The notes under the pieces: generated by a model
What the model was told of the DNA's origin: nothing
What the model saw: only the letters and a program-made list of their open reading frames with translations
Databases searched by the model: none
From: Dentipellis sp. KUC8613
Taxonomy: Eukaryota; Basidiomycota; Agaricomycetes; Russulales; Hericiaceae
NCBI GenBank assembly: GCA_002286715.1
Contig: NSJX01000035.1
Span: 124,001-188,000, forward strand
DNA length: 64,000 bases
Direction: 5' to 3'
Shown: positions 1 through 64,000 of the stretch, piece by piece
Layout of the letters: each line of letters starts with the position of its first letter
Position numbering within the stretch: the stretch's first letter is position 1
Translations under genes and position numbers: made by a program

Positions 1-819
1 CTCCTCGGCCGTGTGCGGCCACGGCGACGCCTTGTGCGCGATGAGGAGCTGCATGTGAGCCTGCATGAGCAGAGCCGCCGCGTGGGGAGGAGGAAGAGGG
101 GGGAAACGCACGGTGTCAGGATAGCGCACGGGCCTGCGGAACTTGACGTCGATGGACTTGAGGATGAACGAGATGCCCCTCGCGCTGAGCATCAGACTCG
201 CGCGCTCGGGCCCGATGCTCTTCCCCACCGCCGTGATCCACTTCATCCTCCCAGACTCAAAGAAGCGCACTACCACCCACCACCCGCCGTCAGCTCACAA
301 GTCCCCTCTGGAAAACAGACAGAACCCGCGCACGCACCGTATCGCACATTATTGACATGCCTACCGCACGCGGTCAGCACGACTCTCCCCGCAAGCAGCA
401 GCAGGACTCACTGAAACGCGTCATGGTCGCCCCATACGATCGGCTGCTCCCAGAAGCTCGCCGTGTCGTACCCCTTCGCGGCGAGCTTCGCCTTCGCCTC
501 GCGCGCGACCGCCTGCATCGCGTCTGCCTCCGCCGCGAACGCATCGTCCTCAGGCGCGTCGGGCGAGGCGGGCCCTACGGCGCCCGGGGGGAGGTGGAAT
601 GGCGATGAGGGGTCGCGGAAGGCTGCTTGCAGCTCCTATTGTGGTGACATCGGCCGTGCGTGAGACGCATGGATATGGGCATGTTGCGCAGTGGCTGCGT
701 GAAACATGGCAGGGGCGCACCTTTATAGATGAGAGTGAACGGAGATGCGGATGCGGGGAAAGCACCGCCCGTGCTCGGACTCTCGATCCCGTCGCCAATG
801 CACGCTTGAGCGACTGCAT
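1..819 (-). CDS. 4HBT-like (thioesterase fold) protein, 3'-truncated by window edge
   Basis: Minus strand, exons 819-721, 635-412, 360-338, 269-112 and 48-1 (partial). The joined product starts MQSLKRALATGSRVRARAVL, an Arg-rich, acid-free leader compatible with mitochondrial import. It then carries WGDHDAFQHVNNVRYVRFFE at about residues 101-120, which matches the active-site helix region of hotdog-fold 4HBT_2 thioesterases (usual form WGDMDAFGHVNN), and later PDTLLIAHK. Expected role is hydrolysis of acyl-CoA or related thioesters; the substrate cannot be read from sequence. The third exon is only 23 bp and holds HVNN, so all four introns must be spliced precisely. The C-terminal part lies beyond base 1. 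The ATG at 819 is the first in frame with the exon-1 donor at 720. Family assignment is good; mitochondrial location is inference. Confidence 0.82.
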
Positions 820-1844
820 CGTTACTCGAGTTCTAGATGATTACTTGATACTTCACCGATCTAGTCTGCGGACTCCTAGATTAGTATGAGGATATAGTGA
901 AGTAGGCCGAGAGGTAGTAACCTATGGTATGCGGCTTGAGGCCGGGATGAGCATGGTACTTCGTCAACGCCCGGTCGGGAGTCGGGTATTGCTGAGCCTG
1001 CCCGAGCCTGCTTACTTTACACGTGCAGGACGCGCTTGTGGCGGCGCCGCGCGACAGTATTCTTCCTCCTCCTCCGCTGCTGTCTGTCAATTTCTCAAGA
1101 TGAATTTGGTGGCACGGCACGCTCTCGTGCGGACCCTCAGATGAAGCTACGATTTTTTGGGACACGTTGTAACACTCAAGACAGACTTTTGACGTCTTGC
1201 CAGCAATCGCGGTCCGATGAATTGCAGGCCATGCGCCATCCTCTCTGTCCTGCAATGTGCATCTCTAGGGCCTCAAGGCCTCGCGAAGCGTAATGGGTCG
1301 GATGGACGATGTGTCCACGCTCTCTACATATGTTCTGCGGGTACCGGTTCTTTCGATTGACCGCGATCTCGGTATATCCCTATTTGACGCCTGCTGACGG
1401 GGAATTGCAGGTCACTTTGTCAGACTGCGCAGCCGGGTCATGGGGTGCTCGATTCTAACAGTCGTGAGTATCGCAGCCCGCCGGCAATCTTTTGGACCTT
1501 CTCCCGCTGTATTCTTTTGGCATTCTTGTCAGCAAACGCTCCCAAAAGTGTAGTATCCACCGCGCATCCGCGCACCGAACTCGGCGTCGCCCGAGGTGGT
1601 ATGTAGTGTTCGCCGACGCTGCTTCTGTCGCACCTCAGACTTCACCATGACGCATGCTACTGAAAACTGGAACATACTACGAGCGAGGACTTGTAATTCC
1701 CGATACCGCAGTGCCACCGTACACTCTTGGCCATTGAGTCGCCTCCAAGGGCGTAGTACAGTTGGGCGCGCCCGACGACGTCTTGTCAGCCCTCGCTGAC
1801 CTAGACTGCACGCTCTCATACCCAGGACCTAAGTCGACGAAAGG
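820..1844. other. Intergenic, no supported gene
   Basis: Divergent upstream region between the thioesterase and the first NmrA gene. The short open frames here have no start context, intron logic or recognisable motifs. I see no repeat or RNA gene. Confidence 0.6.
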
Positions 1845-1852
1845 TATAAATA
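1845..1852 (+). promoter_or_regulatory. TATA box of first NmrA-like gene
   Basis: TATAAATA, 112 bp before the ATG at 1964. A pyrimidine-rich stretch rich in TCTC and CTCATC follows, which is usual for fungal core promoters. The paralog downstream has a similarly placed TATA box. Confidence 0.6.
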
Positions 1853-1963
1853 TGGACGACAGCGTTTGGGGAGAGCATCATCTCGGTCACTGTCTCGTCT
1901 TCCTCACTGTTCCCAATACCTAATACCCCGCACTCATCTCCACAACTCTATCAGCCTAATAAC

Positions 1964-3023
1964 ATGACGCCCTTCAAGAGCTTCGCCATCGCAGGAATCG
2001 GCAGTGTCGGTGCGCCTCTCGCTGAGGAACTCCTCAAGCAGAGGGGTGCGGGCAAAGTGAGGGAGGTTGTCCTCCTCACGCGTTCGGTATGCACCTCCCT
2101 TCATACCTTCCATCCACAATTTCACTGAGTATGCTATCTTTACAGCTCTCCCAGTCGAGCAACAACAAGACCTTAGAACGACTTGCATCGCATGGCGCCA
2201 GAATCGCAGAGGTCGACTATGCATCCGAAGAGAGCATCATCGCGGCGCTGCACGGCGTGACAGTCGTAATCTCGACTGTCTCGCATATGCAACTGCATGT
2301 CCAGCCCACCCTCGCCACCGCCGCGAAGAAGGCCGGCGTGCGCCTCTTCGTGCCGTCTGAGTACGGCGACCCGACGGACGTTGCGGAGACCGGCGTGCTC
2401 AAGGTCAAGAGGGACTTCCATGCGACGCTGCGAGAGCTTGACTTGCCTTACCTTCTGACTTTCACTGGACCGTTGACGGACTTCATCCTTGTCCCGTGAG
2501 TCTCCCAGCTTTAACTTTCGCGTCCGAATTATGCGGGGCTCATGGAATTACCATGCAGATACTTCCATATCGACTTCGAGAATGGGACAGCTACGGTCGG
2601 CGGGGACGGCAACGCCGCCAACTCCTTCACCTACATCCCCGACCTCGCGCGATTCCTCGCATACGTCCTGACGCATCTCACTCCTGACCAACTATACTGG
2701 AAGACGCTCCGCATTGAGGGGGATCGCATCGTGAGGACTATCCGCACTCCGCCACCTTCATCAGTGCTAATTTAATCATCCTCTAGTCCTTCAACGAGAT
2801 CTTCAAGCAGTACACCGCGAAGACCGGCAAGAAGATCGCAGTCTCATACCAGTCGCTCCCTGAGCTCCAGGCGGCGCTGAAGGCCAACCCCTACGACGTC
2901 GCGAGCTACCTGAGTTCTGAGTGGGCGCAGGGCGGAGGTCTGGTCGGGAAGTCAGAGGAACTGTCCAACGGGTTGTATCCTGACTGGAACCCGAAGAAGG
3001 TGATCGATGTTATCACTCAGTGA
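1964..3023 (+). CDS. NmrA-like / isoflavone reductase-like NAD(P)-binding protein, copy 1
   Basis: Exons 1964-2086, 2155-2495, 2559-2730 and 2787-3023 give 290 aa. The N-terminus MTPFKSFAIAGIGSVGAPLA carries a GxGxxG dinucleotide-binding loop at residues 11-16. VRLFVPSEYGDPTD is typical of the NmrA / isoflavone-reductase branch of atypical short-chain dehydrogenases, followed by YLLTFTGP, the FENG-TATVGGDG segment and a C-terminal LYPDWNPKKVID. Members reduce small aromatic or phenolic substrates with NADPH or act as redox sensors; the substrate is unknown. Exon lengths (123/341/172/237) are identical to the neighbour at 3760, so the two are recent tandem duplicates. The intron-1 acceptor is placed before TCGAGCAAC by comparison with that copy. 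Confidence 0.85.
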
Positions 3024-3665
3024 AGGCACATACTACAGCTTGGATGCGGACGACCTAGAGAGAGCTTGCACCTACTTACCTAGGGAAGAAGGGTAGTATA
3101 TTATGTCTATGATCACCTGACTTACGCGTGCCTCATGGCTTCGACTCGGAATCATGCCCCCGGGCCTTTGGCACGTTGTCGTTTCATTTCAAGTCGCCCA
3201 TCGCGTCCCCCGTTCATAAAATAACGAATCAAGTACAGGATGCAAGAATGAGCCTTGTGTCTGGCTCATATACAATTGCAACGTCAGTATGTTCTTCCTT
3301 CTATGCATGTCTTCAAAAGTGCTGACAGCGCAATAGCTTCCGTACTGCTCCTTTGTCAGACCGCGGTTCAGGATAGACCCGTTGCATGGAATGCTCTGTT
3401 GTCAGCATACTTGTCCGCCGCTGTGCCCTTTGCTCGACCGAGTCAGCTCCCGCAAATGCAGCTGGCGTCTGCTGCAGCGTCACGGTGCCATGTGGTTCTG
3501 CAGGGGACCGTCAGCGAGCGCTCTCGTGTAGCGCCTGCACACTATCGCGACCCGTTCGGATACCCTTTGCTATGCGCGTTGCGCGACGTTTGTGCTTAGC
3601 AACACCACACCGGCTCCTACTGACACGAACTGGATGCTGCAGCGAAGACTGAGACCCATGGAGGG
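3024..3665. other. Intergenic spacer between tandem NmrA genes
   Basis: Holds the 3' end of copy 1 and the upstream region of copy 2. Open frames here overlap each other and carry no motif. No separate gene seen. Confidence 0.6.
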
Positions 3666-3673
3666 TATAAATG
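3666..3673 (+). promoter_or_regulatory. TATA box of second NmrA-like gene
   Basis: TATAAATG, 87 bp before the ATG at 3760, in the context GAGGGTATAAATG. Confidence 0.55.
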
Positions 3674-3759
3674 TAGGGAGTTGTTGGCGTTGAAAGCAGC
3701 ATCCCAATTTTCTTCTCTATTCTCACATACGCACCCTTGTCACCTTCATCACAGCTAGA

Positions 3760-4814
3760 ATGTCGTCTTTCAAGACCTTTGCTATTGCTGGTGTCGGCAA
3801 TGTCGGTGTCCATATCGCTGAGGAGCTGCTCAAGAAACAGCAGGCAGGCGTAGTGACGGATCTAGTCATCTTGTCGCGTTCGGTATACACACTATCTTCT
3901 ATCATCTCCGCTTTCAGAACTATACTAATTGTGCTTGCCCTCACACAGTCAAGCAAGAACGAGAGCGCGGAGAAACTCGTATCTCAAGGCGCTAGAATCG
4001 CTTCCGTAGACTACACCTCGGAAGCCAGCCTCATCTCCGCGCTTCAAGGCATAGACGTAGTCATTTCCACCGTGTCGCACCACCAGCTCGATATTCAGCC
4101 GCTCCTTACCTTCGCTGCGAAGGAGGCGGGCGTGCGCCTCTTCGTGCCGTCCGAGTTCGGCAACCCGTCTGACGACGCGGAAGGCGGCCTGCTCATGGCT
4201 AAGAAGCAAGTGCAGCTGAAGCTGAAGGAGCTCGACCTTCCATACCTGCTGGCCTTCACGGGACCATCTCCCGGCTTTGTCCTCTCTCCGTGAGTCGTGT
4301 GATGTGATTCTATAGACGCGCGCAGCTGATGTGAACGGTGATTACGCTACAGGGAGTTCCATGTCGACTTCGAGAACGGGAAGGCCACGGTTGGAGGAGA
4401 CGGAAACGCTCTAATCTCCTTCACATCTATGCCGGACATGGGATCGTTCCTTGCGTACGTCCTGACGACTTTACCGCCCGACCAGTTGAACTGGAGGATA
4501 CTTCGTATTGAGGGAGAGCGCATCGTAAGCCAGTCCCATCAAACAACTCCCTGTACTCGTACTGACGTCTCTCGCAGTCCTTCAGCGAGATCTTCAGGCA
4601 ATACACTGCGAAGACCGGGAAGAAGATTGTCGTTACGTACCAGACGCTGAACGAGCTCGAGGCCGTACTCGAGGCCAATCCGCATGACTTTCCCAGTTAC
4701 ATCCATTGGACGTGGGCACAAGGCGGAGGCGTAGTTGGGAAGCCCGAAGAGTTGACTAATGGGTTGTATCCAGACTGGAACCCGAAGAAGGTGATTGATG
4801 TCATCGCTCCGTGA
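3760..4814 (+). CDS. NmrA-like / isoflavone reductase-like NAD(P)-binding protein, copy 2
   Basis: Exons 3760-3882, 3949-4289, 4353-4524 and 4578-4814 give 290 aa. The Rossmann loop is GVGNVG at residues 11-16, and VRLFVPSEFGNPSD, YLLAFTGP and the C-terminal LYPDWNPKKVID are all present. The first intron (66 bp) has no stop and is a multiple of three, so an unspliced reading runs through it; comparison with copy 1 shows it should be removed. All exon lengths match copy 1 exactly while the introns differ, as expected for a duplicated gene pair under coding constraint. Both copies look functional. Role presumed reductase of a small molecule; pathway unknown. Confidence 0.85.
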
Positions 4815-5109
4815 GGTGCTCCGACACTGTATGAAGTTTTATTCAGTTCTACTTACGACGAAAGTCGATTACTTATGCTATGTGAATAGCATATAGATCC
4901 TCGTAGAATCCAACGTATGTCACTCATCCGAACCTTGGCGTTAGTAGACTGAAGCAGCCGGGATAAAGATACAATGCGGAAGACAAATGAAATAAATAAG
5001 GATCATAGAGTCGGAGCGCACATACAACATTTCCGGAAATACGATGCACAGATGAACGAACAGACGAAGCTACTTGCGGGACATGAATGGAAGGTGTAAA
5101 GTACTCCTT

Positions 5110-6059
5110 CTATAATGAAAAATACGATGAGGTCACGCACACCGAGGCGAGGAGTGCCACTAACCTAGAAGTCTTCGCTGCCTCTCCATCGTCTCCACCA
5201 GAAGCAGGCACCTCGCTCTCCGTGACTGACCAAGGCGGCAGCGCATCCTCAAGCGGAGGCAACTCGTCGTTACCCCTCAGACCCGTCGACGTCTGCGTCT
5301 CCTTCACCGAAACGAGGCGGAAGAGCGGATAGTAATTGCGAGTACCCTCCTTGCCGACCTTCGCCTTGAAGTTGCCCGTCGCGGTGCTGCGCACCCACTT
5401 CGCATCCACGTTGCCACCGGGGGCACCCGGAGTGGGGGCGTCCGCGCTAAGGCCAATCGCGATGCTCTTCGTGGTCGGCGAGGACAGGTAGCGCACGTAT
5501 GACGAACAACGATGGACCTCGGAGACGATTACGAAACCGCGCATGCGCTCGTCATTGAGCAGCCTCCGGAGGCTGCCTGGCGGATCGATCGTCGTGATCG
5601 TCTCATCCTGCATCGTAAGGACGGCGCCCGCGCCAGACGTAAACTTGAATGCGCCTTTGACCTTGCACGAGGCAAACCCCGGCACTTTGCTGTATGCGAA
5701 GCGGGTAAATTTGAGACGCATGAAGACGGTATGCACTGGATGACGACGTACCCTGACGCCTCCGCAGAGAAATCAGTCTCTTCGGCATTATCAGATGTAA
5801 CCCATGTGACCCCTTCGACGGCGTCTGGCCCGTGTTCGACCGATTGTGGAATGTCGAACTCCTCGGCCAATTTGCTCTTGAAGATGTTTCCCTCCTTCAG
5901 GAAGATGCCCTTCTTGCGCCACCAAGCCCACCACCTGACATGCCCCTGCGTAACGCGGCCATAGTCTCCTGCTTCGACGGCAACTTCGGGGTCCCAGCTG
6001 CCGTACTTGTTGGATGCGCGGAAGATGAGGTCGATGTACTGGCGCTGGCTGTCGGCCAT
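5110..6059 (-). CDS. Hypothetical protein, basidiomycete style, 295 aa
   Basis: Minus strand, exons 6059-5752 and 5689-5110 with a 62-bp intron. I chose ATG 6059 (MADSQRQYIDLIFRASNKYG) because it sits just after a plausible leader and keeps the frame; an in-frame extension upstream is possible. The protein has no signal peptide or membrane span. Notable features are WDPEVAVEAGDYGRVTQGHV, a Trp cluster RWWAWWRKKGIFLKEGNIF, and a later VIVSEVHRCSSYVRYLSSPT. The VxxGDYG...GxxxxEGNI pattern recurs in hypothetical proteins of mushrooms as I remember them, but I know no function. The C-terminus (after about residue 190) is acidic and low-complexity in part. Convergent with NmrA copy 2, whose stop lies 296 bp away. 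Confidence 0.72.
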
Positions 6060-9027
6060 AGAGGTAGAAGAGGAGGCGGACGGGACCTGCAGGACCACGC
6101 TGGGTGGCTGATATATGTAGCAAACCACATGCTAACACGCGCAGTTCACGGAGTTCCAAGCGAGAGCCTCGACGCCAATGCACGTAATCCGTCGTGCTCA
6201 AGGGTGTTTAGTATGCGCTTGCTTACTTCTGTGCATCTACACTCGACCGCCTCACGTATCGTCGATTAATGTGAGCGATGCCCTCCCAAATAAAAGGCGC
6301 CGAGAAGCAGCAAGAAAATGAAACTTCCCTTGCTTGGGACAATGACCGGCGCTAAGGAAAACATGTTATCGACACCGATCGCCGAGCCCGCGCCCAAGTT
6401 CCGAGCTGGGCAAAGTTCCACGGAGTCACTAGAGATATGGCGTTCCCGGCGTCGAGCAGAGCAGCAGAGGGGAGGAGCAACGCGAGGGTATTAGAGCCAT
6501 TGCTTAGCGCGAGGCAGCCGGCAGGGGCCAAGACGCTATAAGTACTTCATACGAAAGTGCAGAGGTCTAGGAGATACCTCTCACACGAGAATTAGAGCCG
6601 GCTTAAAAGCGCCTCGTCACGACCATCACCAAAAAGCTCGCACGCAGCTCCACGCGTGTGAAAGACAGGCTGAGGGGGCGTGTCTCGGTAGAAGACCCGA
6701 GAGATAGATGTTCTACTTCCGCATCGACTTATACCACGTATGAGAACAACATCTTTCTTGGCATGGCCTTGGGGAATCTTGGTTGATACTTTGCTGACAT
6801 GCGACGCCTGGAGGTTTCCTCGAGTATATGGAAAGTATAGGACCTGGCGAAGAGAAAACGTTCAGACCCATTCGCCATCCAGGGGACAATAAGCGCATAG
6901 TCGCGTGCTGAATATGAGCATTCCTAGTATTCCTAAACCTGGTTTAAGAGCATAAGGAGACACTCATCTGAAAGCTGAGCGCGGACGAGTTAGTCATCCC
7001 CTTTCATTGGATGATATAGGAATTCAATGAAGCTTTACAATGATAAGATCGCCACCGCCTATATTCAGTTTTGTCGGCGCAGCAGGACTCACCAAAAGGA
7101 CAATATCACCCTGCCGCCGGACACAAAGTCTAGATGAACCATCGCGCCATTCCGTCAATTCCCCGCCAAGCCACAACGAATAGAAGCGTCGGGATCTGTA
7201 CGACTTAGGCACCGAGGACGAGAAAAGGAGAAGCGTGAGCACATCCTTTGTAGTCGACAAAGAGATAAAACGCACCCTTGGCACCTCTGCTTTCTTGGCA
7301 TGCGTGCAGATGTCGAAACTGGAAGCTCGCTGGATGTTCGCTGTGAAGCAACGTTGAGTACGACTGGGAATGGTATATCTCGGGAAGTGTCCTAGATAGT
7401 CGACGACTAGACGTAGAGGTGAAGACATCGAGGATAAGTGAAAGGGATGTCTGCACGAGATTGAGGGAGGTTATGGGCATCTTGGGTGGGTATCGAAATT
7501 TGCCTTGGAAGAAGTCCCAAAGGCAGGAAAGGGCGAAAGTGTTCAAGCAAGATGAGGGCATCACCGGGCTTAGAAACGCTATCCAACATGCCGCATGACA
7601 GTCACATGGCATGTCCCTGATGAAGATATCAGCGGTCGAAGTGCATGTCAACCTGCAGGGCGCAATCAATACAGTCGTCCATGCGTTTGTTCAAAGGTTA
7701 ACGCAGTTGGAAGAGAAGGTGAACTAGGAGCCGTTCCATACTTATCAGTTTGGATGCCATGTTGCTGCTGGCGGTACATGATCCATCTGTCCTGTGAAAG
7801 AACGTGACTACACGTGCGAGTATTTGGCTTCCCTGCATGAGTGAATAGAGCTCATGTTGCAACTGCGTTTCGATAGCGCGAAAGTTGGCAGGGGGCGACG
7901 ATAAAAATAACGGACATGATCCTCCTAGCTAGCATATCGTTCGAAGAACGTGCGCTGTGTCTGTCCCATCAGCAAGATAGTATGGAAGAAACGGCGCACG
8001 CGGTAACACTGTCAGCTTCAACCCGACTTCGTCACATGCAACAGTGTTCGACGTACCCTGAAATTTAGATATCGAACCAACAACAGAATCGCCGACCATT
8101 AGCGCCCCGTCATGGATACTGTCGATATCCTCTCAGCAGCTTCGGGACCCAGCGGATCACATGGACCTCTTCTTACCACTACTTTCTACGGCCTTTCCTT
8201 TGACCGACCCAAGCGCGCAGAACCATGTGGTGTCCAGGATTTCAAACCGCAACCTGCAGGAGAGGGTGGCCTGGTATTGATCGTAGTTCGATCGAAATAG
8301 AGATAAGCCTTGGACCATCTGGTTGCACGCAATTTGCAAGAATACCTTATGGCCGAAGGGCAAGACTGGGACGCTGGCGCTTACTATTTTCTGAGAACTC
8401 GGCAACCAGCTCAACTGCACAGCCACCGTGGTTCCACAGCTGAGCGTGTGAATACTTGCTTCGACCAACTCGCTTCTGCGACTGTGATTCCTCTCACACT
8501 CGCTCATCTACTGATTTGCTATGGCCAAACCGCATTATGAGCGTGATTTTGACTTATCACTGAAGGAAAGCGTCATCAGAGGTATGAAAGCCATCGAAAT
8601 TTCGCTTTACGGTAAAGCTAACCGCGTGGTTGACTGCACACGCGCTCCTCTCCGCGGCGCCGCCAGCCAGATAATGCCGGGCTTCAAGACGTCGGCGAAG
8701 CATCAGACATGTGCACATTAGATGCCATCGAGCATGTGGAAGACTGTCATATTCAATTCTCTCCCCGGAGAAGTGTCGCTGTGTTCCATACGCCTTTGCT
8801 ATGTTGCGAAGTAGTCGTCGGCTTCTAGCCAAAATTGCCGTGTACGATGCGGGGTTCGTATCATGTGGACAAAGAGAAGTATCGCATGTCGCTGCAGAAG
8901 GCCTGATGGACGTCTACTGAATGAAGTTGAGACCAGCGGTATCGCACCTCGTGATACATGGAGCACCACCTCATGCACCTACATTTCGAGAGGGATAACC
9001 TCGCAGCACTGGTCTCGCCCGTCGACG
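6060..9027. other. Gene-poor stretch of about 3 kb
   Basis: No reading frame could be assembled that has a start, consistent splice sites and a recognisable motif. The longest frames (minus 7669-7205, minus 7428-7024, minus 8507-8157) overlap each other in different frames and look non-coding. Base composition is lower in GC than the neighbouring genes. It may hold decayed sequence; I recognise none. Confidence 0.55.
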
Positions 9028-9034
9028 TATAAAA
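9028..9034 (+). promoter_or_regulatory. TATA box of aspartic protease
   Basis: TATAAAA, 93 bp before the ATG at 9127. Confidence 0.6.
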
Positions 9035-9126
9035 TCCATGGCTCGTCGTCGACATTCAGCACCGGTAAACGGCCCTCATTCGAGTCCGCTCATCCAGTCC
9101 AGTCGCTTCTGCGTTCACTCGCCGAA

Positions 9127-10645
9127 ATGTACTTCTCCGCCGCCTTCGTTCTCGCAGCTCTCCCTTTCCTCGCCGCCGCGAGCCCTCTTGTAGAGACGGC
9201 TCCTCGCGCTGAGCGGGCTGTCCCGATCACCAAGCGCGCACTGTACCGTCGCGCTGACGGGACGGTCAATGCTACGCTCATCCAGAGCAACATTAACCGC
9301 TCGGTTGCGTACGTATCTAAACTCTAGCCGACTCGGCATCAACCACTCACGCACAAATCATTTTCAGGAAAATCCGCAGGGGTTTCGAGATCTACGAGAG
9401 GAACACTGGCTCAGTGCATCCCTTGGCGTCTGGCCTGAGGCATGCCAAGCGTGCGACTGGTAGCGACCCGCTCACCGACGATGAGGCCCAGCTCTGGTAC
9501 GGCACGATCAGCGTCGGTACCCCAGCCAAGAAGTACACTGGTATGCGATTTCGCCTTTATTATATCGAAAGTGGGGCTTACATTGCCTTCAGTCGATTTC
9601 GACACCGGCTCCAGCGACCTTTTCCTTCCTGGCCCCTCGTGCTCCTCGAACTGCCAGGGCCACACGAAGTACCAGCCAAGCTCGAGCTCGACTGCTAAGA
9701 GCCTGGGCAAGTCGTACAAGCTCACGTACGGCGACGGCTCTTCCGTCAGCGGCACGCAATACCAGGATACCGTGTCCATTGCTGGCCTGACTGTCAGTGT
9801 TATTTCTTGAATTCAGATTTGCAAACGCTGATTGTATTCACAACATAGGCCACCAAGCAAACCCTCGGTGCTTCCACCTCCTACTCCACCGGCTTCGCTT
9901 CGGACCAGTTCCCCGCTGATGGTCTCATGGGCATGGCCTTCGAGTCGCTCTCCGACTACAAGGCCAACCCTCCCTTCCAGAGCTTCATCGCGCAGGGCCA
10001 GGTGACCGACTCCGTCTTCGGGTTCAAGTTCGCCGAGAGCGGGTCCGAGCTGTACCTCGGTGGCACCAACAGCGACCTGTACACCGGCAGCTTCACCTGG
10101 GTCCCCGTGACTGAGGCGGCGTACTGGCAGGTTCAGCTCGGCGGTCTTGCCGTCAACGGCAAGAGCGCGCTGAGGAGCACTGCCGCGATCATTGACACTG
10201 GCACCACCCAGATTGTCGGCGACCCGACGACCGTCAAGCAGATCTACAGCCAGATCCCTGGCTCAAAGTCTGCTCCCCAGTACGGCGACGGCATCTACAC
10301 CAGTATGTTCTCTATGAGTTTATTGAAGAAAAGTAGCTGATACGGATGTATTTGCAGTTCCTTGCAGCTTCAACACCCCCATTAGCCTCACGTTCTCGGG
10401 CAAGACCTTCCAGGTCGACCCCTCTACGTTCAACATCGGCGAGGTTTCCTCTGGAACCTGCATTGGTGGTCTCGGAGCTGATGCCCAGATCAGCGAAGGT
10501 GCGTCGACCCTAATTCTTGATACATCTCTGGATGATACTAACACTATGCTCAGAGTTCTGGATCGTTGGCGATGTCTTCCTGACCAATGTCTACACCGCA
10601 TTCGACGTCGGCAACAACCGCGTCGGCTTCGCTGCGCTCGCCTAA
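9127..10645 (+). CDS. Secreted pepsin-like aspartic protease (family A1, polyporopepsin type)
   Basis: Exons 9127-9308, 9368-9540, 9593-9792, 9849-10302, 10358-10498 and 10554-10645 give 413 aa. It starts with a signal peptide ([20 protein letters not shown]) and a basic propeptide with a KR site. The mature enzyme has both catalytic aspartates: [11 protein letters not shown] (Asp122) and IIDTGTTQI (Asp301). The flap region YGDGSSVSG, the first Cys pair SCSSNC and a second pair around IPCSFN and SGTCIGG are present. These are the full set for an active A1 endopeptidase secreted to digest external protein. Length fits the family. Introns are 52-59 bp. Confidence 0.93.
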
Positions 10646-10930
10646 TCAACTTCGCGCAGAAACAGAAATTCCACGAAGGTCCCCGCGCGTTATTTATGAT
10701 AAGTATGGTGACGGACCGCACGTTTTCCATCACACGCTCCTTCAAGGATTGTAACGGATATTTCGCATGGTCGTGTTGTTATACCATCAGTTGTCTGTAG
10801 CACTGTATCATCGATTCCCCAACGAATGCATCACTTATTTTGTTTGTAACACTTCGCGCGATCGCTGAGAAAGGCCAGGCTGATAAACATAACAGGACGA
10901 AATCTACTTGACATTCTATCATGGACGCAA

Positions 10931-12750
10931 TCAGAAGTCTTCCTCTTCGTCTTCGTCGTCGAGTGGAATGAACCGCTTCCGACCAACGCCCTGATAAATT
11001 TGATGGTAAATTATCGGCCGACTCCAAGAGAAAACGTACCATGTTCACCGTCTCACCATGCATACGTCGGGCACGTAGACTCGGTGCGCCACTGGACTTC
11101 TCAGGGCCGGGCGAGGGCAAAGAAGAAGGCTGAAGAAGACTAGGTCCCGAAGACACCAGAGGTCCAGCTGCGTCGTCGATGTTGTCTTTCCGTCTAGTAG
11201 CAGATTCAGAATGCAAAGGAGCGGGAGATTGAACAACAGAGCGCGAGACATCACTAGAAGAAGGCATAGACGGCAAGGGACGAACGCTCGAAGTCTGAGA
11301 GACATTGTGTGAAGCAATCCCAGCAGAAGGCGGGGCAGTAACAGAAGTCGACGAGGTTGGCAGATCGGTGCGGGAACCCGAGGGCGTATGTGTAGAATGG
11401 CTCGAGGCTGAGTAACCAAGAAGATAGGCCGTCTGCGCCCTGTGCATCGAGGTTCGAATGATGTCACGTTCTGGGGCCGCGTATGTGGACTCGACGTGAG
11501 GATTGGATAAGTTCTCTTCGAGGGAAAGGGGAGGGGGAGGCTGGGCGAGAGGGATAGAGCGCTCCTGGGACAGATTATGTTGAACTTGAGATTCATCTTG
11601 GCCGACAGAGCTTTGAGGGCTCCGAGGGAATAGTATGTCCCCCGAACCAGCTAGAACGGACGGAGGTAGAAGGATCGAACTAAGGCGACGTTTCTTCGGC
11701 GAACGTCTAGTCGGAGTTTTTGGGAAGGGTGCATACGCTCGAGAGGATCTCGAGGACACTCTTGAAGTAGTGTCCAGGCCTGAATTCTGTGTCAGTTCTA
11801 CGTCAGCCCATAGGTGAAAGACGCGTACTACTAACAACCCCTTGCCTCCTCGGCTCTGCGATCGTTTCCACCTCTCTGATCGGTATGGCGACGATGGCTT
11901 GGTGAACGCTGTTCATGGTCTCCCGTACCTTTTCGACAACGGCAATCTTGGAGACGTCTATATGCAGTGGGATCGACTGTAAAAGCGGGAGTAAAGGCAC
12001 CAAATGTTCCATCATGCTCGTATGCTGGTCCTGCGCACGAGCCTGCTGATCGATGATGGTCTGCAGAGCCTGTGCGTGACCTTGCGATTGCTGACAACAA
12101 GCGCATATAAGGTGTTGAATATAGACGATCAACGGACGAAACAAAGACATACCATTTGCAGTGCGTCTAGTTTAGATTCGACATTGGCAAGCTTGTCTTT
12201 AGCGTTTGTGAGCTCGGACCGAAGACTTGAGATTGCGCTCGCTTGAGCTGGCTCGCCGACTGACTTCTGGATAGAAGTCTGGCAGCGATTGACTGTCCGC
12301 GGAGGAGAATTGCGTCAGTAGAGCTCGAATAATGCGCATATAAAAGCCTTGAGAGCCATCACGACCGCCAACATTACAGGACGTTGCCGCATATACGAGC
12401 AAAGCCGGGCGAGGTTTCGGAGACATACCTAAATGCACAACATCTTCCGTCATTTTGTCCCTCTCCGCTTCCATATCCTCTCTGGCTCTAGTCATCTCCC
12501 TTTTCTCATCCTCGACGCTATGCATGAGTTTCTCCAGCCGTTCGGTGAAGGTCTCAAGGCGAGCATGCATGTCATGTAAGAGAATCCGAGTGGATGTCGC
12601 GGCCCTGTCCGTGGGTGTGAGAGGTACGTTAGAAGCCAGTGTTGGTATGCTTGCATCTCGCTCTAATGTCGTCGGCTTTCTCAGCAAGTGGGCCCACAAT
12701 GCCTTCGTCGCCAGCGGCAAAGCATTCTGCGACAGATCAGATGAAGGCAT
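10931..12750 (-). CDS. Hypothetical coiled-coil protein, 507 aa
   Basis: Minus strand, exons 12750-12429, 12292-12153, 12090-11836, 11786-11040 and 10990-10931. The N-terminal half has a long heptad-rich stretch (RLETFTERLEKLMHSVEDEK, then SELTNAKDKLANVESKLDAL). The middle, about residues 240-480, is a Ser/Pro-rich disordered tail with a basic patch RRSPKKRR that could be a nuclear signal. The C-terminus is GVGRKRFIPLDDEDEEDF. I do not recognise a family. Intron 1 is 136 bp, unusually long here, and could hide an extra exon. It lies 238 bp downstream of NNF1 on the same strand. The donor at 11835 (GTTAGT) was chosen to keep phase with the next exon. Confidence 0.68.
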
Positions 12751-12988
12751 AGTCGAGTTCGGCGAGAATTCAGGTTAGAGAAAAGCTCTGAGCGCGCTAG
12801 AGGGTAGTCGAGGTAAGAGCAGCGAGCGCGCATACAAGAGTCTGAGGTGATACGCGTCAGTCATGTGACACGCGCAACTACTTTAGCGCCGGCGAGCTCA
12901 CAGGTTGATACAATATCGATACACAACGTGGGTATACATGCCAATAATACAAGAACACGGACCAGTAGATGGAGACGGATGGAGTATA

Positions 12989-13822
12989 TCATGACGGAGG
13001 AGTCATCGTATTCTGAGCTTCGGCCTTGATCAGAGCCCAATTTCGCATGTCGGACATAGGCAAGTCCTTCCATTTTGCGTAAACCTGAAGAGAAAAGAGG
13101 AATTAGAAGAGTCTATGTGAGCGACGACAGGATGTCTAACTTCGTCTATGAAATTCAGAATTTCAGCAGTTTTCTCGTCCATCTCTTTCCGTTCCCTCGC
13201 ATGGGCCTGCACCGTCTTCCGAAGCTCCGCATTCTGGTTCCGCATCTAGGCCATATTATTTAGGTGAACACAAGTAAGAATGAATGTAGAGTGTCATACC
13301 CTAGTCAACTGATCCTTCAGTCGATCCCGCTCCGCCTCCAACACAGGTACCACTCTTGCGCGAACCGCACTCCTTGGGTCCAAGTCTTCTCTCCACACGT
13401 CTTTCCCCGTTTCACCGCGTCGCTTTCGTGCGCGAGCCTCTGTGACAGCCTCGTGAAGTTTGTCTACATTATTCTTGACATCGTAAGTCGCAAAGAGCTC
13501 GTTGCATTGTGTCTGTGTTGCCCGATTAGCACTGCGTGATGAGAGATAGTCGGCACGCGACGCACCGTGATGTGGCTCTCGACAAAGCGAGACACAGTGC
13601 CATAGACTGCCTCTGCGCCTTCTGGTTGTTCATCACACCACAGAGGGAAACATTCAGAGAAGTCTTCGTAGCTAGGTAGAGCATCCGTCACCCGTTCTGA
13701 CGCGCTCAGATAATCACTACTCACGTCCATTTGTGACCAGCTCGTTGTATAGCAAGCTGGAGAGCAGAATAGAAGTGCGTCCAGCGTTGACTTCCTGTCT
13801 GTACCGTCGGGTTGGTGGCCAT
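12989..13822 (-). CDS. NNF1: Kinetochore protein Nnf1 (MIND/Mis12 complex subunit)
   Basis: Minus strand, exons 13822-13725, 13671-13566, 13512-13300, 13245-13141 and 13084-12989 give 205 aa. The layout matches Nnf1/PMF1: a short N-terminal helix (RWTHFYSALQLAIQRAGHKW) leading to YEDFSECFPLW, then LHEAVTEARARKRRGE, VWREDLDPRSAVRARVVPVL, and a coiled coil (EAERDRLKDQLTRMRNQNAE, then ARERKEMDEKTAEILNF). In the Mis12/MIND complex Nnf1 pairs with Mis12 and helps link centromeric chromatin to the Ndc80 complex. Length fits fungal homologs (about 200 aa). Introns are all 53-56 bp. Assignment rests on the pattern around FSECFPLW and the LDPRSAVRARVVPVLEAE segment; an alignment would settle it. Confidence 0.78.
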
Positions 13823-15243
13823 CTGGCAACACAATGTGCTGAAAAGCTTCAAATTGAAGGCCAAGATTACGCGCCGAGTTTGTTGGAAAACGGTCACATG
13901 ATCCTTCAAAGGCGGTGTTCAAATTTCAATTTCTAGCCTTTGAACTATTCGAACTCGCTACATCCTCGAACTAGGTGTCCCTCAAGCCAACGGGCTTCGG
14001 GACTATGCAATACTTTCCTCATATTCCAAACGAAATGTAGATAGTCTCGTAGAATCCGACGAGACCGGTGGCGCCTTATACCAGGGCTAGTGGAAACATG
14101 ACTTCACCACGAGTGAACCCGCCCGCACTACTTTGATGATCAACAGCCCATGAAACCCATCTCTTTGCCTTCGACAACGGTTCCCGCTCGAATAACGAGG
14201 CCTTCGCATTCTTGCATTACGACGGGACCAGTCTCCTTGCTTTACTACATAGAGATCGAGGCGGATATCTGGCGTTCCAAGGATTCTTCGATACATCGCT
14301 CGGAGGCGGATTCTGGACGCCGAGGTGTGCATGAACTGGGAATTAGCTTGTGGCCTTATTAGCGGTCGATATCGGTAAGTCTGAAGTTCAACTAGAGGTT
14401 ATCATACGAATGGCAGTGACCTGGACAATTCTTCGTTATATCCCTACATAACCAAGAAATCGACCTCATCTTATCAACAGGTCGCAGGATGCTCAGAACA
14501 GAAAGGTGAAATTCATCATGCATGATTCAGCTCTGACCCCCGAGCGGCCTAGCATGTGGGATCCAGTTCTGGTCTGAGAGCGCAGGGAGAAAGGGCAACC
14601 AACGGGCCGGATGGTTTTTTGAAGATGGCATCGACGGCGCCTGGGACATGGGACACGGGAGACTTGCGATTGTCAGGACTCGGAGCGTCTCAGGGGTGAT
14701 TTCCGCCGGCAGCTCCTCTACATCCTGCCAATGGGGTTTGCTTTCGATTTACAGCGCAGTTTGCTCTGCAGGTGCGCTAGACATGGACGTGCAATAAATC
14801 TTTGCCATAGTTTTCTAGCTGAAGTCGTGCGCCTTCACAGGTTGGGGTTGTAGGTGGGAAGCCTCGACCGCTTAGGCTGCATACGAGTGCGAGATTGGTC
14901 GCGCCCGCCGCTGGCAGGAGAGCGCGCCGGCCTGGATGACCTTCTTCATGCATTTGAAGTCGAGGTCAGCCAGTGTCATTATTGAGGCGAGGGCGGCTTC
15001 ACAGGACCTGAAGGGTAAACATCTACAAGAAATCATAGTATCGTTAGTATTGATATCTAAATTGGATGTCTGGCGGAAGGAGGACGAAGATGGACATACG
15101 GCGCGATGAGAGCTCGAGAACATTTAGTGACTCGGCAGTCGGAGCAGTGGTTATCTGCCTGCGTCGCCCAATCACTTTGCATGTGAAGCCTGGGTATAGA
15201 AATCCAGCAAATCTCAGGAAATGTAGTCCACATGTTGTAAATT
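13823..15243. other. Intergenic, no supported gene
   Basis: Between NNF1 and the 3' flank of FunK1 A. Short frames only, without motifs. Confidence 0.55.
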
Positions 15244-15424
15244 TTACAGAATGTCTAGTCTACAGGTATCTTCCGCCCGGCGGATATCTTCCACGGAAAA
15301 AAAACAGAACTAGAAGGAAAGCGACAGACCAATTACGATGCTCACGAACGAAGCGGCAAGTAAGTATCAACAAATGTAAGATGTATGATAGATACGTGTA
15401 GAGAACCCTCCCCGCGCGAGAGGC
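15244..15424 (-). repeat. FunK1 3' flank, duplicated sequence (copy at gene A)
   Basis: Read on the minus strand this flank (CTCTACACGTATCTATCAT, then a CGTGGAAGATA-type palindromic segment, TACCTGTAGACTAGA and TGTAAAATTTACA) is closely repeated after FunK1 D (30225-30420) and FunK1 B (42172-42380), and more weakly after FunK1 C (36520-36700). The flank therefore travelled with the kinase during duplication. Confidence 0.75.
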
Positions 15425-18199
15425 TCAGGCGTTTTCCCCTTTCCTGGCCCTGTCCTCGTCCCTCTCGTCCAAAGGAGCATAGCGAGTCACCTTTCTCGAG
15501 TCCCCTGTGTCATCAGTCCGCATCATCTTGGCCCTGCCTGCGCTACGCGGGGTAGGCTCACGTGGAAACGACGATGGACGCTGCGCGACCCTCTGTTGCC
15601 GAACTCCGGCGGAGATGGCCTTCTGCAAGTGAGCCGTCATTTGCGATCCGTTGCGGTCGGCGGGGATAATGTGCTTCTTGGGACCGTGCGTTGGCCAGGT
15701 ATAGTCATCAAGATCAGCCTGCAGCAACGAGCGAACATAAGTGGAGTCCTTGAGCTTGGCTACGTCTTCTTCATAGTCTATCCTGGCTTGCTGATAGGCC
15801 GCGAGGTCTCTCTTCACCCTCTCCTGGTTCATGCCACGAGTTTTGGGTGCAGACGGAGGCCTGACACGGAAAGCACTATGCAGTGCCTCCAGGGTGTTCT
15901 GTAGGCCGACTGGTGAAAAAAGAGTTGGGATGTATTCGTTGAGGTACTTCTTTTCGAAGAGCGCGTCCTTCCCATCCCCACCAACAGAGCATCCCTTGCT
16001 GACTTCGCGGTGATCGAAAATCTTATACAGGAAACCTTTGAGTTGGTCCGGATCCAGCGAGTGGTCACTGTAATTGAGGGCCAGCCACAGGAGCACCCAG
16101 AACACGGACTCCATGTCATCGACAGCGTCATGGCGTCCGTCAACTTTACGCAGCCGGCGGAGTGACATGAATTGCCATGTCCCAGTCAGCTCCGGAACTC
16201 TCGTCTCGCTCGGCTTGTTCATGTCTTTCGACCTCTGACTAGCGTCCCAGTCGATGAGTAACCCGCGATCGCCGCAGATCATGATGTTCCCGGCGCTCAC
16301 GTCGCGATGTCGCCATCCTGCCTTCTCGGCGTCATCGAGTGCTGCGAAAAGAATGAGAAATCAGCGGCTGCGAAAAGTTTAATAAAGAATGTTCCGACGT
16401 ACCTTCGAAGGTGTCTATCATCACCCGCATCACCTGCTCCCAGTTCTTGAACTTCCAGATCGGTGTCCCCAGCTCATTCGTAATCAGCCTGTACGCGCGA
16501 TACACCCGCTTTGCTAGATACCACCTTCCCTCAGCTGAAGCGAATGCAGCATCGATCTTCTCGCCATCGCAGAATGTTGGGGTAACGGTGTCGTAGCACT
16601 TGCCCCAGGGCGCAACGTCCCATGCCGCGTGCACAGTCCCGATGTTTCTGACCTTCTTCTCGCCCAGCTCGTTGATCGTTTCGTGTTCCACGGATTGCGT
16701 CGAACTCATGATCCTATTCGTGTCCTTCAGATGATGGACAGTCTTCGTGATCCTGTTGAAGACGTAGAGCGAGCGCGTCGTCCGACCGAAAGGACCACGG
16801 TCGCTCATGGTCGGCGCAGTCATATAGTAGTCCCAGCCATTGCTCAAGCTGGTTTTCTGTGCATAGTAGTACTTGACAGACATATCAGTTTCCGCCGGAC
16901 TATCCAAGCTAGCGGATGTGTGAGCCGAAGGGGGCGGGGGCTGATTTGTTGGCGGAGAAGACATGTCCAAGGGTATCATCCTGAGCAGATACAGGTCCGA
17001 ATTCGAGGGCATGTACTCCCTCAGAGCTTTGCGAGCCTCTGACAAGTCGTGAGTGTCGTCCGTGGCCTCAATCACTTTGACCGACTCGTCAAAGCCACGC
17101 TGAGCGCGAGAAAGAAAGTTGTACCGCCAGAGGAATTGCGCAAGCGGCTCCGGATCGTCCTGATAGTCGAAAGCCTCCGTAACAATAGCTCCAGATCGAT
17201 CCCAGCGGATCAGACGCGCATACTTCCCCATGACGAGGACTGAGAACACAAACATGCGGAACTGGAGCTCGAGCATGGCCGCGGCGTAAGCCGTGATCTG
17301 GCCCCGAGTGCTCTTTCCAGCTTTGCTGCACGCCTCAAAAGGATACTTGCTTTTGTTAGGCTTGTCGTCGAAAGGGTCGACACTGATGCTAAATTTGAAC
17401 TCGTCTGCCCGGTCCGCGACAGTGAAGTCCGTGGGAGCGCCGTCCTGCGGTATCCTGTCCTTGTGGAATGTCATGATGTCCGGACTCAGACCCTCCCTAG
17501 AGGGCGCGCCAGGAGGAACAGTATGAGAGTCGTTGGTGGCATGGGTATCGTAGTATCTCATGGTGTGACCTTCATCGAGTTGCTCGCAGATCTTGATCTG
17601 GAGTTCCATGTTCGTCAATGAGAATGGAAAGAACGTTACAAATGACTCACATAGGGAGAATACATTTGAATTTCGCTGGATGCCTCGTACATGTCCTTGA
17701 ACGACACTTCGGGCATCACCCTCTGCTGTCCACCCTGTGGCGTCGGCGGAGGAGGCACGAAGGCCTCGAGAAAATCCCTAGCCTTCATTGGACCAACAAA
17801 GGCGCTAGACGACTCCTCGCATAACTTCTCCTTAACATAGTCGAGCAGTATGGTTCCGGAAGAGAACCCGACGCGGGAGGCGAGCGTGTCGGACACCATG
17901 GTGTTCAACCGTTGAGATGTTGGCACCACACGGTCGAGTGGCGGGGCGTCTGCAGGTGTGACCGCCGCTGAGGTTGAATTGTCGGTAACTGCCGGCACTT
18001 CGGAGAGAGTAGGCGCCGGCAGACTCGTGCTAGCAATGGCTGAGCTGCTGCCAATGTCGCCGACCTCGTCGTCCCCTACGTGCGCGGCGCTATCGTTCCT
18101 GCGGGGAATGGGCTTGATCAAACGTTCGCCTGAAGGCGGAATGTCTGGTCCGTGGTCGACAGATGCACGAGACGAGCCCTTGCGTGGTTTCGGGGCCAT
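15425..18199 (-). CDS. FunK1-type fungal protein kinase, copy A (intact)
   Basis: Minus strand, exons 18199-17651, 17597-16403 and 16341-15425 give 886 aa. The N-terminus MAPKPRKGSSRASVDHGPDI is basic and disordered. The kinase fold includes FVFSVLVMGKYARLIRWDRS in the N-lobe region, the catalytic loop WRHRDVSAGNIMI (His593, Arg594, Asp595, Asn600), LLIDWDAS (Asp612) in the DFG position, and TGTWQFMSLRRL in the activation segment. HRDxSxGN with LIDWD rather than DFG is the signature of the fungal-specific FunK1 family (Pfam Pkinase_fungal). Such kinases are greatly expanded in mushrooms; targets are unknown. The C-terminus is basic then mixed-charge. This is the only copy in the window with the complete N-terminus in one piece. 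Confidence 0.92.
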
Positions 18200-18490
18200 C
18201 GTAGGTATTCAAGATGTGAGGAGTGAGGACGAAGTTGAGGGGCAGAGGAGTGGGGTGAGCGAGCGGGTGAGCGAGGGGAAAGTGAGCGATGAGCTGCAGT
18301 CTTATATACACGGTAAATTGAAATTCGTCATTGTGGCCTGTGGACGTCCCTTTGTCTAACCTCATTGTATCAGCAGCACATGCCGAGATGCGGCCGCGTC
18401 CACATCTCAACATATCGCCCATTGTCCACTATGAATCGCGGCCGCATCTCCACATCGTGGACGATCGAGTTTCACGTTCGTCGCTATCGA
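18200..18490 (-). repeat. Duplicated FunK1 promoter region (copy at gene A)
   Basis: The 5' flank of FunK1 A is repeated, in opposite orientation, before FunK1 B (about 37600-37890). Both include a TATATAAG box about 100 bp before the ATG (minus strand 18308-18301 here; 37791-37798 there) and a GCGGCCGC-bearing upstream segment. The promoter was duplicated with the gene, so both copies probably had the same regulation at first. Confidence 0.75.
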
Positions 18491-20075
18491 TGACCGCACA
18501 TTGCTTTTTCTTTCGAGTTATTTTTGCTGACGGCCAGAACGATGCACCGCCGATGTGTTTTGAAGGCCACCCCCAGACGATCGGAATCATCGTCTGAACG
18601 TTTTAGAGCTTAACACACCTCACTGTCGCATCCGACTCGGACAATGACTTGACTCGTGATTCTTTTGTGGAAGACGCTTGTGGCCGCCGACACAGCATAT
18701 GGCATGAGGTCGACAAATTCGATATCCCCTGCATGGCTCACTCCCGTACCGATCAGCTCTACAGAACTTCCTTCATCTCTGCGTTGTTCTCTATGCTCCT
18801 GGCATGTCTCGCCAGCCGCCTATTCCTCGTGCCCAGCTGGTAAGCAACGCCCCCAGGTCTGACATAGATGATTCTTGCCTTTCGTGGGACCTCGCCGGAC
18901 GACCTTCTCTTTTCGCTGAAATTCGGACCCGTTGTCGAGATTCCGGAGCCGATGGTTACTAGATTTGCTGAAGGGTACGCATTCGCTTTGATCTCCATTT
19001 ATCAGGCAATGATACTTCTCTTCTGTAGAGATGTCGATTCTGCATGTAACCTTCTACCCTGACGCTTTCCGCCAAGAGCATTATGGTCTCCGCCTCCCTT
19101 CGCCTCGTCCTCGCTAGCCCCCTGATACACCTAAATCTGCTATCATCCATCAGGAGTAGTAGGAAGAGGATGCGAGATGAGCGCTGGGTGGACCAGAAAT
19201 ATTCGCAGCCTCGGTCGAATCAGATGTAATCTAATCTCATTGTAAGATCTTTCGAGCTGCCGTTCGCCAACATGTGCTTATCCCCACCACCTAGAGCTAG
19301 AGGAGTGCAAGACCAGAATTGCCAATAATCCTATACGTCCGCTGTACTCGAAAAAGTGCTTGGAAATCATGTAGTATCACAGTCGTAGGTATCGTTTTGC
19401 TAGGATTCAGCTTCTAGCAGTGAGTTTTCGTGTGCATCCACGATCTTGGTTTGGAAGCGTTGAGCCGTGTAGATGATATTGAAAGATGCTGGTTATAGGG
19501 ATCAAGACCTTTGATAGTCGACGAATTCATATTCCTTGGTGTGTCCTCCGGGTTTTCCCCGCCTACACTCCGATCTCGGCATATTTCCTGCTGACAGATC
19601 CAGGCAAGACGCGCCCATCATATCGAAGAAGCGTGTTCCTTCCTTTTTCTTATCTCTTCCGCGGTGCGTCGTCCTTAGTAAGTATGCAATCTCACTGATG
19701 CAGAGCTGCAGAGTACCCACCTCTCCTCCTGGAACGCACCTGTGCTAGCCGCAACTTTGCTGACAGAACATTGTTGTACTGCACATTCGACCTCATATGG
19801 TACATGACACTGGCAACTGACAAAAGAAATACCTTTAACATCACCGATTGACATAGCAGATTCTCTAGACAGCGCCTCCAGCCTTCGAGCATGAGAAGTT
19901 GGGTGATGTGCAACGTCCGCACACGATTTCCCAATAATGACTCCTGTGCGGCCTCAAGGCGGAAAATCTCACCCAGGGTGGGGGGTCCAAATACCTCTAC
20001 CTCCCGTAAAGGCAGCATCATAGCTATACTCGCATTTGTATTGTGCTCCAGCTCTCTACCATACTCATACCCAGC
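18491..20075. other. Intergenic, no supported gene
   Basis: Upstream of FunK1 A and of the broken NmrA copy. Short frames without motifs; nothing recognised. Confidence 0.55.
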
Positions 20076-21191
20076 ATGTCGTCCTTCAAGTCCTTCGCTG
20101 TCGCCGGAATCGGCAGCATCGGCGCACCCATCGCCGAAGAGCTGCTCAAACAGAAGGCAGTCGGTAGCATCATCGACGACGTCGTCCTTTTCACGCGCGC
20201 TGTATGCACATGTCCCCTTGCTTATGTCTTCCCCTCCCCCCTATTCTTCACCCTCCATCTCCGAGTCCTCTCTGACCGCCTTACTTGAATCCAGTCCAGC
20301 AACATCCCAACCGCAGCCTGCCTCACAACCCTCGGCGCGCGCCTCGTCGCCGTCGACTACGCCTCCCTCCCCTCGCTCACCGCCGCCCTAAGTGGCAGCC
20401 ACTCCTCGCGCGCGCGGCGAAGGCAGCGGGCGTGCGTCTCTTTGTTCCATCCGAGTACGGCGCGCCGACGGACATGGACGCGACAGACGTGCCGGGCGTA
20501 TTGAGGACCAAGCGTGCGCTCCAGTTGGAGCTGAGGGAGCTGGGGATGCCGTACCTCCTCATGTTTACGGGCCCGTGCTCTGACCATGTGTTCGTCCCGT
20601 GCGTACCATGTTCCATATTTTGATCTCCAACGTCCACCCTCTAACTTTGTTGATTGACGGAAATGTGTGTGATAAACACAGGGAATTATTCATAGACCTC
20701 GACAAAGGGTCAGCGACGGTCGGCGGCGACGGCACTGCCCTCAACCCATTCACTTCCATGCCCGACATCGCGCGCTTCGTCGTGCACGCGCTGGTCACCC
20801 TCCCGCCCACCGAGCTCAACTGGAGGACGCTCCGCATCATGGGCGCGCGCGCCGCGAGTCCCCTCTCTCACCCGCATCCCTCCCATCCTTCCCCAACCCC
20901 CCAGGCTTCTTATCCCTGCCGACCGACTGGCTGACTGACCAATACGGCCAGTCCTTCAACGACATCTTCAAGCAATACACAGCCAGGATCGGACAGCCCA
21001 TCACCGTCAGCTGCAAGTCGCTGCACGAGCTCCAGGCCGCGTTCAGGGCAGACCCGTCTGACCTCGCGAGCTACCTGCATTGGGTGTGGGGCCAGGGGAA
21101 GGGTGTCGTGGGGACGCCCGAGGAGCTGTCGCATGGGTTGTATCCTGAATGGAACCCGAAGAAGGCCATGAATGCTATCATTGGATCCTGA
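20076..21191 (+). pseudogene. NmrA-like reductase, copy 3, frameshifted
   Basis: Exon-by-exon homolog of the genes at 1964 and 3760. Exon 1 is 20076-20201 (MSSFKSFAVAGIGSIGAPIA, Rossmann loop intact), exon 2 20295-20598, exon 3 20682-20853 and exon 4 20952-21191. Exon 2 is 304 bp against 341 in the intact copies. About 46 bp are missing near 20390-20398, removing the VVISTVSHxQL segment and shifting the frame; downstream, VRLFVPSEYGAPTD resumes in another frame. In addition the third intron begins GCGAGT at 20854 instead of GT, exactly where the donor should be (exon 3 is still 172 bp). Both lesions suggest loss of function. A sequencing error could explain neither the 46-bp gap nor both lesions together. 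Confidence 0.85.
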
Positions 21192-21515
21192 TACACAACG
21201 TTTCCTGCTGACAGGATACTTTACCGCTGAATTGAATGACAGTATGTCAATAGTGTTTATAAGTTCACAGGAGTCAGCCTCTGTCCGGAAATCCGGAAAT
21301 TTCAAGGTGTGTTCAAACGAACCCAACCCAAGCTAATCACACACGAAAATTTCCCCCACATATAAACACTCTCATTGCCTTCACTCACCCCCCTCTAGTA
21401 CTAAATTATCGGTATATACTATATTAAACGCTCCTCTCATCCTCCCGGCCTCCTTCCCATCCTCCCGTCTCCCGCAAGAAACCCCTCCTCGCTCGCTCGC
21501 TCGCTCCTGTCCCAC
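21192..21515. other. Convergent intergenic region
   Basis: About 320 bp between the ends of the broken NmrA copy and the secreted repeat protein. It contains a short GCTC tandem (near 21491-21508). No gene. Confidence 0.6.
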
Positions 21516-24500
21516 TCAAGGCAGCACCGGCGCCCCGCCACTCTGCACCTGCGCATCCTCCCCGTCAGGCATGAACATCCACTCATACGGCGCAGTGCTC
21601 ACCGGTGTCATCCCCGGCGCGTCCACGCTGCTCGACGATGACGCCGCGGAAGCCGCAGAGTCAGGAGAGGCCGCCGCAGCCGAAGGGTCAGAAGACGCCG
21701 CGGTAGCTGTAGCCGCGATATGCGGCGCAACGACCTGCACATCGAGCGTGCCCAAGCTCCCGTCATCCGAACTCGTCGTACTAGTTGTACTCTGTGTCTG
21801 CGAGCTCGACGGGAGAGCACTGAACGTGGGGTCGGAGGACGGCGCCGTGGTGGCCGTGGTCGAGTCAGAAGTGGCGGCTGCACCGAACGCGAGAGCAGGC
21901 GTGGAGTCCGTTGAGCTTGAAGCCGTTTCGCTCGACCCTCCCGGTCCGTAGGTGTACGAATAGCTGTAGTCGTAGGTATAAGAATAGGAATCGTAACCGT
22001 TGGCGGAGCCGTATCCCGCGTTGTAGCCATAGGCAGGGCTGTTGGGAGTCGCAGATACGGACGCGCTTGCCGATTCGCTCGATGTTGAGCTCGAAGCGGA
22101 AGAGGAGTACGCGGCATCTGCGAGCTGTGTCGTCGCCGAACCGGATTGAGTGGGATACCCGCTGGTCGTCGTACTCGAGAAGGCCGAGGAATACGCAGCA
22201 TCTGCAAACTGTGACGTCGCGGAAAGGGACTGGCTGGGGAATCCGCTCGTCGTCGTGCTTGAGACGGACGAAGAGAATGCAGCGTCTCCGAACTGCGTCG
22301 TCGCAGAAAGAGTCTGGCTCGGGTACCCGCTCGTAGTCGTGCTGGAGACTGACGAAGGGTACGCTGCGTCCGCAAACTGGGACGTCGAAGAAAGTGACTC
22401 GCTCGGGTACCCGCTTGCCGTGCTTGAGATCGCCGACGAGTATGCAGCATCTGTGAAGGGCGTCGCCGACGTGGAGGTAGTGAGCGAGTATGAGTCCGTC
22501 GCGGAGGAAGTGGGCGTCGGAGTCAAGGTCACAGTTACGCTCTGCGTAGCAGTACTGGTGCTGGTGTACGTGCTAGTGTACGTCACGTCAGTGGTCGTGG
22601 TCGTCGCGTCTGGCATCGCGAACGGAACAACACCCAGCTCTGGCGCAGCGGGAGTAAACACCAGCGAAACATTCTGTGGCGTCGCGTACTTGCTGTTGTC
22701 TTCAGATCCGGAGGGGCTTGAGGGCGCCGCATTGCTTTCCGCAGGTGTAGCGTCAGGCTCGGAATCGGCGCTCCCCACGTCAGTCACGCTCGCCATAACC
22801 GCGCTCTGGGGAGTCGGCGGGTCGACAGCTGCAACGCCTTCGTCGGGTGCCTCACCGCTATCGCCTGTGGAGCCATCCTCGGGCTCGTCGAAGACACTGG
22901 CCGTGCCGCCCTGGCCGCTGCTGCTATCGTCCGTGCCATCGTCCATTCCGTTGAACCACATAGGCCGGACGACTCCCGTCAACTTGTTGTATGCAAAGAG
23001 TTGACTCGTATGCTTCGCTTCTGCAGGCGCAGTCGAGTTAGATACAGAGTCGGTGGAGTTGGCGCCTGCGTCGTAAGTACCCAAGTTGCCGCCGCCATAC
23101 GGGGTTGAGTCGTCGCCCGATGAATTGTCCAGAGAGGTCATGTTGAACCCGGAGGCTCCGGCAGGAGCAGTCGAATTGCCGCCTGACATCCCAGATCCCT
23201 CGCATGCCTGCGCTGTGAGCGGAGCAGGCTTGGGAGGGTTCGGATCGAATGTAGCGCAGAATGGGACGATGGTGGCAGATTCGGCGTCGAAAACAGGCAA
23301 CTGAAGCGTCACCAGCATCTCATCTGGGCTCAGTGGAGAGGACGAGTTGTTCGACGCAGCCAGGAAATCGGGAGCCGAAGACGACTCTGAGGAAGAAGCA
23401 GGAACGAGATAGATCTGGGTCTGGTTGTTCTGCGACGCGTTGAGCACGAACGGCGCTCCATCCGCAGAAGAATTTGAAGACGTAGAGTTGGTCCCGCTCG
23501 CAGTCATGCTAGCAGTATCCGTCGGCGCAAGAACGAGGGATGCGATGCGCTCGCCTTCCGATTTATTGACCACTGGGCTCTGAGAAAAGGTATTGGCATC
23601 AGTTGAAGTACCGAACATTGTGAGAAGAGAAAAACGCACGACGATATCGATGCGCCCAGGCACTCCTTGGCTCTGCATGGACGAATCGCGCTTCCAAAGA
23701 TTTCCACCAACGCGGAATCCCTTCTGCGGCTCACCTCGAGCTCGGCCATGGGCGACAACATAAGCTTGACCCTGCTCGCCGGCGATGAGGATAGAGCGAC
23801 CGACATGGACGTGGTCATCATTGCCGGACACTATGATCTCGCCGTGTCTGTGATAGTCGTGATGATGATGGCGGGGAACGTGTACATGGTCATTGTTTCC
23901 CGATACCACGATCTTGCCGTGGCCGTGATGAGGCTCTGGTGTTCGATGATGCAGGTTGACATCGTCGTGGTCGCCCGAGACGATGACCTTGAGATGATGC
24001 CGTCCGTGCGGCTCCCGAGCATCCACTTCTGCCTCCCTCTTGTCGTCGTGGTGATGATGGTGACGGTGATGGCTATGGGGGTCTCGGGACTCAACGTCCG
24101 CCTCCCGGTCATGGTGGTGGTGGTGACGGTGGTGGTCATGATGGGGCTCCGGAGAACGGCGAACATGAACGTCGTCATGGTCGCCGGTGACGATGATCTT
24201 CGGATGACGGTGGCGAGGCTCACGAGCATCCAACTCCACGTCGCGCGAGTCTGGACGGTGGTGACGACGTCCATGAATCGGCTCCCGCTTCTCCTCTTCC
24301 CGGCGGTAGTGCACATGATCATCGTCGCCTTTGACGATGATCAAAGGATGGTGGCGACGAGGTTCGCGGCGCTCGTTATGAGCTCCGACCTGAACGAGTG
24401 GACGAGAATGCGGGACGTCTCGATTACGGCCAATGCGCAGAAGATCGCGCAAGGGGTCGAAATGGAATCGCGAGTCGTGCTGATGCTGAGGGGCTGAAGG

Positions 24501-25085
24501 GGCAGACGAGCGTTTGTCACCGATTCTGAAGTCGCCGATCCTTACAAGTGGGTCCAACGGATCCCAGCGACGGTCCTATACTTTCAACATCAGCAAGGAG
24601 ATTAATTAAGATATAGTATGACGTGCCTTGTCCTTGCCCTTTTTCTCCTTCTTCGCACTCTTGTCATCGTCGTCGTCGCCCTCGTCGTCGCCCTCGTCAA
24701 CTTGGGAATTACTCTTGCCCTTGGACTTGCCCTTGCCAGATCCAGAGCTAGACCCTGACCCCGAATCGTCGTCGGCGTTCTTCTTGCCTTTGCCCTTGAC
24801 GCTCTTCTTGTCCCCATCGTCGGAATCAGAGCCATCCGACGCGGGCTGAGGGAGCGGGATGACTGGTACAGACTTCGCCGCGCTGCCCTGGGTAGCGTGG
24901 TGAGCCGACGGAGTAGCTGCCGCACTGTCGCTGCGTGTCTGTACGAAAGACGAAGAATGGCTGATCGACCCGGACTCCGCAGGTGCACGAAGATTGATAG
25001 CAGCGGCGTCGACTGGAGAAGGTACTAGGGAGACGGTAGCAATGCTGCACAGGGCGGCGAGAACGGTGAAGCGGCTGCCCGGCAT
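21516..25085 (-). CDS. Large secreted Ser/Thr-rich protein with His/Asp-rich and 28-residue tandem repeats
   Basis: Minus strand, exons 25085-24627, 24575-23640 and 23579-21516 give 1152 aa. It starts with a signal peptide (MPGSRFTVLAALCSIATVSL) and a K/D/S-rich spacer. Exon 2 holds about five degenerate units of the form KIIVTGDHDDVHV separated by His clusters (for example HHDHHRHHHHHDREAD). Exon 3 is Ser/Thr/Pro-rich, about 690 aa, with about five 28-residue repeats around TTTSGYPSQ (DNA 22085-22470) and YNAGYGSANGYDSYSYTYD. No transmembrane anchor is obvious at the C-terminus. It looks like a secreted or wall-associated glycoprotein; His/Asp units could bind metal, which is inference. Intron 1 must be GC-AG (AAG then GCACGT) to keep phase; intron 2 (60 bp, no stop, in frame) is probable. 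Confidence 0.75.
22085..22470 (-). repeat. Coding minisatellite, 84-bp period, about 5 units
   Basis: Within the Ser/Thr-rich exon, a GTACGCnGCATCTGCnAACTG-type landmark recurs near 22107, 22191, 22275, 22359 and 22440, giving four spacings of 84, 84, 84 and 81 bp. Each unit encodes 27-28 residues with FADAAYSS and TTTSGYPSQ. Units differ by several substitutions, so the array is not brand new. Confidence 0.8.
23770..24350 (-). repeat. Coding repeats for the GDHDDVHV motif
   Basis: At least five protein-level repeats: LIIVKGDDDHVHY, KIIVTGDHDDVHV, KVIVSGDHDDVNL, KIVVSGNNDHVHV and EIIVSGNDDHVHV, spaced irregularly by His/Arg-rich linkers. The hydrophobic-G-polar-V alternation suggests stacked beta-turn units; a GQAYVVAHG segment follows. 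Confidence 0.75.
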
Positions 25086-25560
25086 TTCAAGTTCAACTTG
25101 AGAAAGAAAGAAAAAAGGTGTTGAGAAAAGGAATAGTAATGTGCTGGGGGTATCGAAAGCAATACGAAAGCCGAAAGACGGGAGGGAGCGAACCAGTCGC
25201 AGATAGTGATGAGGGCGGGAAGGAAGATGCTGGCGGGACGCGCTGGAGGCTGACAAGTATATATAGGCGGCGGGCAGCCATCGGCCTGGCCTGGCGGTTT
25301 GCAACCAGTTGAATATCTGTGCGGAGCTCTTCACGTGCCGTCGCACCGCGTCTTCTGCTGGTCTGCGCCTTGGTCAAGGGAAAATGAGATACGAAGAACG
25401 AGATACGCCATCTATAAAACCTACCGAAGGTTTCTATTACAAGGACGAAGTTTTATACCATGACAACCTTGCTCGAAGTCATCTGCGGCGACAATGCGTG
25501 CTAAGCTCCTGCGAACTCTCGCGTGGCATCTTTAACCGCCTCGTTTAGTTTCAGCGGCGA
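25086..25560. other. Upstream region of secreted repeat protein, with TATA
   Basis: A TATATATA box lies at 25258-25265 (minus-strand gene, about 175 bp before its ATG). No gene is seen in the rest. Confidence 0.5.
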
Positions 25561-25987
25561 AGCCAGGATCCATTAGAATCCACTCTTGGCAGCTGGCCTT
25601 TCGTAAAATATACCTGCGCCCAGGTATGCCATCAATCGCCGACGCTTCAGGTATGACGAACCCATTTCATAGTTTCGCCCTGACGAAGCCTCCGGCTCCA
25701 TGGAAGTAGACGCTCGAGGAACTGGTTCGACATAGGATAGTAGGGCGATTAGTAGACATGGCTTTGAGTCGGTAGAACAACTGGAAGACGTGAATGCGGA
25801 TCAAGAGAAACCACGCGCCTGATCTGGCGCGGCGACTTGAGTCTCTTACGATAAGATAAGATTAGATTGGCCTGCTCGAGGCCGCGATTTTCTGGCCAAC
25901 CCAAGTCTCACTCCGAGTTCGAGGAGCCTACCACCATATTCATGGCCAAACGACCACCTGCATAACTCACCTACATCATATCACGCC

Positions 25988-27387
25988 ATGTACTTCTACC
26001 TCTCCTTCCTCCGGCCCCCGCCCCTCCAAAGCCCACTCGCCGCGCCTATCACTTTTACCCCGCAAGTCTCCAACGACCTCCGAACAGAACCATACCCGGG
26101 CGCAGTCGACATCTTCTACTTCTGGTCCATCCCTGCAGGTCCACTGACACGTCCGGCGAAGTTGACGACATGGCGGCAGGCAAACGCGTACAAGGAACTC
26201 ACCATCCCTCCGCCTCCGCGCGCCCGCGACGGCGCGCAATGCTGCCTTGTGCTCACCGCCGTGGCGTCTCCCGAAGCGTCCGTCATCGTGCTGAACGATA
26301 TTAAAGCTAGCGCGGCCCCGCTACCGGTGTTGTCTCTCCCGATTACCTTCCAAGCACGTCCGGTTGGGAAAGCCGCGAAGCAGGAGTCCATTGAACGCGT
26401 TTTTCGGCTCACGGACGGTGAAGGGCCACTCATGAGGATCCGGGAGCAGACTTCGTTCGATTTGGACAAGGTGCGTAGCTGTCACGTAAGAACCTTTCAT
26501 CCGGTTGACATGTATCAGGGCAGAAACTATGGGATAGCGGAATCGGGCTGAGCTCGTGGCTTTCGCGTTTGAGTGCTAGCACCGGCACTCCCAAGCACCC
26601 CCTTGTCGCGGAGCTGAAGCAAGTTCTTTTTGAGAAAGGTGATGGCGACATCATCGAACTAGGTGAATTCTATAGTTCAGTGTCGTAGCAAAAGTGTTTC
26701 TTATCATGTTCTAACAGGCGCAGGAACGGGCATCGTATCTCTAGTTCTCTCCGCGCTCTATAAATCAAAATCCGAATCTCTAGACCCGGCTCCCCGGATA
26801 CTCACCACAGATCTCGGTATGCTGAACCGTCTTGCCAATTAATCCGCATGTTCGAGCTCACCACATCTCTGACAGAATCTTCGATGGAGCTTATGAACTT
26901 CAACATCGCCCAGAATGCATCTTTGTATGAAGACACACGTCCCACGGCTCTCACGCTCGACTGGGACGAAGAACTGCCGGAAACGGTCGCTGAAGTCGGT
27001 ACGCGCGGCGGCTTTGACGCAATTGTGTACGTTCCCAATTGAACCAGCAGCTCTGGGTCAGATTCTTGACGCGTGTATTCGTCTAGAATGGCCGACGTGA
27101 CATACAACACTGCGTCCTTCCCCGCGCTCGTCCAAACGCTGAAAGCACTCATTGCACTGTCATCGCCGTCTCCAAGTAATTCTGAAGATGTCGATGCGGG
27201 TGAACTCCATACGCGCAAGCAGCCTTTCATCCTGCTTGCGTATAAGCAGCGCGATCCAGCCGAGCGCGAGCTCTGGGACATGCTAGCGAAAGAGGCCGGT
27301 GTGCAGCTAGAGCAAGTTGGCGCGGTGGCTGGCGCAGGCGGAGAGGCGGTCGAGATATGGTTAGGACGCCAATCCAGGCCATCGTAA
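25988..27387 (+). CDS. METTL21-type protein-lysine methyltransferase (Methyltransf_16 fold)
   Basis: Exons 25988-26470, 26524-26662, 26718-26816, 26876-27026 and 27087-27387 give 390 aa. After an N-terminal domain of about 160 aa comes LWDSGIGLSSWLSRLS, then DIIELGAGTGIVSLV (SAM motif I, Gly208-Gly212), ILTTDL (motif II acidic Asp), MNFNIAQN, and VMADVTYNTASFPALVQTL at about 291-309, matching the ADVxYN/D signature of the METTL21/Methyltransf_16 family. Known members trimethylate lysines of translation factors or chaperones in the cytosol; the substrate here is unknown. Introns are 53-60 bp. The gene is followed directly by FunK1 D, and a decayed copy occupies the equivalent place upstream of FunK1 C. 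Confidence 0.85.
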
Positions 27388-27540
27388 GCTCACTTGTATC
27401 ATCATCTGCTGTATCCCTGCATGTCCTATACACCTAGTACACCGTTGTATTGACGTCAATAAACCGAAACTTGCTCCTGCTCATGATAGACAGCGTGAGA
27501 GCGAGAATGATGAGGTTCGGGAAGTCGTTAGAGAGCGTGA

Positions 27541-30224
27541 CAGGCAGAGGTTACAAATCTACAAGCGAGAGACACTATCGTTGCGGATGAGTCGAGGACG
27601 ACGGTAGCAGCAAATACTTCCGAAGGCCCGGCAGTTACCGAAAATTCAACTTCAGCGGCGGGAGAAGCAGACGCGCCGCCGCGCGACCGTGACTGTGGCC
27701 TAACACGCTCACTCTTGAACACCATCGTGATGGTGTCCGACGAGCTCACAACTTGTGTCGGGTCCTCTTCCGAAACCTGGCCACTTGATTCTGTCAAAGA
27801 GAAACTATGCATCGAAGCATGCGGCGCGTTCGTTGGTCCAATGAAAGCCAAGGACTTTCTCGAGGCTTTCGTGCCTCCTCCGCCGGCGATGAAGGACGGA
27901 CGGCAGAGGACAATGCCCAGAGTTTCGTTCGAGAAGATGTCTGAAGCACTGAGTGAATCGTATTTGTATCCAAAATATGTGAGTATCTCGCAATGCTCGT
28001 TTGACTCTCTACTGACGAGTGTGGAATTCTAGATCGAAGTCTGCGAGCAACTCGATGAGGATCATATTATGAGATACCACGACACCCATGCCACACCCGA
28101 CCTACGCGGAACTGCTCCCTGCTCTTCTGCGACGGAGTGTCTGAGTCCGGACGTCATGACATACTGCAGGGATCGGCTTCCCGGCGAAGACAGTTATGCA
28201 ACGGGTTTCTCTATTGCGGAGAGGGCAGACGTGCTCAAATTCAAGCACAATGCGGACCCTTTCGAAGACAATCCAAATGAAAGCAACTATCCATTCGAAG
28301 CATACACGAGATCTGGGAAGGACACTCGGGCCCAGATTACCACACACGCCAAGGCCATGCTCGGGCTCCAGTTCCGCACATTCGTCTTCTCGGTCCTCAT
28401 CACGGGAAGATATGCGCGTCTGATCCGCTGGGATCGGTCTGGAGCCATTGTTACCGAGGCTTTCAACTATCAGGACGACCCGGAGCCACTGGCGCAATTC
28501 CTCTGGCGGTACAACTTTCTGTCGCGCGCACAGCGCGGTTTCGACGAATCGGTCAAGGCAGTCGAGGCTACGGACGACACCCCTGACCTGTCTGAGGCTC
28601 TGGAAGCGCTGAAGGACTACATGCCCCCGAAATCGGATCTGTATCTACTCAGGATGATACCCTTGGGCCTGTCCTCTTCGCCACCGAATCAGCCGGGTTC
28701 GGCACTCTCGACGGCGAATCCAGACAAGCGAGCCTCACCTGGCGACGAACCTGATCTATCTTCCAAGTACTATCATGCGCACAAATCGAACTTGAGCGAT
28801 GGCTGGGATTACTATGTGACCGCGCCGCGCATGACTCGGAGCATGAGCGACCGCAGTCCTTTCGGCCGGATAACCCGCTCGCTCTACGTCTACGATCGGC
28901 TAGCAAAGAGGGTGCGCCATCTGAAGGATACGAATCGGCTCGTCAGTCCCATGCATTCGGTGGAACATGAAATCATCAACGAGCTGGGCGAGAAGAAGGT
29001 TAGGCATATTAGCACGGTGCATGCAGCATGGGACGTGGCGCCTGAGGGCAGATGCTATGACACTGTCACTCCGATGTTCTGCGATGACAAGAGGATCTGT
29101 TCCCGCTTCGCCCCACCTGAAATGGGGTGGTGTCAAGCAGCGCGAGTCTATCGCCCCTATAGACTCATTACGAATGAGCTAGGGACGCCGATATGGATGT
29201 TTGAAAATTGGGAACAGGTGATGCGGGTAATGATTGATATATTCGAAGGTGATTCGGAACATCCCTTATCAGTGTCTACAGAAACTGATTGTATAAACAT
29301 TTTGCAGCACTCGACGATGCTGAGAAGGCCGGGTGGCGGCATCGTGATGTCAGTGCTGGAAATATCATGATCTGCAGTGGTCACGGGCTGCTCATCGACT
29401 GGGACGCCAGCCGGAGGTCCAAGGATATGAACAACCCGAATGAGACGAGAGTCTCAGACCTGACTGGGACATGGCAATTCATGTCACGACGCCGACTCCG
29501 TAATGTTGACGGACGCCATGACGCTGTGGATGACATGGAGTCCGTGTTCTGGGTACTCCTTTGGCTCGCGCTCAATTTCAGCGTCCATTCACTCCATCCT
29601 GACGAACTCGAACATTTATCGTATATGATCTTCGACCAGCGCGCAGTCAGCAAGGGATGCCTTGTTGGTGGGGGTGGAAAGGACGCGCTCTTAACAAAGC
29701 AGCGCCTCAACGGATTCATTTCTGCCACCTTTTCACCAGTCGGCCTACAGAGCACCCTGGAGGCACTGCATAGTGCTTTCCGGGTCCAACCTCCATCTGC
29801 GCCAGAAACCCGTGGTATGAACGAGAAGAGGGTGAAGAGAGCACTGGCTACCTACCAGGAAGACCTAAAAGACTACGAAGAAGATGTAGCCAGACTGGAG
29901 GACTCGAGTTATGTTTGCTCGCTGCTGCAGGCTGATCTCGATGATTTTGATTGGCCACCGTATGGTCCCAAGAAGCACATTATTACCGCCGACCGCAACG
30001 GATCACAAATGACGGCCCACTTGCAGAAGACCCTTTCCGCTGGAGTTCGGCAACAGAGGGTCGCGCAGCGTTCGACGTCGCTTCCACGTGAGCCTACCCC
30101 GCGTAGCGCAGGCAGGGCCAAGATAATGCGGACTGATGACACAGCGGACTCGAGAAAGGTGACTCGCTATGCTCCTTTGGACGAGAGGGACGAGGACAGG
30201 GCCAGGAAAGGGGAAAACGCCTGA
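27541..30224 (+). CDS. FunK1-type fungal protein kinase, copy D (N-terminus unresolved)
   Basis: Exon 1 ends at 27978; exons 2 and 3 are 28033-29248 and 29308-30224, with the same exon-3 length (917 bp) as copy A. The frame is open from 27541 but has no ATG before 27730, giving MVSDELTTCVGSS and a 793-aa product; the MAPKPRKG leader of copy A is absent. Catalytic residues are present: WRHRDVSAGNIMI and LLIDWDASRRS, then TGTWQFMSRRRL. The sequence is mosaic: 27721-28890 is nearly identical to copy C, whereas exon 3 and the C-terminus follow copy A. It probably encodes a kinase, either starting at 27730 or using an upstream exon I could not find. The intron-2 donor GTGATT is weak. Confidence 0.72.
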
Positions 30225-31560
30225 GCCTCTCGCGCGGGGGAGGGTCTCTACACGTATCTATCATCCATCTTACATTTGTTGACACTTACTTGCTGCTTCG
30301 TTCTCGGGCATCGTAAGTGGTCTGTCATTTTCCTTCTTATTTTGTTTTGTTTCTGTGGAAAATACCCGCTGCGTGGAAGATACCTGTAGACTAGACGCTC
30401 TGTAAAATTTACACATGTGAAAGATGAGCCGTAATCCCCCGAAAGACTCTTGGACTCGTTTCTACGCTACAACTCGAGACAAAGTGGTTATCGGCGATAC
30501 AGATAGATGACTTTGCCTGCAATTTGTAGATACCAGATGCTCTCAGGTTCCCAACGTGGCAGTGTATCACCGCTAATACCAATGCTGATGCTGTTCGGTT
30601 CATGAAGAGGATCTACTCTCTCCCTCAAGCCCACCTGCGCCCGCCCATGCCATTCTCGTGATCGCATTCTGGACCTTTTGGCGGGGCTTGCACGAAGCCC
30701 CGATCATTAGCAGCAACTTCACGCTTACTACAGAGTCTCGCGCTCTACAAATTCGACCTGGGCACGGTCATACGCCCGCAGATCTCGCAGATCGGCGCCG
30801 GAGTCGTGCACTCGCTTAGTGTCGGTAGAGACGGCCTTTTCTTCGGGCCCGGGGCGAGTTGACCATCCTGAAGACGAACGTAGGCGCACAATACTGACAG
30901 TCTTCGTATGTCGGCAGCTTGAAACATCATGTGATAAGCCGTAGTTGAGCATCGGACTAACGGGAATATCAAAGTCGCCCTGCCTGTCGAGCGTTGTCCT
31001 CACGGTATCCTTCTGAAATTGAAGAATTCGAGTCGAAGCTTGGGACGCCGGACATCGGCCACGATCCCTAAGAACGCGAGCCCAGCGTAATACGTGGGTA
31101 AGAAGGTCTCTCTGAGACGGATTCCGAGTCGAAGGGATGGGGTGCGAGAATCCGGGGATCAGGACATCGGGAGTCAGTACGCCCCCTGTATGGTGCACTC
31201 CAGGCCCTCTGTGTATCATACCACCGAAGGGATCCTGATTCTAGCTAAAGAATATAGACCTGGAGCTCCCGAAACGACAAGTCTCCTCGAAGCACAGTTC
31301 ATTCGGCTAAGCTCAGTTGGCACCGAGCAGCACCACAACCCACGCAGAAGGGCGGACCTCTTAAGGTACGGTAGCGAGGTCACGCAGAGTCTGTAGCGTG
31401 CGCAGGAGATAGAGGAAGTAATCTGCTGAGAGTTGAGGTTCCGGTTCTGCATGATGTTATGGGAATGCTGTCGCGAAGCGGGCTTTCGTTGACGATGCAC
31501 AATCTGTGTACCGAAGGCGCCTTCAGCTTGCGCTGCAGGCATTCAAGCTGAGCACGGCTA
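30225..31560. repeat. Duplicated 3' flank of FunK1 D with decayed unidentified gene
   Basis: The first 200 bp repeat the flank of FunK1 A. The rest matches the flank of FunK1 B (42400-43260) in scattered blocks, for example TCGAAGCACAG near 31290 and 42970 and the CGCAG..CTCTTAAGG/CTCTAGAGTGG region. On the minus strand these regions contain short frames with CEICG or CYLRY, but neither copy gives a usable reading frame. It looks like a degraded gene carried along by the duplication. Confidence 0.6.
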
Positions 31561-31949
31561 GCTTCAGAGACACAACGTTCAGCGTATTGTTGGCCGAGGA
31601 TAACGAATACGTACGATATCGGATGCAGACCTGCGAGTGCTGGGCAACGGGGGAGGGCGGGTAGAGATTCGTGCTGGCTGCCTCAGGTTCGGCGACAGCC
31701 AAGACAAGCGCTAAAGCAAATTTTCGTGAGTCAAATGGACAGCATATAGGGTCACCATTTCGTATCACTTGCTACAGAGACGAAGAAAAGACCTTATGCC
31801 GCAATGCTACACCCCGACCTCATTCGACTTTGCTTGCGTGGTATGAACTCAAACAAGCCTGAGGAGCGTAGTATCTATAATCAACTTTAATCAGTCAGAA
31901 ATCGACCATGAAGCTCTTTAGAAAACAAAATAAGGAGGCATAAATAAGG
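31561..31949. other. Intergenic, nothing recognised
   Basis: Lies between the duplicated flank and block 2 of the segmental duplication. Short frames only. Confidence 0.5.
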
Positions 31950-32319
31950 ATTCACTGATAGCAGTTGCTTCCTTGCAAATAGATCTCTGCGCCCGAGGTA
32001 TGATTTGCCAGCTGCGCTTCAGCAAGTCACGGAACTATTTCGTGGCTCCATGGAGTTGACGAAACTTCCGGTTTCCACGAAAGTGAAAATTGGGACTCGA
32101 AGAAGTGTTGCGAGGAAGCTACGTGGCCGTCGCCTCGTCGGTGGAATCACTGCGGAAAGCAAATCGAGATCAAAGCCGTGAGATAAGATAAGATTAGATC
32201 TGCGTCCGAGGAACTTCCGATTCGAAGCGCGATTGTCAATCGTGATCTCCATCCTGCGTTCGAAGAGGTCACTATCTTCATAGCAAAACGAGTCCTTGTC
32301 TCTCTAAAACCCTCTCGCC

Positions 32320-33230
32320 GCGTTGCCAATAAAGCACCAAGTCTTCAACGACCTCCAAATCGAATCATACTCTGGCGACATGGTCCATCTCCGCCGGTCG
32401 AACGACGCTACTTACCACGCTGACAACCTGGAGGCAGACGAAGGCATGCAAGGAGCTCAACATCCTTCTTAGGCTGGATAGTTTTGAGGTGAGAACGGAC
32501 CGCTGCTGGTATCGTCCTCTCGAGTACGAGTGGAAGCAGGACTCGGACTCGTGGACACTGATAGGTCATTCATGAGGATCCTAGAGCATACTTCATTCGA
32601 TTTGGACAAGGTACGCAGGCGCTCCACAAGTGATACCCCACCCAGCTGACTTCATCAGGACAGAACATGCGATAACGGAGTTAGGCTGAACTCGTGACTT
32701 CACGGTTGAGCGCTAGCACCATTACTCCTAAGGATCTCCTCTATATGGAGCTGAGATGTGTTCTTTTCAGAAAGGAGGTAGCGATATTGTCGAGCTTGGT
32801 GACAGTCCTTTCGCAATTCTCCAACCGATATGTTTCTAATCACTAGATCTCAGTATGCCCCACTGCCCTCCCAACGAACTGCACATATGGGCTTATCCTG
32901 CATCTGGCAGGACCTTCAATGGAGCTCATGAACATGAAACGGCCGACATAACGTATGACACCGTCTTTCCCGCACTCGTCCAAATGAACGTACTCATCAC
33001 ACTATCACCTGCCAATCTCCAAGGCGAGGGTTAAACCAGTATGCGTAAGCAGCCTCTCGTCTTGATCCTGACTTCATGTGAGTAGCGCGATGCCGTCAAG
33101 CGCGAGTCTTGGAGCATGCTTGAGAAAGAGGTTCGCGTGTTGCTGAAAGAGGTTCGCGCGATGGTGCAGATGGAGAGGTGGCCAAGATAGAGATGAAGTG
33201 ACGACTGAGGCCATTGGAAGCCTACTTGTA
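32320..33230 (+). pseudogene. Decayed copy of the METTL21-type methyltransferase
   Basis: Aligns in order with the gene at 25988: GTCTTCAACGACCTCCAAAT near 32342 (its VSNDLRTE region), ATTCGATTTGGACAAGGT near 32595 (exon-1 end and donor), GCGATAACGGAGTTAGGCTGA near 32670 (the LWDSGIGLSS region, broken), GTCGAGCTTGGTG near 32790 (SAM motif I) and TATGACACCGTCTTTCCCGCACTCGTCCA near 32955 (the YNTASFPALVQ region). Large parts of exon 1 and of the motif-I exon are missing and many substitutions and indels break every frame. Confidence 0.85.
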
Positions 33231-33462
33231 CACCTTCCGTTCTCTGTGCACCTATCACTTGGTCACATCGACGTCGGTTTCGCCCACGATATGTCGGAAC
33301 CTCCTCCCGCCCGTCAAGGATAACAGATTCGGAGGTATCAGGGTTGTAGTAAGGATGAGGGGGGAGGGGGTTCACGACTTGGTCGGAGTGCATCACGGTA
33401 ATCGCTGAGAAGAAATTACAAATATAAAGAGGAGAGTATTTATGGTCATTACCTGATAAGCA

Positions 33463-36280
33463 GTGGTACTGGTCGACGAGGTCGGTAGCTGCATGCAGCT
33501 ATTTCAAGCACGAGTACTTTGCCCGCGCTTGAGGGGTCGGAAGTTGCCGAGAATTCAACTTCAGCGGCGGGAGAAGCAGACGCGCCGCCGCGCGACCGTG
33601 ACAGTGCAGCCTAACACGCTCACTCTTGAACACCATTACGATTCCTGATAAGGCATCGTCTATTATAGACTCACCTTCAGTGCGAAAAAGTGCGCGCGTC
33701 GTCAGCAATCAGAGCTCCCGGTCGAGTCGATAAGCGTTGGCTTGAGGTATTGTGGGTTCGATCCCCACGGAATGTAGATTTTTACTCATTTTTAATTGAC
33801 CTGAACAAGGTCTTTGAAGGCAGATATTTGTTTGGGCCAAGTTTCTGAGGCTTTCCTAAGATAAGTCGAGAATATTCATAATTTTGTCAAAGCTGTATCT
33901 ACAGGGAAGTGAAATGGGTGCATCGACGGGCCCGCGAGGACCATCGGCCCGGGAGTTTTCCGGTTTGACCGTAGCGACTCCAGGAATCGTCTTGCCGTGC
34001 GACGCATCGGCTACTCCCTCCAAGTCGTGATGGTGTCCGACGAGCTCACAACTTGTGTCGGGTCCTCTTCCGAAACCTGGCCACTTGATTCTGTTAAAGA
34101 GAAACTATGCATCGAAGCATGCGGCGCGTTCGTTGGTCCAATGAAAGCCAAGGACTTTCTCGAGGCTTTCGTGCCTCCTCCCCCGGCGATGAAGGACGGA
34201 CGGCAGAGGACAATGCCCAGAGTTTCGTTCGAGAAGATGTCTGAAGCAACAAGCGAATCGGATCTGTATCCAAAATATGTGAGTATCTCGCAACGCTCGT
34301 TTCACTCTCTACTGACGAATGTGGAATTCCAGATCGAAGTCTGCGAGCAACTCGATGAGAATCATATCATGAGATACTACGACGCCCATGCCACATCCGA
34401 CCTACACGCAATTCCTTTCTGCTCTCCTCCGAGGGTGAGTCTGAATCCGGACGTCATGACATACCGCAGGGATCGGCTTCCCGGCGAGGACAGTTGTGCA
34501 ACGGATTTCTCTATTGCGGAGAGGGCAGACGTGCTCAAATTCAAGCACAATGCGGACCCTTTCGGAGACAACCCCAACGAAAGCAACTATCCATTTGAAG
34601 CATACACGAGATCTGGGAAGGACACTCGGGCCCAGATCACTGCTCACGCCGCGGCCGTGCTCGGGCTCCAGTTCCGCACATTCGTCTTCTCAGTGCTCAT
34701 CACAGGGTGTCTTGCACGTCTGATCCGCTGGGATCGGTCTGGAGCCATTGTTACCGAGGCTTTCAACTATCAGGACGACCCGGAGCCACTGGCGCAATTC
34801 CTCTGGCGGTACAACTTTCTGTCGCGCGCACAGCGCGGTTTCGACGAATCGGTCAAGGCAGTCGAGGCTACGGACGACACCCCTGACCTGTCTGAGGCTC
34901 TGGAAGCGCTGAAGGACTACATGCCCCCGAAATCGGATCTGTATCTACTCAGGATGATACCCTTGGGCCTGTCCTCTTCGCCACCGAATCAGCCGGGTTC
35001 GGCACTCTCGATGGCGAATCCAGACAAGCGAGCCTCACCTGGCGAGGAACCTGATCTATCTTCCAAGTACTATCATGCGCACAAATCGAACTTGAGCGAT
35101 GGCTGGGATTACTATGTGACCGCGCCGCGCATGACTCGGAGCATGAGCGACCGCAGTCCTTTCGGCCGGATAACCCGCTCGCTCTACGTTTACGATCGGG
35201 TTGCAAAGAGGGTGCGTCATCTGAAGGACACGAACCGGATCATTAGCCCCAGGCACACCGTCGAACACGAGATCATCAACGAGCTGGGCGAGAAGAAAGT
35301 CAGGCATATCAGCACGGTGCACGCAGCCTGGGACGTTGCCCCCAAGGGCGAATGCTACGATACTGTCACTCCCACCTTCTGCAACAACAAGTCTATCGAC
35401 CCTCAATTCGCGCCACCCGAGGTGGGGTACTTCAAAGCACAGAGGGTCTATCGGCACTACAGGCTCATAACGAACGAACTGGGGGTGCCGCTGTGGGTAT
35501 TCACAAATTGGAAACAGGTCATCAAAGCGTTGATAGATGCCATGGAAGGTAGATTATCACGTCCTTATGAGAGATCTAGTTGCTGACTTCTCGATGCATT
35601 CTTAGCGCTCGATGATGCCGAGAAAGCGGGATGGCGACACCGCGACGTGAGCGTAGGCAACGTTATGATCCATGGCGATCACGGGCTCCTTATCGATTGG
35701 GACGCCAGCCAGAGGTCCGCCGACATGAATTGCGGAAATCCGGCGAGGGTGCCAGATCTGACTGGCACTTGGCAATTCATGTCGTTACGACGGCTTCAAG
35801 ACTCCAGTGGTCGTCATGATGCTGTAGATGACCGTGAATCCATATTCTGGGTGCTCCTCTAATTACAGTGCTCACACGCTCTCACCGGATGCCCTGAAGA
35901 ACCTTCTTCAATTCATATTCAATGACAGCAGGTTCGAGGGTGGACATTATAAAGGTGGGAATGGGAAGGATCTGCTTTTCAAATCTGGGTTCGATGAGGA
36001 GCTTCCGGTCACATTTTTGCCGAAAGGACTTCATATCATTCTCAAGAACCTCCATCGTGCATTTGGAATCCGGCCCCCGACACCACCTAACATCGAAGGA
36101 TTGCCCAATGACGAGGTGAAGATGGAAATGAAATGCTATGAATTCCTTCTAGCGAGATACCGACGTCAATTTTCATCGTTGAACGATTCCAACTATGTTC
36201 GCTCGCTAATGGTGAAGGCTCTGAATCAATATGAATGGCCCATGCAAGGTCCCGTCGAGCACCCTCTCCCTCCTGACTAA
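33463..36280 (+). pseudogene. FunK1-type kinase, copy C, broken
   Basis: Remains of the N-terminal exon start about 33463 with an in-frame stop, and are cut at 33636/33637 by the 389-bp insertion. Coding sequence resumes at 34026; exon 1 ends 34278, exon 2 is 34333-35548 (1216 bp, as in D), exon 3 starts 35606 with WRHRDVSVGNVMI and LLIDWDASQRS intact. An 11-bp deletion at 35860/35861 (present in B: GGTTGGCCCTC) shifts the frame and produces a stop; the shifted frame continues as LKNLLQFIF...PVEHPLPPD and hits a second stop at 36278. The copy is mosaic: up to about 35190 like D, afterwards like B. Non-functional as a full kinase; an N-lobe fragment could still be expressed. Confidence 0.87.
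33637..34025 (+). mobile_element. 389-bp inserted element, copy 1 (in FunK1 C)
   Basis: Starts TACGATTCCTGATAAGGC and ends CTACTCCCTCCAAGT. Comparison with FunK1 D (AACACCATCGTGATGG) shows it was inserted after ACCAT with no target duplication, or one base T at most. Copy 2 is at 52051-52439 with, as far as I can read, the same sequence and the same length. It has a 10-bp subterminal inverted repeat (ACGATTCCTG at 33638, CAGGAATCGT about 40 bp from the right end) and a perfect tRNA-like T-arm, GTGGGTTCGATCCCCAC, whose GGTTCGATCCC fits a Pol III B box. No protein is encoded. Class unknown. Confidence 0.85.
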
Positions 36281-36849
36281 ATTGAATCTCAGACTACATC
36301 AACATGAGGTCCTGTAGCTCATTGGCTCTGGTTGCGGCACATCCACCGCTATTTTCGTACACGGTTCCTCAGGCAGGGCAAAAGTGATGCATACTGGCGA
36401 GCGTTCTGACTCAGAAGTAATGATGCGCTGTGCTACCGTTAACGAGAGCGACGAGGAAGGAGCAGGGGATGGGGAAGAAAAAGATGCGTCGCGGCGAGTC
36501 CCCTGCATCGCGACGGTTCTTTGCGTGTTATCTATCATTCGTTTTGCACTTGTTGTCACTCACCTGACGCTTTGCTCATCATTCGTTGGCTGTTGCTTTC
36601 GTTCGTTATTATTTCTTTCCGTGGAAGATGCCTACCGCGTGGTAGATATCCCCAGACTAGATTCATATTGTAAAATATACACACGTCTCAAGTCATGCAA
36701 GGCTCGCGCTCGGTGAGGTAAGCGAAACTACGATAACTAATTGCCTGAAATATCATTTGGTGGAAAATGCAACACAAAACGCGCATCACTCACGGCATGA
36801 ACACAGTCAAAAAACGGGCCCGTAACGTGAAAAGCCACGGAATCTCCAG
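36281..36849. other. FunK1 C degenerate C-terminus and 3' flank
   Basis: After the stop at 36280 degenerate homology to the FunK1 B tail continues (GAGAGCGACGAGGAAGG near 36446), then the repeated flank with CGTGGAAGATGCC and GTAAAATATACACA. No other gene. Confidence 0.65.
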
Positions 36850-37290
36850 CTAGCGTAGCTCTACACCCAGCCCGCGCCTGGTCTTTAGTACGCCAGGCGC
36901 GTCCGTCACGTCTGTGTCCGTCGGCATGCCGTACTCGAGTACTCGGACGGCACTAGGAGATACATGCCTGCGGCTTTCGCGGCGCGTGCAAGGGGTAACC
37001 GCACGTGCAGCTGAAGGTGTGAGGCGGTCGAGAAGACGGCGTTGGTGCTGCTGAGGGCGGCCATGAGTGAGGTAAAGGAGGCATAGTCGACGATGGCGAG
37101 GCGCACGGAAGAGGGTGGAGGTGAGTCGAGATTGCATTGTTGCTGGAATAGTGTTGCAGGAAGGCACAAGCGAGAGATACCTCTGCTGAGGTCTTCGGAA
37201 GAGAAGGCAGCCTGTGAGTCCCCAAGAGGGAGCTTTAGTTCAAGTGTGACACGGAGAGTGTTGTTTCCAGCTGAGGATTGGACAAATGCT
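36850..37290 (-). pseudogene. NmrA-like reductase remnant, copy 4
   Basis: On the minus strand two overlapping frames preserve exon-2 homology: VDYASFTSLMAALSSTNAVF, HLQLHVRLPLARAAKAAG and LVPSEYSS in one frame, then TDVTDAPGVLKTRRGL in another, ending in a stop at 36850. Exons 1, 3 and 4 are absent and about 130 bp of foreign or expanded sequence interrupts the start of exon 2. The residues are closest to copy 3 at 20076 (ARAAKAAG, DVPGVLRTKR), so this is probably a fragment of that lineage. Confidence 0.8.
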
Positions 37291-37600
37291 ACACTGAGTG
37301 AGATAAACCAGAAGCACGAAGTGGCAAAGGGGGTTCTCACGGCACTGGTCAATCGATAAATTCGTCGCACAGAGTACGTGGGATCTGCTGACGCCGTGAT
37401 GAATACTGCGTCGGCGAGATGCCCCCCGCGTCTTCCACGAGAGAACTCTCCGAGTCGGATCGCGAGAAACGATCTTTGATGAGCTCGGGAATCTTGTTAA
37501 GACGGATTAACTGATATTTTTCAAGCCAGACTGGCCTTGAAAGAACATAATGGAATGCATTCGAGAAAAAAAACTCACGTTCGGCATAATGTGTGGCCGT
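37291..37600. other. Intergenic, no supported gene
   Basis: Short stretch between the NmrA remnant and the duplicated FunK1 promoter. Nothing recognised. Confidence 0.5.
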
Positions 37601-37890
37601 CGAAAGCGACGGGGAGCGTTCGGCTCGTTCCATTTGCAGAGATGCAGCCGCAATCGATTATGAACAATGGGAGATATGTTGAAATTCGGACGCGGCCGCG
37701 TCTCGGCATGTGCTGCTGATACAATGAGGTTAGACAAAGGGACGTCCACAGGCCACAATGACGAATTTCAATTTACCATGTATATAAGACCGAAGCTGAT
37801 CGCTCACTGTCCCCTCGCTCACCAGCTCCCTCACCCTGCTCCTCTGTGCCCTCGACGTTATCCTCACTCCTCACATCTTGAATACCTACG
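37600..37890 (+). repeat. Duplicated FunK1 promoter region (copy at gene B)
   Basis: Inverted counterpart of 18200-18490. It has a TATATAAG box at 37791-37798 and the same spacing to the ATG at 37891 as in gene A. Confidence 0.75.
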
Positions 37891-38043
37891 ATGGCCCCCA
37901 AACCACGCAAGGGCTCGTCCCGCGCATCTGTCGACCAAGGACCAGACATTCCGCCTTCAGGCGAACGTTTGATAAAGCCCATTCCTCGCAGGAATGATAG
38001 CGCCGCGCACGTAGGGGACGACGGGGTCGACGGCACTGGCAGC

Positions 38044-38052
38044 AGCTCAGCC
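38044..38052. repeat. Target-site duplication, left
   Basis: AGCTCAGCC, matched by the same nine bases at 39591-39599. FunK1 A has this sequence once (GGCAGCAGCTCAGCCATT), which confirms that it is a target duplication. Confidence 0.88.
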
Positions 38053-38131
38053 TAGACTGGTGACCGAGTCTCTAGACAAAATTGTGCAATGACGGACAAG
38101 TCGAGTATTGCATGTCTAGAGACTGGTATAT

Positions 38132-38164
38132 CTCGGAGTGGCGTGGCAGGTCGCTACCTTATCT
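38132..38164 (+). repeat. Inverted repeat of the element, left
   Basis: Perfect 33-bp match to the reverse complement of 39545-39577. Diverged similarity extends to about 38195. Confidence 0.85.
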
Positions 38165-39544
38165 CTCGAAACCTCACGTGCAAAAGCACGTGCACTCGAC
38201 GCGTCTGAATGGCCTCGCCGTCGCTGGTCATACCTACCGTGTCCCACGTCCTCCCTATTGCCCCAGCATTTCATAGACTCGTATAATGATGCTTTAACTA
38301 ATCTTATAAATTATTGACACTATGGAACATGAAATAGACGATCATTTGGCCCATATTGTATCCCCTCCGGCCTTTACTCCTCAATTTCGGCAAACTCTCG
38401 CGAAGATATCCAGTTCTGCACCACAAAATGCGGAAAATGTGTATTGATCAACTTACAAGGCATCCAATGGAAAGATAATCCTTCGGGGAGACCAGATTAA
38501 AAACAGCCATTCACTTTCAGGAAGGCAGGGATTCCGTCAAGACTCAAGATTGCCCAGACAGGCTCTCGGAAAATCATGCAAATAATCGTCGCTGCGCTTT
38601 TGAACCCAGGCCGAATCGTCGTCGTGCTATGACCTTTGAAGCGGCTTCAACATGCTATGGTCTTCTTTCGCTTTTGGCTCAAACTACTGAAAAGCTAATT
38701 ATTGCCTTACTACAGGCCACAGGATTCAATTCCTTTGCCGGGATACAGGCGATTGCAACGAACGAAGACCTACATAATGATTTTGAAGCTTGGAAGGTAA
38801 GTTACAGCCTCGCCTCTCGCATTTTGACCTGCCGACTGGGGTGAGCGTCCTGGTGACGGCCACTATGCACGCGGATACACGCGGGCGAAACGCAGGGCAC
38901 TGTGTGCATAGACCTCCGGTGAGCACTCGCACATGCAAATGCATCAAAAACAAAGACTCACATCTGCAGACACGAGCAGATGGCGCGCAGACGCTATGCA
39001 CGCAAATATGCGCGGGCACGGTGGCAAATACTATGTGCAGAGACAGCTGGTGAGCCAGTAGAAGATGAAAGAGATGTGTCTGGCCACACAATATTGCCAT
39101 ACATAAAATTATCCTGCGTCGTCGCCGCTGCCCACGATACACTGGGTCGCCGCGTGCTCGGTCGGCCGGGGTTACTGCGAGCCTGAGGTTTGAATGGAGT
39201 GGGAAAAAATGGAAGACTCGCAGGAATGAAGACTCCAGGAGCGGGCGGTGGTGTGTGTTGCGAGTGCTCCAGCAGTGATTGTAGGCTGAGGTACACCGAA
39301 ATGCATGTTCTCAAAAGTCACAGAATCGCGAGAACCGCGTTTGGCTGGTCTAAACGTCTCAGCAGAGGTGAGAAATGGACGAAACAATGGTAAACCCGAA
39401 GGCCTTTGTCTGTTTGGGTCTAACACCTTGATATTTGTGGTCATAACGACGGTACGAGTACAAGGGTAGGAAGACGATGCGACTGCGCGCGACTTGGCCG
39501 CTAGAATTCGATGCGTGCACGTGATTTTTCACGTGCGTTTTTGT

Positions 39545-39577
39545 AGATAAGGTAGCGACCTGCCACGCCACTCCGAG
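39545..39577 (-). repeat. Inverted repeat of the element, right
   Basis: Reverse complement of 38132-38164; it ends 13 bp from the right boundary of the element. Confidence 0.85.
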
Positions 39578-39590
39578 TTGTACTAGCCTA

Positions 39591-39599
39591 AGCTCAGCC
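39591..39599. repeat. Target-site duplication, right
   Basis: AGCTCAGCC; FunK1 coding sequence continues with ATCCCAAGCACGAGTCTGCC, homologous to FunK1 A at the same position. Confidence 0.88.
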
Positions 39600-42171
39600 A
39601 TCCCAAGCACGAGTCTGCCGGCGCCTAGTATCCCGGATGATCCGGAAGATGCCGAGGATCATTCGACCTCAGCGGCAGGCATAGCAAACGCGCCGTCGCG
39701 CTCGGGAGTGGCTCAGTTGAACACCATGGTGTCCAACAAACTCGCTAGTCACCTTGGATTCACTTCCACGTATCATCCCCTCGATGTTGTCAAAGAGAAA
39801 ATGTACACAGAGTCTTGCAGCGCGTTCCTCGGTCCCATGGACCCCAGAGATTTTCTCAAGGCCTTCGTTCCTCCGCCCGCGGCGCAGGTGAACGGACAGC
39901 AGAGGAAGATACCTGAGGTTTCGTTCAAGGATGTGTCCAAATCGACTAATGAGCATCAGATGTATAAGCCTTTTGTGAGCTTTTATCACTTTACATTCTG
40001 GTCTCTATTGACGCATTTGAAATACTAGATCAAGATCTGCGAGAAACTCGACGAAGACAACGTCATGAGGTTTTATGATACCCATGCCACTTCAGATCTG
40101 CGCACAGTTCCCTCTGGCTCTCCAGAAAGGGAAGGCCTCAGTCCCGACATCATGACATATCGTCGCACGAGATGTCCAAAGAATGGCCGCTTGACAGACT
40201 TCTGTCTCGCGGAGAGGGCGGACGAATTCAAATTCAAGACTGACAAGGATCCTTTCGACGACAAACCCAATAAAAGCGACTTTCCATTCGAATCATGCAC
40301 TTTAGCTGGAAAGAACACTCGGGGACAAATCACGGCCTACGCCGCGGCCATGCTCGAGCTCCAGTTTCGCACTTTCGTGTTTTCCATTTTCATCATGGGC
40401 GACTTTGCACGTCTGATACGCTGGGATCGCTCCGGGGCCATCGTAACTAGGGCTTTCAACTATCAAGACGACCCCGAACCGCTGGCACAATTCATCTGGC
40501 GATACAATTTCCTTTCTCGTGCACAGCGGGGTTTCGACGAATCGGTCAAGGTGATCGAGATTACGGACAACACCACTGACCTCTCGGAGGCTCGAAAGGA
40601 GCTTAGGAAGTACGTCCCTCCGAAGGTAGACCAGAACCAGGAGATATTTCTCCTTAGGATGATACCCTTGTCAACTTCGAGCGAACCTTTACCTCTTTCG
40701 GGCCAAGCTCCATCCGGACCTTCGATACCCCCCACACGATCTTTCTACGCGCACGATCCTAGGTCTACAGACGGGTGGGATTATTATGTGACTGCGCCGC
40801 ACATGAGCGACCGCGGTCCTTTCGGCCGGATGACCCGCTCGCTCTACGTTTACGATCGGGTCGCGAAGAGGGTGCGTCATCTGAAGGACACGAACCGGAT
40901 CATCAGTCCCAAGCACACCGTCGAACACGAGATTATCAACGAACTGGGCGAGAAGAAGGTCAGGCATATCAGCACGGTACACGCAGCCTGGGACGTTGCG
41001 ACCAAGGGCGAATGCTACGATACTGTCACTCCCACCTTCTGCAACAACAAGTCCATCGACCCTCAATTCGCGCCACCCGAGGTGGGGTATTTCAAAGCAC
41101 AGAGGGTCTATCGGCACTACAGGCTCATAACGAACGAACTGGGGGTGCCGCTGTGGGTATTCACAAATTGGAAACAGGTCATCAGAGCGTTGATAGATGC
41201 CATGGAAGGTAGATTATCACGTCCTTCGTGAGAGACCTACTCGCTGACTTCTCGTTTTAGCGCTCGATGATGCCGAGAAAGCGGGATGGCGCCACCGCGA
41301 CGTGAGCGTAGGCAACGTTATGATCCATGGCGATCACGGGCTCCTTATCGATTGGGACGCCAGCCAGAGGTCCGCCGACATGAATTGCGGAAATCCGGCG
41401 AGGGTGCCAGATCTGACTGGCACTTGGCAATTCATGTCGTTACGACGGCTCAGAGATTCCAGCGGTCGTCATGACTCTGTGGATGACCTCGAGTCCGTAT
41501 TCTGGGTGCTTCTCTGGTTGGCCCTCAATTACAGTGTTCATACGCTCCCACCGGACGCTCTGAAGAACCTTCTTCAATTCACGTTCGACGACAGCAGGTT
41601 CGAGGGTGGACATTATAAAGGTGGGAATGGGAAGGATCTACTGTTCAGATCGGGGTTCAACGAGCGGCTGCCAACCAACTTTTTGCCGCAAGGTCTACAC
41701 GCCATTCTCAAAATCCTCCATCATGCTTTCAAAATCCAGCCTCCGGCACCACTCGATATCGAAGGCTTGCCCGACTATGTTGCAGAGATAGAAAAGAACG
41801 ACTACGAGGATCTTCTGTCGAAATATCGACGTCAGCTGGCATTATTGAAGGATTCGACCTATCTTCGCTCGCTGCTGCTGAGGACTCTAGAGCAATATGA
41901 ATGGCCTACGCAAGGTCCTGTCGAGCACCCTCTTCCCCCCGACGACAAAGGATCTCAGACGACACCAACATGGTCGAGCAGCAGGTCCGGTAGCTTACCG
42001 TCTCGGGTCGCGGAACATCCACCGCCATTCCCGAACACGCTTGCTTCTGGTAGCTCAGGGAGGGCGAAAGTGATGCGAACTGGTGTCTCTTCTGACTCGA
42101 AAGTGGTGACCCACTATGATACTATGGACGAGAGCGACGAAGAAGGGGAAGACGAAGACGAAGACGCCTGA

Positions 42172-43260
42172 ATGCCCTGGGCAGCGAAGGATATTTGCAC
42201 GTTATCCATCATCCATGTTACTATTGTTGACACTTACTTGCCGCTTCGTTCATGAGCATTACGATAATCGTTCGTGGTCTATTGTTTTCATTCTAATTTT
42301 GCTTTCTTTCTGTGGAAGATACCCGCTACGCGGAAGATACCTGTAGACTAGATTCGTAATGTAAAATTTACACATGTGAACTACTAGCTGCGATTGCCCG
42401 AAAGACTCCTGGAACGCTGATAGTCGTACCGATGGCCTAGGGCTCTGTTCTCTTGCTCCTCTCGCTCCTTCGAGTCCGGGCCGACCCATCTGGTATCTGG
42501 TCCTGGAAGAGCGCCCCCGCGAAACCGAGCAGTGCGCGCGTGAGCACGACTGTACTGTACTGCGTCCATTGCGACAGACGTCGCAGACCCCCAGGTCTTC
42601 TGAAGATAGGCCAGGCACCCTTCCTGAACTCGTCCTCCGCGTCGGAGATAGACTTAACGCATATCTTGGCCTCCAGTATCCGCGTAGCACCGAAGAATCC
42701 GGGCGTAAGGCTTGGCGCACCGGACATGGCGGCCCGTTGGCCTTGAACTCTACGGACGGGAGCTCGTCGTAATGCGCGAATGGGGTAAACATTTCTTCTG
42801 GCGGGTATCCAAGGCAAAGGGATGGAGCGCGCGTTGTCTGAGGTGAGTGAGGTGAGAATCAGAAGAATCAGAAGATTAGACGTTGGGATCTTGTCCTACA
42901 TGATGCATAGGAAAGAGCCCAATTCCACGGATCGGTCGCGAAGTCACTGGGGCGACAAGCGGCTTCTCGAAGCACAGCTTGCTCGGCTAGACTCAGTCTA
43001 TCCAATCCTGGTGCATGGGAAGTAATACAACCCGCGCAGAAGATGGGGGTCCTCTAGAGTGGCGGTGATGAGGGTACAAAGTACCCGCAGCGCGCGCAGG
43101 AACTCGAGGAGGTAGCCGCTGCGAGCGCAGTCTCCAGATCGCGTGATGGATCGGAAATCTGCCAAAGAGCGGGCCTCCGCCGCTTATGCATAGTCTGCGT
43201 ATGAATGGCATGTTGCGCTGCAAATGCTCACGCCGGGCTTGAATGACTTCGAAGACTCAT
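42172..43260. repeat. Duplicated 3' flank of FunK1 B with decayed unidentified gene
   Basis: The first 200 bp repeat the FunK1 A and D flanks (CGTGGAAGATACC..., TACCTGTAGACTAGA, TGTAAAATTTACACATGTGAA). The rest matches 30420-31560. Minus-strand frames here are longer than in the other copy (about 42792-42259 and 42817-42437, with ICVKSISDAEDEFRKGAWP) but overlap and do not assemble into a gene I can name. It may be the less decayed copy of one minus-strand gene. Confidence 0.6.
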
Positions 43261-43843
43261 TAGTTTCTAGACTCTTGTCTGTGAGAACAGACGGATTCTC
43301 GTACCAATGCCTCCCATCCCTTTTCCGCGCGCATAGATAAGCACGGAAGACCGCCTACGAGCAGATATCGCAGGTAACAGGGGACAGCCCGTAGAGGCCC
43401 ATGCTGTCGCGTCTGTCGTCCGCTCAGGCTTTGCTCACGACCATATGCATCAAGGAGGTAAGCGCGAACCACCGAAGTGATCTTGGCAGGCTTGGAAGTG
43501 AACGATACAGAAACTTGTCATTATTTGTGTGTGCTGATGATCTTCGATATGTCGGCGATGTATGTGGATCCATTGCATGCAGTCGTGCGCGACGGCGTGC
43601 ATAGGAAAGTGCGGATAATGGTGTATCAAGCGTGGGAGAGCCCGCGGCGATTCCATATGCGCGTCTATCAATACGACAATACGTTTCCGAGTCTGGAGAC
43701 TATTGTCAACTGTAACAGGCTTTCTCAGATTGAGAACAGGAAGACATGTACATTATTCACAAGAGCTTTTTATGAGAAACAGAACGCACAGATTTCGAAC
43801 CCCTCTTGTGCTCTCGTGACTTCCGGGGCCACAACCTCAACCT
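43261..43843. other. Intergenic region downstream of F-box gene
   Basis: A plus-strand open frame starts about 43477 and runs into the antisense of the F-box exon 3. It lacks any motif, so I do not call it a gene. Confidence 0.5.
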
Positions 43844-45007
43844 TTAGTAACGCCAAAGCCACCGCGCCTGTTCCGCGCGTCTCTGGTAATGCCTGGCTAT
43901 TTCTTCCTGTTCTTCTTTTTCCTTCTCTTCATTGGGAAGGTGGTCTTGCCGAAGCTCGCCTTCAAATCCCGGCGGATAACGTTTCAGGGTCAACCCGTCG
44001 TAGCGCCGGACGTCCCACGACGCCAAATCATCGACGAACAGAGTCGGCAATTGGCGCGAAGCCTGGTTCCACGCGGCCTGAGAAGCACCAACGAATGAAT
44101 GAATGAAGAATATCACTATGATGTCAACATGCTAACGTACGGGACGATGGAAAGTGAAGTCAACATCAAAGAAAAACTTCATCTTCACTTCGAGCTCTGG
44201 GACCTGAGTGAAGTCGGATAGCCTCGGAGGGAGCTTTGCGCGGAGGATATCAGCGGTAACTTCGAGCGACTTGAGGCCAGCGTAAGGCACCAATTTAACG
44301 TGCGTGTCCCCAGAAATGTATCTGAGATGCAGGGTCGGCGCACGCAACAGCTACCCAAGAAGACATGCGTGTAAGTCATGCGGAGACACCGCAGACGTCA
44401 AGAGCGTACGTACCTCCACCACATGGCTCGTTCCCTCCTTGTACGGCTTCATGGTGAGCTCTTCGACTCCATCGATCTGCTGGAGATCCTTCGGGAAAGT
44501 AAAGATTCCTTCGAACGCCAAGGTCGTGGGCCGGACGGTAGCGAGCCAGTCCCAGAGGGCCGCCGCGAAAGGAACCGACTCCTCTGCATAAGAGCCGTAA
44601 AATTCGACGGAAACGACACGTTCGAGGGTTTTCAAAGATTCCAGCAGTTTCGGCACAAATTCAGGGGGGAAGGAGACCTGCGGTCCGTCGGATGTGGATG
44701 AACGGTACACGTCGTCGATAAGCCGTAATACGCGCACGAAGGGTGCTTTGCTCCGCAAGTGACGAAGACGAGAACGGATGACTTTGACGTTCCAAAGCTC
44801 AAGGGGGGAATTTGCTGAATTTCTGACCTTTTTGCGCAGAACAAGGGGATAGGAGCGAAAGAGGATATGTCCGCAGACATCATTGAGACGCTTGCAGACT
44901 AAAGACAGCCTGGAAACGGCGGCTTTTCTCTGTCTAGAACCTTCGTCTTCCACATCCTTGATGATCATGAGCAAGACTTCGGTGGAGAGATCAAGGATTC
45001 GGGCCAT
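43844..45007 (-). CDS. F-box protein, family member 1 (intact), 345 aa
   Basis: Minus strand, exons 45007-44414, 44350-44141 and 44077-43844. The N-terminal F-box is MARILDLSTEVLLMIIKDVE followed by SRLSLVCKRLNDVCGHILFR. The rest is a divergent C-terminal region with LWDWLATVRPTTLAF, FTFPKDLQQIDGVEELTM, FFFDVDFTFHRPV and a charged end (HLPNEEKEKEEQEEIARHYQ). F-box proteins recruit targets to SCF ubiquitin ligases through Skp1; the target is unknown. Exon lengths 594/210/234 match the two plus-strand relatives at 48868 and 51052 (600, 210-213 and 234-240). This is the only family member here without a lesion. Confidence 0.85.
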
Positions 45008-45757
45008 TGCGATGTTGGCGTCGGAGGTACTAGACAGATGTGCTGGAACAGCTCTGCACAGTGACCGGTAAGTTATATACCGCAGCGGGAGCAGTAGCAG
45101 GCAGTGGCTTACTATTGTCTCCGGATAAATCCTCAAAGCCATCGATCAGCGTCAGGATTGTCCATGTCTTGAACTCTAGGTATTGTTCCATAGCTGCCGC
45201 CGGGATTAGCCGCATCGGAGATTGAATGCTGCCGCCGGCTCACAACGTTCCGGCTATTAGGCTTCTTGCCGCCCAGCGCTTATTCAGAAACGCTGTCTAG
45301 CTGCTTTTGGGTCGCGTGCAACGTCGTCTGCATGCTCATTCATACGGTGGGTGTACACCTACTGCAACACGATGCTTCACCACTTGGGCCGTTATTGTTC
45401 TCTTTTGCGATAGCTAAGCCCATGGGTATCGCTCGCACAGCCGCCTTGGCACGCCAGAAGACGTGCCAAGCATTATAGCCGACGAATGGCATCGACGACT
45501 CCAAGACCAACCACAATGCGTGTGCACAATTCATGGACGCCGCCACCATGCCACCGAGGGTGTTTCTCAAACACCGCATCTCTTTTCCTATCACACCACC
45601 GCCAAGCTCCACGTCTCCCTATAATACAGCCTACTCTCGTCGCTCCTTGCTCCTCGGTCCTCTTTCTACCGTAGTACCCCAGGTGGCCATCGTGCCAATT
45701 ACTTCTTCTCCGACTTCCTGTTTCTTCACGAGTTTTTTCTCTTCATAGGCATCTGCG
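45008..45757. other. Divergent upstream region, F-box gene and transporter
   Basis: 750 bp between the divergent starts. No gene or repeat recognised. A pyrimidine-rich stretch precedes the transporter ATG. Confidence 0.55.
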
Positions 45758-47685
45758 ATGTCGAACTATCTTTCTTCCAACATTGAGCGTGTTCCATACG
45801 GCTCTCAGGGAGCCAGCAACTCGCTGCCTGTGCTCACACCTGCTGCAGCGTATACACAGGACGCGCCCGCAACGAACTCACCACGAGTAGGAAGCTTAGC
45901 GAGGCGGATTCATGGGTGGACATGGCAGGCTGTAAGTGCGTCTACCTAATGATTCTGTTCTGCGCTTACTGTCGGTGTACGCACCTGTCAGTTTCCGATC
46001 GGTATGGGCACTGGCGCAGTGTACGTGACCTTGTCGGGCGTAAAGGAGCATGCTTCTGCGCTCACGCGGGTCGAGACTGTGTTCTTCTTCATCAACTTGA
46101 TTCTCTTCTTGTTGAACACGTCGACACTGCTGCTCCAAGCCATCCGTGAGTGAGGCCGTCGCTCGTTTCGTGCCGGAGACCGACGAATTCTAGTTTATCC
46201 CCGCCAGGCTTTGCGCCTTCTCACAGATCCGTCAAAGAACATCTTCGTTCCTCTCGTGGTAAGTTGCTGTTAGGTTCAGCTTATCCTATGCTTTGCTTAT
46301 TCCATTTCTCTTCTTCCAGGTTCTATCGTTCGCGACCATCCTCATTGGATCCATCAACTACGCCTTTCCGGCTGGTCATATAAGCGCGGACTTTGTATAT
46401 GGCTTATTCTGGTAGCTATGCGCGTCTTCGCTATAACTGCGCGTCATTCATCACTTGCTTGTAGGGTCTATGTCGGATTCGCTGTCCTCGTGTGCTTCCC
46501 GATGCTCATGATATGGTTCAATCAAGAACACGACCTGACAAAGTTCACGCCTGCATGGGCTTTTCTGGTATAGTGCAACGTTCTCCAACGTCTTCACAAG
46601 CTTAATTTTTCTCGCGCGATCAGGTCTTCCCTATGGTATGTCCATGAGCCCACTTGCATCCTTGTCTTGTGCTAATCGAACTCGTTGGGGCTCAGATGCT
46701 AGTGGGCGTCGTCGCGTTTAACGTCTTGCGCGTTCTGAACCCTGCTGATGATCGCGCCGTCGGCGTCCTCTTGGTTGGTTACTTCTTCCAAGGTCTTGGC
46801 TTCTTTGTCACCCTCTTCTACATCTGCATCTACATGCTGCGGTACGCACAATTATCTCCGTCTTATCTCGTTGCCGTGCTGACGATCCGTCGCCCTCAGG
46901 ATCATGATTGTATGTCTCCCTGTCATGTCTCTCTATCGCGCGCGCCTAACACTCCCCATCAGACGGGCTTCATGGACGGACACCAAGCCAATGGGGCCTT
47001 TGTGGCTTGCGGCCCTCCCGGATTCACCGCCCTCGCCCTCATCAACCTCGGCGCCCGAGCTCAAGAGATGTACGTAGCCAATTGTTATCTCTAGCCATGC
47101 GACTAACGAACGCACAGCCTTCCGAAGCACAATCTCGTCTCTCCACTCGCTGGAGAAATCTGGTACGCATCGAGCGTGCTGGGCGGTGTGCTTCTATTTG
47201 GCCTTGCCGTCTTCCTCTTCATCTTCGGCGTCCTGCCCTATTGGTTCAAGCTCCACAAGCATCTGCATGAGATTCTTGGCTGTACGTATCACCATCGACA
47301 CAGGCGGCATTGCGGCGCTGATATACCTTCTCCTAGGCTGGGCATTGACCTTCCCGAATGGTGCGTCAGCATTCTTGGCTCCTCGAGCATCACGCTTACA
47401 ATCCATTCTTCCTGTCCAGTCGGCTGGATCTCCACCCTCCGCGTCCTCGGTGACGTCCTGCAGATCCGCGCGTTCTACATCCTGCACCTCATCATGGCCA
47501 TCCTCATGTGCATCACGTGGCTCGTGCTGTTCTGCCTCACGGCCGTCGCGTTCTGGCGGGGCAAGATCTTCCTTGCGCAGGACGAGGACGTCATCCGCGA
47601 CTGGCGCTTCGTCGCGCACAACGACGACGCGTTCCGCGAGAAGATGACCACGCCCGACAGCGGCCGCTCGGACAGCCCGGCTTGA
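45758..47685 (+). CDS. SLAC1/TDT-family membrane transporter (malate/sulfite exporter type), 438 aa
   Basis: Twelve exons: 45758-45931, 45992-46145, 46194-46258, 46320-46411, 46465-46567, 46624-46635, 46696-46841, 46900-46909, 46963-47069, 47118-47281, 47337-47360 and 47420-47685. The protein has about ten hydrophobic spans. HGWTWQAFPIGMGTGAVYV near residue 55 is the MGTG signature of TM1 in the family (Pfam SLAC1, formerly C4-dicarboxylate transporter/malic acid transport; Mae1, Ssu1, TehA), and GHQANGAFVACGPPGFTALA is its second conserved block. The usual jobs are plasma-membrane export of malate or sulfite; the anion cannot be told from sequence. Exons 6, 8 and 11 are 12, 10 and 24 bp. The C-terminal tail is cytosolic and acidic. 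Confidence 0.88.
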
Positions 47686-48289
47686 GGAGGTGGAAGTCGG
47701 ACGGACACTCGATCTACGTAGGACCCTTTCTTGATTTTGCTTCGCTTTGCATGTTGGCCACCTCGATGACCACGGACACTCGGATACGGATACTTCGACT
47801 CGGCTATATGGACACAATAGAGTATACGTACACGTACTGACCGGCGTCGCCATTCACTGATAGAGGCGCGCCTGCGTACCCTTCCTCTCCTTGCATCTGC
47901 ACATAGACTCATCCCCCGCACGCACATACATACCGACATACACATCATCTGTCTGCATACGCACCACTCGTAGATCATGTAGACACTCCCGCACATGGAC
48001 GCATCTTCACCTTTACCTTCACCTCCGTAGCATCTTAGAGCAGCGTAGAACGCATTGCATGTCCCGGCCCGGATTACCCCCGAGGGAGAGTGAGACGGTC
48101 TCTTTGTCTGTCTGCGCACGTCATCAGCTCGGCAACGTGGTGACGCTTCGGTTCCATGTCCAACTTGGGAACAAAGTCCTCGATCGACTTTGATGTCTGA
48201 TTTGTCCAGCATAATGAAAAACTTGGCATCTGCGCAGTCCGAGTCTTCTGGCGTGCCAAGTCGGCTGCACAAGCGAGAAAAAATTCCGA
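47686..48289. other. 3' region of transporter, no gene
   Basis: A repetitive CACATA/GCACATAC-type low-complexity stretch occurs at about 47900-47990. No gene recognised. Confidence 0.55.
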
Positions 48290-48610
48290 ATTTATCGAAT
48301 GATTATTTAAGAGGTCGCTTATGCCTTTGGCTACCTCTCCTTCTATTCGTGTCTCTGCATCTAGGATGTGTCCATAAGCTGGTGTGCCTTCGATGTTGGG
48401 AAGGAGACACTTGAAAGTCACAGCGCATCAGTCGGTCCGGTAGATATACCACGAAGAGAAGTCCTCGACGAAGAGCGACGGGAGGAGTCGGGAGTATTTC
48501 TTCCATGCAGTCTGAGACGCTTGATCAGTTCAAAATGAGATGGACTGTTGACTCACGGGGATATAATGTTTGAATCCGACTGCGAAAGACTTAATGCGAC
48601 CTTTGTGTGC
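48290..48610 (-). pseudogene. F-box family remnant (exon 2 end and exon 3)
   Basis: On the minus strand, IKSFAVGFKHYIPV ends at a GTGAGT donor (48556) and, after a 45-bp intron, TAWKKYSRLLPSLFVEDFSS begins at 48511. These match the exon-2 end and exon-3 start of the neighbouring F-box genes (FFFDVDFTFHRPV; AWKQHSRRLPVLFVEDLALW). An in-frame TGA at 48430-48428 ends it, and the following LLPNIEGTPAYGH region echoes LPPGFEGTPAQEH. The F-box itself is missing. Confidence 0.75.
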
Positions 48611-48867
48611 AGGAGATCCGACGAGACCAGTGACCGGGCTCAAAGCGTGCATGAGTTTCAGCCTCCGACGCGGCCTATGCTGGAGACACGAGTGAAGTCT
48701 CGTTCCAATTATCGATGCCATCGCCGCCCGTCCGCCATTGTTCTTCTGTATGCATTATTTTAGCCAATCCATGTCAATCGAGGTATCATCGATGGGTTCT
48801 TCGCTAACCTGAGGCCTCCAATCTTCTCCCTCGCTGCTCGCATTCCCCTCTAGCTCTCCACGACATC

Positions 48868-50034
48868 ATGGCGCATCTGCTCGATCTCTCCACCGAGCTC
48901 CTGCTCCTTATAATCGGAAACATCAAAGTAGGAGAACACAGGCGCCGGAAGGATGTCGTATCCAGGTTGTCTTTGGTCTGCAAGCGGTTCAACGACGTTT
49001 GCGGGCATCTGATCTTCCGCTCGTACAAACTCGTCCTGCGCTCTTTCAATGGTCAATGCTTCTTCACCGGCCAGTCACTCGACCATTGGAATGAAGAAGC
49101 TATCCCACTCGTCTCCGCCACCTGATGAGCAAGGCGGTCTGTGTACGGAAGCTGTACATCGTCGACCACAGGGTAGATCATCCGAAAGAAGGTGAATCGG
49201 CGGAGGCCCTACCAGCCGAGTTCGTCCCGGAGCTGTTGGAGACTCTGACTGCCCTACAAGGTCTCGTGTCCATAATCTTCGAGGGCCGCGATGAGGGTCA
49301 GCCGTCCCCTTTTTCCGCCGCTCTGTGGGACTGGATAGCTTCCGTGAAGCCGAACAGGCTGGGGTTCAGGCTTTCGTTCACTTTCCCGGACAATTTGCAA
49401 CCGATCAGTGGGGTGAAAGAGCTGGATATGTACGATTACGACGAGAGGAAGAACCGCATCGTGACCGTGAGTGCCCTCATCGTGGGAACAGTTTCTGTCG
49501 ACGCTAGTTTCTGACTCTAAATTCCTTCTGCAGATGTTGAAGCGGCCTTCGATCCTGCGTCTGGTGTATTATGCGTCGAGAACTCCGTTTAAATTTGTGC
49601 CGTACGAAGGCATCAGATACGTGAACATTGAGGCCGATCTCCAGCGCACAACGACCGGTCGTCGATTCTTCGATTTCACTCAGATCCCGGAGGCCAAAGT
49701 GACAGTGACGTTGTTCTTCTACGTCGAGTACAGAATGCATATACCCGTGAGCTCGTCAATTGTATGAACCACCTAGCACTCAGCTAATGCAGTGTCTCAG
49801 CTCGCATGGAAGCAGCACTCCCGACGCCTTCCGGTGCTCTTCGTTGAGGATCTGGCATTATGGGATGTCCGCCGGAGCGGCCGAAGCGCTGTGGTTCTCA
49901 GACGTCTCCCTCCCGGATTTGAAGGCACGCCAGCGCAGGAACACATTCCGGATGAAGAGAAAGAAAGAGAGGAAGCCGAAACAATGAATGCATATTATGC
50001 ATGGGAGGCGTATCAGAGGTATGGTGTTCGATAA
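48868..50034 (+). pseudogene. F-box protein, family member 2, one-base frameshift
   Basis: Exons 48868-49466, 49534-49746 and 49801-50034. The F-box MAHLLDLSTELLLLIIGNIK ... SRLSLVCKRFNDVCGHLIFR is intact. One base is missing near 49104-49106 (TATCCCACTC, where relatives need one more base), so translation stops at 49123-49125; immediately after, the correct frame continues as MSKAVCVRKLYIVDH and stays open to the end. Exon 1 is 599 bp against 600 in member 3. Either a very recent mutation or a sequencing error; all splice sites are good. If the base is an error this is a normal 348-aa F-box gene. Confidence 0.8.
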
Positions 50035-50980
50035 AAAATGACTCGGCAGCGTATTTCGTCTGTGTTTGTTGTGCTCGTCCCAGAAGAAATGTGTGAGTGA
50101 GAATGATATTTTTTACAGTCCCTTTCGCTAACGAGACTAGTAAGGTCTTGTACAGGAATTGTGACCTGAAGCTGGTGTGCTCGTGGTATCTTGTAGGAAT
50201 TGTGTAACACGTAGTTCCCTTGCTTGCAAGGGTGTTCCCATGTCGGAATTCGTAACCCTGACCGTCGGAAAGTGCCGTAACCCTAGATGTGTCGACGCAC
50301 GTGCTCATGCTCTTCGAAAGTATACACCACTGGCAAGGTCAGATTGCTTTTCTTTCAGCCCTTGTTAGAACCCCTTCCCACACCCTCTTTGTCTACGTGT
50401 CTGTGTAATACATTCGTATGCCACGCATCTCAATCTGCTCGTGCCTGGCATTATATTGCACATCGTGTCGCTCACTGCGGTGACCAAGAAATAATATCTA
50501 TGTCCACACCTGCGAATTTAAGGCATAAATCACATGCATGATACTTATGATTCAAGAAATCACTTATTTAACCCTCCCCGCAAGCAAGGGCATAGCCGAC
50601 GCAGGCGGCGCTTCCAAGTAGATCCTTATCGTCGAAAATAGTGGTAGCTTCTCGCTTTTGTTGTCGTAAGCTCTGCGATTTAGCTTGAATCCATGATGCA
50701 TCAACCTCCAGCTTGGAGTCCGAAATTCGACTTTGGAGGGGACGGTCGTCTACTCATCACTGTTCGGAGGCCATGCGCACAGGACTCAAGGAGTCAGACG
50801 AGATCCGGGACGGGGGGCACGTGGGATTTGGAACTCCGATATTGACATCACACCTCGTGGCTTCTCTAGCCGTCTCGCATTGATGTGGACATCGATGATC
50901 TTTGACCGCAGCCTCCATTTTCTCATTGTCCACAACGTGCTGACGCGTTCATTGTCGAATTTCTATTGTCTTCAGTCGTC
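50035..50980. other. Intergenic, no supported gene
   Basis: Between F-box members 2 and 3. Nothing recognised except the TATA box that follows at 50981. Confidence 0.55.
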
Positions 50981-50988
50981 TATATAAA
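50981..50988 (+). promoter_or_regulatory. TATA box of F-box member 3
   Basis: TATATAAA, 64 bp before the ATG at 51052. Confidence 0.6.
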
Positions 50989-51051
50989 CCCCAGGACAGC
51001 CAGTGGGTTCCCCAGCACTCTGCAGCCCCCGTCTCATACTCCGTCTCATCG

Positions 51052-52611
51052 ATGGCACGCCTACTCAACCTTTCCGCCGAGGTCATTCTCATGATCATCG
51101 CGGACTTGGAGCTGGATTGTTCTCGTTACCAGAAATCCTACGCTCACCGCATGTCCTTGGTTTGCAAGCAGTTGAACGCCATTTGTGGGAACCTGCTGTT
51201 TCGCTCGTACCCCCTCGTCCTACGCCGTTACCGCGGCGATTGCTTCATCACTAGAAAACCAACTGAACACTGGGAGGACGACGCTATCCATGCTCGCCTC
51301 GGCCATCTCAGGAGCAAGGCGTCTCTCGTACGCAAACTACGCATCATCGACGACAAAGCGTATCACCCTCGCGAGAACGAACCCACCGATGCCCTGCCTG
51401 CAGAGATAATCCCGGATCTCCTATCCACCCTGAAGCTTCTCCACGGCCTCGTGGCTGTCTCCTTCGAAGGACGCGGCGACCTTGGGCCATCTCCTTTTCC
51501 CGTACCCCTCTGGGACTGGCTCGCCTCTGTCAAGCCGAACGAGCTGGGATTGAAGTTGTCGTTCACTTTCCCGGATAGTCTGAAGCCGATCGACGGAATC
51601 CAGAAGCTGGAAGTCAAGCCGTATAATGAGGCGATGAGCCACATCGTGACGGTTAGTGTTATATGAGTATTTGGTGTAAACAAGCCAGTCCTGACCCGCC
51701 CTCATCACGTAGAAGCAGCGCGCGCCGACTTTGCACCTGCAGTACCCATGGGAGGGAGACCTCTACAAGTTTGAGGCCTATGAAGGCCTCGAAAATGTGC
51801 ACGTCGAGGCCGACATCCTGCGCTCGAACCCCCCTCCAAAGCTGTTCGACTTCAGTTCGGTTCCCCAGGCCAAAGTGTTCGTCAAAATCTCGTTTGATGT
51901 GGAATATAAATTCCATATTCCTGTGAGTTATTCGGCCACCCCAATTCTGCGCTGAACTCGCTAATCGCCAAATGATATGTAGGGCGCGTGGAAGAGCAAT
52001 TCTCGTCGCCTGCCATCGTTGTTTGCCGAAGATCTGGCAGACTGGGACGTTACGATTCCTGATAAGGCATCGTCTATTATAGACTCACCTTCAGTGCGAA
52101 AAAGTGCGCGCGTCGTCAGCAATCAGAGCTCCCGGTCGAGTCGATAAGCGTTGGCTTGAGGTATTGTGGGTTCGATCCCCACGGAATGTAGATTTTTACT
52201 CATTTTTAATTGACCTGAACAAGGTCTTTGAAGGCAGATATTTGTTTGGGCCAAGTTTCTGAGGCTTTCCTAAGATAAGTCGAGAATATTCATAATTTTG
52301 TCAAAGCTGTATCTACAGGGAAGTGAAATGGGTGCATCGACGGGCCCGCGAGGACCATCGGCCCGGGAGTTTTCCGGTTTGACCGTAGCGACTCCAGGAA
52401 TCGTCTTGCCGTGCGACGCATCGGCTACTCCCTCCAAGTTCATCGCAGCGACCAATGCTCTATAACTCTGGAGCGTCTCGAGCCCGGGTTCGAAGGCTTT
52501 AGGCGCCAAGATCACATTCCTAACGAGGAGAAAGAAAGGAAAGAGAGGGATAGGATGAGGGCTCATTATGGGCTCCGGGCGTGGCAGGAAGAAATGCGGC
52601 TGCGAAGGTAA
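51052..52611 (+). pseudogene. F-box protein, family member 3, exon 3 split by the 389-bp element
   Basis: Exons 51052-51651, 51713-51922 and 51983-52611. F-box MARLLNLSAEVILMIIADLE and MSLVCKQLNAICGNLLFR are intact. In exon 3, after the DLADWDV codons, the 389-bp element (52051-52439) intervenes; translation would run into it (TIPDKASSIIDSPSVRKSAR) and stop at 52145-52147. Family sequence resumes at 52440 with RSDQCSITLERLEPGFEGF and ends at 52611; without the element exon 3 would be 240 bp and in frame. The F-box and most of the protein could still be made with an altered C-terminus, so partial function is possible. Confidence 0.87.
52051..52439 (+). mobile_element. 389-bp inserted element, copy 2 (in F-box member 3)
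   Basis: As far as I can compare by eye it is the same sequence, base for base, as 33637-34025, and in the same orientation relative to its host gene. The host reads GACGT before and TCATCGC after; relatives show a continuous DV-x-R codon run, so nothing was lost and at most one T was duplicated. The near-identity of two copies in unrelated genes implies recent movement. Confidence 0.87.
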
Positions 52612-53112
52612 AGCATGCATACGGGATAAATTTTCAATTATGTTTCGTTGCCTTTTGCTTCGTTTTGGGGTCGATGTATGAGTAGGTTCCTAATGGGTAC
52701 AAAATCGAGAATCCCAGTTGATCTTGTCAGTGATGCGGACCAAGTGAAGATAATATTCGACGAGAATGGACGTATTTACTATTGGCGAGGATGCCAGGTA
52801 TCAAGAGATCATCCACCGTGCGACAGAGAAGCCTCAAATATTGGAGTGATATAGACCGCCAGCTGCAGAGCAAATGACGACCAAAACTCATGAAAGGCGG
52901 ATTCGAAATGAACGAGACGAAAGCGCTCGCCACAACGCGGGCCGGCAAGTGCCGGTGAATATCCTTTGCGTCAATAAGCGCCCAAAATTCGTCTTGCAGT
53001 TGTAATCCACCCTGCGTCTCCTCGCCTCTCGCTTCATGCAAATTCTCAATTGTCGACAGACCACCTTGGTCTACTGTGGAAAGGTATAAGTCTTGTACAA
53101 TATCTCTTGGTG
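52612..53112. other. Intergenic, no supported gene
   Basis: 500 bp between F-box member 3 and RTP1. Short frames only. Confidence 0.55.
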
Positions 53113-56100
53113 ATGGAAAGATTGTCGAAGACGCTGGCCGCAGGGGCTCTGCTAACGCGGACTGAGCAGCCTTCCCCCACCTCCGACCTTCAGAAGATCC
53201 TCGAATTCAGGCTATCTCTCTATCACGAGCGTCTCGGGATTACAGCTGAAGAAGATCGAAAGCGAACTCTTGCACAGGTGCAAGAGGAGACTGCGCTTGA
53301 GGCCCTCGCCGTGGTCGAGCGCGTGCAGCAGATTTTGGACCAAGAGACCCCGCGTCTCCCTGACCCTTCTTTGCCCTCTGACAACGCATCCGCTTCACGC
53401 ACCTATAATGAAGACACGCCAGGAGAGGTCCCCGTCATCGGCACGCGCGATCTTGCGCTGCTTCGCACGCTGCTCTCCATCGTCTTCAAGTGGGGCACAG
53501 AGCCGCTCCTCGCGCGCATACAGCCGGCCTGGCCCTCCAAGCCTTCAGCAGCCAAAGCCGCTGGACCCCGCATCATCGACCTCACGAACACTCCGGAGGA
53601 CTATGGTGTACTGGCGTCGACGGCAAAGAGGCTGCTGGGGCTGGTGTTTCCGCACGGCGTACATGGGACCGTCCCGCAGACATTCATCACGAAGACTGTG
53701 CTGAGCCGGCATGTGACGGATCTGCTGAGGCCTGGGATTGCACTAGGATGGCTGCCGAAGAATCTGGCGACGGAAGACATGCCAGTCGTTGACGAGCTGC
53801 GCCCGCTCATCATGCGCTTGTTGACTATGTACGTCGTCTGTTTGGGGAGACATCATCTCCTGCATCCATCCAAACTCTCATTAGGCTCCCTGCTTCACAG
53901 ACGATAGCATCTCTCGGTTCCATCATCTCCAGCGCGACGCCGATCCCTCCTCATGTGCAAAAGACTTGCGCGTCGCTTCTCAGCAGACAGCTCCTTCGCT
54001 CAGATGGCGTTCTAGGTCTTTTTGCCGCCGTCTTTGGCGAAGGCGACGCTGCGCACGAAGACCCTTCTCTCGAGAAGCTGGAACATGTCTCGCGCGTGCT
54101 GGGAGCCGTCCCGGCCACCGTGAAGCCTGAGGTGCGTTGTTTACCGCGCATATATGCTGTCGACTGAAAACGCGTCTTCCAGGAATACTTTGGCTCTGTC
54201 ATACCTCGCCTCCTTCACTTCATATCCTCAGAGGATAATGTACCTGGAGCGTACCGCCGCGCGGCGGCTTTCTCCCTCTCGCGCATGCTCGCCTCCGAAC
54301 CTCCATCGCCGCGCCAGGCTCTTACCTCTCGGCTCACAATCACGCCCTTGCATGCACCATTCTCCGTTTCTCCACCATCCAACCCGGATGCCCTGACAGC
54401 TGCGAGCGCGCTCCGCACTCTGCAGACATTCCTTACGAACACCGACCCTTCGCCTCCTCTGATCTCGATGCTCCTTTCGCCGGTCATTCCTGCTATCTAC
54501 GCCATTATGCATGCGCTCGATAACAATAGAACGGCGGATCCAGTGCTCAGAGAGTCAGTGAAGGGTTTGGCCGTCAGTTGGGGTCGGATCGTAGGGGTGG
54601 AGGAGGGCAGCGCGATACTCTGGGCATGCGTAGAGGCGCCCGGTGACGAGTGGGCTGTCGATATCGCAGGGGAACTCAAGCGAGCAGAAGGGTGAGCTCT
54701 TCCTTACTCCGCAAGTGAGGATGTATACTGACGAGAGTATGCGACTGCGTATGGGAAGACGTGAAAACTCGTCGTCTTTAGCTTTCTTCACTCCCGAGAA
54801 TCTAAAGCAAGCCGAAGAGTCCGGCGCGTTCTCCGCAGATGCCAACATGCTCGATCTGCGGCCGGATCCAGCCCACTTTGTGGGGTATTTGCAGAGTCTG
54901 GATCGTGCGGATCTTGCGTCAGAAATATTCGTGCGATTACTGGAGGCCTACAGGGAGAGCAAGAGTTCGTCAGAAGCGGATCCACTGAGGTACGTTGGTT
55001 AAAGTTCGGGTCCTCTGGTTTGAGTATGAGTGTTGATATGCGATGAAGGACTCTGGTCTACCTGCAGCTCATTGTGCAGATGCAGAGCAAACTTGGGGTT
55101 GTCGGAGAAGGGAAGGACGCCAATGCAAGTATACTGAGCAGACCGGAGCACATTCTTGCATTCGTACAACATGCGCTGGAGGACGACATCAACGCAGCTT
55201 CTACAAGTACGCAACATAAGTCGGAAAGAGGAAAGCCGACGAAAGGAAGTGGAGGTTTGGGGATGGAGGATCTACGCATTGTGGATACTGCAGATGAAGA
55301 CGAGGACGAAAACACGCAGGATGACGAGAGGGACAGCGACGATGAGAATGAAGTGCCCGGCATGGAGGGCGTGTCGGTGCGGCCAGACGAGGAGATGAGC
55401 GTAACGGCGGTCAATCTGCTCCTTTCTGTCCTCGAAGGTTCGTCTGCCTTTATTCCACAGCCAAGACGCTACGACTCACAGTATCGCATCACCCAGCAAA
55501 TCCGGAACTGTCTGTACAAACGTCGGCCACTCTGGCCTCTATCCAACCCCTTATCGAACACTTGACAAAAAGCGACTCGGATATCCTCCGGCCTTTGGCG
55601 CGCGAAGCGCTCATGGTTCTCACCGTCCGCTCTGCCTCATCGTCCAGCGGTGCGCGCGTTACCGCCAAAAATAAATCCGGTAGTGTACAAGACACCTATC
55701 AAAAGGCGCTTAAACTCCTACAGGACCCGATCCTCCCTGTACGCGCGCACGGGCTACTTTTGCTGCGGCAGCTTGTTACTCCGAGCACGTCCTCTTCAGG
55801 GAAGAGCAAAGAGCTCTCGGAAGAGGTGCGGCCATTGGTGCCTGCTATCCTCGACATCTTCCTCCAGTCCGTCCAGGACGACGATTCATACGTGTTTCTG
55901 AACGCGGTACAAGGTCTATCTGCGCTCGTCGATGGGGCGGGCAAAGACGTGCTACGGTCGTTGATGCGAGTCTATGCAGGCGGAACTGACGGAGGGAATA
56001 CTGCGATGGACCAAAGGGAGGTGGATTTGAGAGTGAGAGTCGGCGAGGCATTGGGGCAGGTTGTCAAGAGATGCGGGGAAGCCTTGCCTGCGTATGGTCT

Positions 56101-56695
56101 GTGTCTCAACTTCCTCTCATAGGAGCTTCGCTGACACTCAATGTCTCTTGAAGCGGATATCCTCGTTCCCCCGCTTTTCTCTCTCCTGAGGAACTCTCAC
56201 CTACCAACAACTCTGCGTACCTCCGCTCTTGCGCTCCTCGCACAATGCGCGGACGTATCCAATTTTGCCTTGTTGCCGTACGCGGCCGATCTAGCAGGAG
56301 CAATGTTGGACCTGCTTCAAATCGAGAGCGTGCGCACATCTGCCGCGCCGGGGCCCCCAGCTACCAGCCCGGCTGTCGATAAGCCCAATGTCATGGGCGA
56401 GGCAACGCCGGACACTATCCGGCCGTCCTCCCCGGGTATGGACGCCGACCCCACATCTACGAATGCCAAACTCCCACCTCTCCGTCGTGCGGCGCTGCAT
56501 TTCCTCGGGATACTCGTACGCGCGTATACGCGACGGGCGTATGATGAGATCGAGAATGGGGTACACGAATTCCCCTTGCGCAGAGCAAAGGTGACATTAG
56601 GGTATGTTGCGGCCACGGATGTCGATGCGGTAGTGAGGGTTATGGCGAGAGAGGTTGGGGAGGCGGTGGTTGCAATGGAAGAGGATTTGAGTTGA
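53113..56695 (+). CDS. RTP1: RTP1/TANGO6-like HEAT-repeat protein, RNA polymerase II assembly/import
   Basis: Exons 53113-53828, 53885-54131, 54183-54691, 54759-54989, 55049-55437, 55497-56096 and 56154-56695 give 1077 aa, usual for the family. It is built of helical repeats, for example DLALLRTLLSIVFKWGTEPL, DPILPVRAHGLLLLRQLV (the RTP1 C1 domain region) and LPPLRRAALHFLGILVRAY near the C-terminus (the C2 domain region). DPLRTLVYLQLIVQMQSKLG is another conserved block. An acidic insert (DEDEDENTQDDERDSDDENE) follows it. Yeast Rtp1 helps assemble RNA polymerase II and import it to the nucleus; human TANGO6 is related. ATG 53113 (MERLSKTLAAGALL) was chosen as the first Met in frame. The intron-3 acceptor (GGGAAG) at 54758 is not strong but is required by phase. 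Confidence 0.85.
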
Positions 56696-57472
56696 GATTG
56701 AAGGTGTTCACTGATCCTGATTTATTCTACTCTTCAGTGAAAAGATCTTGCTCTTGTCCACTTGAACCGGATTCCTGGGATTTGGTCTCTCTGACCCACT
56801 TCTTACGCACGCCATGTCGCCGACACTTATCGATCAACACCGGGGAACGCACATATTTCCCAAACAGCTCTTAGTGCGAGTACCAAATATTGGTATACGA
56901 CACTCGAAATTTCTTGACCTACCTCCAAATAGTGGCTTTCTCATTTTACCCCCACTAATCGCATGCAGCATCATCTACTTCAGACCTCAGCCTGTGAACA
57001 TGTCTATCTCGCTTCCCGCTAGCGCTCTCGCCATACCATCCGCCGACCAAAGCCCACCAGTACCCCAAAAGCCATACACCTGCGGAGGACCAAAATTATT
57101 CTAGCATGTTCCCTGTGTTCTCCATGACACCATACGCCGCGTCCTCATGTCCACATCGAGCAGCGATCGTCCGATAGCAAAGCACCTTCACGCACATCAC
57201 AATCTCCTCAACCGCCTCTATTACCCCTCCGCGTGTATCGATCACACTGCGCTCTGTCGACTTGGCTGCATGGAAGCCGCACAAGCATTCTTTCATAGAA
57301 GCGTACGCGATGAGGGCGATCCGCTTTCATTCCGAAGCCAATCTCGCACGAACAGCCGACCGCGCGAGCACAAGGCAGCCCGAGCCACATAAAAGGCGTT
57401 CTGCATCCTCGAATCCGCCAGACATCGACAGACACCCGCCACCCAACCGCCAATCCAACACCAACCGACACA
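56696..57472. other. Intergenic, no supported gene
   Basis: Between RTP1 and the small protein at 57473. No motif or repeat recognised. Confidence 0.55.
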
Positions 57473-58345
57473 ATGGTACGTCCGTGCACCCGCGTCGAGC
57501 ACGCGCGCCGGTGGTGCTGACGACCGGGCCCACAGGGCAGCTCCTCGTCCAAGAGCTACAACACGACCGTCTACAACTACGGCGGCACCGTGTGCGTCAG
57601 CTACCGCGCGCTCGGCGAGCGGCACCCGCAGATCGCGCGCCTGCGCATCGACAACGACACCCAGGGTGCGTCTTCCCCTCCCTCCCCCCTCCCCTTCCCC
57701 TTTCCCCTCCATGCGCGACGACGAATGCACACTGATACACGCGCGCGTCCCGCAGAGTCGGTGACGGTCGAGCTGAAGACGCCCGGCGGGACGTTCCTCA
57801 TCGCGACGCAGACGACGGGCGCGGACGAGATGGACGACCTCGACGCGCTCAAGGCGACGTACGACCTCGTCGTCGCGCACGGCGGGCGCACCGAGACCGT
57901 CAGGTGCGCGTTTCCCGTCCCCCCTTCGCTTTCCTTCCCTCTCCTCTCCTCTCCTCTCCTTCCCTCTCCTCTCTTCTCCTTCCCTCTCCTCTCCTTCCCA
58001 CCCCTCTCCTCACCAGTACTTATACCAACAACCCACTAACGCCTCACCGCCAGGAACGTACGCCTCACCGAGGACAACACGCTCACGATCTCCGAGATCC
58101 TCGCGGGCGACGTCGCCGGGCTGCCGCGCGACGAGGGCGCGCCCACCGTGACGGAGGCGACGCGCCTGGACGAGTTCTTCAGCGGCGACGTGCTCAAGAC
58201 GGTCGTCGACGCCGCGGAGGTCGCGCCGTCGGAGCGGCTCGGCGAGGCGCTTGCGAAGTATACCGCGCTGGCGCAGAGGCAGGCCCAGCAGGCGCAGGCT
58301 GAGGCCCAGACCCAGGCGCAGCAGCCCGTCGCGGCTGCTGCTTGA
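57473..58345 (+). CDS. Small hypothetical protein, 190 aa, ATG-only first exon
   Basis: Exons 57473-57475 (the ATG alone), 57536-57665, 57756-57903 and 58054-58345. The ATG is followed at once by a GTACGT donor; joining to the acceptor at 57535 gives MGSSSSKSYNTTVYNYGGTV. Gly2 with Ser6 fits an N-myristoylation signal, suggesting membrane attachment (inference). The middle contains VSYRALGERHPQIARLRIDN and ATYDLVVAHGGRTETVRNV; the end is an Ala/Gln-rich helix (LAQRQAQQAQAEAQTQAQQP). I do not recognise a family. The phases of the three later exons agree; the ATG exon is the only start I found that avoids the stop codons upstream in the joined frame. Confidence 0.7.
57925..58013 (+). repeat. 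CTCTC/CCTTC pyrimidine microsatellite in intron
   Basis: Near-pure pyrimidine run of repeated CTCTCCT and CTTCCCT units inside the last intron of the small gene, ending shortly before its acceptor. It makes that intron about 150 bp, longer than most here. Confidence 0.8.
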
Positions 58346-58722
58346 GGGATGGAGGAGTTGGGTGAAGTTGTAATGGATCGTCAAGAAGATTCGGAATGTA
58401 TAGCTAGAGTTGTTGTGAAACGAAATGATTTGCATCCATTCGGGAGCTCGACGCGAAGAGGTAGCGCCCAGAAAAACGCGGCGTCAACACGTCAAGGAAG
58501 AAATGTCCCGCGAGACACGCACCGTACGCCACTCCCTAAACCATTCCTCACCGCGCACGCCCACGCAAGAGTCATAATAATAGATCGTTTCGCTACTCTG
58601 CGTCCAAAATGCCAAGTCCGTGAGATGTGGGTATAATACAATCGCCATGAAGAGAAAAAAAGAAAGGGTAATAGGTAACGCAAAATGAAATAAAATGCAA
58701 TACAACCCGGTCCGCATCCTAC
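58346..58722. other. Convergent 3' region, no gene
   Basis: Lies between two converging genes. An A-rich stretch AGAAAAAAAGAAAGG occurs near 58651-58666. Nothing else recognised. Confidence 0.6.
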
Positions 58723-60401
58723 CTATCGCTTTTTCCGTCCGAACAGACTGCCCATGCTTATGGTGCTCGAGCCCGGCGGTGGCGGCGCGACGTACAGGGA
58801 AGGATTGTTCAGCTGCGCGGGTGATGGCGAATGTCCATGCGACGGGGTAGGCCGATGGGTCTTGTTGCTCGGCGGGCTCGCTGAGAAGATCCAAGTTTCG
58901 TTAGCATATAAGCTGGAACGATGTCGACACGACGCACCTTTCCCCTTCCCCTTGTCCTTCCGCTTTTCCTTATCCTTATCCTTATCCGGCGGTGAATGCG
59001 CGCGCATACGCGTCCGATCCATGATGCTCCCGCCTCGATCCACGTCGGCCTTCGTCCGCGGCTGCAGCTCCGGCATGGATATCTTGCTCAGATGCACCAC
59101 CAGGCTCTGCGGCGGGCTGTACCCGGCGACAGCAGGGGCAGAAGCAGCACCCGGTTGCGGGTCATCGAGCTTGATGCGGCGTGGTGGCGAGGGTGTCCGC
59201 TGCTGGGTATCGTAGAGGACGTATTGGTGCAATTCGCTAGTCAGACCTGTACGAACGGTGCTCAAGATCGGGTCCCCAGAATGCATCGCATGGCTGGAGA
59301 TACGCACCGCGTTTATGCCGTATGCGCTTCGTCTGCTCGACCACCTGGAGGACTTTCGGAACCTGCCCCGCACCCGCCGAGCGCACCGTGATGAACAGCA
59401 TCGCGTCGTCCTACCACATCGTCCATCTGAGCCCACTCGCCGCGCATACAATAGACCAGAAGGGCGCACCTCGAGCAAGTTCGCAGCATACGCCGCCCAG
59501 TCGTCCACATCGCACTCATCCTCGACCGTAATCTCATTCACCTCCCCGCGCATCGCCTGTATCTCCGCCACGCGGTCCACGCCCGTCTTCGGCGCCGGCC
59601 GCGGAGGCAGATCCGGCGCGGACCCGGACGCTTTGCGCTGCGCGACCGGAGGCTGCCCTGGCGTGGCGTACGCGGGCGGCGTGTCTGCCGGGACGTGGTA
59701 CGTTTCGTTCAGGTCGTGGAACGTGAGCAGCGCGGTGAGGATGACGATCTCGAGGCCCTTGCGGTCCGCGATGTCGAATCTGCACGCGATCAGCCACGAG
59801 TGTCCTCTCGAGGTTGGAGATGAGTGGGCGCACCGGTTGAGGTTGTAGTCCAGAATCTGCACCGCGCTCGTCTTGAGCTTCCCCGGCGGCTCCTTCGTCA
59901 GCGCAACGAGCACCGCAGGGTCCGGCTTGCGCAGCATGTAGCACTCCTCGCGCTTCCACTCAAAGTCGTGTCTGCCGCATGCCCGAGTCAGAGTCAGCGC
60001 ATGCGCATCCCGAGCGCAAGAAGCGACGCGACGCACGCACCCCTCCCAGCTGAACGCCCACTTGAACGACAGCGTCCCGACCGAGTCGAGCGGGACGCTC
60101 AGGCTCGGGTTGAACAGCTCGATCGTCTTGTGCTTGCTCGTCGCGCCTGGAGCACTCGCGCTCGCGAGCAGGGCCTCCGACAGCGGCTCTGCGCGCATAC
60201 ATGCATGCATGTCACTACGGCGGTCGATCTGCGTTCAAGGTAGCCTGGAGACTCACCGAAGACGTTGATGTGGTACGCCGTGCCGGGAATGCGCTGCTTG
60301 CGGTAGTGCACCGTCCCGGATGCATCGGCGAGGTCGACGAACGCCGGGTCGTCCGCCTGCGGCGCGATGGTGAGCGTGAAGAGGTTCTGGTCGAGGCTCA
60401 T
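58723..60401 (-). CDS. Hypothetical basidiomycete protein, 436 aa, N-terminal globular domain and disordered tail
   Basis: Minus strand, exons 60401-60257, 60188-60041, 59971-59834, 59779-59470, 59410-59308, 59246-58938 and 58880-58723. The first about 180 residues look globular: MSLDQNLFTLTIAPQADDPA, FKWAFSWEGHDFEWKREECY, then RFDIADRKGLEIVILTALL. That alternation of strands ending in a hydrophobic helix recalls tubby-like/LURP C-terminal barrels, but this is only an impression. Next come a Pro-rich linker (APDLPPRPAPKTGVD), an acidic VEDECDVDDWAAYA segment, and a K/D-rich tail (DKDKDKEKRKDKGKGK) ending SMGSLFGRKKR. Most introns lack in-frame stops on this strand, so an unspliced reading mimics one 495-aa frame; phase and the conserved start support the spliced form. 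Confidence 0.72.
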
Positions 60402-61265
60402 GGTCGAGCGGATGGGTTAGCCTCGACGGGGAGTATTGAAGACGGATTTGTACAGTATGGAGATAGGGTGCGCGGCCTGATGGCGCTGGTGCAGCGCTTT
60501 ATGAGCGGTGCCAGATCCAGGTGAGGCTATGTCCAGTGTGGCATGAGGCGGCTGGAACGCGCTGCGCTTTGATGCGCGTTGGGCGAGACAGTGCGGCTGT
60601 AAATTATTGTGATGAAGGGATTATGAAGGGATATGGTCGTCGAGAGAGACGACTGCGCGTCGAATTGGTGGCCAAAGCGTCACGGTGGTGCGCGCGCTCA
60701 GGGTGCTACACTACTGACAAATCGAGCCTACTTGAGCGCAAAAAATGACCGGGGCCCTTGACGTCCGAATTAGGATCGATTCATTCTAGCTTTCGGACAA
60801 GAACGCGTTACATAAGTCCGCGCATCTTCACTCGAGTCCTTTGACGCTTTGACCTTGGCCGCCTTCGTACCCGAAGCCCTCATGTGTCGTTTGAATCGAC
60901 ACAAAGTGAATTGGTAGATACTAGCCCAAAGTATGTCTACCACCCCATGCTGCTCACCCGTGCTGCGCTCATGCAGCAGGTCCGGGCTGATTTTCCATCA
61001 GCGACAGTGTATCATTCTAGGTCATTCATATTGCGCTGGACAAGTCGCCACGCATTTCACTCCTGACTCTATCCGCGCATCTTTCGCAAAAACTCTCTCT
61101 CTCTCTCGACGACAACTAGAAAGCCTAGTAGAGGAGACACTGCGGTAAAAAGGCAAACACAGCGTACGTCATAGTATTATCACTCAAACCTCACACGGTG
61201 CAAGCTTGACCTCTTGCAACTGCCAACGCTAGTAGTCGCCGTCACTGGCACGATACGATAACAGC
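60402..61265. other. Divergent intergenic region, no supported gene
   Basis: 860 bp between divergent genes. Nothing recognised. Confidence 0.55.
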
Positions 61266-62948
61266 ATGGACCAAGCCGGACATGCAATCCAGCCTCTGGT
61301 CGATACACACCAGACTGGCCCATCGTCCCTCGACACACGGAACGACCTCGTTCCTATCTATCGCCTCCCTCCCCAAATCCTCTCGCTCATATTCACCGAA
61401 CTGGTTCTGATGCACCCTCCTAACTATTAGTATTCCTCGCCAAAGGGTTTCGACCTTGGATGGATCAATGTCACGTACGTCAGTCGGCGCTGGCGGGAAA
61501 TCGTGCTCCAGCATCCGCAGCTCTGGACAGACTTCTCGACAGTGCTAAGCAAGAAATGGATGCGCGAAACGCTCGTTCGATCCAAGGCGTTGCCCTTGTC
61601 GATGAAGCTCTTCGTCCAGGATGAAGAAGAAGCTTCCATTTCCTCGAAGCACATGTCTCGGACAATTCATCTCTGGCTGAGAATCGAGGACATACTCGTT
61701 TTCGACACGGAGGATAACCTGCTCTTGCAACCAGCACCGATGCTGGAGACTTGCACGCTGGATCTCATTTCCGACGATGATGCTGATATCCCAGTCCACT
61801 TGTTTGCCGATTATGCACCGCGTCTCCGCGCATTGACGTTGCGTGTCTGTGCAATGCGCTGGACCTGTCCGGTATTCACCGGCCTTGTGGAACTGAGCGT
61901 CAGCTTCCCCGGAGAAGAAGAGTCGGACAATCCTTTTGAAGAACGGCAGGACGAGCCGTACTGCACTGAATTTTTCCGGGCTCTATCCCAGATGTCGAAA
62001 CTCGAGACACTCACTCTTGTCAACTGTCTCACCAAATCTCGTGAGGCCTTCACAGCCGCGACACGCCCTGCCCGTGTTTCTGATATCGCCAACCTCGGTT
62101 CCCTCAAAATGCTCAACGTCACCGGCACCCCTCTCGGCGCCGCCTCACTCGTGTCGCGCATCCGCGTTCCATCCACCTGCAAGGTCGCCGTGACATTCAA
62201 GCTTGATTTCATAGAAATTAGAAATGACGCCGATGCGGTTCTGTTCTTGCTCCCTCGTCTGGTCGGATTTCTTGGCCAGCCAGTGCGGCGCATAGCCATA
62301 TGTGGTTTCAAGCGGGGCGACGACTACGACTTCTCGCTCTGGACACGTACCCATCCCTGGCCGGACAATTTGCTTTTTCCTTCAGAATCCACTCGCTCGC
62401 AGTATGTCGAGGGTCCGTCGTCGAAGCCAAACATCCGGATCATTGCCTTGGTCCCCCGATCCGACATCTCTCCGCCCCTCGCATCGAACCTGTCGGCAAT
62501 GGCGAACGCCGTGCGCAAGGTCTGCTTCGCCGAAGTGCCCTTCCGTGGCATACAGGTCGTCGATATCGCAGATCGGGTCCTGACGTGGAAATGGAAAAAA
62601 TGGGGCCTCTTGTGTCGCCACATGGCCCACGTAAAGCATGTTCGAGTCGGCCATCGACATCGCATGGGCATTCTCGACTGGTTGACTCGGGACCTTGATA
62701 ACCCCGTGGCCCCGCACTTGGAGACGCTCACGGTCACGAATGAGAGCTCTGACGAGGACATCGACAAGGAACGCACGTTCCTTCGAGCATTCATCGATTC
62801 ATTTCCGGGGCTGGAACGTTCGGCGCCGTTGTTGAAGCGGCTTTACCTGCAGGGATACCAACCGGGTTTCGCTCAAGAGGTGGGGTCCATGATTGACCAA
62901 CTGGGTGCAGCGCAAATCGTGGAGATCACGGTTGGAGGGAGCCCATGA
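61266..62948 (+). pseudogene. F-box protein of the LRR-like mushroom type, single in-frame stop
   Basis: One uninterrupted frame from ATG 61266 to the stop at 62946-62948 (561 codons) except for TAG at 61428-61430 (codon 55), inside the F-box. Before it: VPIYRLPPQILSLIFTELVL. After it: FDLGWINVTYVSRRWREIVL then QHPQLW, the usual mushroom F-box ending (GWIxVTHVCRRWRExAL...LW). The remaining about 480 aa is typical C-terminal repeat region without motifs. There are no introns. Reading TATTAGTAT as a tyrosine or other codon would give a normal protein. So this is either a very young pseudogene, a sequencing error, or a stop that is read through. It is unrelated at close range to the 44-52 kb F-box cluster. 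Confidence 0.8.
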
Positions 62949-64000
62949 TTCAGTGTGAGCATTCACTTGCGGAGGTTGTTTCTAGCTTCCACCCATGACC
63001 TCTGCCGCAGCTCCGCCACACGCTCCAGCCTGGCGGAACTTCGTTAGTGGGACATGCCGGGCAGCCCGAACGGCATTCCTAGTACTTAGTGATGCTGCAT
63101 GTCGACTTGACCACGCAATCATACCTCGCCCCGATGCACCTCACGTTCGTCTACCGAGATGGCGTGCGCTGCTGCGTGGCTCACCCATCCCTAGCGAGCT
63201 TGCGAGCTTGCTCTACCCTCTTCCCCATGGTCGGTCCAATCGCAGCTCCGGCTAATTATGCTTTCTATAGTCGAAGTGGCGGTACAAGGGTGCGGTTATC
63301 GAGTCCCACAGATGCTCTTTCGAGCTCGTCGGCACCACTACGTAGTATATTCGTCCTGTCCTGCGCAGAACACGATTCTGAACACCGTGCGTGCTCGAAA
63401 TCTCTTCCCCACTCCAGCTCCAGCCCGCCTGACTCGGACCATGGCTAGTCCCGCATATTCAAGCTTCGGCGCTTCAGCTTCAGCTACCAAAGCTACTGTA
63501 CAGCGCCAATCCCTTTGCAATTCAAGGACAGCGTTGAACGCTTAGACCCGCTTGGCCACGGATCGCCCGTGCCTGACAGCTTCCGCCGCGTTATCACCCA
63601 AACGCGAAACACTTGTACTTCTCCTTACTTACTCGGTGGCACTGTACTTACTGGCATCCATGATTCGCTGACAGGCTGACAGGCTGCATGGCATCTGATA
63701 AACGCACCGGCGCCTCGCTTTGAATTCCTTCTCCCCGTCCTGCTTCCGTTTCCGAGCCTAAGCCCAACAGGACACACCCCGCGTCGCGTCCGGATCTCTC
63801 CCAACGACCAACGACCAACGACCAGCGACTCCGGTGACCGGTCCGTCTGCCGGCAACATTGACAGCTGCTGGTCTCTGGTGGAGCTCGCTAGCAATCTGA
63901 GTCGCGCAAGGCACGTACGCGGCACGGCACGGACCTCGAGTCTAAGGCTAGCGGGTATACTTCCGGCTGCACGGGTATACAAGTTTACATGAGCACGGGA
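62949..64000. other. Window end, no supported gene
   Basis: Short frames only. A GACCAACGACCAACGACCA tandem is present at about 63805-63825. Nothing else recognised. Confidence 0.55.

Follow-up and report, generated by a model that had tools for sequence, protein, structure and literature searches.

Twin 389-bp insertions in two genes of Dentipellis sp. KUC8613 are very probably copies of a small non-canonical Helitron

Two copies of the same 389-bp sequence lie within genes of the window, by which we mean the whole 64,000-nucleotide stretch of DNA that was analysed, at positions 33637-34025 and 52051-52439. Direct alignment found 389 of 389 positions identical, or 390 bp if a leading T is counted (33636 and 52050 are both T), and the two copies are 18,414 bp apart. 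Both are oriented as their host genes, on the forward strand, and their flanks differ. With one target T included, the first copy of what we read as a non-autonomous rolling-circle element spans 33636-34025 in the gene FunK1 C, and the second, delimited by alignment and flank joining, spans 52050-52439 in an F-box-like gene; the boundary of copy 1 has two equivalent readings, 33636-34024 before T34025 or 33637-34025 after T33636. The first host matches PF17667 (fungal kinase, FunK1) in Pfam, which supports the name given to it in the initial annotation, whereas the open reading frame of the second host gene matched no Pfam model at E 0.01 and its F-box name still rests on that annotation.

The empty sites define both insertion points to the base. 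FunK1 paralog B (27629-27845, forward strand) is 97% identical to the joined flanks of copy 1, has just one T where the two flanks meet, and represents the empty site of that copy. Joining the flanks in the second host gene with one T restores ...LFAEDLADWDVHRSDQCS... and re-establishes the reading frame; elsewhere in the window three stretches align to the restored sequence (46-59% identity), and one of the three contains a stop codon. Because of the empty site in paralog B and the one-T join of the second gene, the net gain per insertion is exactly 389 bp. These comparisons uphold what had been proposed earlier, namely that the boundaries are exact, that nothing is lost and at most one T duplicated, and that both copies share the orientation of their hosts and split a codon between its second and third bases (GT|T in the second host and AT|C in FunK1, the latter as read in the open frame of paralogs A and B). 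FunK1 C also has 2 extra bases relative to paralog B just upstream of the element (window 33600-33636), and its upstream frame is shifted; this gene may have been broken independently of the element insertion.

Other readings of the locus were rejected. A position of copy 1 just upstream of the FunK1 start codon conflicts with paralogs A and B, which are open through the site. As an intron, copy 1 has AT where GT is needed, and copy 2 could form GT with the host G, but excising GTTACG...AAG shifts the frame. With regard to an RNA gene, the sole Rfam match up to E 1 was to a snoRNA (E 0.57) and lies outside the element, five related loci gave weak matches to miRNA, lncRNA and snoRNA models (E 0.035-5), none of them a tRNA, and ARAGORN detected no tRNA anywhere in the window. 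Folding of the entire element is just slightly better than that of its shuffles (z -1.38).

Elements of the family begin with TTACGATTCCTG and end in a subterminal inverted repeat, a hairpin and CTCCC(T/C)CCAAG|T. In the window copies the 10-bp subterminal repeat, identified from sequence and from other copies, consists of ACGATTCCTG at 33638-33647 (52052-52061 in copy 2) and CAGGAATCGT at 33981-33990 (52395-52404), both on the forward strand, and is asymmetric, lying 2 nt from the 5′ end and 35 nt from the 3′ end. The 3′ hairpin, at 33994-34011 (forward strand; 52408-52425 in copy 2), was delimited by folding and by comparison of 27 distinct 3′ ends. It has a 7-bp stem, one bulged T and a 3-nt loop, and stands 13 nt before the last base of ...CAAG, within the range of about 10-20 nt before the 3′ end that is expected of a Helitron hairpin. 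Across the 27 ends, 181 of 189 pair cells are standard and all 7 pairs are kept in 22; covariation was not above that of shuffles in the 18 ends considered.

A DNA search of the host assembly (34.1 Mb, 171 contigs) with the element returned 34 matching stretches, both window copies included. Identity falls to 77% among the full-length ones, and many others span only about positions 1-157 or 346-389 of the element. A pattern of the last 34 bp, allowing up to 3 mismatches, occurred at 34 places in the assembly and a 5′ pattern at 23, with 0 for each reversed control. The exact 11-mer TTACGATTCCT was found at 32 places versus 7 for its control: 10 were new partners of 3′ ends, 15 were already known and 7 remained unpaired. 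One of the unpaired places, at window 21986-21996 (reverse strand), does not continue into the 5′ module. Exact matches to the 3′ pattern numbered 0 in IMG/VR and 0 in GTDB genomes, as expected for a fungal element.

Pairing of both ends on one strand gave 27 elements of 354 bp to 6.7 kb, 25 of them between 354 and 637 bp. Sixteen belong to the 389-bp kind and its subfamilies (354-524 bp), and seven, on contigs C2, C88, C100, C109, C110, C116 and C152, measure 443-627 bp. Larger still are the two C98 elements (637 bp each) and the single elements of C102 (4,633 bp) and C63 (6,698 bp); the C102 and C63 elements, whose sequence was inspected in part, and one on C98 were paired by coordinates. 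Seven 3′ ends (C6, C97, C48, C32, C152:21040, C156 and C85) had no paired 5′ end. Subfamilies of the 389-bp type have their first 157 bp or so and their last 44 bp in common and differ in their interiors, with little common sequence between the two modules; more distant subfamilies have only the outer ends and blocks in common. The 389 bp are a full-length unit rather than the fragment of a larger one that the initial annotation had allowed for. The 6.7-kb element showed no Rep similarity in the 2.2 kb examined, and its contig C63 is absent from the 29 matches of a whole-genome search with Rep protein.

Several copies have unusual structures. The element at C86:250632 keeps its 5′ end, with no 3′ end within 3 kb. 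From C100:315692 on (L026), a 389-type 5′ module is followed about 155 bp on by an apparent decayed second 5′ terminus of another subfamily; multiple 5′ termini form a heading for some FoHelis in the published account, as far as its consulted portion goes (PMC5148889). The interiors of the C100 and C98 elements of 627 and 637 bp apparently contain a further stretch, TGGTGGGTTCAACTCTC, that resembles the A and B boxes in degenerate form and is perhaps an older nested element. Finally, the C128 copy lies within a repeat of its own (C128:1031375-1031985) that has more than 20 other places in the genome. These are matched on both strands, and the host repeat is therefore partly palindromic, another short transposon family.

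We tabulated the junctions of 24 complete copies. All 24 have T at both junctions, and each of the 34 matches to the 3′ pattern ends in T, mismatches allowed. Out of 40 flanking positions only -1 and -2 deviated at an uncorrected p < 0.01, with a purine at -1 in 21 of 24 copies (p = 2.8e-4) and a pyrimidine at -2 in 19 (p = 0.007), which defines the target as YR|T. Flank duplications amount to 4 bp in one copy (C163), 3 bp in another (C116) and at most 2 bp in the other 22, and no direct repeat of at least 9 bp was found within 40 bp of the complete copies. Longer duplications, which the initial annotation had named as an outcome that would overturn it, are therefore not the rule. In this respect the 24 complete copies behave as Helitrons, which make no target duplication; the exception is a 5′-truncated copy (C6:42827-43223, L012) in which the first 12 bp are missing and a perfect direct repeat of 34 bp, TGCCATTGACAC...GAGA, stands on either side. 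This is perhaps the product of faulty insertion or repair, and it counts against an absolute rule.

Alignment of copies with their empty sites gave a clear result in part. For three of six copies the DNA comparison yielded exact one-T empty sites: C101b (one site), C128 (four paralogous sites) and C124 (one site, over 47 bp). The empty site of C10a has C instead of T, and those of C10b and C88 are gapped at the junction; an empty site for C101a is supported by protein comparison. At -3 and -2 the filled C128 site disagrees with each of its four empty sites, and with one of them at -1 as well, which may reflect divergence or a trace of insertion. When the joined flanks of five of the 24 copies were searched against the whole genome, C128 had more than 20 paralogs, C10a two, and C101a, C84 and C45 none; the comparison of the other 19 covered a limited set of DNA stretches.

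No position distinguishes the two window copies, and the next two copies depart from them at 18 and 22 of 390. The observed/expected CpG ratio is 1.22 for the window copy and 1.09 for the window, compared with 0.06 and 0.32 for two other copies and 0.27 for the Rep ORF described below. Since some relatives are depleted in CpG and the window copies are not, the latter look young.

A candidate helper is encoded in the same genome. Twelve places match Helitron_like_N, and an uninterrupted ORF of 2,484 amino acids on contig C85 (L069 2497-9951) has Pfam matches to DUF6570, Helitron_like_N (E 1.8e-30) and PIF1 (E 1.2e-22); no endonuclease was among its Pfam matches up to E 0.1. It contains HLH at residue 825 and YITDYITK at 1019, which we take to be the HUH and two-tyrosine motifs, and at 1572 what is presumably a Walker A motif. 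The stop codon lies 4 bp before a 45-bp 3′ module, CAGGAATCGTACTGCCGTGCGATGCATCGGCCACTCCCCCCAAGT, and 49 bp before its last base. This module is the family 3′ end, and the contig ends exactly at its last base, the 3′ T. The last 44-51 bp of C85 match 20 other 3′ ends at 89-98%, while the sequence upstream of them matches none; with the 3′ end of C63 the match extends over 59 bp at 90%. A Rep fused to a PIF1 helicase is thus found beside the 3′ end of the family, as expected for a Helitron. Fuzzy patterns did not find a 5′ end in C85:1-10842, the Rep homolog on C15 has 91 bp at the end of its ORF without the family 3′ end, and at neither of these two loci was a Rep-bearing element with both family ends observed.

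The nearest homolog of the C85 Rep is on C3 (68% protein identity), followed by Rep fragments on C135 (52-57%) and homologs on C150, C62, C15, C169 and C152 (47-48%), with others lower. In a public protein set, 594 proteins match residues 480-1000, the best 120 of the 594 at 48-55% identity, so this Rep group is common. The C-terminal region (approximately residues 2224-2484) is common to the Reps on C59, C15, C169 and C152 at 28-33% and matches no Pfam model above its cut-off; our guess is that it is possibly a protease-like domain.

The family has common ends and variable interiors, inserts at YR|T without consistent duplication, and has a Rep-helicase ORF adjoining the same 3′ end. We consider it very probable that the 389-bp unit is a full-length, non-autonomous, non-canonical Helitron (Helitron2/proto-Helentron-like and comparable to HINEs), with a Rep/PIF1-helicase of the C85 kind as the most likely agent of its mobilisation in trans; this degree of confidence leaves out the Pol III promoter discussed below. 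The initial annotation had rightly described a mobile element with exact ends, a 10-bp subterminal inverted repeat, no target duplication and a T-arm with a tRNA-like B box, lacking poly-A and TC...CTRR, and had taken it for neither a SINE nor a TIR transposon, all of which agrees with the sequence. Its conclusion that the element fits no known class does not stand, given the agreement with Helitron2/Helentron/HINE features and the Rep-helicase ORF at the same 3′ end. The missing TC...CTRR excludes only canonical Helitron1: with 5′ TTACG, 3′ CAAG and an R|T target instead of 5′ TC, 3′ CTRR and A|T, the termini differ, and membership in that group fails. Asymmetric subterminal inverted repeats such as ACGATTCCTG and CAGGAATCGT are, on the other hand, those of Helitron2/Helentron termini, and strict Helentron membership fails because the Rep-helicase has no endonuclease. 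We therefore propose to call the family a non-canonical (Helitron2/proto-Helentron-like) Helitron with HINE-like derivatives. On this account, the twin insertions are recent copies of a small transposon of Helitron type, which probably needs a larger relative in order to copy itself.

Other origins were weighed against the same observations. A tRNA-derived SINE copied through RNA by a LINE would account for the presence, on the sense strand, of an A-box-like block and a consensus B box, for the short length without ORF, and for the copies on C97 and C6 that have lost the 5′ end as LINE-made copies do. It is nevertheless very unlikely, since the target duplication and retroposition tail of a SINE are missing: there is no consistent duplication and no tail, and LINE-like tails with 5-15 bp duplications were found in none of the 24 complete copies. 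Moreover, both ends are fixed, including a 3′ hairpin end common to the Rep-helicase ORF, the copy at C86:250632 shows the opposite pattern, a retained 5′ end with no 3′ end within 3 kb, and elements reach 6.7 kb. A 10-bp inverted repeat might also suggest a MITE of a cut-and-paste (DDE) transposon, which we judge highly improbable in view of a repeat that is subterminal and asymmetric, a hairpin on the 3′ side only, and again the lack of consistent duplication.

Insertion by a tyrosine recombinase, of the Crypton type or as another circular insertion, likewise leaves no or very short duplications. The targets have only YR|T in common, however, and the 3′ end matches a Rep-helicase element, which makes this origin just as improbable as a MITE. 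The last alternative, duplication of one locus during assembly, was raised in the initial annotation and draws on the 100% identity of two copies that lie 18.4 kb apart. Its probability is close to nil: the differing flanks, each restored by its own join, rule out one locus assembled twice, and there are 32 other 3′ ends.

The 5′ module contains an A-box-like block, GGTCGAGTCGATAAGCG, at 33720-33736 (52134-52150 in copy 2), and a B box, GGTTCGATCCC, at 33755-33765 (52169-52179), both on the forward strand and delimited by subfamily conservation. In ten of ten subfamily consensuses TAAGCGT is invariant, starting at 94-97, and GTTCGA starts at 121-152. The B box is present in 30 of 31 distinct 5′ modules, 24 times exactly and 6 times with decay of the CpG type, and the A block is present in 28; the sole module without a B box is the decayed second terminus inside L026. 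A look for the A box thus found a block that is kept across subfamilies and yet degenerate. Among 115 internal alignment columns the only invariant runs of at least 4 are CGTCAG, TAAGCGT and GTTCGA. The hypergeometric P values, post hoc and for related subfamilies, are 0.007 (11 columns of the B box) and 5e-5 (A block). T-stem pairs number 5 of 5 in the consensus of the window copies' subfamily and 1-4 in the other nine; because the stem is not kept, what is conserved is a DNA motif and not a tRNA fold. A run of T4 or longer follows within 100 nt in seven of the ten consensuses, and three have none in the 200-230 nt examined.

Retention of the A and B boxes in all ten subfamilies, at about 94-160 nt from the 5′ end and without retention of the T-stem, suggests a conserved Pol III (TFIIIC) promoter. 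That the boxes form a putative promoter which the element uses and selection has retained is, judging from sequence conservation, a serious possibility, somewhat short of probable. An even chance goes to an explanation of the 5′ module alone in which the boxes arose by chance or as an inherited by-product, a captured tRNA or SINE piece now unused, with the blocks kept as Rep binding sites. This would fit the equal invariance of CGTCAG, which is no Pol III box, the degenerate A box, the three consensuses without a T4 run, and the lack of any Rfam tRNA or 5S match even at E 1-5. It sits less well with the A block and B box being two of the three invariant runs, and with retention of the B box despite some 30 nt of variation in its distance from the A block.

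The stronger proposal, a rolling-circle lineage in which every element must carry a functional Pol III promoter as its 5′ module, appears rather unlikely. Under it, TFIIIC and Pol III would assemble some 80-160 nt in from the 5′ end, and Pol III, transcribing into the element, would leave negative supercoiling in its wake, at the 5′ nick site, and this could help the subterminal repeat to extrude and Rep to load; Pol III transcription could also hold the locus open against silencing. If true, there would be DNA transposons with a SINE-like head in which Pol III activity is coupled to rolling-circle transposition. Among the literature titles and abstract openings examined, there was no report of Helitrons with Pol III or tRNA-like features, and functional boxes would, to our knowledge, be the first known link between a Pol III promoter and rolling-circle transposition.

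Apart from the promoter, the Helitron reading implies a mechanism in which Rep would nick at the 5′ TT and the helicase would then peel off one strand. The 3′ subterminal repeat and hairpin may signal termination and a further cut behind CAAG, and the resulting single strand, probably as a circle, would be joined to a T in the target. An insertion that seemed to belong to no class can be assigned to the Helitron-type elements, and a fungus that has FunK1 genes gains a compact non-autonomous family with exactly mapped ends and target and a candidate helper, young enough to have left two identical copies 18 kb apart. It is also a warning that fungal "SINEs" without target duplications may be Helitrons.

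In the parts of the published descriptions consulted, several systems invite comparison. Elements of the Helitron2, Helentron and HINE groups carry inverted repeats in a subterminal position, in most cases have a 3′ hairpin, and do not duplicate their target (PMC4067079, PMC5148889). Proto-Helentron-Pi of Phytophthora infestans, of about 14 kb, is described with 5′ TT, 3′ CTAG, an A|T target and no endonuclease (PMC4067079). The present family resembles it in its 5′ TT, a 3′ end (CAAG) similar to CTAG, insertion before T without duplication, and a Rep-helicase lacking an endonuclease, and differs in having subterminal inverted repeats, R|T rather than A|T, CAAG, and the A/B-box module. In mite HINEs the subterminal repeats measure 12-15 bp, the palindrome stands 8-35 bp before the 3′ end, and the target is left unmodified (PMC4067079). 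Like HINE/DINE-1 and Helentrons, our elements are non-autonomous, with repeats 2-4 nt from the 5′ end, a 3′ palindrome 8-35 bp from the end, an unmodified target, and ends common to a Rep-helicase element; unlike the mite HINEs, their repeat is 10 bp rather than 12-15 and lies 35 nt rather than 38-60 from the 3′ end, and unlike HINE/DINE-1 and Helentrons they have a partner without an endonuclease domain and a target that is YR|T, not T-rich (PMC4067079).

Among fungi, Helitron1 and Helitron2 have both been named, including a TET+ Helitron2 in Agaricus bisporus (PMC12730594), and the fungal Helitrons surveyed, again in the portion of the source consulted, mostly group with Helitron2 and have no endonuclease (PMC5148889). 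FoHeli1-5 and FoHeliNA of Fusarium oxysporum are fungal and carry asymmetric inverted repeats, as here; the CTCCTGT end of FoHeli3-5, which have no 3′ hairpin, resembles CTCCCTCCAAGT of the present family, and the interior of FoHeliNA1 is unrelated, much as interiors vary in our family (PMC5148889). Their terminal sequences differ from ours, and the FoHeli sections consulted describe no Pol III-like module (PMC5148889). HELPO1 and HELPO2 of Pleurotus ostreatus, with T[C/G]...CTRR or CTTG termini, are likewise Agaricomycete Helitrons and resemble the present family in an AT target, a subterminal hairpin and the 3′ CTRR or CTTG; they depart from it in that their shortest measures 1.5 kb and the consulted part of their description mentions no subterminal inverted repeat (PMC4289320). 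The present family probably works in the manner of these systems.
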